This document shows positions 1-64,000 of a stretch of 64,000 nucleotides of DNA, one piece after another; within the stretch, counting starts at the first letter, position 1, and every line of letters starts with the position of its first letter. The DNA comes from Pedobacter psychrodurus (lineage in GTDB: Bacteria; Bacteroidota; Bacteroidia; Sphingobacteriales; Sphingobacteriaceae). Position numbers and translations under genes: made by a program. The DNA is taken from contig NZ_SJSO01000014.1 of NCBI RefSeq assembly GCF_004331735.1, forward strand, positions 1 to 64,000. The letters are read 5' to 3'. Below the pieces are notes generated by a model. The model searched no databases. It had not been told where the DNA came from and was given only the letters and a program-made list of their open reading frames with translations.

Positions 1-463
1 ATCGTGTGGACACATCTTTTACTATTGATTTTTTTAGGCATTTTGCTGACCAACTTTAATAAAGTACAGGCTTTACCGAAGAACGCCGTCAATCTCAAGT
101 GGCAGCAGAATCAAAAAAACAGATGCAGAAAAGAACAAATAGCACTACCAAGCCTGAAACGCAGTGGTTTTGTGTTCGAAGTTTGTAAAAACTTTCACTT
201 AGCAATACCAACACAAAACAAAGTGCCGCTGTTTTTTTGATGAGCGCGGGGCGGTGACAAGCCACATTGCTAGATTGACAAAGCGCTTTGGGTACTTTGG
301 CGCTCCAAAGTACCATGCCCTAGCGGCAAAGAGCGAAAAAAAATCAACATTTATCTTCAAAATATAGTTTTTAAGGAATCAGTGCTTGTTAATAGCAGGA
401 AAGATGCTGACCACGAAGTAGCTATTGGCCTTTAAAACGCTAATAAAGATGTGTCCACACGAT
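1..463. repeat. Inverted-repeat-bounded non-coding element, possibly cut by the window edge
   Basis: The first 18 bases (ATCGTGTGGACACATCTT) recur as an exact reverse complement at 446-463. Between them lies a perfect 12-bp palindrome (CAAAGCGCTTTG, 279-290) followed at once by a hairpin with a 10-bp stem (GGTACTTTGG / CCAAAGTACC, 291-314, loop CGCT). Short open frames exist on both strands, but none resembles a protein. A MITE-like or decayed transposon remnant fits, because perfect inverted ends enclose a non-coding body. The left end sits exactly at the window edge, so the true boundary and any target duplication cannot be seen. Confidence 0.45.
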
Positions 464-530
464 AGGCCTGCGCGGGAAAGACGAATTCGTTTAAACCAAC
501 AAATATTAAATCTAAACAACAGAAATCTCT

Positions 531-560
531 TTTGTAGTAAAAAATTAAGTCCTATTTTTG
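531..560 (+). promoter_or_regulatory. Bacteroidota-type promoter
   Basis: TTTG at 531-534 and TATTTTTG at 553-560 are separated by 18 bases, matching the -33 TTTG and -7 TAnnTTTG consensus of the Bacteroidota primary sigma factor. The -7 element ends four bases before the ATG at 565, so the predicted transcript begins at or next to the start codon. Confidence 0.6.
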
Positions 561-564
561 CGGC

Positions 565-906
565 ATGTCGTCTAAATATAAGATTTTATACTTTTTCCAA
601 AATTCTGATACCGCTATTCTAGAAATTCAGCGTCTTGGCCTGCCACACAATGCAGATGCAGAAGCGACCTACCACTGGCTTTATTTTGATAAAATTACGG
701 GGTCGTTGATTAAATTATGGTTCAGATCGATGGATTCTTCTACCGAAATTGAAGAACGTTATTTTGAGCAGGGTTACCTTAAATTCAATAAAACAGAGGC
801 TACATATATCGAAAAACACAATTCTTCGCAGCAAAAACTCACTAATATGGGCAATAGAGTTATTGGAGATGAAATAAGTGCTTTATTAGAAAACTATCTG
901 AAATAA
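565..906 (+). CDS. Hypothetical protein, 113 residues
   Basis: A small soluble protein with no signal peptide or membrane segment and no family I recognise. It has a mixed charged composition, with WLYFDKITGSLIKLWFRSMD near the middle and an amphipathic C-terminal helix ending ISALLENYLK. A good promoter directly precedes the ATG, which is the main reason to accept it as real. It converges on the next gene, with only one base between the two stop codons. The function is unknown. Confidence 0.7.
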   Translation: MSSKYKILYFFQNSDTAILEIQRLGLPHNADAEATYHWLYFDKITGSLIKLWFRSMDSSTEIEERYFEQGYLKFNKTEATYIEKHNSSQQKLTNMGNRVIGDEISALLENYLK

Positions 907-907
907 T

Positions 908-1510
908 TTAGGGCATCTCTGGCAGTTCTGATTCTAAACCAACTTTACTTAAAGGATAACGAGAAGCATGGAAATCCTGAAGGGAGCGACAAAAACCAGG
1001 ATACCACTCTTGTTTATGCATGCTTTCTAAAAGTTGCGCACAGGCGAGTACATCGGCGTCAGCCTGATGCAGGGCATGGGCAACAAAATTAACCACATCC
1101 CAAATGCCTTCCATCATAAAAAACCGAAAGGTAGATAGTATTGCAGACCATTGTACTTTTTTAGCTTGAAGCAAAAAGAATCGCGAAACAGGGCTGCATA
1201 AACGTTTAAAAGCCATATAATCCTCTTCTGCACCTTCCAGATTTAATAGGCCATCACTATAGGGTAAATTTACAATTTCTGCAGCAATTTTATCGCGGCC
1301 ATGGAAGTAAACACTCCCTGCACAAATAGAAGATATCGATATCAGCGCTAAATGATCGTAGATTTCGGGATGCATTTTCAACTTGCCATTGCGTACAAAT
1401 ACCAGTCCGCCTTTTTTAGTTGTGCCAGGCTGGGTGTTCATAACCGATAAGCTTAAAAGCTCAAATTCATCAGCAAAATTAAGTGCCATTACAAATTGTG
1501 CAGCAGCCAT
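908..1510 (-). CDS. Hypothetical protein, about 200 residues
   Basis: A soluble protein of unknown function; no motif or family is recognised. It has Cys and Trp residues in the C-terminal half (KVQWSAIL, QEWYPGFCRS) and no export signal. The open frame extends upstream to a TTG at 1579, but that TTG is the end of a TATTTTTG sequence (minus strand, 1577-1584) that looks like a -7 promoter element. I therefore prefer the in-frame ATG at 1510 (MAAAQFVMALNFADEF); the longer 223-residue form remains possible. Confidence 0.6.
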   Translation of the reverse strand: MAAAQFVMALNFADEFELLSLSVMNTQPGTTKKGGLVFVRNGKLKMHPEIYDHLALISISSICAGSVYFHGRDKIAAEIVNLPYSDGLLNLEGAEEDYMAFKRLCSPVSRFFLLQAKKVQWSAILSTFRFFMMEGIWDVVNFVAHALHQADADVLACAQLLESMHKQEWYPGFCRSLQDFHASRYPLSKVGLESELPEMP

Positions 1511-1778
1511 AAAAGCGCTTCGATCAAGCGGTTTGGTGTTTATAACAGGTTTCTGAATTGAAAAAATAGAGAGTTGCAAAAATATTTAATTTGTTTGGTT
1601 CCGTCCGAGTATATCGACAGCGGCAAAAATAAAAATCCAATCCAGAAAATAACTATATAAAACGTTCCTAATGCTGGTTAGAAAGGTAATCAACTAAAAA
1701 TGAGATGGAAATTTTTTCAACCTTTTTGTTCAGTAAATTTGCATCTTCCATTTTGATGTCAGGATGGAAAAATCAGGC

Positions 1779-1805
1779 AAAAAAAAAGCAGGACTAAATC
1801 CTGCT
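1779..1805 (-). terminator. Rho-independent terminator of the cold-shock gene
   Basis: On the minus strand, stem AGCAGGA / TCCTGCT with loop TTTAG is followed by a run of T. It lies just beyond the stop codon of the cold-shock gene. Confidence 0.8.
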
Positions 1806-1825
1806 CAAAATCTTTTGGGGAAGAA

Positions 1826-2014
1826 TTAAACAACTCTTACTTTAACTGCATTAAGGCCTTTTTTGCCTTCTTGAACTTCGTATTCAACTGTATCATTCTC
1901 TCTGATTTCATCAATCAGGCCTGATGCATGCACAAAAATCTCAGATCCGCTTTCTTCTTTAATAAAGCCAAAGCCTTTTTCTGAGTTAAAAAATTTTACT
2001 GTTCCGTTTTTCAT
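1826..2014 (-). CDS. Cold-shock domain protein (CspA family)
   Basis: A 62-residue single cold-shock domain, a five-stranded OB fold that binds single-stranded RNA and DNA and melts RNA structure. RNP1 (KGFGFI) and RNP2 (EIFVHASGL) are both present, and the length is usual for the family. The frame is open for 24 more codons upstream, but the domain begins at MKNGTVKFFN and the upstream residues look like random leader, so the start is placed at 2014. The gene stands alone with its own terminator. The roughly 160-base upstream gap could carry the long structured leader typical of cold-shock mRNAs. TAATTTTG at 2068-2075 (minus strand) is a possible -7 element. Confidence 0.92.
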   Translation of the reverse strand: MKNGTVKFFNSEKGFGFIKEESGSEIFVHASGLIDEIRENDTVEYEVQEGKKGLNAVKVRVV

Positions 2015-2177
2015 TATACTGGATGTTTTTAAATTAAAAACCAAAAATAGGATTAAAACCCAAAAACCAAAATTACTGGCAAACAAAATTGCTAATTATG
2101 CACAAAAGATTTACAACTGTAAAGATTATCGCTGCCATTTTACAGTCTAAGGTACTAACTGCGAATGTTTAGGAATG

Positions 2178-2468
2178 TTAAAAAGATTTTCCTTGCGTAA
2201 TGGAAGAATACCAATTAATTGGGTGCGACCTCAAATTCATGCCATCACTCTCAATATGATATAAGATAATGGGCATACTGAAATCGACAAAACGCTCTAC
2301 CTGTCTGGATAGTTTACCGAGAAAATCTATACTCGATATGCCTTCCTTTAAATGAACGTAAATTACACTGCCTGTTTTAAACTCAAAGCGTTCTACCACT
2401 CCTGGCCACTCTGCTTTTATCCTGGTGAGGAAAGCTTTGATTTTGGGTTCTTCTTTTAGATTTTCCAT
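2178..2468 (-). CDS. Hypothetical protein, 96 residues
   Basis: A small soluble protein beginning MENLKEEPKIKAFLTRIK. The pattern of a helix followed by alternating hydrophobic stretches (VVERFEFKTGSVIYVHL) suggests a compact alpha/beta fold. No export signal and no family recognised. It lies upstream of the cold-shock gene on the same strand but about 160 bases away, so co-transcription is uncertain. Confidence 0.6.
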   Translation of the reverse strand: MENLKEEPKIKAFLTRIKAEWPGVVERFEFKTGSVIYVHLKEGISSIDFLGKLSRQVERFVDFSMPIILYHIESDGMNLRSHPINWYSSITQGKSF

Positions 2469-3028
2469 AAGCTTATCAGGTTATTTAATATATGCTAATT
2501 TAAAGAATTATTCCAAATAAGATTAATTGTAACAGCACCTATACAATTAAGTTACAAAAAACCCATAAAGCAGAAAAGAGTTTAAAAACACAGGCAATTC
2601 GATGCTTTTTTAATTAAAAACCGAACATCAAAAGATTATTATTCAGAAGTAGAACAAATACAATGTTACAAGAACAATTTAGTCACGGAAATACAGAAAG
2701 TATGAAACGCCTAAAAGAAAATAAGTAATGGCAATGGCATTAACGATCCCCACCTACGCGAGGATGACGAATCTTTAAATAAAATCTGGTCTTAGCATCT
2801 CGCTAAGACCGCAGTGGAGAAATCTTTGAGCTATCCAATAAACATAGTTTAAAGATTTCTCCATTTCGCTATGCTCCAGTCGAAATGACGACTCATTTTT
2901 ACAATCTGTAATTGGTAAATGATTGGGAATCGTAATGCTTTAGCTAGATTTGTATGAAGCTTTAAGATCCCCGCCTGCGCGAGGATGACGGACCTGCGGG
3001 TTACTTTACAGAAGCGACCAAAACATAA
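2469..3028. repeat. Gene-free gap filled with palindromic repeats
   Basis: No gene. It contains fragments of the GTCATTCCCGC repeat family in reverse orientation (2744-2769 and 2921-2990), a hairpin with a 9-bp stem (GGTCTTAGC / GCTAAGACC, 2788-2810), and a GTCATTTCGA-family unit (about 2816-2890) in which GAGAAATCTTT and AAAGATTTCTC face each other. It lies beyond the 3' end of the galactan operon. Confidence 0.7.
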
Positions 3029-5461
3029 TTACTTAACCGAAACAATTTCTATGTTTCCATTTTCTAATCCTTTCCCTTTAACATTCAACTGTATCATACC
3101 ACCATTTTTATCAGACTGTACCACTACCACTAACTTTCCGCTGAAAAGTTTCATTGTTGGTTTCACGAAAGATTCTAAGGAAGTGGCATCGCCATTACAA
3201 ACGGCTTTGAATATCCCCGCTCCCTTAACTTCAAAATTCAAAGCGTTTATAGCTGTTGGACAAGGTATACCGTTTTGATCAACTACCGATACGGTTACAA
3301 AAGACAAATCTTTTCCGTCGGCCGTAATTTCTTTTCTGTCTGGTGTTAACACAATTTTATAAGGTTTACCAGCTGTAATTACCTTTTCTTCTGCTACAGA
3401 TTTTCCATTGCTATCAAATGCAATAACTTTTAATGTTCCAGGTTCATATTTTACATCCATCCACATCAATCTGTAGCGGTTTTGTGGTGACGATTTATCT
3501 TTTTTACGCACACCCAAGCTTTTACCATTCAAGAAAAGTTCGGCACTATCGTAACTGGTGTATACAAAAACAGGTGTAGTTTCGCCTTCTCTTCCTTCCC
3601 AGTTCCAATGAGGGAGTAAATGTAGTGTGGGTTTTGTTTTGTTCCAACGGCTTCTGTACAAGTAATAACGATCTTTAGGCAAACCTGCGAGATCGGAAAT
3701 CCCGAAATAAGAACTTCTTGAAGGCCAGCTGCTATCGTATGGGGTAGGTTCACCGAGGTAATCGAAACCTGTCCATACAAATTCGCCGATTACCCAAGGT
3801 TTATCATCCTGCATTACAAAATCATCATCAGGTACATTAGACCAGCTGCAATATTCCAGATCATAAGAAGAAGACTGAAAATCAGGATATTGTTTATCAA
3901 ATCCTTTTACAACCGGAAATTTATATATTCCTCTTGAGCTTACCGTTGATGCCGTTTCCGACCCCAATATAAATCCCTGCGGAAAAACTTTATTGGCTTC
4001 TTCGTACAGGTGAACCCGATAATTTAAGCCTGGAATGTCCATTAGCGCACCAAAGCCCGATTGCATAGTTGCTTTAACCTGATCCATCCCTACCGTAACA
4101 GGGCGTGTAGGATCTTCGCGGTGAAAAATCTCCTGAAGCCATTTAGCCCTTTTAACACCTTCGGCACCAAACTGATCGGGCACTTCATTTCCAGAGCTCC
4201 ACATCACAATACAGGGGTGGTTTTTATTGGCTTGCACCAGATTTACAATATCTTTTTCGGCATCGGTATTGAAATATAAATGATAACCATTTTCTACTTT
4301 GGCTTTTGCCCATTCATCGAAACTTTCGGCAAGAAACATAAATCCCATTTCATCGCACAGCTCCAATTGCTCGGGCGAAGGCATATTGTGCGAACTTCTG
4401 ATGGCATCACAGCCCATTTCTTTTAAAATGCTTAATTGTCTTCTTAAAGCAGCTGTATTGATGGCGGCACCAAGTGGGCCAAGATCGTGATGTAAACAAA
4501 CGCCTTTAAACTTTCTTACCTGACCATTGAGGCTAAATCCTACACCTGCATTAAAATTGATTGTTCTGATCCCAAATCTTGTTTTCACCACATCCTTCAA
4601 AACGTTTCCTTCATACACACTCGATACTGAAGTGTACAAATAAGGCCTTTCCGGACTCCAAAGCTTAGGATTTCTGATTGCCATGTTCTGATCTGTTTCG
4701 TTGCCAAAAATGTTTTTTGCCGTATCAATAGCCACCTGTTTACCCAAACTATCTAAAATTTGAGTAACCACTCGAACACCATTACCTGTTAATTTGGTTT
4801 TGATATTTACTTTCGCAAATTCTTTCTTCACTACAGGAGTGGTTACGGTGATTCCCCATTGATCGATGCTTTTTTCTTCTTTGATGATCAGATGCACGTT
4901 GCGGTACAAGCCTGCTCCTGGATACCAGCGTGAAGATTTGGGCATATTCTTCAAATGGATAGCGAGTAAATTATCATTCGCTTTAAGGTCATTTGTAATA
5001 TCAATATAAAAATAATTGTAGCCGTAATTCCATTGTCCAACCAATTTTCCGTTTAGGTAAACCCGAGGCTCACTCATGGCGCCATCAATCTGAAGCAGCA
5101 CTTTCTGGTTTGCTTTAAGTGTTGGGAGATTCAGTTTTTTCCTATACCAGCCTTCACCAATATAAGGTAAAGCGCCTGTTCTACCTGTTTTTTCGCTTGC
5201 CTTTGTTTCGCCATTTTGAGTGATCGCCGTTACCTGCTTGTCTATTTCTTTATCAAAAGGCCCGCTAATGGCCCAATCGTGTGGAACGGTAACAGTTTCC
5301 CAACGCGTATCATTAAAAGTGGCTTCGGCTGCATTGGGAAAATTTCCCTTTGAGAATTTCCAACCTTCGTCAAGTAAAATTTCAGTCCGTTGTGCGGAGG
5401 CATTTAAATAAGCAAGGCTAACCATAAAAATGGTAAAAAATATTTTTTTCAATCGGAACAT
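3029..5461 (-). CDS. GH2 beta-galactosidase, exported
   Basis: An 810-residue exo-glycosidase that removes galactose from the non-reducing end of galacto-oligosaccharides by the retaining mechanism. A signal peptide (MFRLKKIFFTIFMVSLAYLNASAQ) leads to the periplasm. The GH2 sandwich (about 30-190), Ig-like linker, TIM barrel (about 300-590) and C-terminal beta domains follow. The acid/base is E426 in SSGNEVPD and the nucleophile is E560 in VIGEFVWTGFDYLGEPTPYD, a context typical of Bacteroidota GH2 galactosidases with DUF4982-like tails. It is the last gene of the locus, 11 bases after the GH-A enzyme. With GH53 upstream, beta-1,4-galactobiose and -triose are the likely substrates. Family assignment is firm; linkage is inferred from context. 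Confidence 0.92.
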   Translation of the reverse strand: MFRLKKIFFTIFMVSLAYLNASAQRTEILLDEGWKFSKGNFPNAAEATFNDTRWETVTVPHDWAISGPFDKEIDKQVTAITQNGETKASEKTGRTGALPYIGEGWYRKKLNLPTLKANQKVLLQIDGAMSEPRVYLNGKLVGQWNYGYNYFYIDITNDLKANDNLLAIHLKNMPKSSRWYPGAGLYRNVHLIIKEEKSIDQWGITVTTPVVKKEFAKVNIKTKLTGNGVRVVTQILDSLGKQVAIDTAKNIFGNETDQNMAIRNPKLWSPERPYLYTSVSSVYEGNVLKDVVKTRFGIRTINFNAGVGFSLNGQVRKFKGVCLHHDLGPLGAAINTAALRRQLSILKEMGCDAIRSSHNMPSPEQLELCDEMGFMFLAESFDEWAKAKVENGYHLYFNTDAEKDIVNLVQANKNHPCIVMWSSGNEVPDQFGAEGVKRAKWLQEIFHREDPTRPVTVGMDQVKATMQSGFGALMDIPGLNYRVHLYEEANKVFPQGFILGSETASTVSSRGIYKFPVVKGFDKQYPDFQSSSYDLEYCSWSNVPDDDFVMQDDKPWVIGEFVWTGFDYLGEPTPYDSSWPSRSSYFGISDLAGLPKDRYYLYRSRWNKTKPTLHLLPHWNWEGREGETTPVFVYTSYDSAELFLNGKSLGVRKKDKSSPQNRYRLMWMDVKYEPGTLKVIAFDSNGKSVAEEKVITAGKPYKIVLTPDRKEITADGKDLSFVTVSVVDQNGIPCPTAINALNFEVKGAGIFKAVCNGDATSLESFVKPTMKLFSGKLVVVVQSDKNGGMIQLNVKGKGLENGNIEIVSVK

Positions 5462-5472
5462 GTAATTGACGG

Positions 5473-8040
5473 TTATTTTAAATAGATAGATTCGATAGTA
5501 ATATTAGTTGGTTTAGTGGTATTTCCATAACCAAATGTGATTTCAAATTTTTCAGCATTCTTCAGACTAAAAGCAGATCGGTCTGGCGACTGATAATAAA
5601 GTGGTAAAAAGCCAGGATAAGGGCGTGGAAGCAACAACTGTTTATCGTTTTTAAGCTGATTTAACGGAATTTCGATCGATTGAAAACCTTTCATTGCTTG
5701 GATTTCAGTCGCAAAAAAATGTGCATCAGTATCAATTAAACCGATTTTAATCTTTGTGTTTTCTGTATTTGCTTTAATCTTGATCACCAATATTTTTAAA
5801 TTATTCAGCTCTGCAGTCCTCCCAGCCATTTTATCTACAAAGAAGCTTTGAAAACCCATCAATTGACCTGTTTTTGGCTTATTCATGGAGAGTTTCAGGT
5901 TCAATACCGATGGATTTTCTTCTGAAACATATTCAACTTTATTGTTTCCCCAATCAGGATTATAAATATTGATATTTTTTCCATCTATGCCTGCATTGAA
6001 GATTTCTACAATGGCATCTTTAGCTGCCACATAGGTCTGGTAACTTTCAGTTTCGAGTTTATCCCAGGCATTGGGATTTCCTTTTACATTTGCTGGAAAA
6101 GTGATGTAATCGCCATTTACTTTATGGACGATGATCTGATATTTCAGCAGACCATTTCTCACCAGTTCAGCAGGAATTGTTGCGCTATACTGGTATTCCT
6201 GATTTTTTTGTAAAGGAATATTTTTCACGCGGTTTACAGCATTTAGCTGAACAAAGGCAGAATCTTTCAAACCTAAACCCAAAATTTCTGCATTGATTTG
6301 TAAAGCTATATCTTCTGAAACTGTTGTTAAAGTCTGATGTTTCACAAAAACACCACCTGTTGAAGCTTTTGGCGCAACAAATTCACCCAAGGCTATATTC
6401 TGACTAATGCTTTGGGCGTTCAGATTGCTTTTCAAATTTTTCTTAGTCAAAAGATAAGCACCTGGAGAAACACTAAAACGATGTTCAACAGCTGCTGAAT
6501 TAAAAGTATTGCCTTGATTTAATCCTTTGACTGTAAAACCAGAGCCTAGATCAGGAAGATCAATATCGATTGGTAAAGTAGACCAGATAATCTGTGTGAC
6601 TTCTTTTTTTGGTGAAGCTTTTTCAAAAGAATCTCTGATCTGAATCGCATCTGGCATAACCTCTAAACGCCATACTCCAGTGGCGAGCTGATCGATAAAA
6701 TAAGCCCCTCTACCCTCATATTGTACAATTCTGGAGCTTCCCACGCCTGCAATATGCTTCAGCTTTCGGGCATTGACTACTTTCGACGTAGTTGTATTGG
6801 TATAATAAAATTCCTCAGCGGTACTCATTTCACTTAGCGAATTTTTGTAATCAATTTTAAAAGGGCCAAAAGTATTACCGTTGTTCAACGTATCTAAACG
6901 GGTAGTTTGGTGAAAAACCTTTGAAGCAATTAACATACTAATCGCTTTTGATGGCGTATAAGCAAGATTTAAATAATGGGTTTGATATTCGGTATTGGCA
7001 TAAGCGGTTGCCATCGGATCGTAGGCAAATTGTGTAGCCCATTGGAAACCTGCAGCCCTGAAACTTCTAGCCATTGCAGGGTACATGATCGGAGCCATCA
7101 CATCACCCGCATCAAATTCGTAAACGGCTTTAGCACGATTTTTAAACGCTGGAATAGAATCGAAAGGAATTTTATATTTCGCCACATTCGGAAGGTAATT
7201 GCCCTGCAAAGTATGTCCGGCAACTAAACCTGTTGGGTACCATTGAAAGGTATGCCCCTGAACATTTGCTTTTACAATGGCATCAGCATACCAAGGCGAT
7301 TCGCTGATGTTATAGAAAATGGGTTTGGTCCAACCAGTACTTTTTATGGCGGCTGTCATGCGGTTAACATATTCGGTTGCTCTTTCTTTCGGGCCATTAT
7401 GATGAGGTTCGTTGTTGATCTCTGCTGCTAAAATAGCAACATCCTGTTGATAGGTTAAACCCGTGTATGGATTTTTATGTTTAAAAAACTGCTTTAAGTA
7501 GTTTTCCTGAGCTTTAAAAGCGGCTTCACTAACAACCGATTTATCTTTTCCGTATTTATTAACAAAGCTCCCGGTATTTTCATCTTTTTCCGGATAACCG
7601 TTTCCCCAAAAAGCAATCGGTGTAACCAAAGTTTTGATCTTACGTTTCTTAAGTTCTGCTAATAAAAAATCGAAAAGACGTAAATGCTCGTTATTGATCA
7701 GGTTTCCTTCAGCATCTGATATTTCCTGATCCCAAACATGCACACGGAAAGCATCTAAACCCAACCTTGAGAAATGATACACATCGTCTTTTATCGCTTG
7801 TTCGGCAGTTACACCCATCCTTACAATGGCCCGGTTACCGTATGCAAAAGGCGCAGTATAGTTTGTACCGAAAAAAGCAGCTTCCTTATTATCCTTCTCC
7901 CAGCGGATTACACCCGATGCATCTACATAAACACCTTGTTTATTTTGCGCATGGGCAAGTGTTGCAAATAGCAAAAAAACAACGATCCCCCAACCCCCTA
8001 GAGGGGGCTTTGACTTTCTATCGTTTATGTATAATTTCAT
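5473..8040 (-). CDS. Exported clan GH-A glycoside hydrolase of unassigned family (GH5-like)
   Basis: An 855-residue protein with a signal peptide ending AHAQ. Residues about 35-400 form a GH5-like TIM barrel: WDQEISDAEGNLINNEHL, the strand-4 motif AAEINNEP with likely acid/base E211, and VYEFDAGD with likely nucleophile E308. Beta-sandwich domains follow; the last (about 680-855) resembles a carbohydrate-binding jelly roll. It lies between GH53 and GH2 in the galactan operon, so a second galactosidase is plausible; newer exo-beta-galactosidase families such as GH147 also fall in clan GH-A. I cannot name the family. Residues 9-19 of the signal peptide are encoded by a copy of a dispersed intergenic repeat, which is unusual. 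Confidence 0.8.
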   Translation of the reverse strand: MKLYINDRKSKPPLGGWGIVVFLLFATLAHAQNKQGVYVDASGVIRWEKDNKEAAFFGTNYTAPFAYGNRAIVRMGVTAEQAIKDDVYHFSRLGLDAFRVHVWDQEISDAEGNLINNEHLRLFDFLLAELKKRKIKTLVTPIAFWGNGYPEKDENTGSFVNKYGKDKSVVSEAAFKAQENYLKQFFKHKNPYTGLTYQQDVAILAAEINNEPHHNGPKERATEYVNRMTAAIKSTGWTKPIFYNISESPWYADAIVKANVQGHTFQWYPTGLVAGHTLQGNYLPNVAKYKIPFDSIPAFKNRAKAVYEFDAGDVMAPIMYPAMARSFRAAGFQWATQFAYDPMATAYANTEYQTHYLNLAYTPSKAISMLIASKVFHQTTRLDTLNNGNTFGPFKIDYKNSLSEMSTAEEFYYTNTTTSKVVNARKLKHIAGVGSSRIVQYEGRGAYFIDQLATGVWRLEVMPDAIQIRDSFEKASPKKEVTQIIWSTLPIDIDLPDLGSGFTVKGLNQGNTFNSAAVEHRFSVSPGAYLLTKKNLKSNLNAQSISQNIALGEFVAPKASTGGVFVKHQTLTTVSEDIALQINAEILGLGLKDSAFVQLNAVNRVKNIPLQKNQEYQYSATIPAELVRNGLLKYQIIVHKVNGDYITFPANVKGNPNAWDKLETESYQTYVAAKDAIVEIFNAGIDGKNINIYNPDWGNNKVEYVSEENPSVLNLKLSMNKPKTGQLMGFQSFFVDKMAGRTAELNNLKILVIKIKANTENTKIKIGLIDTDAHFFATEIQAMKGFQSIEIPLNQLKNDKQLLLPRPYPGFLPLYYQSPDRSAFSLKNAEKFEITFGYGNTTKPTNITIESIYLK
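7985..8010 (-). repeat. CCCCCTCTAGGGGG repeat inside a signal-peptide coding region
   Basis: On the minus strand, CCCCC-TCTA-GGGGG followed by TTGGGGGATC is a copy of a G/C-block palindrome seen again in opposite orientation at 8155-8177. Here it is in frame and encodes the S-K-P-P-L-G-G-W-G stretch at the start of the GH-A enzyme. Confidence 0.6.
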
Positions 8041-8154
8041 ATTACAAGTTGGTAAAATGTATTTGATTTAAGGCTTTGTTTTTTTTGCCTGGTACACGTC
8101 TTCAAGTACCAATTTGTCTGATTCGTGGAGATACGAACCACTGCATCGAACTTT

Positions 8155-8177
8155 TACTCCCCTTTAGGGGCTGGGGG
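8155..8177 (+). repeat. CCCCTTTAGGGG repeat abutting the GH53 stop codon
   Basis: CCCC-TTTA-GGGG (8159-8170) followed by CTGGGGG, inverted relative to the copy at 7985-8010. The repeat runs directly into the stop codon of the GH53 gene at 8178-8180. Confidence 0.6.
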
Positions 8178-9230
8178 CTAAGGCAGAAACGCATCCATTG
8201 CAACTGTTGGCTTGCCCGTATCATCAAAAGCACCCAATTTATAACCGCTCCAGCTATTGTAAGATTGTGGTTCCCAATAAAAAACCCCCAAACCTTTATT
8301 ATTTGGCAACGATTTATTCTTCGCGATTAAGTCTTTAATAAAAGCTTTGCAGGCTACTGCTTCTGAAACCGGCATTCCCAATTCGCAGATCATTACTTCC
8401 GATCCATAACGCGAAACCATATCGGTCATATTGGTTAAACACTGGGTATTTTTTGCCGACCAATCAGTAGCTGTAGGGTACATCGACATTCCGATTACAT
8501 CCCATTTGGCACCATTATTCTTTAATCCATCAAATATCCACCTAAATAAACTGTTATCATAACCATTAGAAATATGCACCACTACTTTCGAACTTGAATT
8601 TACCGCTTTTACGCCGTTATAGCCTGAAAGCACCAAATCTGCAAAGTTTTTCATATTTGTAGAGGCTTTTCCATCATTCCATAACATGCCATTATTGGTT
8701 TCGTTACCTACCTGAACCCATTCAGGTACAATTTTATTGGTTTTTAAAACCGTTAAAACCTCAACAGTATGGTTGTAAACCGAAGTTTTTAAGGCTGCAA
8801 AATCTTGTGTTGCCCATGCGGCAGGTTTGTTTTGCTGGCCGGGGTCTGCCCACGAATCACTGTAATGAAAATCGATTAACAAACGCATGTTCATGGCTTT
8901 TGCTCTTTTAGCCTTAGCTAACACATCGGCAGTATTGCAATAACCCGCCGTTGGATTCACCCACACCCTAAGGCGAATGGTATTGATACCCTTATCTTTT
9001 AAAATTTTCAGCAGATCCTCTTGTGCTCCGGCAGCGTTGTAAAACTTTTTACCCGCAGCTTCCATTTCAGTCAACCAACTTACATCGGCACCTAAGGCAT
9101 AAGTACCAATTGGATCTGGCTCAGGATAAATCTGTGTTTCGCCTTTGATTGTTTTTTTGCACGCGGTATTTATAACTAATAGCAACAAAATAATGCACAG
9201 CCAGTTAACGTTTTTTATTTTTTTAAACAT
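8178..9230 (-). CDS. GH53 arabinogalactan endo-beta-1,4-galactanase, lipoprotein
   Basis: A 350-residue GH53 enzyme that cleaves internal beta-1,4 bonds of galactan, the side chain of pectic rhamnogalacturonan I. The lipoprotein signal ends in INTAC with C24, followed by lysines. Family motifs run in order: LGADVSWLTEME, GINTIRLRVWVNP, LLIDFHYSDSWADPG, then acid/base E177 in WVQVGNETN and nucleophile E283 in MICELGMP, then FYWEPQSYNSW. It probably sits on the cell surface and makes the oligosaccharides that SusC/SusD take up. This is the best single pointer to the substrate of the locus. Confidence 0.95.
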   Translation of the reverse strand: MFKKIKNVNWLCIILLLLVINTACKKTIKGETQIYPEPDPIGTYALGADVSWLTEMEAAGKKFYNAAGAQEDLLKILKDKGINTIRLRVWVNPTAGYCNTADVLAKAKRAKAMNMRLLIDFHYSDSWADPGQQNKPAAWATQDFAALKTSVYNHTVEVLTVLKTNKIVPEWVQVGNETNNGMLWNDGKASTNMKNFADLVLSGYNGVKAVNSSSKVVVHISNGYDNSLFRWIFDGLKNNGAKWDVIGMSMYPTATDWSAKNTQCLTNMTDMVSRYGSEVMICELGMPVSEAVACKAFIKDLIAKNKSLPNNKGLGVFYWEPQSYNSWSGYKLGAFDDTGKPTVAMDAFLP

Positions 9231-9281
9231 TTTCTATTCTTTTTAAAGCAAGTATTGAACTTATTTTTTTATCTAACTCGG

Positions 9282-9314
9282 TCGTCATTCCCGCGCAGGC
9301 GGTAATCTTAAAGC
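9282..9314 (+). repeat. Fragment of the GTCATTCCCGC repeat family
   Basis: GTCATTCCCGCGCAGGCGG followed by TAATCTTAAAGC matches the left half of the units clustered at 15.2-16.2 kb. It sits between the SusE-like gene and the GH53 gene, inside the operon. Confidence 0.65.
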
Positions 9315-9344
9315 TTATTACATTAGAATTCGTCGTTGTGAAGG

Positions 9345-10457
9345 TTATTTAACCGAATACGTATAATTTCCATCACCAGCACTTAAATCTAAAGTAACGG
9401 TGAACACGCCCGTTTTGGTAATTGGAATATTAATACCGCCCCAGGTCGGTGCACCCGCATAGACCAATACACCATTGGCATCTACTTTATAACTGATATC
9501 GTAGCCGCCGTTACAGGTAAACACAAATGTTTTACCTGCAGTTAACGATACATTTGCCGCAACCCATTTACCTGTTGTTGCATTGTAAATTAAAGGTGTT
9601 GCCGAAGTGCTCCAGGCATTGTCATCACCGGAGATAAAGAATTTTACAGGCGTATAGGTAATGGTTAGTGCATCTACATCAGCATTTACTTTCATATAAG
9701 CGGGTGCTGGTGTGAGATATAAATTACCTCCTGTTAAGCTCATCGTAGTTGAAGTGCCTCCCCAACCGTAAACTTTACTGGCATCTTTTGTAGATACCAA
9801 TTGAAAAGCGTCGCCGCCATAACCATCGGCATTAGGCAGGTTTAAATAACCCTCGTATTTCGAATTGAATTTAGCCGAGGTTAACACGAAACCGTTGGTC
9901 CTTGCGGTTGGTGTTTTCCAGGAGTTACCTCCTTTTACCATTAAAGCAGGATATTCTATTGTGGCTTTGTAGGGATTAACCGTTAGCGTTAAGCTTGAGT
10001 AGATCGGTTTGATAGTTGAAGCCATGCCCGTATTTTGTGTTACCTCGGCTTTTAAACGGACAACTAAAGTACTTACTACACCGGTTGGCAATAATAATTG
10101 ATTGGCCAAAAGTGAATTAAAATCTGCGCCTAAATAAGCTTTCTCAAAAGTACCAGCAGCAAGTTTAACGATAACCGCGTTTGCCCAGGCATTTGCACCT
10201 AAGGTATCAGCAGGCACATCAAACTCTAAAGAATAAGATGGAACGATGCTCACACCAAAATCTGCAGCCTTAAAACTGAAAGTGGCGACATTGGTAGCAT
10301 CATTTGCCGAAGTTAATACTACACTGGCGGCTGAACTTTTAAAGGCAAGGCTACTCGCACCTGGTGAGGTTACGATATTTGTGCGTTCTTCTTTTTTACA
10401 GCCAAAAAACAGACTGATTAAAAGAAAAGTATATATGATCTGAATGAGTTTTTTCAT
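9345..10457 (-). CDS. SusE-like outer-membrane glycan-binding lipoprotein
   Basis: A 370-residue lipoprotein (signal ending SLFFGC, C20). Residues about 35-170 resemble the SusE N-terminal Ig-like domain. The C-terminal half has two starch-binding-like beta sandwiches, the last marked by FISGDDNAWS, KTFVFTCNGGYDISYKVD and the ending DLSAGDGNYTYSVK. SusE/F proteins bind glycan at the cell surface and have no catalytic activity. The gene lies 11 bases after susD, the order expected for a galactan locus. Confidence 0.85.
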   Translation of the reverse strand: MKKLIQIIYTFLLISLFFGCKKEERTNIVTSPGASSLAFKSSAASVVLTSANDATNVATFSFKAADFGVSIVPSYSLEFDVPADTLGANAWANAVIVKLAAGTFEKAYLGADFNSLLANQLLLPTGVVSTLVVRLKAEVTQNTGMASTIKPIYSSLTLTVNPYKATIEYPALMVKGGNSWKTPTARTNGFVLTSAKFNSKYEGYLNLPNADGYGGDAFQLVSTKDASKVYGWGGTSTTMSLTGGNLYLTPAPAYMKVNADVDALTITYTPVKFFISGDDNAWSTSATPLIYNATTGKWVAANVSLTAGKTFVFTCNGGYDISYKVDANGVLVYAGAPTWGGINIPITKTGVFTVTLDLSAGDGNYTYSVK

Positions 10458-10468
10458 GATGATTTAGA

Positions 10469-12073
10469 TTAATAACCTGTATTCTGACGAAGATTTGGAT
10501 TGGCCGAAAGATCGGTTGGTGGCAATGGATAAAGATTGTATTTACCATTTACAGCTGTACCACCTTTACTACCACCTTTCCATGCCCATAAATAAGCAGC
10601 CGTGGTAAATTTTCCGAAACGGATCAAATCTGTTCTGCGGATGGCTTCGTACCAAAGTTCACGACCACGTTCATCTAAAATAAAATCAGCAGTTAACGCG
10701 CTTGAAGTGATATTTCCGGCAGTGCTCCCGTTATAAGCACGGGTGCGCAACTGGTTAATATAGGCTAAAGCTTGCGTTAAACTACCACCACTACCTCCAC
10801 GTAAAACAGCCTCAGCATAAGTTAAATAGGTTTCTCCTAATCGGAAAAGTGGAAAATCAATGTCGGAAAAGTCTTTGGCAACATCCTGGTGTGGAGCCGG
10901 ACCGCCAGAACGGGTTTTATTGCGGTATTTTGTGCTGGAATAACCATCGGTAGAAGTGTATAAATCGTTCACCTCCAGGTTTTGTCCCGACATATAAAAC
11001 TGCGCTCTTGTATCTGTTGCACCTGTTTTATCAGCAAAAAGATTTACAAATTGCTGGGTAATCCTTAATCCGCCCCAGTTACCATTTGATCCTGATACCT
11101 CTGCAGGAACGCCTGCAGGTCCGTGCATCAGGTAAGTAGTACCGCCAAAATTCTGGGTACTGGTACCATCATAATTAATGGTAAAGATATTTTCATCAGT
11201 ATTTAAGTGATTATCGGCAATGGTCAGTTCACGGTAATTGCCATGAAGTGTATAACCCGCGGCAGTAATTTTGTTGCAATAGGTAATTGCTTCGGTATAT
11301 CTGGCGGTACCAGTATATACTTCTGCATTTAAATATATCCTGGATAATAAAGCCCACGATGCTGCTCTGTCGGCACGGCCATATTCGTTGGCTTTTGGTG
11401 CAGCTAAATCATTTTCAATGGCTTTGAGTTCTGATTCTACATAGGCGAATAAATCTTTACGGGCAATCTGTTTTGGTAAATCTTTGCCTCCTATTTCTGT
11501 AGTTTCGGTAACCAGTGGTGGATTTCCGTAAATATCCATCAATACCGCATACTGATAAGCCCTGATAAAACGGGCCTCTGCCCTAAACCTACGCACCTGA
11601 TCGGCATCAGCACCCACGATTCCTCTTTTGCTTAGATTGTCATCGGATGATTGATTGATAAAATCGTTGCAAAGCGTAATCTGGAAAAATGAACGGTAAT
11701 ATAAACCGTTGATGATCGAATTTATCGACGACCAGGTCATTTCGTGCAGTCCCTGGATACCAGCATCATTTTGCCATGACCAAACCGCCTCATCGGTAGT
11801 TAATTCCTGTAAATTCCAGTATAAGCGAATAAAGTCCGAATTACCTTCATCTTTGATAATCTCTACCGGAATATCTGGTTGGCCAACAGATGCGTTTCCA
11901 GTAAGCGCAAAAGCGCCATAAACCTTGGCCAACGATTGTTTATAACCAGCTGCTGAAGTATACACTTTATCAGCTGTAAGATCATTTGTAGGTACTAAAT
12001 CTAATTTGTTGCACGAAGTCAGTAGAGCGATTGCGCAAACCAAAGTGATTAGTTGTAAAACACGTGGTTTCAT
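10469..12073 (-). CDS. susD: SusD-like (RagB/SusD) surface glycan-binding lipoprotein
   Basis: A 534-residue lipoprotein of the RagB/SusD family, an alpha-helical TPR-type lid that closes over its SusC partner. The signal is MKPRVLQLITLVCAIALLTSC; the tail RELWYEAIRRTDLIRFGKF and YPLPPTDLSANPNLRQNTGY is diagnostic of SusD. The frame is open to an ATG at 12115, which would overlap susC, but MKPRV at 12073 gives a proper signal peptide and 28 bases of spacing. It is encoded directly after susC. Its ligand is inferred from the GH53 gene to be beta-1,4-galactan. Confidence 0.93.
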   Translation of the reverse strand: MKPRVLQLITLVCAIALLTSCNKLDLVPTNDLTADKVYTSAAGYKQSLAKVYGAFALTGNASVGQPDIPVEIIKDEGNSDFIRLYWNLQELTTDEAVWSWQNDAGIQGLHEMTWSSINSIINGLYYRSFFQITLCNDFINQSSDDNLSKRGIVGADADQVRRFRAEARFIRAYQYAVLMDIYGNPPLVTETTEIGGKDLPKQIARKDLFAYVESELKAIENDLAAPKANEYGRADRAASWALLSRIYLNAEVYTGTARYTEAITYCNKITAAGYTLHGNYRELTIADNHLNTDENIFTINYDGTSTQNFGGTTYLMHGPAGVPAEVSGSNGNWGGLRITQQFVNLFADKTGATDTRAQFYMSGQNLEVNDLYTSTDGYSSTKYRNKTRSGGPAPHQDVAKDFSDIDFPLFRLGETYLTYAEAVLRGGSGGSLTQALAYINQLRTRAYNGSTAGNITSSALTADFILDERGRELWYEAIRRTDLIRFGKFTTAAYLWAWKGGSKGGTAVNGKYNLYPLPPTDLSANPNLRQNTGY

Positions 12074-12101
12074 ATATTTTTTATTAAAACAGTTCATCAT
12101 C

Positions 12102-15086
12102 TTAAAAATTAACATTTAAGCCTAAAGAGAAAATACGTGGTCTTGGGTAGATATTGTTATCCACACCCGAAGCCACTTCCGGATCTAATCCTTGATATTT
12201 TGTAATTACAAATACATTTTGCACGCTGGCCGTGAGTTGCAGGTTTGCTTTGGTTTTTAAGATTTTACCGAAAGCATAACCCAAATTAACATTATCCATT
12301 CTCAAGAATGATGCATTTTGAACATAATAATCGCTAAGTAATTGCTGTGTTTTAAAATTGGTAGTCAGGTAATTGGGTGAAGCATTTAAAATAATTGCCG
12401 TACCTAAAATTTGATTTAGATTACCGCTTTGGCTATAATTATTGTTGTACACATAATTACCTAAGTTGGCCCTCAGGGTAAAAGACAGGTTCCATTTTTT
12501 GTAGCTCAGGTTATTGCTAAAACCCAGAAATACTTTTGGATCTGCTTGTTTCCCTTTTTTGAAATCGTTCTGATTGATTACACCATCACCATTCTGATCT
12601 ACATAAACACCCTCAATCGGATTTCCGTTCTGATCATAAGTCTGTTCAAACAGATTGAAAGTGTTTTTCGGTCCGCCAACCGCGTTGATAAATGCATTTT
12701 GGCCACCAACGCCGCCGGCAATTGTCCCACTTGGGAAACCTGCATAATTTGGATCATTCGGCACCACCGTTAAATTGGTGATGGTATTTTTATTATAAGT
12801 GGCATTGAAACTGAAATCCCAATTAAAATCCTTTTCTCTAACTGGGTTAAATCCTAAAGTAAGTTCAATTCCTTTGTTTTCCATATCACCCACATTCACG
12901 ATTGCTGTTGCCGCGAAATTTGTACCGGCAGGTTGAGGAATTAAATTCAACAAATCACTTGTTTTCTTTTGATAGAGATCCAAACTACCTGTGATACGGT
13001 TATCAAACAAACCAAAATCTAAACCAATATTGGCTGTTGCGGTTTCTTCCCACTTAATGTTAGCGATGTATGCACTAGGGCGGTACATTTGGTAAAAAGT
13101 ATTTCCAAACTGGTAAGATGCATTTAAAGCACTTAAACCATAGGTAGACATGTAACCGTAGTTCCCAATCCCGTCCTGCTGTCCGGTAATACCATAACTG
13201 GCTCTTAATTTCAAGGCAGATATTATTTTATTATCCTTCAAAAAGGCTTCGTTTTTAACTGTCCAGGCCAATGCTACTGAAGGGAAAACGCCATATTTAT
13301 ATGCCGGACCAAAGCGTGATGAACCATCGCGGCGTATGGTTGCCGTTAACAGAAAACGTTCATCGTAGTTGTAATTCAATCTTCCAAAATAAGAGATCAA
13401 ACGGTATTGCGGTTTATTAAAAGCAAATGCCGGATCAGAATTGGCTACCTTATTCCCATTCGCATCAAAACTTGGATAATTGTATTGCGTAGTTAAATAA
13501 TCGTTGTAAGAATAACCCGCCGTTGCATCTATCCTACTTTTAATCGATTTAAATTCTTTAATATAGTTCAGGTAAAAATCCAGAACGGTATTTCTTCTGT
13601 TTTGTTTATACTGGTTGCTTACACCATTGCTTAAAATCGATTCAGCAGCATTTGGATCTACATAAACCGTTCCTTTACCCGAAGCTACATCATAAGCAGC
13701 ATTCAAATTAGCGTGCAACTCTGGCAGAAAGTGAAAACTATAATCCAATTGAACATTACCAATACTACGCATCGGTTTCGCCCTGTCTTCTCTCTGTTCC
13801 AATAAACCAACCGGATTTCGACCAACCAGATTAACCAAACCTGTTGGCGTACTCGAATCTAGCCATTCCCAATAACCATTATAATCAGATCGATTGGTAT
13901 AAGTTGCCTGCGTTGGATCAAAACTAACGGCTCCACCGATAGCTGAAGCATTTGCAAAACGTGCTTTCTGCATACTCCCCTTCAGGTTGATATCCAGTTT
14001 TAGGTGATTATCAAAAAATCTTGGATTGAAAACAATTGCGGCTGAAGTTTTCTGCAATTCATCGGTCCTGAGTACTCCTGTTTGATTTTGATAACCGAGA
14101 GATAAGCGATAAGGCAGTTTTTTAATCCCTCCGCTAATACTGATATTGTTATCGCTAGAAAAACCATCCTGATAAATCAGATCCTGCCAGTTGGTATTAA
14201 ACGCTCCTAGTTTTGCTTTTTGTGCCGAGGTACCCTTTGAGTTTACAATCGCGCGGATTTCATCAGCACTTAATACATCTAACTGTTTGGTTAACTTAGA
14301 AACTGAGTTTACCGAATTGAAAGTTACTTTCAAAGCATCACCTAATCCCTTTTTTGTGGTAATGATAATTACACCATTCGACGCTCTTGCACCGTAAATG
14401 GCTGCTGCCGATGCATCTTTTAAAACCGTGAAGGTTTCAATATCATTTGGATTGATAAAACTTAATGGATTTGATGCACCCGAAACGCCACCACTTTCTA
14501 ATGGTACTCCATCGATAACAATTAACGGATCGTTGCTGGCATTTAGCGATGAACCACCGCGGATACGAATGGTACTACCGCTTCCTGGTTGTCCGCTGTT
14601 CGAAGTAATCGAAACTCCCGATACTTTACCTGATAACATTTGCTCGGGCGTGCTGATACTTCCTTTTTGGAAATCTTTTACGCCAACAACCGCTACAGAT
14701 CCCGTAAGGTCTTGTTTTCGGGTAGTTCCATAACCCACTACCACCACATCATTTAAGGTAGAAGCATCTTCGATTAAAGTGATGGTTAGCGTTGTGGTTT
14801 TAGAAACGGGAACTTCCTGAACTTTATAACCCACTGAGGTAAATTCGAGAATTCCGGCTTGGGCCGGTATCTTGATACTAAAATTTCCATTTGCATCAGT
14901 AGAGGTGGCAATCGCCGTTCCTTTTAAGCGGACACTTACGCCAGGCATGCCCAAATTATCGGGTGCTGATTTAACAACTCCACTAACGGTTGCCTGCTGT
15001 GCAAAAAGATATCCATGGGTAAAAATCAGTAGTAAAAGCATTAACATTTGCTTGTTACTCTTGATGAAAGATGTAAAAATGTGCAT
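12102..15086 (-). CDS. susC: SusC-like TonB-dependent outer-membrane transporter (SusC/RagA)
   Basis: A 994-residue TonB-dependent receptor. After the signal peptide (ending FAQQ) come a carboxypeptidase-D-like domain (about 33-105, ATVSGVVKSAPDNLGMPGVS), the TonB-box region DVVVVGYGTTRKQDLTGSV, a plug (GKVSGVSITSNSGQPGSGST, IDGVPLESGG, LKDASAAAIYGARASNGVII) and a 22-strand barrel ending in an aromatic residue (GLNVNF). It imports oligosaccharides under its SusD lid, powered by TonB. It is the first gene of the operon; a paired 21-bp-spaced motif upstream (15143-15171) may be the regulator site. Confidence 0.95.
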   Translation of the reverse strand: MHIFTSFIKSNKQMLMLLLLIFTHGYLFAQQATVSGVVKSAPDNLGMPGVSVRLKGTAIATSTDANGNFSIKIPAQAGILEFTSVGYKVQEVPVSKTTTLTITLIEDASTLNDVVVVGYGTTRKQDLTGSVAVVGVKDFQKGSISTPEQMLSGKVSGVSITSNSGQPGSGSTIRIRGGSSLNASNDPLIVIDGVPLESGGVSGASNPLSFINPNDIETFTVLKDASAAAIYGARASNGVIIITTKKGLGDALKVTFNSVNSVSKLTKQLDVLSADEIRAIVNSKGTSAQKAKLGAFNTNWQDLIYQDGFSSDNNISISGGIKKLPYRLSLGYQNQTGVLRTDELQKTSAAIVFNPRFFDNHLKLDINLKGSMQKARFANASAIGGAVSFDPTQATYTNRSDYNGYWEWLDSSTPTGLVNLVGRNPVGLLEQREDRAKPMRSIGNVQLDYSFHFLPELHANLNAAYDVASGKGTVYVDPNAAESILSNGVSNQYKQNRRNTVLDFYLNYIKEFKSIKSRIDATAGYSYNDYLTTQYNYPSFDANGNKVANSDPAFAFNKPQYRLISYFGRLNYNYDERFLLTATIRRDGSSRFGPAYKYGVFPSVALAWTVKNEAFLKDNKIISALKLRASYGITGQQDGIGNYGYMSTYGLSALNASYQFGNTFYQMYRPSAYIANIKWEETATANIGLDFGLFDNRITGSLDLYQKKTSDLLNLIPQPAGTNFAATAIVNVGDMENKGIELTLGFNPVREKDFNWDFSFNATYNKNTITNLTVVPNDPNYAGFPSGTIAGGVGGQNAFINAVGGPKNTFNLFEQTYDQNGNPIEGVYVDQNGDGVINQNDFKKGKQADPKVFLGFSNNLSYKKWNLSFTLRANLGNYVYNNNYSQSGNLNQILGTAIILNASPNYLTTNFKTQQLLSDYYVQNASFLRMDNVNLGYAFGKILKTKANLQLTASVQNVFVITKYQGLDPEVASGVDNNIYPRPRIFSLGLNVNF

Positions 15087-15142
15087 AGAATATTATGGTT
15101 AGAATTAACAATACAAATGAAGGCTTTATACCATTCTTCGCC

Positions 15143-15171
15143 TTGTGCTATTGTTCATTTCTTTTGTGCTA
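15143..15171. promoter_or_regulatory. Candidate HTCS operator upstream of susC
   Basis: TTGTGCTA occurs at 15143-15150 and again at 15164-15171, a start-to-start spacing of 21 bp or two helical turns. AraC-type DNA-binding domains commonly bind such direct repeats. It lies 57 bp upstream of the susC start, and a TTCATTTG -7-like element (minus strand, 15114-15121) lies between. No good -33 element is visible, as expected for an activated promoter. Confidence 0.45.
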
Positions 15172-15205
15172 ATCGACATATTATTGGGTTAAATCGCTTT
15201 CTATC

Positions 15206-16212
15206 CATCATTCCCGCGGAGGTGGGGATCCTAATGCGGAAGAAAAAGACCTAGCATAGTATTGCGATTATCTGCGATGAGCAACTACGTGATACCCAAT
15301 CGACCCGATACCTATAGGGTTGGGAATGACTATCACGCTAAACCCCTCATACGTCATTCCCGCACAGGCGGGAATCCTAATGCGAAAGAAAAAACCTACC
15401 ATGGCATTACGATTCCCAATCAAGTTGGGAATGACGACAGCGTCTAACCCTCCCATACGTCATTCCCGCGCAGGCGGGAATCCTAATGCAAAAGAAGAAG
15501 CCTACCATGGCTACGATCCCGAAGAAATTCGGAATGACGATATCGTCTAGGAATTTTATTAGAAACTTGTATTTTTAAGATATGGAACGAGGTGGTTGCG
15601 TATATATCATGACCAATATCTTTAACACGGTTTATTATATCGGTGTTACTTCAGACTTGTACTCAAGAGTTATAGAGCATAAACACAAGAGATATCCAAC
15701 TTCTTTTACATCGAAATATAATTGTATTAAGCTGATTTATTTCATGCTTTATGATGACATTGAAGAGGCGATTGAGCAGGAGAAAAGACTAAAAAAATGG
15801 AATAGGAATTGGAAAATTAAGCTGATTAGTGATCATAACCCTGATTGGCTAGATCTGTTTAGTGAGGATTTGTAACATTTAGTATTAATAAGTTCCATCA
15901 TTCCAGCGTAGGCGGAACCACGTTTGCTGAGCGGAGCTAATCTTAATGAATATACAAGCCCAGCTAAAGTATTACGATTCCCAGTCAAGCTGGGAATGAC
16001 GACGGCGCCTAAACCCCTAATGCGTCATTCCCGCGCAGGCGGGAATCCTAATGCGAAAGAAAAAACCTACCATGGCATTACGATTCCCAATCAAGTTGGG
16101 AATGACGACAGCGTCTAACCCTCCCATACGTCATTCCCGCGCAGGCGGGAATCCTAATGAATAATACAAGCCCAGCTAAAGCATTACGATTCCCAATCAA
16201 GTTGGGAATGAC
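15206..16212. repeat. Cluster of six REPIN-like repeat units around a GIY-YIG gene
   Basis: Six units: 15206-15330 (decayed), 15353-15435, 15459-15538, 15896-16000, 16024-16106 and 16130-16212, three on each side of the nuclease gene. Each has a left hairpin such as ATTCCCGCGCAGGCGGGAAT, a middle of about 30 bp bounded in most copies by TAATGC...GCATTA, and a right hairpin ATTCCCAA-TCAAG-TTGGGAAT in inverted orientation, so the unit as a whole is a large imperfect palindrome with ends GTCATTCCC...GGGAATGAC. The left hairpin fits the neisserial dRS3 consensus ATTCCC-N8-GGGAAT. A longer near-identical segment (15352-15488 and 16023-16159, 137 bp, one difference) is duplicated across the gene. 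Confidence 0.85.
15582..15875 (+). CDS. GIY-YIG superfamily endonuclease, stand-alone domain
   Basis: A 97-residue protein that is essentially one GIY-YIG catalytic domain of the COG2827 (YhbQ/UPF0213) type. It shows VYIM (GIY position, Y8), YYIGVTSDL (YIG, Y19-G21), R29 in SRVIEHK and the metal-binding glutamate E67 in the family-typical IEQEKRLKKWNRNWKIKLI tail. All catalytic positions are present, so it is probably active. It has no DNA-binding accessory domain. The gene sits alone in the regulatory gap between susC and the HTCS gene, with three palindromic repeat units on each side. A role in moving or processing the repeats, as RAYT transposases act on REPs, is inference. Confidence 0.85.
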   Translation: MERGGCVYIMTNIFNTVYYIGVTSDLYSRVIEHKHKRYPTSFTSKYNCIKLIYFMLYDDIEEAIEQEKRLKKWNRNWKIKLISDHNPDWLDLFSEDL

Positions 16213-16338
16213 GACAGCACCTTAATCTCTCCATTATAAATTCGGGATGATGTTGCTAGGCTAACCAACCAATTATACCAAAGGTTGCCAAAAAATGAAT
16301 TATCTTTATCGCCTCAGAACTGTCTGACGAAATGATTA

Positions 16339-19300
16339 ATGAACACGTTAACGAGAACCATTTTCCTGCTCCTCTTTATTTTTTCGATAGGAAACGTTGG
16401 CGCACAAAACTTAAAGTTTAAACACGTAAGTGTAGAAGATGGATTATCGAACAGTACCATCGAATGCATTTTTCAAGATCACCGAGGTTTTATCTGGTTT
16501 GGCACACGAGATGGTTTGAACAAATACGATGGCAGCCAGATCACCGTTTTTAAACACGATAAAAATGCGAATAGCATTAGCGATAATTTTATCCGGTGCA
16601 TCTTCGAAGATCAAAGTCATAACCTTTGGGTAGGCACATCAGATGGGTTGAACAGGTTTAATGCCGAGAAAAACAATTTTGTAACCTACAGATCTAAAGA
16701 CAAAAAAAATCAGACCAATAACATCATCACTTCGGTTAAAGAAACCAATAAAGGGATCTGGATTGGTACTTATGGCGGAGGGCTTAACTTGCTTGATAAA
16801 ACCACAAATTCCTTTAGCCGTTATCCATATCGTTCCGATCAGGTAAAAACCGACAGAAAGAATTACATTAACGACCTGTACTGCGATGCTACTGGAAACA
16901 TCTGGATGGCTACCGATGCAGGTATCCATATTTTAAACCTTAAATCTGGCAACGCAACAACCGTTAAAACTTTAGAAAATGAAACTTTTAGGGTAATTAA
17001 AAAAGATGCTAATGGTACTTTTTGGTTTGGAACTGAAGAAAATGGTTTAATCCGTTTCAACCCAGTTGATAATAATATAAAAACCTACCAGCACCAGGAA
17101 AAAAACAAAAATAGCATAGGCAGCAATCTAATAAGGGCAATTGTTTTCGACCAGCAGAAAAATGTATGGATTGGAGGAATTAACGGAGGCTTGAATCATT
17201 TCGACCCTGAAACAGAAACATTTACGCATTACCAGAATGAACCCGGTAATGCCTTTAGTTTATCGCAACGTACTGTTTCGGCTCTTTTTATCGATCAGCA
17301 GGAAAACTTATGGATTGGCACGCACCGGGGTGGAATAAATTTGTACAGTCCACAGGCCGAAAAATTTAAGCTGGTGCGCCAGGAGCCCAACAAAAACAGT
17401 TTAAGTTACAACGATGTGAGGGCTTTCCATGAAGATAAAACGGGTAATATTTATATCGGAACGGACGGTGGCGGACTCGATATCTATAACAAAACGAGCA
17501 AAACCTTTATCCATCATCGCTATAATCCCTTTAATCAGAATAGTATTGGTGCCGACGCCATTCTCGATATTACCGAAATAAAAAGCGGTCTACTTCTTGT
17601 TGGCACTTGGGCAGGTGGATTGAACATCATGCACAGCAATGGCTCTTTTACCCGTTTTAACCACAACAACGCCAATCCTACGTCTATTTCTTCAGATTAT
17701 GTACAGAAATCTTTCGAAGACAGTAAAGGAAACATCTGGATTGGCACATATTACGGTGGATTAAACCTGTTTGATGCGCAAAGCAAGCAGTTTAAACGCA
17801 TTACCGAAGGAAAAAACGGCAGTAAATTAACGGGCAACAACATTGTTTCCATTAATGAAGATCAATATCAAAACCTATGGATAGGCACTGATGATGGAGG
17901 TTTAAATTGCTACAACCTCAATACACAAGTATTTACCCATTATTTTATGGGCGGTGGGAAACGGCCAGATTTAAGGGTAATTTTCATCGATAATAAGGGC
18001 AATTTATGGATTGGCCAGGCCGGGCTTTACCGTTTTAACCGATCAAAGCTAAAATTTGAGCTTTATACCGATAAAGCAGGCTTATCAACCGAATTTATAA
18101 AAGGAATTACGGAAGATGATAAAGGTAATTTCTGGATTTCGACCGCGAAAGGCCTCACCAAATTTAATCCAAAGGATTATAACTTTAAAAAGTATAATAC
18201 AGGCGATGGTTTGCAAGGACTCGAATTCGAAACTAACGCCTACCTCAAAGCCCAAAACGGAGAAATGTTTTTTGGTGGCGTAAATGGCTTCAACTCATTC
18301 TTTCCTGATGATATACAAACCAATAAATTTATTCCGCCGGTTTACTTGACCGAGTTTCAGATTTTTAACCAGAAAATCCTACCCAATACAAAAGGTTCTG
18401 CGCTCGAAAACGACATCAGCTACACTAAAGAATTAAAACTAGATTATGACCAAGCTACGATATCGTTCCGATTTGCAAGCTTAAACTATATAGCCAACGA
18501 GAATAACAACTATGCTTACAAATTAGAAGGCGAAGATAAAGACTGGATCAATGTAGGTAATGTTAAACAGGCCTTTTATACCAACCTTGATCCGGGAACC
18601 TACACCTTTAGGGTAAGGGCATCAAACAACGATAATGTTTGGAACAATACCGGAACGGCTTTAAAAATTATCATCTCTCCCCCATTCTGGGCAACCTGGT
18701 GGTTTAGGCTCATCGTTATTGCCACCACCCTGTATTTAACCTATTTAGCGCTCAGTTTTAAACGCAGGCTAGAGATCAGAAAAATCGAAGAAGAAAAAAG
18801 AGAAGAAATCCACCAGACACAGCTTCAGTTTTTCACCAATATTTCGCATGAGTTCCGGACTCCGCTTTCGCTAATATTAGGGCCGATAGAACGCCTTTTA
18901 AAAGAAGATACGCAAGAAAGTTTCCAAAGTTATTACAACACTATTCATCGTAATGCCAACCGCTTATTGCGGCTCATAAATGAGTTAATGGATTTCAGAA
19001 AAACTGCCTCTGGAGCTTTAAAGCTCAATGTAGTAAATGGAAACTTGAACCTTTTTATTGATGAAGTTGCAGAAGAATTTTCGGAAATGGCTGCTGAAAA
19101 GGAAATTAGCTTTACGGTTGAAAAAGAAAATCTCCCTCCCGATATCTGGTTCGACAGGCAGGTGATTGAAAAAATCATTCTCAACCTGATCAACAACTCC
19201 ATCAAATACACTAAATCTGGCGGAACACTTAAACTTCAGGTTTTTACTGACTTAAACGACCATAAACCAGCTTTCGAAAACAAATTGGTGATCAAAAGTG

Positions 19301-20424
19301 ATTACGAAGCCAATGTGTACATCTACTTCCGCGTAATTGATAGTGGAATTGGGATTTCCAAAGACTCTATCCAGCATTTATTTGAGCGTTATTACCGGAT
19401 TACTGAGACGCATTTGGGTTCGGGAGTGGGTTTGGCTTTCGTAAAAAGTTTAACCTTACTGCACAAAGGCTTGATTCAGGTATCTAGCGAGCGCAACGAA
19501 GGAACAGAAATTATTATCGGTATACCAAGCAGTAAAACAGATTATACCTTAAACGAACAATTTAGCCAAAACAACGAACCTGGTGGAACCCGATTGGAAA
19601 GTATTAGTTACAAGTCAGAAACTGAAGTACCTTGGCCCGGCAGCGAACTTACCCCTGCAGATACCACTACAAGTATTCTTCTGGTAGATGATAACGAAGA
19701 ATTAAGAAACTTTTTAAAAGATACTTTAAGTCCGTTTTACACCATTACCGAAGCTGCTGATGGCCATTCAGGGCTTGAACAGGCACGAAAAGATCTGCCT
19801 GACTTAATTATAAGCGATGTTATGATGCCTGGCATGGACGGAACCGAATTCTGTAAGCATATCAAAGAAGATATAGAAACCAGCCATATTCCATTTTTAA
19901 TGCTTACGGCCAAAAACAGTATCGAGGCTGAGATAGAAGGTGCCGAATCGGGTGCTGATCTGTATTTCACCAAACCCATCAACACTAATTTACTACTGCT
20001 CACCATCAAAAACATTTTTGAGCAAAGACAGAAACTGAAAGATCATTATTTAAAAAACAAAGATACCGAGCCAAGAGCACTTGCCCATTCGGAAAGGGAT
20101 AAAGCCTTCATCACCAAATTACTGTCGATTATCGATGCCGAAATGATCAACCCCGAAATGGATATCGATTACCTTTGCAAAGAAATCGGCATGAGCAGAA
20201 CCAAACTTTACCAGAAGATGAAATCAATAACAGGTCAATCCATTGGAGAATTTGTTAGGTCGGCAAGACTCAGAAAAGCAATTGAGATCATGAAAACCGA
20301 AGATGTACTGATGACAGAAGTGATGTACCGGATCGGCATTCAAACGCAATCGTATTTTACAAAAGCCTTTAAGAAAGAATTCGGGGTTACGCCTACAGGT
20401 TACCTACAGAATTTAAAAAAATAA
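16339..20424 (+). CDS. Hybrid two-component system regulator (HTCS) of the galactan locus
   Basis: A 1361-residue fusion of sensor kinase and response regulator. A signal peptide (to VGAQ) leads to two periplasmic beta-propellers built from about 14 Reg_prop repeats of the form WIGTxxGGLN (about 30-660), a Y_Y_Y domain (about 690-780) and one membrane helix (about 786-807, WWFRLIVIATTLYLTYLALS). The cytoplasmic part holds HisKA with H837 in NISHEFRTPL, HATPase_c (ILNLINNSIKYT, DSGIGIS from D1001, GSGVGLAF), a receiver with phospho-acceptor D1160 in SDVMMPGMDG, and a C-terminal AraC HTH (about 1255-1361, GVTPTGYLQ). Such proteins bind an oligosaccharide in the periplasm and activate the adjacent SusC operon. 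It is divergent from susC, with the repeat cluster between. Confidence 0.95.
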   Translation: MNTLTRTIFLLLFIFSIGNVGAQNLKFKHVSVEDGLSNSTIECIFQDHRGFIWFGTRDGLNKYDGSQITVFKHDKNANSISDNFIRCIFEDQSHNLWVGTSDGLNRFNAEKNNFVTYRSKDKKNQTNNIITSVKETNKGIWIGTYGGGLNLLDKTTNSFSRYPYRSDQVKTDRKNYINDLYCDATGNIWMATDAGIHILNLKSGNATTVKTLENETFRVIKKDANGTFWFGTEENGLIRFNPVDNNIKTYQHQEKNKNSIGSNLIRAIVFDQQKNVWIGGINGGLNHFDPETETFTHYQNEPGNAFSLSQRTVSALFIDQQENLWIGTHRGGINLYSPQAEKFKLVRQEPNKNSLSYNDVRAFHEDKTGNIYIGTDGGGLDIYNKTSKTFIHHRYNPFNQNSIGADAILDITEIKSGLLLVGTWAGGLNIMHSNGSFTRFNHNNANPTSISSDYVQKSFEDSKGNIWIGTYYGGLNLFDAQSKQFKRITEGKNGSKLTGNNIVSINEDQYQNLWIGTDDGGLNCYNLNTQVFTHYFMGGGKRPDLRVIFIDNKGNLWIGQAGLYRFNRSKLKFELYTDKAGLSTEFIKGITEDDKGNFWISTAKGLTKFNPKDYNFKKYNTGDGLQGLEFETNAYLKAQNGEMFFGGVNGFNSFFPDDIQTNKFIPPVYLTEFQIFNQKILPNTKGSALENDISYTKELKLDYDQATISFRFASLNYIANENNNYAYKLEGEDKDWINVGNVKQAFYTNLDPGTYTFRVRASNNDNVWNNTGTALKIIISPPFWATWWFRLIVIATTLYLTYLALSFKRRLEIRKIEEEKREEIHQTQLQFFTNISHEFRTPLSLILGPIERLLKEDTQESFQSYYNTIHRNANRLLRLINELMDFRKTASGALKLNVVNGNLNLFIDEVAEEFSEMAAEKEISFTVEKENLPPDIWFDRQVIEKIILNLINNSIKYTKSGGTLKLQVFTDLNDHKPAFENKLVIKSDYEANVYIYFRVIDSGIGISKDSIQHLFERYYRITETHLGSGVGLAFVKSLTLLHKGLIQVSSERNEGTEIIIGIPSSKTDYTLNEQFSQNNEPGGTRLESISYKSETEVPWPGSELTPADTTTSILLVDDNEELRNFLKDTLSPFYTITEAADGHSGLEQARKDLPDLIISDVMMPGMDGTEFCKHIKEDIETSHIPFLMLTAKNSIEAEIEGAESGADLYFTKPINTNLLLLTIKNIFEQRQKLKDHYLKNKDTEPRALAHSERDKAFITKLLSIIDAEMINPEMDIDYLCKEIGMSRTKLYQKMKSITGQSIGEFVRSARLRKAIEIMKTEDVLMTEVMYRIGIQTQSYFTKAFKKEFGVTPTGYLQNLKK

Positions 20425-20440
20425 GGAAGAATATAAAAGT

Positions 20441-20472
20441 AAAAAAGCCCTTCAATCCTGAGAGGGCTTTTT
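20441..20472 (+). terminator. Terminator after the HTCS gene
   Basis: AAAGCCCT and AGGGCTTT form the stem, followed by a T run, 17 bases after the HTCS stop codon. Confidence 0.75.
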
Positions 20473-20625
20473 CATAGTCGTCTATCCCTATAAGTAGGAA
20501 GCTCAAAACTAAATAATGTGTTTAATATTTTTAGGGGTTGAATAAACTGAACAGAAAAATTTTTTATCTTAATTCATTCTTTATTTTTTCCTCTTTACGT
20601 GCTTTTAAAGGGCTATAATAAACTA

Positions 20626-21516
20626 TTATTCCACTCCCCTTGCATTCATCGGAATAACATACAATGATTTTGAAGCCGTAATAAACAACATATTTTTATC
20701 TTTTCCACCAAAACAAATGTTGCCACACCACTCCTCGGGTATATCAATATGGCTAATTTTTTCGCCCGTAGGTTTGTAAATGTTCACTCCTTTTCCGGTT
20801 ACGTAAATATTTCCCTTGTTATCTAAAGTCATCCCGTCTGAATGCTGGTTCAGGATAAGCTGTTTGTCTGTTAATTTCGCATTGGCACCTATACTATAAC
20901 GATAAGTTTTATTGGCACCCATATCGGCCACATACAAAAATTTACCATCTGGAGTCCCCACAATACCGTTAGGTTTAATCACATCATCAGCAACCACGAT
21001 AGCTTCTTTTTTCCCTTTTGGAATATAATACACCTTTTGACCTTGAATCTCAGGCGATTTTCTAGCCCAGTAATCGCGCTGATAGTAAGGATCAGTAAAA
21101 TAAATGCCTCCTTTAGCATCCAACCAGAGATCATTTGGTCCGTTTACCTTTTTGCCTTCATAATCGCTGAAGAGTACTTTTATCTTTTTGTTTTTATTGA
21201 TAGACCAGATTTGGTTATTCTCATCGGCACACACAATTAAGTTCCCTTTCTTATCAAAATAAGTTCCATTTGCCCTACCCGATTTATCCATATATAAGCT
21301 CAATTTGCCGTTAATATCGTACTTCCAGATCTTATCGTTTGGTTGATCGGTAAAAAAAACATTCCCTTGTTTATCAACCGAAGCACCTTCCGTAAACTTA
21401 AATTGTGCAGAAATCACCTTTAAACTGTCCTGAACAAAAAGATTATCGCCTGTATTTTGTGCAAAAGAAGCGATGCCTAAGACAGAACACGCTAAAAAGA
21501 AGTAGTATTTTTTCAT
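20626..21516 (-). CDS. SMP-30/gluconolactonase-like exported protein
   Basis: A 296-residue six-bladed beta-propeller of the SMP-30/Gluconolactonase/LRE family with a signal peptide (ending SFAQ). Typical metal-site regions are visible: FTEGASVD (Glu), GPNDLWLDAKGGIYFTDPYY (Asn), KPNGIVGTPDGKFLYVADM (Asn) and SDGMTLDNKGNIYVTG (Asp). The family hydrolyses sugar lactones using a divalent metal, so a periplasmic aldonolactonase is likely. It lies beyond the HTCS terminator and converges with it, so it may be outside the galactan regulon. The substrate is not predictable. Confidence 0.85.
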   Translation of the reverse strand: MKKYYFFLACSVLGIASFAQNTGDNLFVQDSLKVISAQFKFTEGASVDKQGNVFFTDQPNDKIWKYDINGKLSLYMDKSGRANGTYFDKKGNLIVCADENNQIWSINKNKKIKVLFSDYEGKKVNGPNDLWLDAKGGIYFTDPYYQRDYWARKSPEIQGQKVYYIPKGKKEAIVVADDVIKPNGIVGTPDGKFLYVADMGANKTYRYSIGANAKLTDKQLILNQHSDGMTLDNKGNIYVTGKGVNIYKPTGEKISHIDIPEEWCGNICFGGKDKNMLFITASKSLYVIPMNARGVE

Positions 21517-21537
21517 TTGTATTTTTTAATAATGTTA

Positions 21538-21636
21538 GTCGGGATTTGTAATCCCGACTATTTGAACTAAAGATTTCTAATCTTTTAATTGGATTGCAAA
21601 TCCACAACTCATACAGTCGAGATTACAAATCTCGAC
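21538..21636. repeat. Pair of inverted GTCGGGAT/GTCGAGAT hairpins
   Basis: GTCGGGAT-TTGTA-ATCCCGAC (21538-21558) and, inverted, GTCGAGAT-TACAA-ATCTCGAC (21616-21636). The stems differ at position 5 (G-C against A-T) with both partners changed together. It lies between the SMP-30 gene and the ABC exporter genes. Confidence 0.65.
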
Positions 21637-21658
21637 CAACCCAAGGTTTATAAAGATA

Positions 21659-23419
21659 TTAACTTACCCGCTTGCCTTTTAGTAACATATTTAGTGCATC
21701 GTTAAGCGTTCCAGCTTTTTGCACTTCGCCTTCATTTACAAAATAAATTTCATCGGCGTTTTCAATAGTATTTAAACGGTGGGCAATAATAACCAGCGTA
21801 GTTTCTTTTGATAGTTTATTTAAAATACTTCCCAAAAGCTGTTCGGTTATGGTATCGATGTTGGCCGTGGCTTCATCAAGGATCAATAGTTCAGGATTTC
21901 TTAACACCGCACGCATAAAGGCAATCAGCTGTTTCTGCCCCAAACTTATACTGTCTGCCCCTGAAGTAATCTGCGTATTTAATCCCTCATCAAATATGGC
22001 TAAAAGTGCGTTTAGGTTAGCTTCTTCGATTATCTTCTCTAGTTCTGCATCACTTACCTCTTTATACTGACTATTGCCATACAAAATATTCTCTTTTACA
22101 GTTCCTGTAAATAAAAATGGTTCCTGTAAAATGAAACCGATTTTCTGTGTTCTTTCCTCAGCAGAAAATGAACGGATATCTTTACCATTTAACAAAACCA
22201 TTCCTTTTGTGGCATCGTACAGACGGGAGATTAAAGAAGCCGTTGTGGTTTTTCCACCTCCAGTTGGACCAATTAAGGCATAAGTTTTTCCTTTTTCGAA
22301 CCTTAAATTGATATTATGGAGGATTTCTTTATCATCATCATAAGAGAAGTGCACGTTTTTAAACTCCAGCAAAGCATCAGATGTGATGTTGTCATTTACT
22401 TCCAGTTGTTTTAAATTGCTCTCCAAGGTTAAAATTTGCGATATCCTGTCCCAACTGGCCATAGCTACCTGAAAACTTGTCCAAAGGGCGGCTAACTGCC
22501 TTAAAGGATTATAAAAATTGGTTGTATAAGCAATATAACTTACCAATAAGCCCAAAGTAAAGTTGCCAACAGAAATCAGATAAATACCGAACAGTAAGGT
22601 AATGAGCTGTGCTATACTCGATAGCAAACCATAAACAGGCACGAAAATATTATTGGCTAAACCAGCGCTGATTGCCGTTTTATAGTTTTCGGCATTGGCT
22701 TCATTAAAACGTTTCCTAAAATAATCCCTACGGTTAAATGCAATAATCACTTTAAAGTTATTCAGGCTTTCCTGTATTTCGGCACTCATTCCACCAACAC
22801 TTTTTAAATTTTTAGCATTTTTCCCTTTTACCCAAGGCGATAAGGCCACGGTAAAAAGAACGATAATCACCGCCGGCGAAAGTGTTGCAGCACCCAGTTC
22901 TAAATTAATCGAAAGCAGAAAAATACCTGCACCAATCATCGTTACAATACTGCCAATAAACTGCATTAACGACTGCGAAAAAAACTGGTTCAGCTTATCG
23001 GTATCGTTATTCACCCTCGAAATTAGATCACCAGCTTTATTCTGGTTAAAAAATGAAACTGGTAACTCCTGCAGTTTATTAAAAATGGCATTCCTTAAAG
23101 TGTATAACATTCTTTGCCCTACTCCGCCCATTAATCTCGTTTGGGTATAACCGGTAACCATGGCAATCATGTACATCACTAACAGTATACCACCAAAAAT
23201 AAGCACACCATGGAATTGTTTAGTGCGGATATAGGTATCAACTGTGTAACCCACTAATAATGGTCCCAAAAGCAATAAGCCCGAATTTACCAAAATGGCA
23301 ATTAGTGCCAGCCAAAGGTTTTTACGCTCGGCCGAGATCAATTTAAGCAGGCTTTTCAGCGCCTTATAAGTCGATTGCTTCTCCTGCTTAGTGTTAAGCT
23401 GGTTAAGATTGTAGTTCAT
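21659..23419 (-). CDS. ABC exporter half-transporter, subunit with degenerate signature motif
   Basis: A 586-residue ABC exporter half with six membrane helices then an ATPase domain. Walker A is GPTGGGKTT, Walker B LLILDEATANID keeps the catalytic Glu, and the switch His is present (IIAHRL). The signature is SLGQKQ rather than LSGGQ. The start MNYNLNQLN at 23419 is preferred over the open extension to 23458; it overlaps the upstream partner gene by 17 bases, implying translational coupling. Together the two encode a heterodimeric exporter of the TM287/288 or BmrCD type, usually annotated as multidrug or lipid exporters. The cargo is unknown. Confidence 0.9.
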   Translation of the reverse strand: MNYNLNQLNTKQEKQSTYKALKSLLKLISAERKNLWLALIAILVNSGLLLLGPLLVGYTVDTYIRTKQFHGVLIFGGILLVMYMIAMVTGYTQTRLMGGVGQRMLYTLRNAIFNKLQELPVSFFNQNKAGDLISRVNNDTDKLNQFFSQSLMQFIGSIVTMIGAGIFLLSINLELGAATLSPAVIIVLFTVALSPWVKGKNAKNLKSVGGMSAEIQESLNNFKVIIAFNRRDYFRKRFNEANAENYKTAISAGLANNIFVPVYGLLSSIAQLITLLFGIYLISVGNFTLGLLVSYIAYTTNFYNPLRQLAALWTSFQVAMASWDRISQILTLESNLKQLEVNDNITSDALLEFKNVHFSYDDDKEILHNINLRFEKGKTYALIGPTGGGKTTTASLISRLYDATKGMVLLNGKDIRSFSAEERTQKIGFILQEPFLFTGTVKENILYGNSQYKEVSDAELEKIIEEANLNALLAIFDEGLNTQITSGADSISLGQKQLIAFMRAVLRNPELLILDEATANIDTITEQLLGSILNKLSKETTLVIIAHRLNTIENADEIYFVNEGEVQKAGTLNDALNMLLKGKRVS

Positions 23420-25139
23420 AATTACTGGTGCTCTGTTGTGAATTGTAAATCTGAACATATTCAGGACTGCTTTTCAATAATTCCTGATGGGTTCCTTCTG
23501 CAATGATTTCGCCCTGCATCAGCAAGATCACTTTGTCGTAATGTTCAACAGAAGCTATTTTTTGGGTAATGGAAAGTAAAGTTAAACCAGAATAATTTTG
23601 TTGGATATTCTCCAAAATCCTTTTCTCCGTATTGGTATCAACACGGGCCGTAAAATCATCGAGCAATAAGATCTTCGGATTCACAGCTAGAGCTCTAGCC
23701 AGCATAATCCGTTGTTTTTGTCCGCCAGAAAGGCTGTTACCACGTTCGGAAACAATGGTGTTCAATTTATCTGGCAAAGCATCTACAAAATCTTTAAGTT
23801 CGGCTGTAGCAATGGCTTTGGCCAGCGATTCGTCTGTAACGGTATCGCTAAAGGCAATATTTTCCCTAATGCTCATATTGAACATGATGCTATCCTGAAA
23901 TACAAAGCCTACCTGTTGATGGAAATTCTCCTGGTTGTACTTCTTAATTTCTTCGTTGTCGAACAGCACCGCACCAGAATCTGCTTCAATAAGGCCTGTT
24001 AAAATATAAAGCAATTGTGTTTTACCCGCAGCTGTAGGGCCGATAATTGCTGTTTTTGAACCTGCTTTAGCAGAAAATGAAACCGATTTCAAAATTGGTT
24101 TCTGACCAAAACTCAAGGTAATATCTTTCGCTTCTACATCTCCCCTCAATGGTGTAGTCAGTGTACCTGGATGTTTGATCTCAGCAGCATTTAACACACT
24201 TTCTATCCTTTGGTAAGACGCTGTAGCCTGTGCAATTACATTGCTCATAAAACCGATCACCAAAATTGGAAATATAATGAGTGTGAGGTAACTACTAAAA
24301 GCGGTAAATTCGCCCAAGGTCATTGAATTGGTAATTACAAAGTGACCACCCAGCACCAAAATGCACAACCCAGATAAATTGGCTGTAAAAACAATAACCG
24401 GAATCAAGGCTGCAAACATTCGGAGGATAGCTATCCCTAAATCTCTGGCTTTGGCATTTGCATCTAAAAATTTATTGTATTCTAATACTTGTGAATTAAT
24501 TACACGGATTAAAGCTGAACCCAAAATGCTTTCACTGATGACCTTGTTCAGCCAGTCGATAACTTCCCTGCTCTTTTTGAACAGCACTTTTACCTTGCTT
24601 AACACATAGAAAAATGCACCGCCAATAATCGGCACAATCGCAATTACACAAAGTGCCAGTTTCCAGTTAATCATCAGGAGCAGAATACTTGCCCCAACAA
24701 TTAAAAATATAGATGAACAGATAGAAACGATAGCCTGCGAAACAAACATTTTGATCGAATCGGCATCGGCTGTAAGGTTGGTTAACAATTTTGAGGGGTT
24801 AGCCTGAATAATGTAGGCATGGCTCTGTCGCGAAATCTGATCAGATAATCTTGTTCTTAAATCTCTTGCCACACGTTCGGAAGCATAGGTTTGTACAATA
24901 CTTTGTAGATAGGTAAAGATAAAAACCAGTACAATGGCCAACGAAAACTGAAACAATATGGATTGAAGATTGAAGGTTTTGTTGGTATAAGAGTCGATAC
25001 CATTTGCAATAATCTTTGGTAAGAGTAAGTTAATACCGTTACTGAGCAACGCAAACAGGATCAGCATAAAAATTAAGCCCCTATAGTTCCCAAGTAAACT
25101 GAAAATACTTGGCTTTTTGGCTTCTTTGGTTTTTTCCAT
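23403..25139 (-). CDS. ABC exporter half-transporter, subunit with non-catalytic ATP site
   Basis: A 578-residue ABC exporter half. Walker A GPTAAGKT (367-374), an intact signature LSGGQKQR (470-477), and Walker B LLLDD with Asp495 in place of the catalytic Glu; the switch His is replaced by Gln526 (SITQKI). These losses put the degenerate ATP site on this subunit's Walker motifs. The partner supplies the degenerate signature SLGQKQ to the same composite site, so the two genes match a classic asymmetric heterodimer. Six transmembrane helices fill residues about 20-310. It is the first gene of a two-gene operon. Confidence 0.9.
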   Translation of the reverse strand: MEKTKEAKKPSIFSLLGNYRGLIFMLILFALLSNGINLLLPKIIANGIDSYTNKTFNLQSILFQFSLAIVLVFIFTYLQSIVQTYASERVARDLRTRLSDQISRQSHAYIIQANPSKLLTNLTADADSIKMFVSQAIVSICSSIFLIVGASILLLMINWKLALCVIAIVPIIGGAFFYVLSKVKVLFKKSREVIDWLNKVISESILGSALIRVINSQVLEYNKFLDANAKARDLGIAILRMFAALIPVIVFTANLSGLCILVLGGHFVITNSMTLGEFTAFSSYLTLIIFPILVIGFMSNVIAQATASYQRIESVLNAAEIKHPGTLTTPLRGDVEAKDITLSFGQKPILKSVSFSAKAGSKTAIIGPTAAGKTQLLYILTGLIEADSGAVLFDNEEIKKYNQENFHQQVGFVFQDSIMFNMSIRENIAFSDTVTDESLAKAIATAELKDFVDALPDKLNTIVSERGNSLSGGQKQRIMLARALAVNPKILLLDDFTARVDTNTEKRILENIQQNYSGLTLLSITQKIASVEHYDKVILLMQGEIIAEGTHQELLKSSPEYVQIYNSQQSTSNYELQS

Positions 25140-25208
25140 GTCAATGAAGATACCTTAAATTGTAGGTTCCAAATTTAGCCCAAAGAAATGATTAAATGAG
25201 TGAATTAT

Positions 25209-25274
25209 GAATGATAGAATGTAATTTTTATTTAAAGGAATCCACCATTCAATAAATCAATCATTCTATCATTC
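25209..25274. repeat. Long-range 13-bp inverted repeat
   Basis: GAATGATAGAATG (25209-25221) and CATTCTATCATTC (25262-25274) are perfect inverted copies 40 bases apart, in the gap between the scramblase-like gene and the ABC operon. It has no T run, so it is not a standard terminator. Confidence 0.5.
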
Positions 25275-25305
25275 AATAATTCTGTCAATCTCTCATTAAT
25301 CTAAT

Positions 25306-25908
25306 TTACTTACTTTCCTTCAAAACCATATCGATGGTAATGGCAGTAGCCACAATCGCAACTTTTTGATTGCTTTCTGCATAACTGGGGTCGATAGAAA
25401 CGTTGTATTTATCGGCTGTTGTAAAAACTTCTTTCAAAGCACCAGCCCATTTTTTGCTTATTTTGCCCATTTCGGCACCTGCATTATTGGTTATGCTAAA
25501 GTTCCAGGCTTTCCAATCGCCAGATATTTTTGCGATCTCCTCGCCCGATGTTGGACTTGAAATGGTAAAAGTTGGCTTAAAGAATTTAAATTTTTGTTTA
25601 ATAACACCCACTTCAACACCAAGCGGATCGGTAACGATAATTTTCGACATCCAGAATGTCCAGCCTCTTGTAATGGTAGCCTGCAACTGATCGTTAGTAT
25701 CGGTAATTTCTAATTTAAAAGGCATCATACGTTTGTCAACCAATAAAGTTAATGCCTTTTGCCAGCCAGAAATGCGTTGTTTAATAATCCCGATCTGAGC
25801 GCCCTGATCGTTGTAAACTTTGTACTCGTTCGCAAACTTTAAAAAGTTTACTTTCTCATCAATAAAATATTCGTCGCTTAAAAAAAATGGAGGAATCTGC
25901 TTGTTCAT
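25306..25908 (-). CDS. Phospholipid-scramblase/LURP-one-related (tubby-like) protein
   Basis: A 200-residue cytosolic protein with the repeated beta-strand pattern of the scramblase/LURP-one superfamily. Three similar segments follow one another: KVYNDQGAQIGIIKQRISGW, IIVTDPLGVEVGVIKQKFKF and FSITNNAGAEMGKISKKWAG, each with a G-x-[IV]-x-K turn. The family forms a 12-stranded barrel around a central helix, here probably the C-terminal KVAIVATAITIDMVL. Bacterial members have no settled function; scramblase activity should not be assumed. It lies upstream of the ABC exporter operon on the same strand, 166 bases away. Confidence 0.75.
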   Translation of the reverse strand: MNKQIPPFFLSDEYFIDEKVNFLKFANEYKVYNDQGAQIGIIKQRISGWQKALTLLVDKRMMPFKLEITDTNDQLQATITRGWTFWMSKIIVTDPLGVEVGVIKQKFKFFKPTFTISSPTSGEEIAKISGDWKAWNFSITNNAGAEMGKISKKWAGALKEVFTTADKYNVSIDPSYAESNQKVAIVATAITIDMVLKESK

Positions 25909-26264
25909 ATTGTAGATTTAATATTAGATAAGCTGCTAAATTATATATTTTTTTTCATTGCAGGTTCAAGTAACAGTGATAGATCGTTATTGATAGCTCC
26001 CAGTTTACGTCATTTCGAGCGGAGTGCAACGTAGTCGAGAAATCTAATTGTAATAGATCTCTCCACTCCGCGTTGCTCCGGTCGAGAGGACGACCGCTCT
26101 AGCCGAGTCAGTCAATGGTAACCTGGCTAAAAACAAATATTAGGTTAGTTTTTTCACCACAGATAAGCACAGATAAACACGGATATGAATATCTGTGCAC
26201 ATCCTTTTCATCTGTGGTTAAATTATCTCAAATGATTTAAAACCAATTTGCAACTAAACATTAT
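25909..26264. repeat. Gap with two repeat families
   Basis: 26009-26092 is a GTCATTTCGAGCGGAGTG...CACTCCGC...GTCGAGAGGAC unit, with AGAAATCT and AGATCTCT facing each other in the centre. 26158-26218 is a CCACAGAT...ATCTGTGG unit (CCACAGATAAGCACAGAT at one end, TTTTCATCTGTGG at the other). No gene is seen. Confidence 0.65.
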
Positions 26265-26272
26265 TACCTTTG
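26265..26272 (+). promoter_or_regulatory. -7 promoter element (TACCTTTG)
   Basis: TACCTTTG matches TAnnTTTG; a TTTG at 26247-26250 could be the -33 element, although the spacing is short. The predicted leader of the CvfB-like gene is about 35-40 bases. Confidence 0.45.
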
Positions 26273-26312
26273 CAGCAAAAGCCATTGGAGAAAATGGTTA
26301 AACCCAAAACAA

Positions 26313-27158
26313 ATGATTGAAATAGGAAAATACAACGAGTTAAGGATTTTAAGCAAAACAGAAGCTGGATTAAACTTAACCGACGGCGATAAACTAGTGG
26401 TGCTGCCTTACCAATATGTTCCGAATGGTGTAGAAATTGGCGATAACATTAAGGTTTTCGTATTTGTACAGAAAGATGGCCGTTTAACCGGAACCACCCA
26501 GAAAGCTTATGCCGAAGTAGGTGATTTCGCTTTTTTGAAAGTGGTTTCTGATGGTGATGATGGCGTGTTTATGGATCTCGGCATCGATAAAGATGTATAT
26601 GTGCCAGATAGAGAGCAAAAAAGGCCAATGCAAAAAGGCTATAAATATGTGGTTTACCTGTATTTAGACGAAAGTAACGACCGCTTATTGGCTTCTTCTA
26701 AACTATACGATTTTGTAGAAGAAGATGGCTTTGATTTTGAAGAAGGTGATGAAGTTAGCTTATTGATTACCGAAGAAACTGATCTTGGTTTCAACGCCAT
26801 TATCAACAACACTTATATTGGTTTGCTTTACAATAATGAGGTTTTCGATAATATCCAACCAGGTGAAATGCGTAAAGGCTGGATCAAGAAAATCCGTGTG
26901 GAAGGCAAGATCGATTTAACCCTCCAGCCAAGTGGTTATGGCCATATCCTCGATTCGAAAGAGATGATGTTAAGCGAATTGAAAAAGAGTGGCGGTGTTA
27001 TTGAACTGGGCGATAAAAGCTCTCCTGAGGAGATTTATCATCGTTTCCAGATCAGTAAAAGTGCCTTCAAAAAAACCATTGGCTCATTGTATAAAGAACG
27101 TTTAATCGTACTTTCTGATGATTCAATCAGACTGATTACAGACGATGAAGCTGAATAA
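26313..27158 (+). CDS. CvfB-family S1-like RNA-binding protein
   Basis: A 281-residue protein of the CvfB/YitL family: tandem S1-type OB folds followed by a winged helix. The first domain covers LTDGDKLVVLPYQYVPNGVEIGD; a second S1-like domain contains GDFAFLKVVSDGDDGVFMDLGIDKDVYVP; a third holds GFNAIINNTYIGLLYNNEV. The C-terminal winged helix is EEIYHRFQISKSAFKKTIGSLYKERLIVL. CvfB binds RNA and affects virulence-gene expression in Staphylococcus; a general RNA-related role is all that can be inferred here. It stands alone with its own promoter. Confidence 0.9.
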   Translation: MIEIGKYNELRILSKTEAGLNLTDGDKLVVLPYQYVPNGVEIGDNIKVFVFVQKDGRLTGTTQKAYAEVGDFAFLKVVSDGDDGVFMDLGIDKDVYVPDREQKRPMQKGYKYVVYLYLDESNDRLLASSKLYDFVEEDGFDFEEGDEVSLLITEETDLGFNAIINNTYIGLLYNNEVFDNIQPGEMRKGWIKKIRVEGKIDLTLQPSGYGHILDSKEMMLSELKKSGGVIELGDKSSPEEIYHRFQISKSAFKKTIGSLYKERLIVLSDDSIRLITDDEAE

Positions 27159-27494
27159 AAAGCATTGGCCACGGAGACACGGATTATCACGGAATACTGT
27201 TCTGTAATTTCAATGTCTCCGCGGCAAAAAATGATTATAGCGAAATAATCTTCTGTGCTTCCCCGCCTGAACGGCCGGGCAGGCGGGGCAAAAACTAATT
27301 CAAATTTTATTTATCGGTTGGTGTCACACCGACCGAAAGAAGCAGGCTCACCTCCAGATTGGATAAATTGGTAATGTTGGTCGGTGTGACACCGACCAAT
27401 AGGCAAAGGTCTCTCCTCCGAAGGAGTCTTGGGAACACTGCGATCGAGATGATGAAATATATTCCGTGACCTCCGTGCCTCCGTGGCAAAAAAA
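27159..27494. repeat. Gap with inverted GGTCGGTG hairpins and CCACGGAG-type repeats
   Basis: A hairpin GGTTGGTG-TCA-CACCGACC (27316-27334) and an inverted partner GGTCGGTG-TGA-CACCGACC (27379-27397) lie about 45 bp apart. They are flanked by GCCACGGAGACACGGA (about 27168) and the inverse CCGTGCCTCCGTGGC (27470-27485), so the gap is nested inverted repeats. A 60-codon open frame here reads through the repeats and is not credible. Confidence 0.65.
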
Positions 27495-28166
27495 CTAATT
27501 CAAATTAAACTTATCACTCTGAACCTTCACTACATTCGATGCCGAAATAATAGCAACGATCATAATCCCGATCACAATAGCCAAAATTACCTGTAGAGTA
27601 GAGTAAACCTTGGTTCCCGAAACAAAAATTTCTGATCCTTTAATCAGCTCGTTCCCTACTTTAGATTGTATTTTAATGAGTGCCGAAAGTTTGGCTAAAG
27701 TCTGGTTTGCTGCGTTCCTACCCATCGATTCATAAATTGCTCTTCCCTCTGTGCCAGCCATGTTCAAAATTTTAGCCTCTAATCCTTGTTGAACAGTTAA
27801 TGCTTTTTTAAGGTCATTTAAAAAGTTTTGCTCCTGCTTTACCAATAAGGTGAGCTCGTATTTATTGATTACCGAATCTATTTTACGGTTGTGTGTATTC
27901 ATTTTCACCATACCAGTTGAGGGATGAACAGCACCATTACCTAACAAGGTTTCCTGAAGGATCTCATTTTTATAATGCAGATTTTCAGCAATAAAATATA
28001 AATCTGTTGCTGGTACAAGCCTATCATTATACATTGAAATAAAAGATTCGTTAATCTTCTCTACACTTTTATCTTCCAAAAAACGGATCAATAACGTGCA
28101 GCACATAATGCAAAAAAGCAAGAAAGCAATTTTCAGCTTGTTTTTAAGACTAAAGGCAAATTTCAT
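27495..28166 (-). CDS. Membrane-anchored four-helix-bundle (4HB_MCP-like) sensor without an output domain
   Basis: A 223-residue protein: a short cytoplasmic start, a membrane helix (IAFLLFCIMCCTLLIRFL), a long helical periplasmic region resembling the 4HB_MCP ligand-binding bundle of chemoreceptors, and a second helix (VILAIVIGIMIVAIISASNVV) with about a dozen cytoplasmic residues. The HAMP and methyl-accepting or kinase domains that normally follow are absent, and the frame ends cleanly, so it is not an obvious truncation. The start MKFAFSLKNK at 28166 is used; the longer frame runs into a repeat. Confidence 0.75.
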   Translation of the reverse strand: MKFAFSLKNKLKIAFLLFCIMCCTLLIRFLEDKSVEKINESFISMYNDRLVPATDLYFIAENLHYKNEILQETLLGNGAVHPSTGMVKMNTHNRKIDSVINKYELTLLVKQEQNFLNDLKKALTVQQGLEAKILNMAGTEGRAIYESMGRNAANQTLAKLSALIKIQSKVGNELIKGSEIFVSGTKVYSTLQVILAIVIGIMIVAIISASNVVKVQSDKFNLN

Positions 28167-28187
28167 ATTATAATTGGTTAGTATATT

Positions 28188-28310
28188 CGACCACAAAGGC
28201 ACAAAGAACACCAAGAAATAAACTTTATGCCTTTGGTTAACTTATTTCATTTGTACACAACACCAAGAAATAAACCTTTGTGCCTTGGTGTCCTGGTGGT
28301 TAACTGTTTC
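28188..28310. repeat. ACCACAAAGGCAC-type dispersed repeats
   Basis: GACCACAAAGGCACAAAGAA (28189-28208) and the inverse CTTTGTGCCTTGGTGTCC near 28278-28295 are copies of a repeat, common in Bacteroidota, that recurs in this window near 31395, 33090 and 33480. Confidence 0.5.
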
Positions 28311-28358
28311 GATTAATAAATCTGTGCAATCATCTTTATCAATCTGTGTAATCACTTT

Positions 28359-29792
28359 CTAAAAATAATCCTCCTGCACAGTCTTTGCGAAAAGCTGAGG
28401 AGCAAAATTGACTAAATATAGCTCTTTTTTTGCTCGTGTTACAGCGGTGTATAACCAGCGGAGAAAATCGAGATCGATCATTTCTTCGGTAAGATAACCC
28501 TGATCAGCAAAAACAGCATCCCATTGTCCACCCTGTGCTTTATGACAAGTAACCGCATAAGCAAACTTAATTTGTAGCGCATTATAAAAAGGATCAGCTT
28601 TAATGGCCAACATCCGCTGCCGCTTATTGGCGATATGCTCATAATCTTCATTAAGCCCATCAAAAAGCTTTTTATTCTGCTCATAAGGTAGATTGGCACT
28701 TTCTAAATTGAGCGTATCCAACATTACTTTGCAACTAATCTGTCCTGCGGCGGGGAAATCCATAAACTCTAAAGTGGCATCGGCAAAGCGGAAACCATAA
28801 CGTTCTTCCTCTCCCCTCACACGGATCACCTTTGCCATATCGCCATTGGCGATAAAAGCAGTATCCTCATTCTCAGGCAGCCAGAAATAATTGTTCCGCA
28901 CCACCATAATCTGATCGCCACCTGTTAATTCCTCCTCTCGGTACAATAACCTTGCTCTAATCTGCTGGTTATACACATTGGCCGATTTATTGGAACGGCA
29001 AACCACAAGGGTATTTTCCATTCCAAATTTGCGGTAAGCATATTCCAAGCCTTCTACCAAACGAGCACCAGGCATATTGTAAATGTCGGTATAACTTTTA
29101 GTCAGGAATTTAGGTAGTGGATTTTCAGGATTTTTGGCAATCTGATTTCTCAACATCGTGGCATTGGCCAAAATACCCGATTTCTTTCCTTGCCTAACCA
29201 CTTCCTTTAACTCGACAGATGAAACTGTTAACGCAAATTTATCTTTGAGGTACCGTTCGTTCAGTGCCGGACTATCTAAACTCCCCACAGGAGGCAATTG
29301 TGCTGTATCGCCCACGAAAAGCAAAAAGCAATTTTTAGTATTGTACACAAACTCGAGCAGATCCCTTAATATTGAAGAACCCGTTTCGTTAAATTCATCG
29401 GCAATCATCGAAGCCTCATCGATAATAAAAAGTGTATTTTCGGAAAGGTTCGGTGCTAACTGAAACTGCATTTCAGGCGATGCTGCAGAGCGCTTGCGGT
29501 AAATCCGTTTATGTATGGTTAAGGCTTTGCGGTATGAATATTGGCTCATTACCTTTGCTGCCCTGCCAGTTGGCGCAAGCAGTTCACTACGCAAGTTAAA
29601 TTGTTTCAGTACCTTCACCAAAGCCGCTACAGATGTAGTTTTACCCGTACCTGCGTAACCTTTAAGCACAAAACAACGGTGCTCGTCATCCTCTTGCAAA
29701 AACACCGACATCCGTTGGCAAAAAAGCAATTGCTCCTTAGTTGGACTATGTTCGTATGCTGAAGCTATAAGCTGGCTTTTATCGGTTAACAT
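28359..29792 (-). CDS. RecD-like SF1B DNA helicase
   Basis: A 477-residue helicase of the RecD/Dda group. Motif I is GYAGTGKTTS, motif Ia LLAPTGRAA, motif II IIDEASM, motif III LFVGDTAQLPPVG, motif IV LVVCRSNKSA, motif V/VI YAVTCHKAQGGQWD and LYTAVTRAKKELYLV. It lacks the long N-terminal region of RecD2 and resembles the short Dda-like helicases annotated as ATP-dependent RecD-like in Bacteroidota. It probably unwinds duplex DNA 5' to 3' in repair or replication restart. No partner RecB/C genes are nearby. Confidence 0.9.
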   Translation of the reverse strand: MLTDKSQLIASAYEHSPTKEQLLFCQRMSVFLQEDDEHRCFVLKGYAGTGKTTSVAALVKVLKQFNLRSELLAPTGRAAKVMSQYSYRKALTIHKRIYRKRSAASPEMQFQLAPNLSENTLFIIDEASMIADEFNETGSSILRDLLEFVYNTKNCFLLFVGDTAQLPPVGSLDSPALNERYLKDKFALTVSSVELKEVVRQGKKSGILANATMLRNQIAKNPENPLPKFLTKSYTDIYNMPGARLVEGLEYAYRKFGMENTLVVCRSNKSANVYNQQIRARLLYREEELTGGDQIMVVRNNYFWLPENEDTAFIANGDMAKVIRVRGEEERYGFRFADATLEFMDFPAAGQISCKVMLDTLNLESANLPYEQNKKLFDGLNEDYEHIANKRQRMLAIKADPFYNALQIKFAYAVTCHKAQGGQWDAVFADQGYLTEEMIDLDFLRWLYTAVTRAKKELYLVNFAPQLFAKTVQEDYF

Positions 29793-30099
29793 GTATTGTT
29801 AAATTGTTTTATTGATAAATTGTTTTAGGAAAGCAGTTGCTGCGCTAATTTGTTCCGGCAGTCGATCTTTCCGTTATATCTTTTTTGTGAGTGTCACACT
29901 GCGAGGAATCGTCATTCCCAACTCGATTGGGAATCGTAATGCAAGCGCTTTAAGATTCCCGCCTGCGCGGGAATGACGATTGCTTTACTTGAATCCGTCA
30001 ATGGTAGATTGTCGAAGTAACCTCAACAAAAAGGCATGCTCCTTTTTAAGCATTACCGCGGCTAAACAATAAAGCAATGGAACAATTAAACAATTTTTG
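29793..30099. repeat. Gap containing one complete inverted REPIN-like unit
   Basis: 29911-29977 is a complete unit of the 15.2-16.2 kb family in opposite orientation: ATTCCCAA-CTCGA-TTGGGAAT, the link CGTAATGC...AAGCGCTT, then ATTCCCGCCTGCGCGGGAAT and GAC. The rest of the gap shows nothing recognisable. Confidence 0.75.
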
Positions 30100-31239
30100 C
30101 TACAAAAGTAAGGTTTCAATGCGATGTGCCATTACCATATTTTGTTTTTTACTAAAGCTGAAAATGGTAAAATGGCCATCCTGAGAGGCTACCAAACCTA
30201 TAGATTGAGGCTGATCGTTAACAAACTGTGCCACAGAAAAATGCCGCGTGCCACCTAGCTGTCCGGGATAAAGAATTTTATCTTCACCACCAACAATTGG
30301 CTCCGAAAATGCAATCTGTTCTACTGTTGGTTTGCCTTTAGCCCGGCCAATTTTTGCACCAAAAGCAATCAGATCAAATTCTTCATTGATGATCGTTGCA
30401 CCATCAACGGCTGTTAAACCTGCTAAATGATCAACCTCGCGGCGTACAGCGCCCTGCGAAAAAATTTCACTCTGGTTACCACTCTGTTTCGCCAGGTTGG
30501 ATAGGCCACAGAATGGAGGTTCTACCAAATACTGTATCGGGTGGATAATAGATTCTTCCCATTTCGTATCACCTTTCGGCACAATTAGCAAGGCTCCACC
30601 ACGGCCATGTGCACGCATAGAAACTGAAAACTGAATCAGGATATTGATGGGGTCGTTCCAGCTTGCTAAAACAGTCAAATCTAACAAGGCCTGCAAAATA
30701 GGCGGACAATCTTTATTCGTGCAGCTTCTATCGTCTACAATCCGGATCTGCTCCCCTTTTAGTACAGCAACATTGGTAAACTTACCTATGCCGTAAATCC
30801 TTCGGTGTTTAATTACAATTAATCCAGGTTCAGAAACATCAACTACAAAACAAAAGTTCGGAATATTTAAGGTTGTTCCCCAGATGTAAAGCTCACTATC
30901 TTCTTCCCATACGCCTAAGTGAATACCAGAACGTTCTATCCCAGGAGCTATTTTGGTTAATGTGTTGGCATTTAAGGCTAGCTTTTTCGCAAAATGTAAT
31001 GGTTTCGAGGTTTGCTCAGGTGGTAAAAATGCGATCGAAATGCGTGGCGAATGCCCTTCCTCCTTACGCAGGCTGCTCCAAAAAGCAACATCGATTATTG
31101 CTTCAATTATTTTTCGATCTGGTTGAGTAGCCAAATCTATCTCACCCTGTGCAATTGCATTTTTGTGCAGTTTAACAAAATGTTGCTCAATAGTTGCTGC
31201 AATCGTGTTTGCCGCTTTATAGGTAGGCTTGTAACTCAT
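30100..31239 (-). CDS. Divergent diadenylate cyclase (DisA_N/DAC domain) with N-terminal sensor region
   Basis: A 379-residue protein with no signal or membrane segment. The C-terminal part (about 200-379) carries the two DAC-domain signatures: DGA at 279-281 in TAVDGATIINEEFDLIAFGA, and GTRH at 330-333 in LGGTRHFSVAQF, followed by SIGLVASQDGHFTIFSF, which parallels the end of c-di-AMP synthases. The canonical RHR is RHF here. The N-terminal half is unlike DisA, CdaA or CdaS; it may correspond to the sensor domains named DACN- in comparative genomics (probably DACNV). The likely product is c-di-AMP or a related dinucleotide, but activity is not assured. Confidence 0.75.
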   Translation of the reverse strand: MSYKPTYKAANTIAATIEQHFVKLHKNAIAQGEIDLATQPDRKIIEAIIDVAFWSSLRKEEGHSPRISIAFLPPEQTSKPLHFAKKLALNANTLTKIAPGIERSGIHLGVWEEDSELYIWGTTLNIPNFCFVVDVSEPGLIVIKHRRIYGIGKFTNVAVLKGEQIRIVDDRSCTNKDCPPILQALLDLTVLASWNDPINILIQFSVSMRAHGRGGALLIVPKGDTKWEESIIHPIQYLVEPPFCGLSNLAKQSGNQSEIFSQGAVRREVDHLAGLTAVDGATIINEEFDLIAFGAKIGRAKGKPTVEQIAFSEPIVGGEDKILYPGQLGGTRHFSVAQFVNDQPQSIGLVASQDGHFTIFSFSKKQNMVMAHRIETLLL

Positions 31240-31731
31240 GTTTCGAATTTAAGCCGAATATTTCGATTTTTGAATAGTTGAAAGGTTTGATTTTGGTAAA
31301 AAAACACAGACATTTTTACCACAGATCTTCACAGATAAACACAGATATTTTCGATGCAGTTTTAACAGCAAAGCACGCAGGGAAGGGATTAACCATAAAG
31401 ACGCAAAGGGCACAAAGTTAATTGCATGTTTTTGTCTCTAAATCCATTTCTTAGGTGAACTTAGGGGTCTCAGGTGGTAAAAAGTTCGTTGGCCATTTGT
31501 TCATTCGGTAATTACAGCCCTTTAATTCGTCATGAAGAGGGCTTTTCAATTGAGTAACAACCTCCTTAATGTTCTTAATGATTAATAATATTACCATTAA
31601 GGAGTTAAGAAAGTTAAGTTCTTTTTATCTTATACAACTTACTCAATTATCAGTCTGACCTTGTCGAAGACCTTTTAATGGTCAAAACCAAAAAATTAAC
31701 CAGCAACTTACTGTTAATCCTTAAAAAAGTC
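31240..31731. repeat. Gap with CCACAGAT and AAAGACGCAAAG repeats
   Basis: 31317-31350 carries TTACCACAGATCTTCACAGA with AAACACAGATAT; near 31392 is ACCATAAAGACGCAAAGGGC. A hairpin AGCCCT...AGGGCT (31516-31543) followed by TTT could be a weak terminator. No gene. Confidence 0.5.
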
Positions 31732-31739
31732 TATTTTTG
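31732..31739 (+). promoter_or_regulatory. -7 element (TATTTTTG) five bases before an ATG
   Basis: A perfect TAnnTTTG match ends at 31739; the DUF3822 gene starts at 31745. The placement predicts a transcript with almost no leader. Confidence 0.5.
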
Positions 31740-31744
31740 TTTCA

Positions 31745-32551
31745 ATGAGTAACAATAGTCTCTTATTAGTCGATCCGAATTTTAAAGCTGATGCATCTGC
31801 AAACTGCCATTTATTATTAAAAATAACGAATGACAGCTTTTCTTATGCCGTCGTGAGTAAGGATACAGAAGAGATCAATATCATTTTTGATAGGCAGGGT
31901 TGCGATGATGTGCAGCAAGAAATAAAATCTGCCTTTGAAACCGATAGTTACCTATCATTAAACTACGCAACGGTAAAAGCAGCAATCCATACGTCAAATT
32001 TTATTTTTATCCCTGATGAGTGGTTTGATGGTGAGAACCTGGCCGTTTACGCTAAATATTTAGGTTCCGATGCTAAGGTTTATACCAAACATAACAATGT
32101 ACTCGGATTTAATACTATTTTTTGTTTAAATGAAGAGGTGAAAGCAAATCTGCCTGAAAAAACAGATTTATTTCCGCAATCTGAACCACTAATGGCTTTA
32201 TATAACCATTTGGCAGACGAATCTTTATTAATCGATTTTACAGCAGTATCTTTCAATGTGCTGTATACAAAAGATAAAAAGATTGTTTTTCAAAACCACT
32301 ATCAATCAGAAAATGCAGAGGAGTTTAATTATTTCCTGTTGTTAATGATCGAACAACTGGGTTTAACCGATACCATTCCGGTTTATTTACAAGGCATTAT
32401 AAACGAAGATGATGAGCATTATAACTGCTTATTAAAATATTTTAACCAACTTTATTTCTTCCTTCCGGCTGGAAAACAAGATAGCGAATTATTGGCCGAT
32501 ATGCCTAAGCACTATTTCACCGGTCTCCTTGCTTTAGATTTATGCGAATAA
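31745..32551 (+). CDS. DUF3822 family protein
   Basis: A 268-residue soluble protein matching the Bacteroidota-specific DUF3822 pattern: a two-lobed alpha/beta layout with FIFIPDEWFDGENLAVYAKYL in the first half and LLIDFTAVSFNVLYTKDKKIVFQNHYQSENAEEFNYFLL in the second, reminiscent of an actin/hexokinase-like fold. No catalytic motif is identified. It overlaps rsmD by 10 bases, a coupling common in this phylum, so it may act with rRNA modification or simply share its promoter. Confidence 0.8.
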   Translation: MSNNSLLLVDPNFKADASANCHLLLKITNDSFSYAVVSKDTEEINIIFDRQGCDDVQQEIKSAFETDSYLSLNYATVKAAIHTSNFIFIPDEWFDGENLAVYAKYLGSDAKVYTKHNNVLGFNTIFCLNEEVKANLPEKTDLFPQSEPLMALYNHLADESLLIDFTAVSFNVLYTKDKKIVFQNHYQSENAEEFNYFLLLMIEQLGLTDTIPVYLQGIINEDDEHYNCLLKYFNQLYFFLPAGKQDSELLADMPKHYFTGLLALDLCE

Positions 32552-33078
32552 TTGGTGGCAAATTAAAGGGCATCCGTTTGCAGCCCCCTGCAAATTTACC
32601 GGTACGCCCAACTACGGATATGGCCAAAGAAGCACTCTTCAATATCCTAAACAACAAATATGATTTCGAAACCTGTACTGTTTTGGATTTATTCTGCGGC
32701 ACCGGAAATTTAACTTTCGAATTTGCATCACGTGGTGCAGAAAGTATTTTAGCGGTTGATATGGATTATGGTTGTGTAAATTGGGTTAAAAACACCGCAA
32801 AACAATACCAGTTCGATCAAGTTGAGGTACGCAAAGGCGATGTTTTTAAGTTATTGAAACAAATGACTGGCGCTTACGACCTGATCTTTGCCGATCCACC
32901 GTACAATATGCCTAACATCCCGCAGATTCCAGTGATGGTTAAAGAACAGCAGTTGCTTAAACCCGATGGTTTACTCATTGTAGAGCATCAAAGCCATATG
33001 AAACTGAACAGCCAGCCCGGTTATACCGAAACCAGGAAGTACGGCAATTCATCATTCAGTTTTTTTGAGTTTAGTTAA
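32542..33078 (+). CDS. rsmD: 16S rRNA (guanine966-N2)-methyltransferase RsmD
   Basis: A 178-residue SAM-dependent Rossmann methyltransferase. MRIIGGKLKGIRLQPP at the N-terminus, RPTTDMAKEALFNIL, the SAM loop DLFCGTGNLTFEFASRGA and the catalytic DPPYNMP are all typical of RsmD, which methylates G966 of 16S rRNA on the 30S subunit. The length is normal. It is translationally coupled to the DUF3822 gene. Confidence 0.95.
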   Translation: MRIIGGKLKGIRLQPPANLPVRPTTDMAKEALFNILNNKYDFETCTVLDLFCGTGNLTFEFASRGAESILAVDMDYGCVNWVKNTAKQYQFDQVEVRKGDVFKLLKQMTGAYDLIFADPPYNMPNIPQIPVMVKEQQLLKPDGLLIVEHQSHMKLNSQPGYTETRKYGNSSFSFFEFS

Positions 33079-33526
33079 ACACAAATAATTTTTACCACAA
33101 AGACACCAAGCACACGAAGTATATATTTTTGTGAGAAATATCTTAATGTGCTTAATTCGTCAATGGTTAAAAAACAAAACCTAAGAATATCCCATGTAAA
33201 TCCGCTCTTTCGTTTTTAGAAGTGAACATTTAGTGCATTGTGGCGGGCTTCAGTCCTGCTTTTCATTACAAGTCCTCACCCGATGCTAATTTAGTGCCGA
33301 TTCATCGGTAAAGAATCGGGTTCCGGGCTTTCCATTGCACTCAGGCTTATTGTCAATGGTCTGCTTTAATCATGATACCCAAAATCAACTTAATGATCTT
33401 AATTTCTTAATGTTAAAAGAACATGACTAGAAAATTATTCCGTGTAAATCCGTGTTTCCGTGGCAAAAAATAACCCCTTTTTGTGTTCTTCGTGTCTTAG
33501 TGGTAAATAATTTCAGCTTAAAAATC
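33079..33526. repeat. Gap with a CAGTCCTGC...GGGCTTTCC repeat
   Basis: 33251-33333 is a unit running from CAGTCCTGCTTTTC through AAGTCCTC to GGGCTTTCC, with an internal hairpin ACCCGAT...ATCGGGT. The family recurs at 43647-43692 (reverse) and 63499-63545. ACCACAAAGACACCAAG near 33094 and CCGTGTTTCCGTGGC near 33450 belong to the CCACRRAG family. No gene. Confidence 0.55.
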
Positions 33527-33534
33527 TATATTTG
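33527..33534 (+). promoter_or_regulatory. -7 element (TATATTTG) four bases before coaD
   Basis: A perfect TAnnTTTG match directly before the coaD ATG at 33539; the -33 region is weak. A leaderless or nearly leaderless transcript is implied. Confidence 0.5.
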
Positions 33535-33538
33535 AATC

Positions 33539-34000
33539 ATGAAGATAGCGCTATTTCCGGGCTCATTTGATCCGATCACTATTGCTCACGTAAACATTTT
33601 ACAACGTGCCACTCCACTTTTCGATAAAATTGTAGTGGGTATCGGACTAAACAGTTCTAAACAGAATTTTTTAAGTGCAGAGCAGCGTCTTCAGATTTTA
33701 CAGACTGTTTTTAAAGGCTATCAAAACATCGAAATCCAAACTTACGAGGGCTTAACAGTCGATTTCTGCAGAAAAATTGATGCTACATATATGGTACGCG
33801 GCATCCGTTCAGCTGCTGATTTTGAATATGAAAGAGCCATCGCACAGATCAATCAAACCATGATGCCCGAAGTAGAAACCATTTTACTTTTAAGCAAACC
33901 AGAATATTCGGCCATCAGTTCTACCATTGTGCGCGATATTTTAAGAAACCATGGCGATGTGAGTCCGTTTGTACCAAAAGAAGCGCTTAGTTTTTTATAG
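33539..34000 (+). CDS. coaD: Phosphopantetheine adenylyltransferase CoaD
   Basis: A 153-residue nucleotidyltransferase that makes dephospho-CoA from ATP and 4'-phosphopantetheine, the penultimate step of CoA synthesis. It has the Rossmann start MKIALFPGSFDPIT, VRGIRSAADFEYE and the C-terminal ISSTIVRD motif. The usual TxGH motif reads TIAH, with Ala in place of Gly; the catalytic His is kept. It is followed after 14 bases by a small CxxC membrane protein. Confidence 0.95.
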   Translation: MKIALFPGSFDPITIAHVNILQRATPLFDKIVVGIGLNSSKQNFLSAEQRLQILQTVFKGYQNIEIQTYEGLTVDFCRKIDATYMVRGIRSAADFEYERAIAQINQTMMPEVETILLLSKPEYSAISSTIVRDILRNHGDVSPFVPKEALSFL

Positions 34001-34014
34001 AAACCTAACTCCTC

Positions 34015-34347
34015 ATGCTCGTTCATTTTGGTAAAACAGAGAAACTGCTCAATTTCTATGAAGATGAATTGGCAAGCTGTGATAATTGCAATGAGACAAC
34101 AGTAACCTATCGCATCGTTCAGGAATATTATCAAATCAATAGTATTCCAATCCTTCCTGCCGAAAAATACACAGGAATGAGTTGCGATAGCTGTAACTTT
34201 AGCAACAATAACGTAATAAGCGAGAATGCTAAACTGTATGAAAAGCTCTCAAAAACCCCATTGTACCTGTACACAGGCGCTGCAATTTTAACCGGCACTT
34301 TTTTATTCCTGATCATTGGCGCTATTTATACAGCAATTATTAAATAA
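34015..34347 (+). CDS. Small membrane protein with two CxxC motifs
   Basis: A 110-residue protein with CDNC and CDSC motifs (a probable single zinc ribbon split by about 30 residues) followed by one C-terminal membrane helix (LYLYTGAAILTGTFLFLIIGAIYTAII). The short soluble part faces the cytoplasm in the simplest model. The gene begins 14 bases after coaD and is probably co-transcribed with it. Function unknown. Confidence 0.65.
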   Translation: MLVHFGKTEKLLNFYEDELASCDNCNETTVTYRIVQEYYQINSIPILPAEKYTGMSCDSCNFSNNNVISENAKLYEKLSKTPLYLYTGAAILTGTFLFLIIGAIYTAIIK

Positions 34348-34449
34348 TCTGTAACTATACTTATTTTTAAGTTGTAGCCAAACGTTACGGCAGAGGATTC
34401 ATGTAATTTTATTTCAATAAATCTGTAACGTTTTTAAAAATCTGTTACC
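34346..34449 (+). promoter_or_regulatory. Three AATCTGTAAC-type motifs upstream of an ECF sigma gene
   Basis: AATCTGTAAC at 34346-34355, AATCTGTAAC at 34420-34429 and AATCTGTTAC at 34439-34448. The last two are 19 bp apart. TGTAAC resembles the -35 boxes used by many ECF sigma factors, so this may be an autoregulated promoter. Confidence 0.4.
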
Positions 34450-34466
34450 AATGTAGTATATATTAA

Positions 34467-34970
34467 ATGGAAGAAACAGAAAACATATTTCTCGCCCTGA
34501 TCAATCAGCATAAAGGCATTATACATAAGATTTCCAAAATGTATATGAATGGTGCCGAAGAACAGCGCGATCTGTTTCAGGAAATCGCACTACAGCTGTG
34601 GAAAGCCTATCCTACCTTTAAAGGCAACGCTAAATTTAGCACCTGGATGTACCGAGTCTGTTTAAATACAGCTTTAATCTACTTTAAAAAGGAGAACAGA
34701 AAAGTAGATAAAACGCCATTGGATGAAAATATTGATGTAATAGATGTAAATGAAAGTACCGAAAAGGAAGAAAAACTAGCCTATCTGTACACGGCTGTTC
34801 AAGAGCTAAATGTTATAGAAAAAGCATTGATATTTCTCTTTCTCGAAAATCAATCCCACCGCGAAATTGCCGAAAACCTGGGTATTAGCGAGGTAAATGC
34901 ACGGGTAAAACTCAACAGAACTAAAGAAAAATTACAATTTATCATAAAGAAAAACGGTTATGAATTTTGA
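34467..34970 (+). CDS. ECF-type RNA polymerase sigma-70 factor
   Basis: A 167-residue group 4 sigma factor: sigma-2 (EEQRDLFQEIALQLWKAYPTFKGNAKFSTWMYRVCLNTAL) and sigma-4 (LIFLFLENQSHREIAENLGISEVNARVKLNRTKEKL) with a short linker. It directs polymerase to a small regulon. Its stop overlaps the start of a membrane-protein gene by 11 bases, an arrangement that usually marks a sigma/anti-sigma pair. Repeated TGTAAC motifs upstream suggest autoregulation. Confidence 0.92.
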   Translation: MEETENIFLALINQHKGIIHKISKMYMNGAEEQRDLFQEIALQLWKAYPTFKGNAKFSTWMYRVCLNTALIYFKKENRKVDKTPLDENIDVIDVNESTEKEEKLAYLYTAVQELNVIEKALIFLFLENQSHREIAENLGISEVNARVKLNRTKEKLQFIIKKNGYEF

Positions 34971-35565
34971 CGATATAAAAAATGAATGGAATGCTGAAAG
35001 TCCCGAAGGAAGCAACATTTCTACCGATATGCTTAAAATAAAACAAGCACATACCCCAATTGACAAAATAAGAGGAAAAATGAAACACGAGTTTTTTTAC
35101 CAGATCTTCTTTTTGGTCATCATGGCCTTCATTCCTTACTTTTTTGGGTTTTCATCGGCAATGAATCAGGTATTTTTAATGTTTTATGCCATCACCTGCG
35201 GATTTACGGCTTATTACTTTTTTAAATTTTACCTATTCTATAAAAACTCTTACGACCTGAGTCTGGATACGCGTAAAAACATCCTTTGGTTCTATTACGA
35301 AATGAAACTGAATATCGAACTTTATAAAGCGCTAACCTACATCATTGCCTTTATTGGAATTGCCTTTATTACAGTTTACCTATTTATAGAAAAAGCTTCC
35401 ATTTTCACCAGAATTTTAGGAAAACTATCACCTGTTTACATCTTGCTGAACTGCTTTATTACCATTTTGATTATTGGCGCAATTACCGAGCTATGGGCCT
35501 GGTATTACTACGGAAAGTATTTAAAGCAGGTTAAAAAAGTAGTTGATGAGTTGGATTATGAATAG
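34960..35565 (+). CDS. Four-helix membrane protein, candidate anti-sigma factor
   Basis: A 201-residue protein with a cytoplasmic start of about 45 residues (MNFDDIKNEWNAESPEGSNI) and four membrane helices (about 46-68, 70-92, 120-142, 150-178). No zinc-binding anti-sigma (ZAS) motif and no FecR domain are seen. Its role as the cognate anti-sigma factor rests on the 11-base overlap with the ECF gene. A short soluble N-terminal segment before the membrane would be the part that holds the sigma factor. Confidence 0.7.
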   Translation: MNFDDIKNEWNAESPEGSNISTDMLKIKQAHTPIDKIRGKMKHEFFYQIFFLVIMAFIPYFFGFSSAMNQVFLMFYAITCGFTAYYFFKFYLFYKNSYDLSLDTRKNILWFYYEMKLNIELYKALTYIIAFIGIAFITVYLFIEKASIFTRILGKLSPVYILLNCFITILIIGAITELWAWYYYGKYLKQVKKVVDELDYE

Positions 35566-35910
35566 TAATCCGTGCAGCAGGAGCTTTAAGTGCAGCCAGA
35601 TGTTACCATCTGACTCATAAAACTCACCGATTCATTGATTTTTAAATAACTTTGTAAGTGTCAGATGGAAATATCTAACACCACAACTTAAACAAATATC
35701 AAATCTGTGTTCATCCTTTTTATCTGTGGTAAAAAATATCGTAATGGTGCAGTCAGATGTTACCATCTGACTGTTAAAGTACATTAAAAAGCGGATCCTG
35801 TAATTGTTCCAATCCGTGTCAGATAGAAATATCTGACACCACAAGATACCGGTATTTACTACAAAAGATGCTGAAACAAGTTCAGCAGGACGATCTCTGG
35901 GATAGAATAC
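35566..35910. repeat. Two tandem copies of a CAGATG/GTGTCAGATA hairpin pair
   Basis: Copy 1: CAGATG-TTAC-CATCTG (35597-35612) and GTGTCAGAT...ATCTAACAC (35658-35680). Copy 2: GTCAGATG-TTAC-CATCTGAC (35752-35771) and GTGTCAGATA-GAAA-TATCTGACAC (35816-35839, perfect 10-bp stem). A fragment AATCTGTGTTCATCC...ATCTGTGG (35702-35729) of the CCACAGAT family lies between the copies. No gene. Confidence 0.7.
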
Positions 35911-36522
35911 TTATAGTATTCCTCCGGCCCTTAAAACATCCATAATTGACGGAAAAGTATTTTTAACCACAGGCGAAATATGATTTTTATCCAGCCAAAC
36001 CGCTTCATCAATCCCTTCTTCTTTTTGAGGGACTAATTTTGGTTCCCCTTTAACCTTCATTTTGTACCAGTTTGTTTTCTTGATCACCATTTTAGTGCCA
36101 ATGGGGTAAACATGATAGGTTTTACAAAGTTTTTCTTCGCGTTTAAGGACCCTGATTCCACACTCCTCTTCCACCTCACGAACAGCAGTTTCCTTCATTT
36201 TTTCACCTTCCTCGAGCTTTCCTTTAGGCAGATCCCACTTTTTATTTCGAAAAATAAACAGGTAATTTCCATTTGCACTCTCTACCAAACCACCTGCGGC
36301 TTTAATAATAGTACAATCTTTCTTTAGCTTTTTAAAGGTCTCCTGAGGATTTTTTGTCAAGAAAATATAGCTCTTTTTAGAACCATTTTTTAGCTTTTTG
36401 TAGAATGTTTGCAGATTAAAATCTTGAAATTCAAGCTGTTGAATTTTTTCCTTTTGCTCTGGCAAAAAATCTGAGATAAACAAAGTATTATCGTTGATAT
36501 AAATTCTATAATTTCTTGGCAT
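35911..36522 (-). CDS. Nudix hydrolase
   Basis: A 203-residue protein. Residues 1-70 form an N-terminal domain of unknown role. The Nudix domain follows, with box GKLEEGEKMKETAVREVEEE CGI (motif GX5EX7REUXEEXGU complete, the EE pair binding metal), preceded by AAGGLVESANGNYLFIFRNKKWDLPKG. The family hydrolyses nucleoside diphosphates linked to another moiety. The substrate cannot be told; a house-cleaning NTP or diphosphoinositol-like role is possible. It is transcribed alone. Confidence 0.88.
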   Translation of the reverse strand: MPRNYRIYINDNTLFISDFLPEQKEKIQQLEFQDFNLQTFYKKLKNGSKKSYIFLTKNPQETFKKLKKDCTIIKAAGGLVESANGNYLFIFRNKKWDLPKGKLEEGEKMKETAVREVEEECGIRVLKREEKLCKTYHVYPIGTKMVIKKTNWYKMKVKGEPKLVPQKEEGIDEAVWLDKNHISPVVKNTFPSIMDVLRAGGIL

Positions 36523-36674
36523 ATATTTTTAAAACACATTAATGAAGCACACTACATTTTATAGCAACCCACTCCTTTCCTGATTACATTTAAAGAGTTC
36601 TTTCTGCGAAACCTATATATTTTGCAATGCTCTAAAAGTAGAAAAATTGTTGGGTAATTTATAGGGTATAAAAA

Positions 36675-36703
36675 AAGGTTACAACAATTAATGTTGTAAC
36701 CTT
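36675..36703 (-). terminator. Strong rho-independent terminator
   Basis: An 11-bp perfect stem AAGGTTACAAC / GTTGTAACCTT followed on the minus strand by seven T. No coding gene on the minus strand ends here, which implies a short non-coding transcript upstream. Confidence 0.75.
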
Positions 36704-36757
36704 ATCTAAATTAACGCTCTCAATCAAAGATTGATGCAAGGCTCTCACCCCTTGCTT
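36675..36757 (-). ncRNA. Candidate small structured RNA
   Basis: On the minus strand a TATATTTG -7 element (36762-36769) is followed by three successive hairpins: GCAAGG...CCTTGC (36736-36755), TCAATC-TTT-GATTGA (36720-36734), and a strong terminator AAGGTTACAAC...GTTGTAACCTT (36675-36703) ending in seven U. The heptamer UGAGAGC occurs twice, once in the first loop and once after the second hairpin. No open frame is present. The predicted length is about 80-90 nt. The -33 box is poor. Confidence 0.45.
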
Positions 36758-36959
36758 GCTACAAATATATAATAATTTATTAAAGGATGGAAAAAAAATA
36801 AATATTTAATTAATGATGATCCTATAATACTAAAAGCCAGATACACTAGAATGTAAAAAAAACGGTTAGTAATCTGTATTGGAACATTCGCCTGGAAAAC
36901 TATGATGAATAATTCCCTCAACGATAATATTTTTCATAATTTTAACCTTTTAATCTGCC

Positions 36960-37826
36960 ATGCCCATACCCTCATTATCCGAAACAGATCTGGAAGCATA
37001 CCGAAATGATCTTTCTAACCCAGAAAAATCAACAGGAGCGCTCTTTATTACATTAACTGGGCTTTATCAATGTTTTGCCGGCAATGAACAGCTGTTGGCA
37101 AGTTTCGAATACGCATCTGAACTACACAGTTTGGAAAAAAGTTATGCTTCGAAAAAAGAGCATTATAATAAAGAAATTGCTGAACTTAAAAGGCAGTTTA
37201 AACAATTAGATAACCGTATTGTTGCCGCAGAGCAAAAGCTACGTCATGGTATACCCGACGATTTGATGGTAATGGATAAAATTATAGCTGAGCAAGAATC
37301 AATTGTTGAAGATCAAGAAAAGCTTAACCATGCCGAATCATCCATCGTAGAGCAGATTAGAATAATAGATATAGCACATGGAAAAGACCTTCAGAAGCTA
37401 GAACAGCAACAAAACAACAGGAATAGTCCCCTAAACAGTAAACTCTCTGCTTTCAACGAACAGATAAAACAAGCAGAAAAACGCATTACACTAAAAGCAA
37501 GTGCAATCTCGGTTATTGCCATCATCGGCATTCCTTTAGTAATAGATATAGCTTTTGTTTCATTAGGATTGCCCGCTTTAAGCAAGAATACCAATAACCT
37601 GATTTTTACCCACTATATCTTTTTAATAACACTGATCTTGGTCGAATTGTTCCTTGCCGAAAAGATCAGAAGCAGGATTTCGGGCATATTATCTATCTCT
37701 TACCTTAAAGATTCGCTAGGTACACTCCAAAATCTGCTAATGGAAAACAAAAAACAAATTTTCAAAGTAGAATCTGAGCACAACATCTCCATATCAGAAT
37801 TTGTAAAAGGAAATTACACCGCGTAA
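36960..37826 (+). CDS. Coiled-coil membrane protein of unknown function
   Basis: A 288-residue protein with a long cytoplasmic coiled coil (about 55-165, rich in K/E/Q heptads such as KEIAELKRQFKQLDNRIVAAEQKL) followed by two membrane helices (ASAISVIAIIGIPLVIDIAFVSLGL and FTHYIFLITLILVELFL) and a basic C-terminal tail. No signal peptide or enzymatic motif. It stands alone between the candidate small RNA and the alcohol dehydrogenase. I do not recognise a family. Confidence 0.65.
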   Translation: MPIPSLSETDLEAYRNDLSNPEKSTGALFITLTGLYQCFAGNEQLLASFEYASELHSLEKSYASKKEHYNKEIAELKRQFKQLDNRIVAAEQKLRHGIPDDLMVMDKIIAEQESIVEDQEKLNHAESSIVEQIRIIDIAHGKDLQKLEQQQNNRNSPLNSKLSAFNEQIKQAEKRITLKASAISVIAIIGIPLVIDIAFVSLGLPALSKNTNNLIFTHYIFLITLILVELFLAEKIRSRISGILSISYLKDSLGTLQNLLMENKKQIFKVESEHNISISEFVKGNYTA

Positions 37827-37849
37827 GAAGTTGATTTGTTTGATAAACA

Positions 37850-37894
37850 AATAGGGATTTAGAAACCTTTATTTTCGGCCTCTAAACCCCTATT
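37850..37894. terminator. Likely bidirectional terminator hairpin
   Basis: AATAGGGATTTAGA and TCTAAACCCCTATT form a long stem with one A-C mismatch, placed between two convergent genes (stops at 37826 and 37919). Confidence 0.5.
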
Positions 37895-37918
37895 CTTAAC
37901 CGCAATATGATTTTATAT

Positions 37919-38962
37919 CTAAAGCGTAGCCATATCAATCACGAAGCGGTAACGCACATCACCTTTTTCCATACGCTCGTAGGCATGGTGGATGTCTTTC
38001 ATATCGATCATTTCGATGTCAGATACGATATTGTTCTCCGCACAGAAATCTAACATTTCCTGAGTTTCGGCAATACCTCCAATACCAGATCCGGCAAGAC
38101 TTTTTCTACCACCAAGTAAACTAAAAGCCGCAATTTCTGCTGGTTTAGGCGGAACACCTACGCAAATGTGTATACCATTTGTTCTCAATAAAGAAAGATA
38201 CATGTTAAAATCATGTTCAGCAGATACGGTATCCAATATAAAATCGAAGGTACCCCTTGCTGCTTTAACCTGCGCAGGATCGGTAGTTACCACAAAATGG
38301 TGGGCACCAAGTTTTTTGGCATCTTCTTCTTTTTTTGGTGAAGTACTCAATACCGTTACCTCGGCACCAAAAGCTACACCGAATTTCACAGCCATATGGC
38401 CTAAACCGCCTAAACCAAGTACCGCTAGTTTATGACCTTTTCCTACTTTCCAGTGTTTTAAGGGAGAATAAGTGGTGATACCTGCACATAAAAGCGGTGC
38501 TACAGCAGCAAGATTTAATTTATCTGATACATGAAGTACAAATTCTTCTCTTACTATAATCGAATCTGAGTATCCACCATAAGTTGGTGTTTTACCATCT
38601 CTTTCTAAACCATTGTATGTCTGCGTATTTCCTTCTAAACAATATTGTTCTAAATCTTGCTTACAGTTTTCACAAACCTGACACGAATCTACCATACAAC
38701 CTGTACCCGCAAGATCACCTACCTTAAATTTCTTAACGTGATCTCCAACCTTTACTACCCTACCCACAATTTCGTGACCAGGAACCATTGGGAATATTCC
38801 CGGAAACCAATCGTTTTTTATCTGGTGCAGATCTGAGTGGCAAACCCCACAGAAAAGTATCTCAAACTGAACATCATGAGGTCCTACTTCCCGGCGCTCA
38901 AAATTCCAGGGTGCAAGATCTGTTTCGGCATTTTGTGCCGCATATCCTTTTGTTGCTATCAT
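37919..38962 (-). CDS. Zinc-dependent NAD(P)-linked alcohol dehydrogenase (cinnamyl-alcohol-type)
   Basis: A 347-residue medium-chain dehydrogenase. Catalytic zinc ligands are in CGVCHSDLH and the PGHEIVG motif; the structural zinc has four cysteines (DSCQVCENCKQDLEQYC). The nucleotide fold carries GLGGLGH and STSPKK, the latter suggesting NADP preference. The closest known type is the YahK/CAD group that reduces broad aldehydes to alcohols. Length is normal. It is monocistronic and divergent from pyrE. Confidence 0.92.
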   Translation of the reverse strand: MIATKGYAAQNAETDLAPWNFERREVGPHDVQFEILFCGVCHSDLHQIKNDWFPGIFPMVPGHEIVGRVVKVGDHVKKFKVGDLAGTGCMVDSCQVCENCKQDLEQYCLEGNTQTYNGLERDGKTPTYGGYSDSIIVREEFVLHVSDKLNLAAVAPLLCAGITTYSPLKHWKVGKGHKLAVLGLGGLGHMAVKFGVAFGAEVTVLSTSPKKEEDAKKLGAHHFVVTTDPAQVKAARGTFDFILDTVSAEHDFNMYLSLLRTNGIHICVGVPPKPAEIAAFSLLGGRKSLAGSGIGGIAETQEMLDFCAENNIVSDIEMIDMKDIHHAYERMEKGDVRYRFVIDMATL

Positions 38963-39363
38963 AAAAATTTAAATTTATTTTACCATAACAAATGTAAACA
39001 GCGGTTTGTTAACAACAATTACATAAATCAAATAAATCATTGCAAAATTCAAACAATCCCTACCATTTAAAAGAAATTTCAAAGACGCACTTTAAACAAA
39101 AACAATCATTTACAGCTACAGAATTAGTAAGCATAGAAACTTAGCAACACCAATATGCATTTACATTCTCTTAGATTTTTAGCCCTCACCATTCTTTATC
39201 GTACTGATTTACAAGGAGTGACAAGAAATAGCTTTTACCATCCATCAAAATTTTCGATATTTGTAGCATTTGAGAGTCGAAATAAATTCAAATTCCGACA
39301 TTTTTTCTCCTCACCAAAACAAGTGGGGCTTAATAAACGTTATGACAAACACAAATAAATCTG
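38963..39363. other. Divergent promoter gap between adh and pyrE
   Basis: About 400 AT-rich bases. I see no repeat family and no convincing gene; a 67-codon open frame at 39155-39358 has no promoter signal, no recognisable fold and low-complexity composition. Confidence 0.5.
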
Positions 39364-39371
39364 TAATTTTG
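39364..39371 (+). promoter_or_regulatory. -7 element (TAATTTTG) four bases before pyrE
   Basis: TAATTTTG fits TAnnTTTG and ends just before the pyrE ATG at 39376. It is a fourth example here of this placement. Confidence 0.5.
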
Positions 39372-39375
39372 AGCC

Positions 39376-40041
39376 ATGTATAATAAAAGTGATATTGAAT
39401 TAAAGGTAGCGGAATTTTTATTACAGATAAAAGCAATCAAATTACAACCAAATAATCCTTTTACTTGGGCATCTGGTTGGAAATCGCCGATTTATTGCGA
39501 CAACAGAATTACCCTTTCCCACCCTCAGGTTAGAACTTACATCCGTCAAAAACTTGCGCAGGCCATACAAGAAGAGTTTGGTTCGGTAGATGTTATTGCG
39601 GGTGTTGCAACTGCTGGAATCCCTCAAGGTGTATTAGTAGCTCAAGAACTTGGTTTACCTTTTATCTATGTAAGAGCGAAGGCTAAAGAACATGGCACCG
39701 GAAGTTTAATTGAAGGCGAAGTAGTAGAAGGTCAGCGTGTGGTGGTTATCGAAGATTTAATTTCTACCGGAAAAAGCAGTTTACAAGCAGTTGAAGCATT
39801 AAGAGCTGCAGGTTTATCGGTAGCTGGTTTAGCGGCAATTTTCACTTACGGTTTCGAAAAAGCAGACGAAAATTTCGCAGCTGCAAAATGCCGTTACTTA
39901 ACCTTATCAAGCTACGGCGCATTAATCGACTATGCTGCCGAGCACAGTATTATTGCCAAAAGTGATATGGAATTATTAAGTAAATGGCGTTTAAATCCTT
40001 CAGAATGGGGACAGGGACAGGTTTTGAGTCCGGAGTCTTAA
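39376..40041 (+). CDS. pyrE: Orotate phosphoribosyltransferase PyrE
   Basis: A 221-residue type I phosphoribosyltransferase that joins orotate to PRPP to give OMP in pyrimidine synthesis. The PRPP loop VVVIEDLISTGKSS, the N-terminal FTWASGWKSPIYCDNR and the catalytic loop YVRAKAKEHGTGSLIEG are typical. The length is usual for Bacteroidota PyrE. It is followed after 38 bases by an SRPBCC gene and is probably co-transcribed with it. Confidence 0.96.
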   Translation: MYNKSDIELKVAEFLLQIKAIKLQPNNPFTWASGWKSPIYCDNRITLSHPQVRTYIRQKLAQAIQEEFGSVDVIAGVATAGIPQGVLVAQELGLPFIYVRAKAKEHGTGSLIEGEVVEGQRVVVIEDLISTGKSSLQAVEALRAAGLSVAGLAAIFTYGFEKADENFAAAKCRYLTLSSYGALIDYAAEHSIIAKSDMELLSKWRLNPSEWGQGQVLSPES

Positions 40042-40079
40042 GTTTTGATTAAAAAACAAAAATCTATAAAAAATATATA

Positions 40080-40478
40080 ATGACTGTTATTGAAAGCGCA
40101 GTAGAGGTGAATAAGCCAGCTACAGAGGTTTATGCATTTCTATCCAATATGAACAATCATCAGCAACTGATGCCAGAAAATATCTATAACTGGGAATCTA
40201 CTGAAGATGATGCACGGTTTACCATCCAGAATATGGCAAAATTGGCCATTAAAATTTCGAGCCGTATCGAAAATCAAGAAATAACAGCAATTCCTAGTGA
40301 AAAAGCACCTTTCGATGTAGAGTTAAAGTGGACTGTAGCCGATAACGGAAACGGAACAACTACAGCTAAACACATTATCTCAGCAGATTTGAATATGATG
40401 ATGAAAATGTTGGCATCTGGACCACTACAAAAATTGGCCGATCACCAAACAGAAAAATTGAAAGAGATATTAGGATAA
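40080..40478 (+). CDS. SRPBCC (START-like) family protein
   Basis: A 132-residue helix-grip protein: MTVIESAVEVNKPATEVYAF at the N-terminus, an antiparallel sheet, then a long C-terminal helix (GPLQKLADHQTEKLKEIL). The fold encloses a hydrophobic ligand pocket. Ligand and function are unknown. The gene follows pyrE in nearly all respects as a second cistron and ends at a clear terminator. Confidence 0.8.
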   Translation: MTVIESAVEVNKPATEVYAFLSNMNNHQQLMPENIYNWESTEDDARFTIQNMAKLAIKISSRIENQEITAIPSEKAPFDVELKWTVADNGNGTTTAKHIISADLNMMMKMLASGPLQKLADHQTEKLKEILG

Positions 40479-40518
40479 TTAATGGTGATTACACAGATTT
40501 AATTGATTCCAAAGATAA

Positions 40519-40547
40519 TGAGACGAGTTAAACCTCGTCTTTTTTTA
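40519..40547 (+). terminator. Terminator of the pyrE-SRPBCC unit
   Basis: AGACGAG-TTAAAC-CTCGTCT followed by TTTTTT. Confidence 0.85.
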
Positions 40548-40620
40548 TGCGTAAAATTCCATTGTGGTTCTTTTATCAGCATTTTATTTTAATACCTTAG
40601 TTTCTGAATAACCTTAAACT

Positions 40621-43296
40621 ATGAACCTCAGATTTCTACAGGTAACTGCTTTATTTTTTGCCCTTGCTCCTATTTCCAAAGGGTTCGCTCAATCGATTAC
40701 AGCCTTAAAAACCGAATATTTGGTTAATCCGATTGGCTTAGACAATCCAAATCCGCGTTTTACCTGGCAAATGAACGATGCCAGCCAAGGCGCTAAACAA
40801 ACAGCCTACCGTGTTCTGGTAGATACCGATTCGGCCTCGCTTATTAAGGCTGAGGCAAAACTTTGGAATACAGGTTGGATAGCTTCAGAAAAAAATCTGA
40901 TCGTTTATTCGGGTCAATCACTAAAACCTTTTACTAAATATTATTGGAGGGTTGATATTGTCGACGGGAACAAAAAGAAATCAGACAAAATTCGTATCGC
41001 CAGCTTTGAAACCGGGATGATGAAAATGGAGAATTGGCAGGGCGCATGGATTTCGGATAACGAGAATACCAAACTTAAACCCGCACCCTATTTCCGGAAT
41101 ACCTTTACCACAACTAAAAAAATCAGATCGGCCAGGGCGTACATTACTGCAGCCGGCTTGTACGAACTCTCTATCAATGGCAAAAAAATCGGTAACCACC
41201 GCATGGATCCGATGTACACCCGTTTTGATAGACGAACCTTATACGTTACCTATGATGTAACCAATGCCATCAGCAAAGGTAAAAATGCTATTGGCGTATT
41301 GCTGGGAAATGGATGGTATAACCACCAATCAACCGCAGTTTGGGATTTCGATCGTGCCCCATGGCGCAACAGGCCAACTTTTTGTCTTGATGTGCGCATT
41401 ACTTACGAGGATGGAACAACCGCAACCATTAAATCGGGTAAAGAATGGAAAACAGCATTAAGTCCGATTATTTTTAATAGCATTTATACCGCTGAGCATT
41501 ATGATGCCCGCCTTGAAAAAGTAGGCTGGAACACGCCAAATTTCAACGATACAGATTGGAAAAATGTGATTTACCGCTCAGCACCGTCTAAAAATATTGT
41601 TGCACAGGCCATGCACCCTATCCGTAATGTTGAAGAAATAGCCAGCAAAAGTTTAAGAAAATTTAATGATACCACATACCTGTTCGATTTGGGCAGAAAT
41701 ATTTCGGGGGTAAGCAAAATCACAGTAAGCGGTCCAGCTGGCACTGTTATTAAACTGAAACATGGCGAGCGTTTATATACCAATGGGCACGTGGATATCT
41801 CGAATATTGATGCCCATTACCGCCCAACCGATAATACCGATCCTTTCCAAACTGACATCCTGATTTTAAACGGAAAAGGGGCACAAAGTTTTATGCCACA
41901 CTTTAATTATAAGGGCTTTCAATATGTAGAAGTGAGCAGCTCTACTCCCATTCAATTAAAAAAAGAAGATCTGGTAGGCTGTTTTATGCATAGTGATGTG
42001 CCGGTTGTTGGAGATGTTAAATCTTCAGAACCCATCATCAATAAAATCTATTACGCCACCAATAATTCTTACCTATCGAATCTTTTTGGCTACCCTACAG
42101 ATTGTCCACAAAGAGAGAAAAACGGATGGACAGGCGACGCACAGATTGCCATAGAAACAGGTCTTTATGGCTTTGACGGCATTACCATTTACGAAAAATG
42201 GCTCGCCGATCACCGCGATGAACAACAACCCAATGGTGTTTTACCTTCCATTATCCCTACCGATGGCTGGGGCTACGAGTGGGGCAATGGACCCGATTGG
42301 ACCAGTACAATTGCTATTATCCCATGGAATGTTTACCTGTTTTACGGCGACAAAAAATTGCTTGCCGATTGTTACGAAAATATCAGAAAATATGTAAACC
42401 ACATTGACGAAACCTATCCAACAGGTTTAACCACATGGGGTTTGGGTGATTGGATTCCGGTGAAATCAAAATCACCTGTCGAACTTACCTCTACCTGTTA
42501 TTACTATGCCGATGTGCTTATTTTAGCCAAAGCAGCAAAAATTTTAGGTAAAAACGATGATTATGAAAAGTACATAGCGTTAGCTAAAAAAATTAAAGAT
42601 GCTTTTAATAGCAAGTACTTAAATAAAGAAAAAGGAATTTATGCTTCTGGTGTACAGACCGAAATGAGCGTTCCACTTTATTGGAAAATTGTTCCGGAAG
42701 AATCAATTGCTTTAGTTGCCGAAAATTTAGCCAAACGTGTAGAAGCTGATGGTTTCCACTTAGATGTTGGATTATTGGGTACCAAAGCCATTTTAAATGC
42801 GCTGAGTGAAAATGGTTACAGCAACATTGCCTACAAAGTTGCCGCTCAAAAAAGCTATCCAAGCTGGGGTTGGTGGATGGAAAATGGAGCCACTACCCTA
42901 TACGAAAACTGGCCTATTGATGCAAAATCGGATATTTCAATGAACCACATTATGTTTGGAGAAATTGGTGCCTGGTTATACAAATCGCCAGGCGGCATTA
43001 AGCCGGATGAAAAACAGCCTGGCTTTAAGCATGTAATATTAGATCCGCACATTGTGGAAGGTCTGGATTCTTTCGAAGCCAGCCATATTGGCCCATACGG
43101 AAAGATTACTAGTGCATGGAAAAAAGTTGACAACGGGATTAGATACGACATCACTATTCCTGCTAATTCAACGGCTACTATTAACCTGCCACTTACGCGT
43201 GACATGGTTAATTATGTAAATGGTAAGATAAACAACATTGGAAAAATAGATTTAGCGGCTGGTAAATATGTAATTGAACATAAAGCCCGAAAATAA
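40621..43296 (+). CDS. GH78 alpha-L-rhamnosidase, exported
   Basis: An 891-residue GH78 enzyme that removes terminal alpha-L-rhamnose by the inverting mechanism. Signal peptide to SKGFAQ; N-terminal Ig-like domain, two beta sandwiches (about 130-460), then the alpha/alpha barrel. Catalytic and substrate-contact residues sit in DCPQREKNGWTGD (D494, E499, D506) and YENW (E762, probable general base). Rhamnogalacturonan or a rhamnose-bearing glycoside is the likely source, so it may complement the pectin-galactan locus 20 kb away, but it is transcribed alone and has no SusC/D pair. Confidence 0.93.
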   Translation: MNLRFLQVTALFFALAPISKGFAQSITALKTEYLVNPIGLDNPNPRFTWQMNDASQGAKQTAYRVLVDTDSASLIKAEAKLWNTGWIASEKNLIVYSGQSLKPFTKYYWRVDIVDGNKKKSDKIRIASFETGMMKMENWQGAWISDNENTKLKPAPYFRNTFTTTKKIRSARAYITAAGLYELSINGKKIGNHRMDPMYTRFDRRTLYVTYDVTNAISKGKNAIGVLLGNGWYNHQSTAVWDFDRAPWRNRPTFCLDVRITYEDGTTATIKSGKEWKTALSPIIFNSIYTAEHYDARLEKVGWNTPNFNDTDWKNVIYRSAPSKNIVAQAMHPIRNVEEIASKSLRKFNDTTYLFDLGRNISGVSKITVSGPAGTVIKLKHGERLYTNGHVDISNIDAHYRPTDNTDPFQTDILILNGKGAQSFMPHFNYKGFQYVEVSSSTPIQLKKEDLVGCFMHSDVPVVGDVKSSEPIINKIYYATNNSYLSNLFGYPTDCPQREKNGWTGDAQIAIETGLYGFDGITIYEKWLADHRDEQQPNGVLPSIIPTDGWGYEWGNGPDWTSTIAIIPWNVYLFYGDKKLLADCYENIRKYVNHIDETYPTGLTTWGLGDWIPVKSKSPVELTSTCYYYADVLILAKAAKILGKNDDYEKYIALAKKIKDAFNSKYLNKEKGIYASGVQTEMSVPLYWKIVPEESIALVAENLAKRVEADGFHLDVGLLGTKAILNALSENGYSNIAYKVAAQKSYPSWGWWMENGATTLYENWPIDAKSDISMNHIMFGEIGAWLYKSPGGIKPDEKQPGFKHVILDPHIVEGLDSFEASHIGPYGKITSAWKKVDNGIRYDITIPANSTATINLPLTRDMVNYVNGKINNIGKIDLAAGKYVIEHKARK

Positions 43297-43917
43297 TCCA
43301 GTTCCCGAGATACCGTCATTGCGAGAAGGCTTTTTCAGCCGACGAAGCAATCTTACAACAATCGCTACTAGCGTGCGCTTTAAGATTGCTTCGTTCCTCG
43401 CAATGACGCCTCTTTTATTGAATCCTGTCGATGATAGGCACGAACAATCTTTAAGCGATAGATTACTGATTTCATTGATTAATATTACTTCAAAGTCTAT
43501 GTATTGTAAAGATTCTTCACTGCGTTCAGAATGACACCAATGATCTTCCATAGGGATTGATCGCATTAATCCGCTCTACAAACTGTGCAGGTTTTGAATA
43601 CGTTTAGTTTTAAGACCACAGACCTAGGTTAAATAAACCTGATAAAGCGGAAAGCCCACAGCGCAGCGAGGACTTGGAGCGATAGCAGGACTGCTCTAAC
43701 CGACATGGGCTGAACCCTGATTTTCAAAATAAGATTAACTACATAGATCACCATGCATTTTAAAAACCTGTGAGGTTTAAAGTTCAAAACACGACAAATT
43801 TTCAGTATAATTAACTATAAATCAGTAATTTAGTCATTAATAACAAAATCTTACCGACAAAATTTCCGATTGTAAAATCAAAATTACTATGGCATTTGTT
43901 TTGACCTTAAAGGGAAT
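43297..43917. repeat. Gap before clpB with GTCATTGCGAG and CAGGACTG repeats
   Basis: 43315-43407 is a REPIN-like unit: GTCATTGCGAG, GAAGCAATCTTA, a spacer, then TAAGATTGCTTCGT and CTCGCAATGAC. 43647-43692 is a GCGGAAAGCCC...GAGGACTTG...AGCAGGACTG unit, the reverse complement of those at 33.25 and 63.5 kb. A fragment with GTTCAGAATGAC lies near 43530. The 150 bases before clpB show no clear heat-shock inverted repeat (CIRCE). Confidence 0.65.
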
Positions 43918-46518
43918 ATGAACTTCAACAATTTTACTATAAAAGCCCAGGAAGCAGTTCAACAGGCTTCTGAAATAGCCCAGGGCAATCAGCAACAGGC
44001 TATTGAAACGGCACACCTGCTTAAAGGTTTGCTTACTGTTGATGAAAACGTGGTTTCTTATGTGTTAAAGAAATTAAACGTCAACCTAAATTCACTCAAT
44101 CAAAATCTAGATGCAGAGATTGCCAGGTTCCCGAAAGTGAGCGGAAGCAATGTCTATCTGTCATCTAATGCCAATAGCGCCTTGCAGAAAGCGCAAACAT
44201 TTTTAAAAGAGTTTAAAGATGAATTTGTATCTGTTGAACATCTATTATTAGGCATCTTAGCCATTAACGATAGCACTTCGAAACTGTTAAAAGAACAGGG
44301 TGTTAACGAAAAAGACCTTAAAAAAGCCATTGTAGAATTACGTGGTGATAACCGCGTAACCGATCAAAATGCGGAAGCAACTTATCAGGCTTTAAGCAAA
44401 TATGCAAGGAATTTAAACGAATATGCCGAGAGCGGAAAATTGGATCCGGTGATCGGTCGCGATGAAGAAATCCGTCGCGTCATCCAGATTTTATCACGTA
44501 GAACCAAGAACAACCCTATTTTAATTGGTGAGCCAGGTGTGGGTAAAACGGCCATTGCTGAGGGCATTGCTTTCAGGATTATAAAAGGAGATGTGCCAGA
44601 AAACCTTAAAAGCAAAGTAGTTTATTCGCTTGATATGGGATCGCTTATTGCGGGTGCAAAATATAAAGGTGAGTTTGAAGAACGCTTAAAAGCCGTGGTT
44701 AAAGAAGTTACACAGAGTGATGGAGAAATCGTATTGTTTATTGATGAGATCCACACGTTAGTTGGTGCTGGTGGTGGCGAGGGTGCAATGGATGCGGCGA
44801 ACATCTTAAAACCTGCCCTAGCCCGCGGAGAGTTACGTGCCATTGGTGCAACAACCTTAGATGAGTACCAAAAATATTTGGAAAAAGATAAAGCATTAGA
44901 GCGTCGTTTTCAAAAGGTTATGGTAGAAGAACCTGATACCCAGGATGCGATTTCAATTCTTCGTGGATTAAAAGAACGCTACGAAACACACCATAAGGTA
45001 AGGATTAAAGATGAGGCGATTATAGCCGCAGTAGAAATGAGCCAGCGCTATATTGCCGACCGTTTCTTACCAGATAAAGCCATCGATTTAATGGATGAGG
45101 CCGCTTCGAAATTGCGTATGGAGATGGATAGCGTTCCTGAAAACGTTGATGCTTTAGACCGTGAAATTATGCGTTTAGAAATTGAACGCGAAGCCATTAA
45201 ACGCGAAAAAGACGATAGAAAGGTTAAAGAACTTTCAGAAGATATCGCTAATCTATCAGCAGAGCGCGATCAATTGAAAGCCAAATGGCAAGGTGAAAAA
45301 GATCTGGTGGATGCGGTAAATAACGAGCTAGAGCAGATTGAGCACTACAAATTAGAAGCAGAACAAGCAGAACGCGCAGGCGATTATGGTAAAGTGGCCG
45401 AAATCCGTTATGGAAAAATTAAGGAAACACAAGATAAAGTTGAGCAACTGAAAGCCGATTTAGAAAGCCAGCAAAGCGATAGCCGTATGCTTAAAGAAGA
45501 AGTTACTGCCGATGACATTGCAGGTGTAGTAGGCCGCTGGACAGGCATTCCGGTTACCAAACTGATTGCCAGCGAGCGTGAAAAGTTACTTCATTTAGAA
45601 GAAGAATTACACCAGCGTGTGGCCGGTCAGGATGAAGCAATTGAAGCCATTTCTGATGCCATCCGTCGCTCTCGCGCAGGCTTGCAGGATAAACGCAAAC
45701 CAATTGGCTCTTTCATCTTTCTGGGAACAACCGGAGTAGGTAAAACAGAGCTGGCGAAAGCCCTGGCCGAATTTTTATTCAACGATGAAAATGCTTTAAC
45801 ACGTATCGATATGAGTGAATACCAGGAGCGCCATGCGGTTTCGCGTTTAATTGGGGCGCCTCCAGGATATGTTGGTTATGATGAAGGGGGACAGTTAACT
45901 GAAGCCGTTAGACGTAAACCTTATTCAGTGATATTGCTTGATGAGATTGAAAAAGCACACCCTGATGTATTTAATATCCTTTTACAGGTGTTAGATGATG
46001 GCCGTTTAACTGATAACAAAGGCAGAACGGTGAATTTTAAAAACACGATCATCATCATGACTTCTAATATTGGGGCACATTTAATTCAAGATAATTTTAA
46101 AGATTTAAGTGATGAAAACCGCGATGAGGTAATTGCCAAAACCAAAAACGAACTGTTTGAAGTATTGAAACAAACCATTCGTCCGGAGTTTTTGAACAGG
46201 ATTGATGAGCTCATTATGTTTACCCCGTTAAACCGCAGCGAAATCAGAAATATAGTAAGCTTACAGTTTAAACATGTACAGCAAACATTGGCTGAAATGG
46301 GTATAGAAATGGATGCCAGTGATGAAGCTTTAGATTGGTTGGCACAATTGGGTTACGATCCACAATTTGGTGCCAGACCGTTAAAAAGGGTCATTCAAAA
46401 AAGAATCTTAAACGAGTTGTCGAAAGAGATATTGGCGGGTAAGATAGATAAAGACAGCAAAATTAAGTTGGATATGTTCGATCATAACTTTGTGTTCCTG
46501 AACCAAAACGCTGGTTAA
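43918..46518 (+). CDS. clpB: ClpB disaggregase
   Basis: An 866-residue Hsp100 chaperone that works with DnaK to extract polypeptides from aggregates. The N-terminal Clp repeat domain ([20 protein letters not shown]) is followed by AAA1 ([30 protein letters not shown]), the coiled-coil middle domain (about 400-525, [20 protein letters not shown]) that marks ClpB rather than ClpA/C, and AAA2 ([25 protein letters not shown]). The C-terminus ends without a tag. A strong terminator follows. Confidence 0.97.
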
Positions 46519-46532
46519 TACATTCCAGATTA

Positions 46533-46566
46533 AATCCCACAGATTAATTTCTGTGGGATTTTTTGT
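46533..46566 (+). terminator. clpB terminator
   Basis: AATCCCACAG / CTGTGGGATT with loop ATTAATTT, then TTTTT. Confidence 0.88.
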
Positions 46567-46666
46567 TTAAAATGCCCTCATTAAAAGTAACTAACATGAT
46601 AGTTCATTTTCTTGTTTTTTGTTTCAATAATGATTATTATTGATTACACACAAAAACACAAATAAA

Positions 46667-47320
46667 ATGAAACCTAAATTAATCATCATGGCGCTGTTAT
46701 GCGCCGTCAGTTGGCATTGCTATGCCCAAACTGAAAAGGGAACCGGCTTTGCTGGTTTGAGCCTAAGTTTTGGAACTTCAAAACAAAACAATTCATCACC
46801 AAGCCTAAATACCTTTACCGTTACACCTAGAGGAGGCTACTTTTTGGCCAATAATTTTGCCATAGGTCTGGAGATCCCTTTAAATCTTTCCAAACTACGC
46901 GGCGAAAGCTATATCTCTTGGGACGAAGAAGATGGAAGATACGAGGACCGCTATGGTCCCAAAGAATTTAGCTTCGGCATATCTCCTTTCATACGGAAAT
47001 ATGTGGATGTTAAAAATCGGTTTAAGTTTTTTGCCCAGGCTAATTTGCTGCTCCAAATTAACACATTCAATAGGATTGACGATGAAGGTTACCTCATCCG
47101 TACCGATGCACGGGCAAAAGGCTTAGGAGCAAGTTTAACTCCAGGTTTTACTTATATCCTCTCTAACGATTCTAGTATCGACTTTTCGTTTCCCATTTTA
47201 AGTTTCTTTCATCAAAATTATTATGCTGAAGAATCGTTGTACAACTTCGATAAGAAAAATAACTTGCGGTTAGCGCTCGATAACTTTACCCCTACTTTTA
47301 CGATCAATATTCACTTCTAA
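46667..47320 (+). CDS. Outer-membrane beta-barrel protein
   Basis: A 217-residue exported protein: signal peptide MKPKLIIMALLCAVSWHCYAQ, then alternating beta strands with turns and a final strand ending in an aromatic residue (FTPTFTINIHF), as in small eight-stranded OmpW/OmpX-like porins. The start is placed at MKPKL rather than nine codons earlier because the signal peptide begins there. The leader (ACACAAAAACACAAATAAA) closely matches that before the barrel gene at 47846. Function unknown. Confidence 0.82.
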   Translation: MKPKLIIMALLCAVSWHCYAQTEKGTGFAGLSLSFGTSKQNNSSPSLNTFTVTPRGGYFLANNFAIGLEIPLNLSKLRGESYISWDEEDGRYEDRYGPKEFSFGISPFIRKYVDVKNRFKFFAQANLLLQINTFNRIDDEGYLIRTDARAKGLGASLTPGFTYILSNDSSIDFSFPILSFFHQNYYAEESLYNFDKKNNLRLALDNFTPTFTINIHF

Positions 47321-47331
47321 TTTTACATCTC

Positions 47332-47697
47332 ATGAAAAATATATTCAGCAAAATTTTAATCATCACAGGCATAAGCTTGTTAGTTCTTTTAAGCTTTTCC
47401 AATCAAGCAAATGCTCAACGCTTTCGTGGTAAAATAGAATATTACAGCAGTGTATTCCCTTCTGAGGATGGAAAGATTAAATCTATTAATGGTACTAAAA
47501 TTGAATATTATAATTCGGTTTTTAAATCGGAAGATGGAAAAATTAAATCGATTGGTAATATCAAATTTGAGTACAATAACAGTGGTTCTCAAAAAAGCGA
47601 TGTTAAGATAAAATCAATCCTTAATGAAAATGATGATTCCGAATCGGAAGATGCATTAGACACCTATTACTTTATTGAAAGACTCAATTGTCAATAA
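47332..47697 (+). CDS. Small exported protein made of three short repeats
   Basis: A 121-residue protein with a signal peptide ending ANAQ. The mature part is three imperfect repeats of about 22-24 residues: KIEYYSSVFPSEDGKIKSI, KIEYYNSVFKSEDGKIKSI and KFEYNNSGSQKSDVKIKSI, followed by an acidic tail. The pattern resembles a short beta-solenoid. It begins 11 bases after the barrel gene and is probably co-transcribed with it. No known family. Confidence 0.7.
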   Translation: MKNIFSKILIITGISLLVLLSFSNQANAQRFRGKIEYYSSVFPSEDGKIKSINGTKIEYYNSVFKSEDGKIKSIGNIKFEYNNSGSQKSDVKIKSILNENDDSESEDALDTYYFIERLNCQ

Positions 47698-47722
47698 TTT
47701 ACAACATAATAAACAGTTGAAT

Positions 47723-47751
47723 CCAGGCTAATATTTAGTCTGGTTTTTTTT
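47723..47751 (+). terminator. Terminator after the repeat-protein gene
   Basis: CCAGGCTAA-TAT-TTAGTCTGG followed by eight T. Confidence 0.82.
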
Positions 47752-47845
47752 ATTACTGACAATCAAATAATTAACATAAAAATAACTAAGAACATAGTTT
47801 TATGTCGTTTTTTTATTTTATCATTGGATACACAAAAAAACACAA

Positions 47846-48487
47846 ATGAAAATGAAAAAACAATTATTAATTACCGCTATGGCGGTGGGTATCTCCCTAT
47901 GCGGTTTCGCGCAAACAAAAGGAACAAACGCTTTAAGCTTCGGCGTTAATACTACTACAAACAAAAGTAGCGGAAACAATTACGAAATCAAATCAAAAAA
48001 CAACTCTTTTACGCTTGGTTATGGATTTTTCTTTAAAGATAATGATAAGATTGGCTTAGATTTAATCTATGGATTAACTAAAAATTCCTCTGGAAATGAC
48101 AGCCACCAAGAGCAAAAAAGTTACGGCGGAAACCTAAGTTACCAACACTACTTTCCACTTGTAAAAACCTTGTTTGCTTATGCAGGTGGAAAAGCTGGCT
48201 ACACCTATTCTAAAAACAATAATTTATACAACAACACTTACCCTCAGGTAACGAATTTTACCTCAAATCAATACGCTATAGGAGCCTATGGTGGTATTAC
48301 CTGGTTTGTATCAAAAAGATTCGCCTTAGAAACAAGTTTATTATCAGCAGATATTGTTTACAATAAAACAGAACAAAATGAAATAAATGCCAATAACTAT
48401 TTTACTAAAAACGAATATACCTCATTCAATTTAAGCAGCCAAGGATTCATCAACAACCTTGGTTTTAAGATTTACATACTATTTTAA
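47846..48487 (+). CDS. Outer-membrane beta-barrel protein
   Basis: A 213-residue exported barrel: signal peptide ending CGFAQ, then NALSFGVNTTTN, TLGYGFFFKDNDKIGLDLIYGLT and a last strand NLGFKIYILF ending in Phe. Similar in layout to the barrels at 46667 and 50720 but only distantly alike in sequence. It has its own leader, resembling that of the gene at 46667. The start could also be MKKQLL two codons later. Confidence 0.82.
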   Translation: MKMKKQLLITAMAVGISLCGFAQTKGTNALSFGVNTTTNKSSGNNYEIKSKNNSFTLGYGFFFKDNDKIGLDLIYGLTKNSSGNDSHQEQKSYGGNLSYQHYFPLVKTLFAYAGGKAGYTYSKNNNLYNNTYPQVTNFTSNQYAIGAYGGITWFVSKRFALETSLLSADIVYNKTEQNEINANNYFTKNEYTSFNLSSQGFINNLGFKIYILF

Positions 48488-48507
48488 TCCCTCAACAATA
48501 AGCTTTT

Positions 48508-48540
48508 GGCCCATCCCTTTAAAAAGGATGGGCCCTTTTT
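48508..48540. terminator. Shared terminator between convergent genes
   Basis: GGCCCATCC / GGATGGGCC with loop CTTTAAAAA and a T run on the plus strand. The stop codon of the MFS gene on the minus strand lies at its edge, so it may serve both genes. Confidence 0.8.
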
Positions 48541-49741
48541 ATTTCTTCTTTGTTTCAATATTTGGCAAAAACCCGGTTAATAAACCTATCAAAGGCAGAA
48601 ACGCACAAACATTAAATACATATTCGATACTGGTAGAATCAGCTAGTTTTCCCAATAAAGCCGAGCCAATGCCGCCCATGCCAAAGGCGAAACCAAAAAA
48701 CAATCCAGCAACCAAACCCACTTTTCCAGGAATCAACTCCTGTGCATAAACCAGAATTGCGGAGAATGCTGATGCCAAAATCATCCCGATAGGAATAATG
48801 AGCACGCCTACCCAAAACAGATTGGCATGCGGCAACAACAGCGCAAATGGAGCAGTACCCAATATCGATGTCCAGATTACATATTTCCGTCCTATTTTAT
48901 CGCCTATTGGTCCGCCCAGTAACGTTCCGGCAGCTACCGAAAATAAAAACACAAATAAATAGATCTGTGAGGTTTGCACTGAAACATGGAATTTATCGAT
49001 CAGATAAAAGGTAAAATAATTGGTTAAACTTGCCATGTAAAAATATTTGGAGAAGATCAGCAGCAATAGAATACATACCGAGAAGATTACCTTCCCCCTC
49101 GAAAATTGATTAACCACCGTTTGTATATTAATCTTTTTACTTCTTGACAGCATAAAGCCTCTATACCAATTACCTACATAGGTTAAAATAATAATAGCCA
49201 AAAGTGCAATAACCGAAAACCAGATCACGCTGAACTGCCCGTACGGAACAATAATCCAGGCAGCCAATAATGGACCTAAAGAACTCCCTGCATTGCCGCC
49301 CAACTGAAAAACAGATTGAGCCAATCCCCTCTTTCCGCCAGATGCGGCGTGCGCCATACGTGAAGCTTCGGGATGAAATATAGAAGAGCCAATGCCAATA
49401 AAACATACAGAAAGCAGTATGGTATAAAAATGTGTCGATTGTGAAAGTGAAATCAACCCGATCAGCGTAAAACCCATACCTACCGCCAAAGAATATGGCT
49501 GAGGCTTTTTATCGGTATATAAACCCACAAAAGGTTGTAGCAGTGATGCAGCCAACTGAAAGGTTAATGTAATTAGGCCGATCTGCGAAAAACTTAAATG
49601 ATAACTGGTTTTAATGATGGGGTAAATGGCAGGGATTAATGATTGTATCGTATCGTTAAGCAGGTGCGAAAAACTTAGAGCGAAAAGTATCGGAAAAACG
49701 GTTTTTTCAATAATAGAAGTGGTCGTGCTATTCTCAGTCAT
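48539..49741 (-). CDS. MFS exporter, fosmidomycin-resistance (Fsr) type
   Basis: A 400-residue protein with twelve membrane helices. The start HLLNDTIQSLIPAIYPIIK, GLYTDKKPQPYSLAVGMG and GIGSSIFHPEASRMAHAASGGKRGLAQSVFQLGGNAGSSLGPL are characteristic of the Fsr group of drug/proton antiporters. It likely exports a small toxic compound; the substrate in this organism is unknown. It diverges from an FMN reductase gene 100 bases away. Confidence 0.88.
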   Translation of the reverse strand: MTENSTTTSIIEKTVFPILFALSFSHLLNDTIQSLIPAIYPIIKTSYHLSFSQIGLITLTFQLAASLLQPFVGLYTDKKPQPYSLAVGMGFTLIGLISLSQSTHFYTILLSVCFIGIGSSIFHPEASRMAHAASGGKRGLAQSVFQLGGNAGSSLGPLLAAWIIVPYGQFSVIWFSVIALLAIIILTYVGNWYRGFMLSRSKKINIQTVVNQFSRGKVIFSVCILLLLIFSKYFYMASLTNYFTFYLIDKFHVSVQTSQIYLFVFLFSVAAGTLLGGPIGDKIGRKYVIWTSILGTAPFALLLPHANLFWVGVLIIPIGMILASAFSAILVYAQELIPGKVGLVAGLFFGFAFGMGGIGSALLGKLADSTSIEYVFNVCAFLPLIGLLTGFLPNIETKKK

Positions 49742-49843
49742 AAAGGTAAATTATACCGTCAAAAATAGCAATTATAAATTTTTAACTACATCGGTTGTCC
49801 TTGCAAAAACCAAACATTTTTGTAAAGCTTTGGTTTTATAGCT

Positions 49844-50401
49844 ATGGAAAAGAACAGAAAAATTGTTGGCTTATGCGGAAGTTTAAGAAAGGGATCGTAC
49901 AATGCCATGCTGCTTAAAGTTGCAGGCAGTTTAGTCCCCGAAGATATTCAGTTCGAAACAGTGGCTTTTGATGACGTTCCCATTTATAATGCAGACCTCG
50001 ACTTGCCTGAAACTGAAGAGAGGCCTGCGAGCGTAACAAAATTCAGAGATGTCCTCGCCACTGCTGATGCTTTTATTATTGTTTCTCCTGAATATAATTA
50101 TTCTATTCCTGGTGGATTAAAAAATGCTATTGATTGGGCAAGCCGAGGAAAAGATTCGCCCTTAATGCATAAACCAGTTGCCTTAATGGGCGCAACACAG
50201 GGAATGTGGGGAACGGTTAGAATGCAAACAGCATTTTTGCCTGTTTTTACATTCCTGAATATGAATCCGGTTTTACAACCAGAAGTTTTAGTTGCGCAGG
50301 CTCAAAATAAATTCGACACTGAAGGAAATCTAATCGACGAGAGAACCACCGGTATCATAAAAAAGAAAATAGAAAATTTAATTTCCGCTTGCAAAGTTTA
50401 A
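49844..50401 (+). CDS. NADPH-dependent FMN reductase (flavodoxin-like)
   Basis: A 185-residue flavoprotein of the FMN_red family (azoreductase/ChrR/YieF-like). The phosphate loop GSLRKGSYNAMLL and the flavin-ring motif SPEYNYSIPGGLKNAIDWAS are intact. It transfers two electrons to quinones, azo dyes or metals. Its position next to a drug exporter, in the opposite direction, could suggest a shared detoxification role, but nothing in the sequence proves it. Confidence 0.92.
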   Translation: MEKNRKIVGLCGSLRKGSYNAMLLKVAGSLVPEDIQFETVAFDDVPIYNADLDLPETEERPASVTKFRDVLATADAFIIVSPEYNYSIPGGLKNAIDWASRGKDSPLMHKPVALMGATQGMWGTVRMQTAFLPVFTFLNMNPVLQPEVLVAQAQNKFDTEGNLIDERTTGIIKKKIENLISACKV

Positions 50402-50719
50402 TTCAAAAAAACAACAAGCCCTCATTAAAACCTGCCATTTTTGACATTTTAAATTCTGACATTTATACAAAAAAAGTCAGATTGTCAATCTGTCATGCCT
50501 CAAAAATTAATCGGTCGATTAATTTTTAGTCATACGAAAATAATATTGACTTAACATTAATTTTATATCTGTTTATCAATTAGGCAGTTGACCAAAAACT
50601 GATTTTTTGATGACTTAGACAAAGTTTTCTGGCACAAGTGTTGACTTTTAGGCAAATATAGTCAGACATTAAAATAATAAAATTGACTATGTTTTAATAA
50701 CAAATAAATAATAAAAAAG
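50402..50719. promoter_or_regulatory. Gap with a 26-bp perfect palindrome upstream of a barrel gene
   Basis: AAAAATTAATCG-GT-CGATTAATTTTT (50502-50527) is a 12-bp-arm palindrome about 190 bases upstream of the barrel gene. It lacks GC content in the stem, so it is more like an operator than a terminator. A second weak hairpin (CAGATT-GTC-AATCTG) lies just upstream, followed on the minus strand by T-rich sequence. Several TTGAC hexamer-like motifs follow. Confidence 0.4.
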
Positions 50720-51322
50720 ATGAAAAAACTATTATTATCTTTAGTAGCAGTAGCAGGTTTAGTTTACGGTGCACAAGCACAAACTGAAAAAGGAAATTTT
50801 ATGTTAGGTGGTAACGTAGGTGTTAATTCTACAAAAGTAGATGGCGCTCCTAAGGCAGATTTCAGCTTTAGCGTATTACCAAGTGTTGGTTATTTTATCA
50901 GCAACAATTTTGCAATTGGTACTGGTGTTGGTTACGAATACGATAAAAAAGTAAGCAACAAAACTCAAGAAGGCACTTTTAAAGTTGCTCCTTTCGGACG
51001 TTACTATATTGGTTTATCTGATCAATTCAAATTCTTCGGACAATTATCTGTGCCATTGGCATTTGGTGAGTTAAAAGCAACTGATGCAAACGGCGATAAT
51101 GCAGTTAAATTGGGTACTACTACTAAAATCGGTGTGGAACTTGCTCCAGGTTTTGCATTTTTCCCAACAAAAAGAATCGGTATCGAACTTTCGGTTAAAG
51201 GTTTAAGTTATGAAAACTATACTTTAAAAGCTGAAGGTACTGGCGCTAAATTAAAAACAAACACTTTTGGTTTAAATGCTGATACTTTCGCACCAAGATT
51301 AGGTGTACAGTTCTACTTTTAA
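50720..51322 (+). CDS. Outer-membrane beta-barrel protein
   Basis: A 200-residue porin-like barrel: signal peptide ending GAQAQ, then FMLGGNVGVNST, SVGYFISNNFAIGTGVGYEYD and FAPRLGVQFYF with a terminal Phe. The phrase GYFISNNFAIG is also seen, slightly changed (GYFLANNFAIG), in the barrel at 46667, so the two are related. Codon usage and the strong A-rich leader suggest good expression. It ends at a terminator. Confidence 0.87.
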   Translation: MKKLLLSLVAVAGLVYGAQAQTEKGNFMLGGNVGVNSTKVDGAPKADFSFSVLPSVGYFISNNFAIGTGVGYEYDKKVSNKTQEGTFKVAPFGRYYIGLSDQFKFFGQLSVPLAFGELKATDANGDNAVKLGTTTKIGVELAPGFAFFPTKRIGIELSVKGLSYENYTLKAEGTGAKLKTNTFGLNADTFAPRLGVQFYF

Positions 51323-51369
51323 TTAAATTCTCCCTTAAGGGAACTTAATAAAATGACTTTTTTTCAAAG

Positions 51370-51402
51370 AGCGTCCCGGTTTACCATCGGGACGCTTTTT
51401 GT
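51370..51402 (+). terminator. Terminator after the barrel gene
   Basis: AGCGTCCCG / CGGGACGCT with loop GTTTACCAT, followed by TTTTT. Confidence 0.85.
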
Positions 51403-51403
51403 T

Positions 51404-53056
51404 TTACTTCTTTTCTCTGATGGCTTTAAATTCAGATCCATCTTTCCATTTTGGATATGAATCTTCATTGCTGATGCGGTAACCCATATCAAAAAGCATC
51501 CGAACATCTTCTATAATGCCCGATAAATCCCATGTTTTGGCATCGAAATTATCCTGTGGTGAATGGTAACGGAATTTTGTAAAATCGGCTACCTGTTTTA
51601 ATCCCCACTCCCTGCCGTTTTTGATATTATCTACACCCGAACCTGTAAACAGTGAGGGTACACCAACCTTAGCCAGATTAAAATGATCTGAACGGTAATA
51701 CAAGCCTGATGATGGAACAGGATCTGGCACAATTACCCTCCCCTGCTTTTTAGCCGCCGCTGCAGCATAATCTTCCAGTTCTGACTGTCCAAAGCCATAC
51801 ACCACAATATCTTTAGTTTTACCCGCCATGCCCATCATATCCATATTGATATTGGCGACCGTTTTAGCCAATGGAAAAGTTGGGTGTTTGGCATAATACT
51901 CAGAACCCAAAAGGCCCTGCTCTTCAGCGGTATAAGAAATAAACAAAATGGTACGTTCAAGCGCTTTAGGCAACTTTTTAAAGGCTGAAGCAATTTCGAA
52001 TAAAGAAGCTACGCCAGTTGCATTATCAACCGCTCCGTTGTAAATAGAATCGCCCTGTATTTTCTCTCCCACACCTAAATGATCCCAATGTGCCGAATAA
52101 ATAATAGCTTCATCTTTACGTTTATCGCCTGGTATTTTAGCCAGCACATTATAGGTAACAGATTTTTTGATGGTATTTTTAACTTTGAGTGAGGTAGTGA
52201 TATTTAAATCGACAGCTTTAAAGCCTTTTTTACGGGCACTTAAAGCCAACTCATCAAATGATTTCCCATCCATTGCAAACAGCTGTTTTGCCTTATCTAA
52301 AGTAATCCAGCCTTCTACCACAGTCCTACTCATTCCATTGTCTTCGCTTTGTAGTGTAAGTTTAGATTTCGACCAGCCACTGCGCACAACTGTCCAAGGA
52401 TAGGCTGCAGGTTCAGTATCGTGCACAATGATAATCCCTGTAGCGCCCTGTCTTGCAGCTTCTTCAAACTTATACGTCCATCTGCCGTAGTAAGTCATGT
52501 TTTTGCCTTTAAATAAGGTCGAATCGGCAAAGCCTGGATCATTAATCAGCACCACAACCGTTTTCCCCTTTACATCTAGGTTTGCATAGTCGTTCCAACC
52601 GTATTCGGGTGCAACGATGCCATAACCAGCAAAAACCAGTGGAGAGTTACTCATGCTTACTTCATCTTGCACACGGCGCGTGCCAGCCACAAAATCGGTT
52701 AAATAATTGAGTGTTAAGGAAGCCGTTTTTCCTTTTAGCACCATTTTATCTTCCGGCACAGATTTAATCTCGACCATAGGCACCTCTTGAAAGAAACTAT
52801 CTCCATTGCCTGGCTGCAGGCCCAATTTTTCGAACTGGGTTTTTAGATAATTAATGGTTTTGGTTTCTCCATTGGTAAAAGGTTTTCGTCCTTCTAAACT
52901 ATCAGCAGCAATTACCGATAGATATTGGGTTAAACTCGAATCGTTAATGGCTTTTATGGCTAAAGAATCAGCACCGGCATCAGTGCTTTTTACGCCCTGC
53001 TTACAAGCACCTAAAAAAAGAAGTACACAGCCCGAGAATAGTATGAATTTTTTCAT
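51404..53056 (-). CDS. M28-family zinc aminopeptidase, lipoprotein
   Basis: A 550-residue lipoprotein (signal ending FLGAC). A PA insert (about 100-270, YNVL boundary) precedes the M28 catalytic domain with the usual co-catalytic zinc ligands: IYSAHWDHLG (His, Asp), GAVDNATGVA (Asp), the catalytic pair in YTAEEQGLLGSEYY, NINMDMMG (Asp) and YRSDHFNLAKVGVP (His). It trims N-terminal residues from peptides in the periplasm or at the surface. The ATG at 53056 is preferred to a TTG one codon earlier. Confidence 0.93.
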   Translation of the reverse strand: MKKFILFSGCVLLFLGACKQGVKSTDAGADSLAIKAINDSSLTQYLSVIAADSLEGRKPFTNGETKTINYLKTQFEKLGLQPGNGDSFFQEVPMVEIKSVPEDKMVLKGKTASLTLNYLTDFVAGTRRVQDEVSMSNSPLVFAGYGIVAPEYGWNDYANLDVKGKTVVVLINDPGFADSTLFKGKNMTYYGRWTYKFEEAARQGATGIIIVHDTEPAAYPWTVVRSGWSKSKLTLQSEDNGMSRTVVEGWITLDKAKQLFAMDGKSFDELALSARKKGFKAVDLNITTSLKVKNTIKKSVTYNVLAKIPGDKRKDEAIIYSAHWDHLGVGEKIQGDSIYNGAVDNATGVASLFEIASAFKKLPKALERTILFISYTAEEQGLLGSEYYAKHPTFPLAKTVANINMDMMGMAGKTKDIVVYGFGQSELEDYAAAAAKKQGRVIVPDPVPSSGLYYRSDHFNLAKVGVPSLFTGSGVDNIKNGREWGLKQVADFTKFRYHSPQDNFDAKTWDLSGIIEDVRMLFDMGYRISNEDSYPKWKDGSEFKAIREKK

Positions 53057-53131
53057 CAAAATATTTTGTTTTTAATAGATGTTATATCATTTTCTGAAAA
53101 ATACGAAGAAATTGGGGAAAGATGTGAATAG

Positions 53132-55957
53132 TTATTGCTTGATCAGCTTAAATTTCTTTAACTGCTGCCCGTTTTTATTAATCACCCCTACATAAATACC
53201 CGTTGATAATGTATTGAGCAAAAAACGGTTCGAGCTTGTGGCCTTTTCTTCAAAAACCTTCTGTCCTAATATGTTAAAGATAGATAGGTTATAATCTTCG
53301 AATGATCCGCTCAGAATTGTTAAATAATCAGCTACGGGATTAGGGAAGAAAGAAAATTCATTCTCTTTAAGAAACACTACCGACACCAGATCGCTCTGCA
53401 CCTGGCCATTCGCAGTTTCGAAAGTAACGCGGTAAAACTGGATTCCAGCTTTTGGCTTTTCATCGAAAACGGCATAATCGAGTTGATTCTGAACCGGTTT
53501 GGTCTGCTGTAAAGCCGTGAAAGTATTAACACCTGTCTGTTTTTCCCAAATGATATTCTTTAAATCTAAGGTGCTTCCAATGTTCAGATCAAGCCTTATC
53601 CGGTTATCATCGGCTACTGATGCAAATAAATTCTTTACATAACAGGCAATCCCCTGTTGTGTATAATCGATGGTATAACTTTTCAGGCCGGTAAAACCTG
53701 CACCATTTGCCGCTACGGCAAAATATTTACTATTAATTTTGGTTATATCAAGCTTAACTAGGGTATCAGCAAGGGTTAAAACCGGAGAAAGGATATTATC
53801 CACTACATTATATAGTGTATAATCTTTTGCGCCAGGTTGTGGATTCCAGTTTAACACAATTCCATCTTTGCATACATATCCAACTTTTAATGCTCTTGGA
53901 TTAGAAATAATAAAAGATTGGCTCACTATTACATTTCCCTCTACCTCCATTTTTATCATTGCTTTAGCAAACAAATCTGGAGTATTCCAATTGTAAAAAC
54001 CTTTGCTTAAATCGATCCCAGAAGCAATTGATTTCCATGTAATACCTTCATCATAACTCACTGATAAGTTTCCGGTTTTACTTGTGTAGGTATTATCCCA
54101 CCGGATGTAGTTATCTTCATTTGCAAAAAAGTATTCGTTTTTTTCAGGACTGATGAAAGAAAAAGTGTTTTTGAAGATATAACGATAAGCCAGTGCAAAA
54201 CGCTGGTTATTGCCTTGTGAAATCCTATTACCATTAACATGGATACTGTAAGCACCAGCAGAGGGGTTATCAAGTGTAACCTGCTGAACGGTATTGATAA
54301 CATCTGCTTTACGCACAGCTGGCTTTGAGAGGGAATCTAAATGAGGAAAACTGCTTAACACCCATGGCAGCGTTAAATTTCCACCAGAATTTTCGAGACT
54401 TAAATCCAATCCATTAACTAAACTTTGTGCTGCATTTACAACTGCAGGAGGATCGTTCCAGGTAATGGTAAGTTTAACTTCAGCTACATTAGTTGGAATA
54501 GCTAAAGGAATAACCAAATCCTGATTTTTAGCCACATCATAAATAGAAACCCGGTTTTCATCTAAAGTTTTTAATGCTTGGGCTACATTGAGTTTTCCAT
54601 ATCCGTACACAAAATCAACCTGTGGTGCACCCAAATCATCAGCCGAATTAATCACTGTTGCTCTGATTAGTGAAGCAGAAGGTACTTTTTTATATTTCTG
54701 CTGATAAAACTGTTCTAACAAAGCGATTGATCCACTGGTAATTGCTGCAGAGCCGGATGTTCCATCTTCGCCAAGCGCAACAAGTTCCGGTTTTACACGA
54801 CCATCGTAGGCAGGGCCTTTGCTACTCAGATTTTCAGAAATGTTTTCTCTGTTGATCCCACCTATTACCAATAAATTTTTGGCCTGTTTAAAATTGCCCG
54901 TTAAATTGGCACGAGCGGTCATACCTTGATAAAACCCTACAGAAGGTGTAGCTGTTCCCTTATTTCCTGCAGAAAAAACATGGATCAAAGTATCAGTTTC
55001 AAAGATCTGTTTATCGTATGCAGCAGCTTCAATTCCATAATCGTTATCGATATCGGTACCGTACGAATGATTTTGAACTTTAATCTGAAGTCGATTTAAA
55101 TCAGTAACCAAATCAGGCATGAGGTTAGAAAAATCAGAATATGCCAATTTAGCTTTAGGTGCAGCGCCTAAACCGCGGATAAATGAATTGCCGTTTCCTA
55201 ATGCCAAAGTGGCCATAATGGTGGCGTGAGTGGTTGGTGTTTTGCCAATATTAGCGCCAGGCAACGTTTTCCCCAGCAGATCAAGATCGGTTGCCTCGTA
55301 CATGCCTTCTTTAAAAGAAACATTTATTCCTGTACCATCGATACTAGGAAAGAGGTTACGGGCATTAGAAATTTGGTTTAAGCCCAGGTCGATGCCATTA
55401 ATTACCACTTCCTCCTTAGCAACAGGTAAAACATCGGCGTATAAAATATCCTCCAGCTCCAATATCAACATTAAATCAGCCGGCAAAATATAAACCGTGA
55501 TCATGTTATTGATGTGATCTATTGATTTTACGCTTAGGTTTTTAGTTGCACCTGGCAGTGCATTTATATTTTTAAAGGATAACCTAACCAGAATGGAATC
55601 GTTCTTTTTTGTGACCTTAGCAAGCACTTTGATTAACCGATCGCTAGCCTTCCATAGTCCGTTAGCCTGTTCTTGATAAATTATACGATTAGAGAGGTTG
55701 GAAACAGCCGATTTTTCGACAATAAAATAATCGCCGGCAAGCTTCTTTTTAGGGTTCAATAATTGAATTTCGGTAGCTGTTAGTGTTCGATTGAAACGAA
55801 CCAAAATAATCCCTTTGTCACTTAATTTTTGGGAATTGCCGGTTTTTGAAATATATTTTTCAAAATATTTTTCTATTCCAGCAGGTTGTACTTGTGCGTT
55901 TAAACTAAACACAGACAGACAAAAACATATAACTAAAACTACAGTAGCGACTCTCAA
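53132..55957 (-). CDS. S8 subtilisin-like protease with type IX secretion sorting domain
   Basis: A 941-residue protein: signal peptide (to SLNAQ), propeptide (about 25-190), S8 domain (about 200-470), Ig-like modules, and a type A C-terminal sorting domain (FSFFPNPVADYLTIL ... NTLSTGIYVGVINKNGQQLKKFKLI) that targets it to the type IX machinery. Catalytic His (TTHATIMATLA) and Ser (GTSGSAAITSG) and the oxyanion Asn (SAGNKG) are visible. The usual catalytic Asp appears as Glu (GTGINVSFKEGM). Translation must begin at TTG (55957), as no ATG lies upstream in frame and the signal peptide starts there. Confidence 0.9.
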   Translation of the reverse strand: MRVATVVLVICFCLSVFSLNAQVQPAGIEKYFEKYISKTGNSQKLSDKGIILVRFNRTLTATEIQLLNPKKKLAGDYFIVEKSAVSNLSNRIIYQEQANGLWKASDRLIKVLAKVTKKNDSILVRLSFKNINALPGATKNLSVKSIDHINNMITVYILPADLMLILELEDILYADVLPVAKEEVVINGIDLGLNQISNARNLFPSIDGTGINVSFKEGMYEATDLDLLGKTLPGANIGKTPTTHATIMATLALGNGNSFIRGLGAAPKAKLAYSDFSNLMPDLVTDLNRLQIKVQNHSYGTDIDNDYGIEAAAYDKQIFETDTLIHVFSAGNKGTATPSVGFYQGMTARANLTGNFKQAKNLLVIGGINRENISENLSSKGPAYDGRVKPELVALGEDGTSGSAAITSGSIALLEQFYQQKYKKVPSASLIRATVINSADDLGAPQVDFVYGYGKLNVAQALKTLDENRVSIYDVAKNQDLVIPLAIPTNVAEVKLTITWNDPPAVVNAAQSLVNGLDLSLENSGGNLTLPWVLSSFPHLDSLSKPAVRKADVINTVQQVTLDNPSAGAYSIHVNGNRISQGNNQRFALAYRYIFKNTFSFISPEKNEYFFANEDNYIRWDNTYTSKTGNLSVSYDEGITWKSIASGIDLSKGFYNWNTPDLFAKAMIKMEVEGNVIVSQSFIISNPRALKVGYVCKDGIVLNWNPQPGAKDYTLYNVVDNILSPVLTLADTLVKLDITKINSKYFAVAANGAGFTGLKSYTIDYTQQGIACYVKNLFASVADDNRIRLDLNIGSTLDLKNIIWEKQTGVNTFTALQQTKPVQNQLDYAVFDEKPKAGIQFYRVTFETANGQVQSDLVSVVFLKENEFSFFPNPVADYLTILSGSFEDYNLSIFNILGQKVFEEKATSSNRFLLNTLSTGIYVGVINKNGQQLKKFKLIKQ

Positions 55958-56079
55958 TAATTATTTTATTATAAAATTTTGTTTACATCATATATCTTCC
56001 CTAAATTAGGATTTATAAGGTAATCCACAAATTTTATTAACTAACTTATTCAACCTAAACTAATTTAATTCCAAGTAAG

Positions 56080-56916
56080 ATGAAAACAACAAAATTTTTA
56101 TCGATTGCAGCAGTATGCTTTTTACTCACCAACCTATACTCTTGTAAGAGTAATAATACAGAAAACGCAGTAGAAAGCAAGACTGAAATTTCAGCAGACA
56201 AATTATCACAGATTAAATCTCTAGGCTTTAGCACCGACAATATCCGTAAGATAGATGAAGGTTATTTAGTTGAGGGAGATATTCTCTTAACTGATGATAA
56301 TTTAGCTGAGCCTTCTACTGGTGCAAATTTAAACATTGCTGAAACTGAACAGTACCGAACCACAAACCTAGTTAAATCTTTACCACGTGTAATTACAGTG
56401 TCGGTAACCAATTTACCTCAGGTATATAGCGATGCAGTAAACACTATGATTTCGAGATATAACTCGTTGGGTTTACGTATTACTTTCCAAAGGGCCAGCG
56501 CCGGAACAACCGGCAACATTAACGTTGTTGGCTTTAACGAAGGTCCAAGTGGTGGCTTTATTACCTTGGGCTCTGCAGGTTTCCCTACTTCTTCAGGTCA
56601 GCCTTTTAACCAGATCAGAATGAACACCAATGCAGCAGCCTATGGCGCTAATCCTAATTTATTGTATCTAGCTTCTGTTATCCAGCATGAAGTTGGCCAT
56701 TGCATCGGTTTCCGCCATACGGATTATATGAACCGTGCCTTTAGCTGTGGTGCAAGTGGCGCAGGCAACGAAGGTGCATCAAATGTTGGTGCTGTTAGAA
56801 TACCAGGAACTCCTTCTGCTCCTGATGCGGCTTCATTTATGTTAGCCTGTTCTAATGGTGGTAATCGTACTTTCAATGCAAATGATGTAATCGCCGTAAA
56901 TTACCTTTACAAATAA
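56080..56916 (+). CDS. M57 (HEIGH-type) metalloprotease, lipoprotein
   Basis: A 278-residue lipoprotein (signal ending NLYSC). The zinc-binding motif HEVGHCIGFRH spans 203-213, the long metzincin-like HExxHxxGxxH form typical of MEROPS family M57. A Met-turn-like segment (SFMLACSNGG) follows. It likely cuts proteins at the cell surface. Similar small M57 lipoproteins are frequent in Bacteroidota; their substrates are not known. It diverges from the S8 protease gene and ends at a clear terminator. Confidence 0.88.
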   Translation: MKTTKFLSIAAVCFLLTNLYSCKSNNTENAVESKTEISADKLSQIKSLGFSTDNIRKIDEGYLVEGDILLTDDNLAEPSTGANLNIAETEQYRTTNLVKSLPRVITVSVTNLPQVYSDAVNTMISRYNSLGLRITFQRASAGTTGNINVVGFNEGPSGGFITLGSAGFPTSSGQPFNQIRMNTNAAAYGANPNLLYLASVIQHEVGHCIGFRHTDYMNRAFSCGASGAGNEGASNVGAVRIPGTPSAPDAASFMLACSNGGNRTFNANDVIAVNYLYK

Positions 56917-57628
56917 AAAACAACCCCCAAAGGATTACCTTAACAGATCAGAAGCCCCGATAATTCGGGGCTTTTTTGTTTATATCAGACCTTAAATAAG
57001 TAATATTAACAACAAAATGGTTTGTGAGGACACAAACCATGGCGAAAGGAGGAAAAACTTTACAATAGAACGGTTTGAATTTGGAACACAACCCTAAATT
57101 ACCCAAACCTGATAGCGCCAAATAGCTCCCGATTTAAGGAAACATTTGTTATTTAAGCGCTTTTAAAATCGGGACTATTGGCAATAGCAGGGCTGAAATA
57201 ACCGAAGAATTACAGAACCCTGCTTTCCAAAAAAAAATCATCAGAAACATAAACACTAACAAGAAAGATTGCCACGGCTAATGGAGGATTAGCCTCGCAA
57301 TGACGAATTATATTGATAGGCAATAGCAAAACTGTCCTATCCGAAGAACTGCCAAACCCTGCTTTCCAAACAACAACTAACAAAACATTAAAATGGTTTG
57401 TGAGGACACAAACCACGGCAAGGACCAAAAAAAATTGCCACAGCTAATGAAGTATTAGCCTTATAATGACAGTTTATCGTTATAAAAAATGGCCTGCGTT
57501 TCCACAAGCCACAATTAATCTTTAAAATGGTTCGTGAGAACACCAACCATGGCTACTAGTTTTTACCAACAAATGGGTACAGATACAAATCCTGATCTGT
57601 GTTCATCCTTTTTCATCTGTGGTTAAAA
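56917..57628. repeat. Gap with several short repeat families
   Basis: Three GGTTTGT...ACAAACC hairpins (57018-57039, 57394-57415 and a mismatched copy at 57528-57549). Two copies of a GCAATAGCA...CCGAAGAA...CCCTGCTTTCC segment (57181-57230, 57320-57370). Two GATTGCCACGGCTAAT-type units (57268-57304, with stem GGCTAAT-GGAGG-ATTAGCC; and 57434-57470). A CTGTGTTCATCC...ATCTGTGG copy (57596-57622). No gene. Confidence 0.65.
56951..56978 (+). terminator. Terminator after the M57 gene
   Basis: AGCCCCGA-TAAT-TCGGGGCT followed by TTTTT. Confidence 0.88.
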
Positions 57629-60136
57629 TTACTTTCCGTTCTGTTCGATATCTCTGTCCATCTCTACCAGATCAACATCACTTGGTTCAGAAAAATCGCC
57701 AATTAAGTATTTATTAAAATGATCCGCCAGTTTCCAGAAAGCATACTCTGTCATATCGCCAAAACCATGGCGCTGACCTGGAATAATTAAGAAATCGAAA
57801 CGTTTACCAGCTTTCATTAATGCATTGGCCACACGGATTGAGTTTGCCGGATGCACATTGTTATCTACATCACCGTGCATCAATAACAAATGCCCTTTCA
57901 GGTTTTTCGCTAAATCAGGATTTTTATCAATGCTATATTTAAATGAGGTATCGCCTTTTAATGAAATGGTTTCTTTTACACCATGGTGTTTTTCGCTCCA
58001 CCAGCGGTTGTAAATGCTGTTATCGTGGTTTCCTGCATTCGAAACCGCAGCTTTAAAGAAATCAGGATAAACCAACATGGCTGCTGTAGACATAAAGCCA
58101 CCACCAGAATGACCAGTAATACCCACCTTAGATTCGTCGATGTACGAATATTTCGCTGCCAACTGCTCAATAGCCGTTTTTTTATCCGCCAAACCGTAAT
58201 CGCGCAAATTGCCATAACCATAAGTATGGTACCATTTTGATCGTGAAGGATTTCCGCCACGGTTACCTACGGTAATTACGATGTAACCAAATTGAGCTAA
58301 ACGCTCGGTACGATCCATACTTTTACTGAAAGCTTTGTTTACAGCTTCCGTTTGTGGGCCCGGGTAAACATATTCGATAATCGGATATTTTTTATTCGGA
58401 TCGAAATTGAAAGGTTTGTACATTACACCATACAGATCAGTTATTCCATCATCTGCTTTTACTTTGAAAGGTTCAGGAAATTTGTAACCCGCTGTCATCA
58501 GCAATGAAAGATCTGCAGTTTCAAGATCCATCACTTTTTTTCCAGTTCCGTCATAAAGCGTCGCTTTTGGCGCAGTGTTTACCCTCGAATAATTATCAAC
58601 AAAGAAAGTATTGTTATCATTCATATTTGCCGCATGGTCAAAATCACCTGCATTTAACAATTTTAGATTCGAGCCATCAAAATTGATGCTGTATAAATGT
58701 AAGTAGTAAGGATCTTCTTTACCTTCCCTGCCATTTGCCGTAAAATAAAGGATACGTTTTTTCTCATCGATATTCACGATACTCTCACAGTGAAAAGCAC
58801 CTTTGGTAATCTGGTTTTTCAGCTTCCCATTTCCATCAAAAAGATAAAAATGTGCCCAACCATCGCGTTCACTCCAATGGATCAGTTCTTTACCATCGTT
58901 TACCAAACCCGGACGGTTAACCTCAACATAAGTATTAAAACGCTCGTCGATTAAAGGCGTAACTTTTCCACTGGCAATTTCAACAGTACCAATGTCAATA
59001 CGTTTTAAATCCCGACTGGTGCGAGAAAAATAGAACTTGCTATCGTTACCCAACCAAATAGATGGGCGGAATTCATTATCACGATCTTTATTAAGGGATG
59101 GTTTGCTCCAAACAGAAACACTTTGATCTTTAAATGCGGCAACACTTAATTTTTTATAAGATTTTGCAGCGAAATCAAATAACAGCACTTCATCTTGCGG
59201 GGCTTCAGCCTCTCCAGGCATTTGATATTTATAGGTTTCTAAAGTTGGGCGACCAGGTGTAACACTATTAATTACCCAAAGATCTTTAACCTTACGTGAA
59301 TCGGTTCTATCCAATACAAAATATTTCGAATTCGGCGACCAGAGTACATAAGCGCCACGGCGTTTTTTATTGTTTTTTTCGTTCTCTACGTTGTTCTCGC
59401 CATCGCCATCACTTCCGTAGGAATAGAATTTAACACCATCTTTAGTGAGCTGATGCTCAACAATGGTGCTATCATCTTCATTTTTGACCGCTTTTTTGTA
59501 GTTGTCTTTATCCATCCAATACAGGTTGTAATTGCGGGAGAAGATAATAGCCGACGAATCGGGTGCTACTGATCCCCATGATGGTTTTGGTTTTGGCTTA
59601 CTGAAGTTTGGCACCTCAGTTAATTTTGCACTGGCCAGTTCGTATTTGAAAGAAAATATTTTCTTCTGCATAGAATCTGCAGCTTTTTTATCTTTTCTAT
59701 CCTTTTTAAGCTCATCTACACTGCTTTTGATTTCAAAAGAAAGACTTTTTTCATCTGCGGCAAATTTTAGGTTTTCGAGTGGTAAATGTTCGGCATCGAA
59801 AGGATCGCGAACAATCAGGGTAATATCAGCTGCCAGTTTAGCATTATCAAACATGAGTTTTTTACTTTTTGATGCAGGATCTACCAGATACCAAAATTTT
59901 CCTTTTGGACTTTCGAAGGTATACCAGAAACGATTACTCAATTTTAGCCAATGTGGATCTACTGCAGTAGAATAAACCATTTTCTTCAACTTATTTGGCG
60001 AAAAACGCGATGCAAGCTGATAATTTGCCTTAGGCTGGGGCTGAATATTTTCGGTTAGGGTAAATGTTTTGTTTTGTGCGGCTACAGTTAAGGATAAAAA
60101 CTGCGCACACAGCAGGAGTTTATAAAGTTTATTCAT
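57629..60136 (-). CDS. S9-family dipeptidyl peptidase (DPP IV-like), exported
   Basis: An 835-residue protein: signal peptide ending VAAQ, a beta-propeller DPP IV N-terminal domain (about 60-560) and a C-terminal alpha/beta hydrolase. The nucleophile is S677 in GITGHSGGGFMS; the Asp and His are in LLMHGDVDNNVHPANS and IIPGQRHGFG. It is likely a periplasmic di- or tripeptidyl peptidase acting on Pro- or Ala-containing peptides. The ATG at 60136 is used rather than the adjacent TTG. It is part of a run of exported peptidases here, but transcribed alone. Confidence 0.93.
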   Translation of the reverse strand: MNKLYKLLLCAQFLSLTVAAQNKTFTLTENIQPQPKANYQLASRFSPNKLKKMVYSTAVDPHWLKLSNRFWYTFESPKGKFWYLVDPASKSKKLMFDNAKLAADITLIVRDPFDAEHLPLENLKFAADEKSLSFEIKSSVDELKKDRKDKKAADSMQKKIFSFKYELASAKLTEVPNFSKPKPKPSWGSVAPDSSAIIFSRNYNLYWMDKDNYKKAVKNEDDSTIVEHQLTKDGVKFYSYGSDGDGENNVENEKNNKKRRGAYVLWSPNSKYFVLDRTDSRKVKDLWVINSVTPGRPTLETYKYQMPGEAEAPQDEVLLFDFAAKSYKKLSVAAFKDQSVSVWSKPSLNKDRDNEFRPSIWLGNDSKFYFSRTSRDLKRIDIGTVEIASGKVTPLIDERFNTYVEVNRPGLVNDGKELIHWSERDGWAHFYLFDGNGKLKNQITKGAFHCESIVNIDEKKRILYFTANGREGKEDPYYLHLYSINFDGSNLKLLNAGDFDHAANMNDNNTFFVDNYSRVNTAPKATLYDGTGKKVMDLETADLSLLMTAGYKFPEPFKVKADDGITDLYGVMYKPFNFDPNKKYPIIEYVYPGPQTEAVNKAFSKSMDRTERLAQFGYIVITVGNRGGNPSRSKWYHTYGYGNLRDYGLADKKTAIEQLAAKYSYIDESKVGITGHSGGGFMSTAAMLVYPDFFKAAVSNAGNHDNSIYNRWWSEKHHGVKETISLKGDTSFKYSIDKNPDLAKNLKGHLLLMHGDVDNNVHPANSIRVANALMKAGKRFDFLIIPGQRHGFGDMTEYAFWKLADHFNKYLIGDFSEPSDVDLVEMDRDIEQNGK

Positions 60137-60312
60137 CAAAATTTGTTTGAGCCGCTAAATTATTTAATTAAAGGATATTAAGCAGGTTTTGATATGTAAT
60201 AAATGCGATAGTTAGCGTAATTTCATGCAACTGAAATTAATTATTAACACAATTTATTTTGATGGATAAATAATTAATGGATTTTATAGTTTTGTAGCTA
60301 TATATCCTAATA

Positions 60313-61191
60313 ATGAAATACAGCTTTTTAACACTAATAACAGCCGGAGTAATCTTATTTGCCAGCTGCCAATCAAAATCTCAAACAGAAAATTCTGCCA
60401 CTAAAGATTCTACTGCACAAACCAGCAATACTGCAGCGAGTACCGGAACACCAGTTGACGTTTCGAAGATTAAAGTTGCTGATGCTAAAACCATTTTAGC
60501 CAGAAAACAGGTTCCAATTTTATGCTACCACCAGGTAAGAAACTGGAAACCAACTGATGGTAAAGTAGGTAAAGATTATATTGTAGAAATCCAGAACTTT
60601 AAAGATCAGATGAAAATGTTGGCCGATAGCGGTTACCATACCATTTTACCAGATCAGCTTTACGCTTACCTGAACACTGGTGCAGCCCTACCAAGCAAAC
60701 CCATTATGCTAACCTTTGACGATACTGACCTGGATCAGTTTACCATTGTACGCCCTACTTTAGATAAATTGGGTTATAAAGCAGTTTATTTCATCATGAC
60801 CGTTTCGATCGGCAAAAAAGGCAAATTTGTAGATTACATGAGCAAAGAGCAGATTAAACAACTTTCTGATGAAGGAAATGTTATCGGCAGCCACACTTAC
60901 GACCATAAGAATTTCAAGAAATATGCAGGTAAAGATTGGGAAGAGCAATTAGACAAACCAACTAAAAAACTGGAAGAAATTACGGGTAAAAAAATGACGG
61001 AATTTGCCTATCCCTTTGGTTTATGGAATGCAGAAGGTATTCCGGAGCTTAAAAAACGTGGTTTTAGAATGGCTTATCAATTATCAACCAAACGCGATGA
61101 AAAGGATCCATTGTTTACCATCCGTAGGATTATCGCCAGTGGTTATTGGTCGCCTAAAACTTTAAGTAACAGCATTAAAAACAGCTTTTAA
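60313..61191 (+). CDS. Polysaccharide deacetylase-family lipoprotein (NodB domain), copy 1
   Basis: A 292-residue lipoprotein (signal ending FASC) with a Ser/Thr-rich linker and a carbohydrate-esterase-4 domain. YHQV opens the domain; the metal Asp is in LTFDDTDLDQF; the two His are in GSHTYDHKNF; FAYPFG completes the site. The arrangement is nearest to the IcaB/PgaB type that deacetylates poly-N-acetylglucosamine, although substrate cannot be told. A paralogue follows 20 bases downstream. Confidence 0.88.
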   Translation: MKYSFLTLITAGVILFASCQSKSQTENSATKDSTAQTSNTAASTGTPVDVSKIKVADAKTILARKQVPILCYHQVRNWKPTDGKVGKDYIVEIQNFKDQMKMLADSGYHTILPDQLYAYLNTGAALPSKPIMLTFDDTDLDQFTIVRPTLDKLGYKAVYFIMTVSIGKKGKFVDYMSKEQIKQLSDEGNVIGSHTYDHKNFKKYAGKDWEEQLDKPTKKLEEITGKKMTEFAYPFGLWNAEGIPELKKRGFRMAYQLSTKRDEKDPLFTIRRIIASGYWSPKTLSNSIKNSF

Positions 61192-61211
61192 TTAGACGTA
61201 CACGTTATTAA

Positions 61212-62081
61212 ATGAATATGAAGAATTTTCTGCTCTTAGGTGCTGCTTCTACATTATTTTTAGCTTCGTGCCAATCATCTGATGCTTCAAAAGGAAAAAC
61301 TGCTGCAAAAGCTGCTACTGAAGAAGTTAAAATAAATTCAGCAAATACGAAACCTGCCGATAACAAAACCATTTTGGTCCGCAGAGAGGTACCTGTTTTG
61401 TGTTACCATCAGATCAGAAACAATATTGCCAGTGACAGCAAAAGAGCGCATGACGACATTATTGCCCCTGATAAATTTAAAGACCACATGAAAATGCTGG
61501 CCGATAGCGGTTACCATTCCATTTTACCAGATCAGTTGTACAACTATCTGGTTTACGGTGCTAAATTACCTGAGAAGCCAATTATGATCACTTTTGATGA
61601 TACGGATGAAGATCAATTTACCATTGGGAACACAACGTTGAAGAAACATGGCTTTAAAGGCGTTTATTTTATCATGACGGTATCAATCGGCAGAAAAGGG
61701 CGAATCAATTACATGACCAAAGAACAGATTAAACAATTATCTGACGAAGGAAATACGATTGCCAGCCATACCTACGATCACAAAAACTTTGCCCAGTTTA
61801 CCGATGAGGACTGGACTACCCAAATTGATGCGCCAACTAAAAAACTGGAAGAAATTACAGGAAAAAAAGTGGAGTATTTCGCCTATCCCTATGGCGTTTT
61901 TAAATCATCAACCTTACATAAATTAAAAGAGCATGGATTTAAGGCCGCTTTTATTTTATCTACAGCACGGGATGAAAATTATCCGCTTTACACCATTAGA
62001 AGAATAATTGATCCGGGAAGATACACAGCAAAAAACTTATATTACAGCATAAACAAGAGCTTTAATAAAACAAAATCTTAG
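61212..62081 (+). CDS. Polysaccharide deacetylase-family lipoprotein (NodB domain), copy 2
   Basis: A 289-residue paralogue of the preceding gene: lipoprotein signal ending LASC, domain opening CYHQIRNN, metal motif ITFDDTDEDQF, SHTYDHKNF and FAYPYG. The catalytic domains are closely alike whereas the linkers have diverged, pointing to tandem duplication. Both copies keep the metal ligands, so both are probably active. The start may be MNMKNF or MKNFLL two codons on. Confidence 0.88.
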   Translation: MNMKNFLLLGAASTLFLASCQSSDASKGKTAAKAATEEVKINSANTKPADNKTILVRREVPVLCYHQIRNNIASDSKRAHDDIIAPDKFKDHMKMLADSGYHSILPDQLYNYLVYGAKLPEKPIMITFDDTDEDQFTIGNTTLKKHGFKGVYFIMTVSIGRKGRINYMTKEQIKQLSDEGNTIASHTYDHKNFAQFTDEDWTTQIDAPTKKLEEITGKKVEYFAYPYGVFKSSTLHKLKEHGFKAAFILSTARDENYPLYTIRRIIDPGRYTAKNLYYSINKSFNKTKS

Positions 62082-62095
62082 TAAAGAGGTTTAAA

Positions 62096-62155
62096 AGCTG
62101 GAAGGTTCGGAGGCAAGTTTAAAAGTTAGAAGGTTTGAATGTTGGAAGGTTAAGG
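62096..62155 (+). repeat. Short AGAAGGTTTGAA-type degenerate repeats
   Basis: GGAAGGTTCGGA, AGAAGGTTTGAA and GGAAGGTTAAGG follow at about 18-27 base intervals between the second deacetylase and the DUF3298 gene. Confidence 0.45.
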
Positions 62156-62243
62156 TTATCGGATACAACTTTACAATACTAAGATTGGTTTGAACTTGAA
62201 GATTACCTACAACATTCAACTTTACTACATTAATTCCAACCCA

Positions 62244-63416
62244 ATGAAATATTCTTTGTTTTGCATCCTTTTCGGATTATTAATCATATCGGCCTGTAAC
62301 AACTCCAAAAAAAATGGAGCCAATAGCACTGAAATTACAGAAGATAGTACAGCGAATGTAAAGGCCGAACTTACCGAAAGTTTTTACAAGAGATTGGAAG
62401 GTACCATTGCGGGCAAAAAAGTAGTGATGCATTTGCAAAAGGTTGATGATGATGTAAGTGGCACTTATTATTATGACGGCTCGTGGCTTAATCTATCAAC
62501 TGATACTTTAATTGGGAAAGATAGCATTGTACTTACTGAATATAGTTTTTATGAATCCTATTTTACTCAGGATTTTAAATCGCCACATTTAGCTTTAAAA
62601 TGGAATGGAAATGGCTTTGATGGCAATTGGGAAAGTGGTGATAAAACCAAAAAATATTCTGTTACGCTAGCAGAAAAATATCCCGACGGAAGTTATCAGT
62701 TCAACGCAGGCATCTATAAAGATTCGGTCAAGGCATTTGCCAATCAACCAAAATCGCCCGCAGCAGAAATTAACTTTGAATACCTGGAAAGTAAAAACAA
62801 TGATGAATATGGCATCTGGCTAAATTCGGAACTCAAAAAAATTTCAGGTGTAAAATCACAGGTCGATCGTTCAATCGGTTTTAAGAATATTGCTACAGCC
62901 TATTTTAAAGACTATAAAACACAGATTGCCGAGCAATCAAAAAATAGCCGGGGAGATGATTTCCAGGCATGGATGAACTACACCAACAACAGTCAGCAAT
63001 CAGTGAGCTATAATGATAATGGTTATGTCGTAATCGATTTCCTGGCTGATGCCTATACTGGTGGCGCACATGGCAATTACAGCAGCACAATGTTTTGTTT
63101 AGATGTGAAGAACAAAAAGCAAATGGTTCTTAGTGATGTCATCAAAATAGATTCGAATACCTTACAAAGCATTTTAGAACGCAATCTTCGTAAAGCATAT
63201 AACATTAAAGCTAAAGACGCGATAAGCACAGTATTATTTGATAACTTTTTAAAACCGAATAAGAATTTTTATTTCAATACCAATGGGATTGCTTTTATGT
63301 ACAACCCTTACGAGGTAGCCAGTTATGCCCAGGGGCAGATTGTAGTATTTATTCCTTATTCGGATTTAAAGACTTATTTGGTGCCAGCCTTTGCACAGCG
63401 GATGAGTATTAAGTAA
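62244..63416 (+). CDS. DUF3298-domain lipoprotein (RsiV-like)
   Basis: A 390-residue lipoprotein (signal ending IISAC). The N-terminal half (about 45-180) is a beta-rich unknown domain; the C-terminal part matches DUF3298/DUF4163 (PdaC/RsiV-like), with GGAHGNYSSTMFCLDVKNKK and ends in VFIPYSDLKTYLVP. In Bacillus this fold binds lysozyme (RsiV) or peptidoglycan-related ligands, which would suit its place beside polysaccharide deacetylases. Start at MKYSLF (62244), because the extra 18 upstream codons precede the signal peptide. Confidence 0.82.
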   Translation: MKYSLFCILFGLLIISACNNSKKNGANSTEITEDSTANVKAELTESFYKRLEGTIAGKKVVMHLQKVDDDVSGTYYYDGSWLNLSTDTLIGKDSIVLTEYSFYESYFTQDFKSPHLALKWNGNGFDGNWESGDKTKKYSVTLAEKYPDGSYQFNAGIYKDSVKAFANQPKSPAAEINFEYLESKNNDEYGIWLNSELKKISGVKSQVDRSIGFKNIATAYFKDYKTQIAEQSKNSRGDDFQAWMNYTNNSQQSVSYNDNGYVVIDFLADAYTGGAHGNYSSTMFCLDVKNKKQMVLSDVIKIDSNTLQSILERNLRKAYNIKAKDAISTVLFDNFLKPNKNFYFNTNGIAFMYNPYEVASYAQGQIVVFIPYSDLKTYLVPAFAQRMSIK

Positions 63417-63835
63417 TTATCAAAACACCTAATAATAAGCTACATAAGGTCTAATTTTAATTATTTGGAGAGCAATTATAGTTATCCTTCGTTTTCTGCA
63501 GTCCTGCTTTTGGTACAAGTCCTGGTGAAAAACCAGGAGCTTTCCCCGTCAATCAGGTCTAGGTTTGAAGGGGCTTTGCTGCTATTAAAGGATTAAATAG
63601 CATTAGTGCTAAAAAGTTTATTTTCTACACTCTGCAACCCCAAATAGTACAACAAGTTTTGCCATATAAACCCGATCGAAGTGGTTCCGATTTAAGCACT
63701 ATTCTTTTGTTTTTTATTGTGTACTTGCTTGTTTCACAGGTTTCATCGGAAAGAACGGAGAGCGGGTCTGCTATAACCTATGTGCTATTGTTCCTGCTTT
63801 CCAAAAAACAATTAGCTCAAACACTACATTTCGCT
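63417..63835. repeat. Gap with a CAGTCCTGC...CTTTCC repeat
   Basis: 63499-63545 is a short unit of the CAGTCCTGC family with hairpin CCTGGT-GAAAA-ACCAGG. A CCTGCTTTCCAAA segment (63792-63804) also occurs at 57219 and 57357. An 88-codon open frame at 63659-63925 runs through this and overlaps the real gene on the other strand, so it is not credited. Confidence 0.5.
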
Positions 63836-64000
63836 CTACAAAATCTCCTTAATATTATAATCTTTACCATTAAACTTAAAGCTTTCATTTATTGCTTTTC
63901 CGATCAAAAACCGCCCGATTGGTGAAGCCTGCGATACGGCGAAGAATTTTTGCCCATCGGTATTAAGCTCTCCTGCACTGATGCTGATATAAAAATTACC
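63836..64000 (-). CDS. GreA/GreB-type transcription elongation factor, C-terminal part (cut by the window end)
   Basis: The last 54 residues of a protein whose start lies beyond the window. The frame reads GNFYISISAGELNTDGQKFF, then AVSQASPIGRFLIGKAINES and FKFNGKDYNIKEIL, the FKBP-like C-terminal domain of GreA/GreB with the characteristic SPIG-x2-L-x-GK motif. The family rescues backtracked RNA polymerase or, in Rnk-like forms, binds it without cleavage; only the full N-terminal coiled coil would tell. The frame is open to the last base. Confidence 0.8.
   Translation of the reverse strand, partial: GNFYISISAGELNTDGQKFFAVSQASPIGRFLIGKAINESFKFNGKDYNIKEIL

Follow-up and report, generated by a model that had tools for sequence, protein, structure and literature searches.

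A small nuclease gene of Pedobacter psychrodurus lies in the midst of a cluster of hairpin repeats, within the 64,000-nucleotide stretch of DNA that we analysed (the window). We propose, with a probability of about 0.7, that the gene product, a small nuclease of the GIY-YIG type, has as its cognate target the CGTC-tagged REPs found around the gene and throughout the genome. The nuclease and the genome-wide repeats are very probably a cognate pair, because in many bacteria the genes of related enzymes are surrounded by repeat versions of their own. Across Bacteroidota and proteobacteria, CGTC repeats are now tied to one family of small nucleases, and matched enzyme-repeat pairs permit direct tests of specificity and mobility.

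The nuclease gene and its repeats

The gene (15582-15875, + strand) occupies a 1.25-kb gap, together with six repeat dimers, three per side. Its neighbours are a putative SusC-type gene (12102-15086, - strand) and a putative hybrid two-component regulator (HTCS) gene (16339-20424, + strand), both named from their translations. The open reading frame encodes 97 aa and matches Pfam GIY-YIG with an E-value of 1.5e-14 (54.5 bits, cut-off 22.6), which bears out the stand-alone GIY-YIG gene recognized in an earlier, sequence-only reading of this DNA. Residues G4, G5, Y8, Y19, G21, R29, E62 and E67 are invariant across 22 homologues. The predicted structure (mean pLDDT 93.7) has one domain, without an extra DNA-binding domain. 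Foldseek against the PDB gave no match to this model at E ≤0.001, the top ranks being generic GIY-YIG structures (UPF0213 protein BH0048, the UvrC N-domain and Slx1; best E 2.5e-3), and a PDB sequence search with the protein gave zero matches at E up to 1. We take the protein to belong to Ssn, the site-specific single-strand GIY-YIG nucleases, a family in which a single GIY-YIG domain with conserved catalytic residues, as found here, is a feature. A phage origin was discarded after a search of 50,697 phage records gave zero matches (E cut-off 1e-4).

None of the six repeat units is assigned a strand. To the left of the gene are a degenerate CGTC-REP dimer (unit 1, 15207-15331, with hairpins at 15210-15229 and 15308-15327), a dimer with outward CGTC tags (unit 2, 15352-15436) and a dimer whose second half has diverged (unit 3, 15458-15539); to the right are a dimer with a degenerate first half (unit 4, 15896-16001) and two further CGTC-REP dimers (unit 5, 16023-16107, and unit 6, 16129-16213). 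The three units on each side described in the sequence-only reading are thus all present. Its view of every unit as a pair of hairpins stands for the dimers, with eight exact ATTCCC-N8/9-GGGAAT hairpins in 15356-16209, and has to be relaxed for the outermost left unit and for one half of both gene-adjacent units, which are degenerate. The cluster called symmetric is so in the number of units and not in their orientation, since all six share one direction. Each good dimer at the locus has two hairpins and outward CGTC tags. The dimer at 16023-16107, for example, has CGTCATTCCC at its start and GGGAATGACG at its end, with one hairpin of an 8-bp stem and 4-nt loop and another of an 8-bp stem and 5-nt loop. 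Folded as DNA, units 2, 5 and 6 beat shuffled sequence (z -4.98, -3.97 and -4.47, respectively). As an RNA family, a match to FtrB (Rfam) over the right-hand repeats reached 26.7 bits against a threshold of 66 (E 0.099) and was taken as chance.

The outward tags and paired hairpins of the good dimers identify the repeats as CGTC-tagged REPs, a group reported without a dedicated transposase (Di Nocera 2013, PMC3733652). The passages of that survey that describe the group give a CGTC (or TGTC, CCTC) tag beside an 8-9 bp stem that begins AT, a loop of 4-5, an unpaired CCA tail in "most" and a predominance of HH dimers; grouped elements are rare outside Neisseria and Wolbachia, and which enzyme serves these repeats is left unsettled there (PMC3733652). 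Like families 1 and 2 in those passages, the repeats here have the CGTC tag, an 8-bp stem beginning AT, loops of 4 and 5 and dimers of unlike hairpins, and, as for the group in general, they are not tied to tyrosine transposase genes. They differ in their unpaired tail, which is CCT or CGT rather than CCA, in being clustered around a nuclease gene and in having an associated enzyme where the survey's account reports none (PMC3733652). Since the survey says that most fit CCA, we regard this tail as a usual and not a necessary feature.

The same class occurs elsewhere in the window as an isolated dimer without a nuclease (29910-29978, no strand) and a single half-unit with one mismatch (9283-9310, + strand). 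The earlier description of a scattered family holds for these two places, the first a full dimer and the second a single half; the sites at about 2.75 and 2.95 kb are degenerate halves that flank a dimer of a different class and fail a two-mismatch scan. There, the two degenerate halves (2743-2991) are of the ATTCCC class and enclose a dimer of the NTCGA class (to 2890), which looks like the insertion of one repeat into another or the replacement of one by another. Further CGTC classes (TGCGA and NTCGA) are found at 43314-43408, 57305 and 26008.

The whole genome (6.09 Mb) has 182 ATTCCC/GGGAAT hairpins (N0-20), compared to 1 for the reversed pattern. No RAYT had been visible to the sequence-only reading, and none is present in the locus. 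Of five Y1_Tnp genes in the genome, none has CGTC-class repeats within 600 bp; one has a single CTGAA-class tag within 1400 bp. We therefore rejected a RAYT as the mover of these repeats. Tagged repeats within 600 bp number 9 and 5 for the genome's two Ssn-type genes, while six of its seven other PF01541 (GIY-YIG) loci have zero and one has one. A different small GIY-YIG gene (85 aa; L003, G000:C55, 1456-1713, - strand) has its end adjoining one ATTCCC dimer.

Repeats around homologous genes

We searched 201 genomes of the family with the 97-aa protein, and 183 gave a match (E cut-off 1e-3), in many cases to remote GIY-YIG proteins. The 81 best listed matches, minus one tandem neighbour, gave a first set of 80 loci with up to 6 kb per side; the best 80 of at least 514 loci from a scan of species genomes gave a second, and removal of ten duplicates left 150 loci in the combined sets. 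In the first set, the left and right 800-bp flanks have at least 14 bp in common for 64, and at least 28 bp for 51, of the 74 homologues with full flanks (six loci were without), compared to 15 and 2 of 454 controls taken 3-5 kb away in the same loci. Without any motif being supplied, CGTCAT ranked first in enrichment among the hexamers of the flanks (up to 500 bp) at the 150 loci (705 seen, 55.8 expected, counting hexamers seen at least 40 times and with N runs excluded). It is concentrated near the gene, at 6.6 per kb in the first 250 bp compared to about 0.4 per kb at distances over 3 kb. CGTC-class repeats lie within 600 bp of the gene in 122 of the 135 loci with full 600-bp flanks, on both sides in 107, compared to 49 of 531 controls (3-4.5 kb away in the same loci) with any such repeat. 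These counts overstate the evidence somewhat because related loci are not independent. The remaining 13 loci have zero classed repeats. A comparison of this kind was the yardstick that the sequence-only reading had set, and homologues carry far more flanking repeats than control positions do; the link between gene type and repeats, which had been drawn from position, is upheld. The further suggestion of that reading, a nuclease that would recognise hairpins or cruciforms and fill the RAYT role of mobilising the repeats, keeps the standing of a hypothesis.

Two features of individual loci may be noted here. An internal stop interrupts the matched stretch in six of the 80 fetched homologues (L061, L075, L099, L112, L119 and L122), so decayed nuclease copies are not rare. 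In addition, two nuclease genes with starts 0.76 kb apart (L070 and L033; G189:C1, about 2464962-2466002) have long flank stretches in common and are apparently a tandem duplication.

The repeats fall into four classes, defined after the common tags were seen, and each locus was labelled by the majority class of its flank: CGTCATTCCC at 9 loci, CGTCA.CTGAA at 27, CGTCATTGCGA at 75 and CGTCA.NTCGA at 24, with 14 loci of no class and one mixed. The class follows the clade of the nuclease. On the protein tree, which has 95 columns and many unresolved forks, the 135 labelled loci require 11 class changes (FastTree) or 9 (IQ-TREE quick), compared to a mean of 54.3 and a minimum of 47 in 200 label shuffles on the FastTree tree. 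That gene and repeats change class together suggests that each depends on the other. In eight clade-A loci, 53 of 54 hairpins carry a tag (the test also allowed CATC), and the tags of the dimers in these loci and in the window point outward.

Homologues are also found in proteobacteria and other phyla. A search of plasmid records returned 33 with a homologue, and we examined 15 of the 33 loci, those left out being mostly additional records from genera already sampled. The same hairpin is present on both flanks in 11 of the 15, on one flank in two (Photobacterium and Rhizobium tumorigenes) and on neither in two (Planktothrix and Spirosoma). A CGTC tag stands beside the hairpin in 10 of the 15; three of the 13 hairpin-bearing proteobacterial loci are without a plain adjacent tag (Novosphingobium, Sinorhizobium K101 and R. 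tumorigenes), and CGTCA counted by itself is only slightly raised in this set (4.2 vs 3.1 per kb). The homologue of Neisseria gonorrhoeae, which we take to be Ssn, is 44-45% identical over about 90% of the protein and sits among dRS3-type repeats, where it is flanked by CGTCATTCCCGCGCAGGCGGGAAT, a sequence whose 20-bp hairpin recurs unchanged in the window. Some of the 33 plasmid records look like chromosomes, among them a 2.17-Mb one of N. gonorrhoeae (L229). The nuclease gene lies between sufB and sufC in Azospirillum (L230) and among DISARM genes in Planktothrix (L232).

Varying occupancy of fixed intergenic sites

Within the genus, fixed intergenic sites vary in their occupancy by dimers and nuclease. 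For the SusC-HTCS site, 14 relatives' loci at the HTCS gene were fetched and ten were read; nine have both neighbours (G159 does not), and none of these nine has a nuclease match. The gap measures 192 bp in G291 and 1252 bp in this genome, and the number of hairpins in it (two mismatches or fewer) is zero in G291, G195 and G156 (the last retaining a half-unit), two in G225 and G265, four in G260 and G249, ten in G180 and 27 in G135. The G135 hairpins, all of the ATTCCC type, form an array (L220, 4843-6530) that has no nuclease.

A second site, found via G138, has the nuclease in G138, G292 and G246, and by coordinates also in G165, G078 and G150. The same site is occupied by a TGCGA dimer in this genome and G299, by NTCGA dimers in G277, G225, G291 and G278, and by two ATTCCC half-units beside a degenerate TGCGA half in G256. 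At a third site (10 loci), the nuclease was found in G195 only, with one dimer in G180 and two in G249, where absence of the nuclease is uncertain because the dimers adjoin a run of N. At a fourth, that of a CTGAA enzyme in G177, one of 10 loci has the nuclease and the left neighbour is unmatched. Within the genus, three or more non-orthologous sites are thus home to close homologues, and the occupancy of the compared sites indicates that the places of the nuclease differ within the genus and are REP sites. The analysis resolved neither a transposition event nor a target duplication, nor the exact junction of an empty site. A palindrome without the CGTC tag, TGGTCTGTG...CACAGACCA, recurs in six loci (L047, L048, L267, L271, L272 and L273).

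Repeat numbers were compared among 40 genomes of the genus within the family sample, with enzyme presence judged among the matches listed. ATTCCC hairpins are more numerous in the eight genomes with a clade-A enzyme among these matches (median 28, range 5-177) than in the 32 where it is absent from them (median 4, range 0-153; one-sided p 0.014), and are not clearly more numerous with a CTGAA-clade enzyme (p 0.40). The CTGAA-repeat count rises with the CTGAA-clade nuclease (p 0.015; ten genomes, including G168, whose own flanks show no class) and also with the nuclease of the TTCCC clade (p 0.024). Counts taken over whole genomes thus do not separate the classes cleanly, and we set them aside as weak evidence of specificity. 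A common lack of the gene in repeat-rich genomes was named by the sequence-only reading as a result that would refute it, and here the outcome is divided: counts are higher with the enzyme, but 12 of the 19 genomes with at least 15 ATTCCC hairpins are without a close, clade-A homologue among the matches listed. These 12 genomes speak against a simple mobiliser model, and they imply that the repeats outlast the enzyme or are served by others.

Possible functions of the pair

A 2025 paper in Nat Commun reportedly describes Ssn proteins as site-specific single-strand GIY-YIG nucleases with many homologues, each with its own repeat, and may already make part of the link between CGTC repeats and nuclease. 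Ssn reportedly has a role in Neisseria transformation, in which it cuts single-stranded DNA that enters the cell with the repeat. Our protein resembles that family in being a small single-domain GIY-YIG protein, 44-45% identical to the Neisseria homologue, and in having a specific repeat present in many copies, also around its gene. It differs in its Bacteroidota host, in the several paralogues and repeat classes per genome, and in repeats that are dimers with outward tags.

With Ssn for a guide, the enzyme is likely to bind one half of a repeat as single-stranded DNA and to cut it at or near the CGTC tag. Repair of such cuts by recombination between copies would spread the dimers, and the nuclease gene could move between REP sites with the repeats as homology arms. 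We infer the mobility step from the site comparisons and by analogy with RAYTs. That cutting and recombinational repair both spread dimers and relocate the gene is a tentative proposal, and one we would not yet favour.

Several other explanations must be weighed against a cognate enzyme-repeat pair of this kind. The pair might mainly control DNA uptake, the nuclease cutting incoming single strands that bear the repeat and the repeats marking or shielding self loci, with mobility being incidental. The reported role of Ssn in transformation and the position of the N. gonorrhoeae homologue among copies of CGTCATTCCCGCGCAGGCGGGAAT, with a hairpin shared with the window, fit this idea. Uptake control has no obvious need for several paralogues of different class in one genome, and we think it rather unlikely. 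In a regulatory explanation, the hairpins would be terminators or mRNA stabilisers of the nuclease gene and their proximity otherwise without meaning. The repeats are indeed intergenic and near the gene ends, but zero terminator-like sites were found in 15000-16400, and the repeats form arrays to either side of the gene, vary with the clade of the enzyme and occur at many gene-free sites, which makes this very unlikely. Chance co-location in a repeat-rich genome, for which the 182 hairpins are the only argument, is practically negligible and already refuted by the matched control positions in the same loci, which rarely show repeats.

The nuclease gene could also be a homing parasite: another enzyme would spread the repeats, and the gene would only enter them, its product cutting its recognition site there. 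Its presence at three or more non-orthologous sites, where relatives hold dimers, half-units or nothing, and the persistence of repeats without the enzyme are both consistent with homing. Free-standing GIY-YIG homing endonucleases of the I-TevI type likewise have the GIY-YIG catalytic domain and a gene within copies of the presumed target; unlike them, our protein has 97 aa without a DNA-binding extension, no intron and hundreds of presumed targets. The other enzyme is harder to supply: Y1_Tnp, the one other class tested, is not beside the repeats (0/5 within 600 bp), the survey's account of CGTC repeats reports none (Di Nocera 2013, PMC3733652), and the coupled change of class in gene and repeats argues for mutual dependence. 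Homing of this type is in our view unlikely.

A cognate nuclease-repeat pair invites comparison with REPIN-RAYT systems, which, from general knowledge and the survey's treatment of them (PMC3733652), likewise have paired inverted hairpins in many copies, a gene embedded in its own repeats and a repeat type tied to the enzyme lineage. Here, however, the enzyme is GIY-YIG rather than an HUH tyrosine transposase, the tag is CGTC rather than GTAG, and none of the five RAYT-type (Y1_Tnp) genes of this genome has the repeats within 600 bp. More speculatively, and with our doubts outweighing our confidence, Ssn-type nucleases could supply the dedicated enzymes that the CGTC-REP superfamily as a whole has been missing. 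They would spread the repeats and themselves move between REP sites, a GIY-YIG equivalent of REPIN-RAYT, and one genome would house several orthogonal pairs. In a listing of the genomes with several loci, 4 of 221 tags are off-class, a purity partly built in because the label is the majority class of the flank. Among the 15 genomes with at least two sampled loci, 12 have paralogues of different class, and up to three classes occur among the sampled loci of one genome, as in G195 and G095, where the paralogues have TTCCC, CTGAA and NTCGA repeats.
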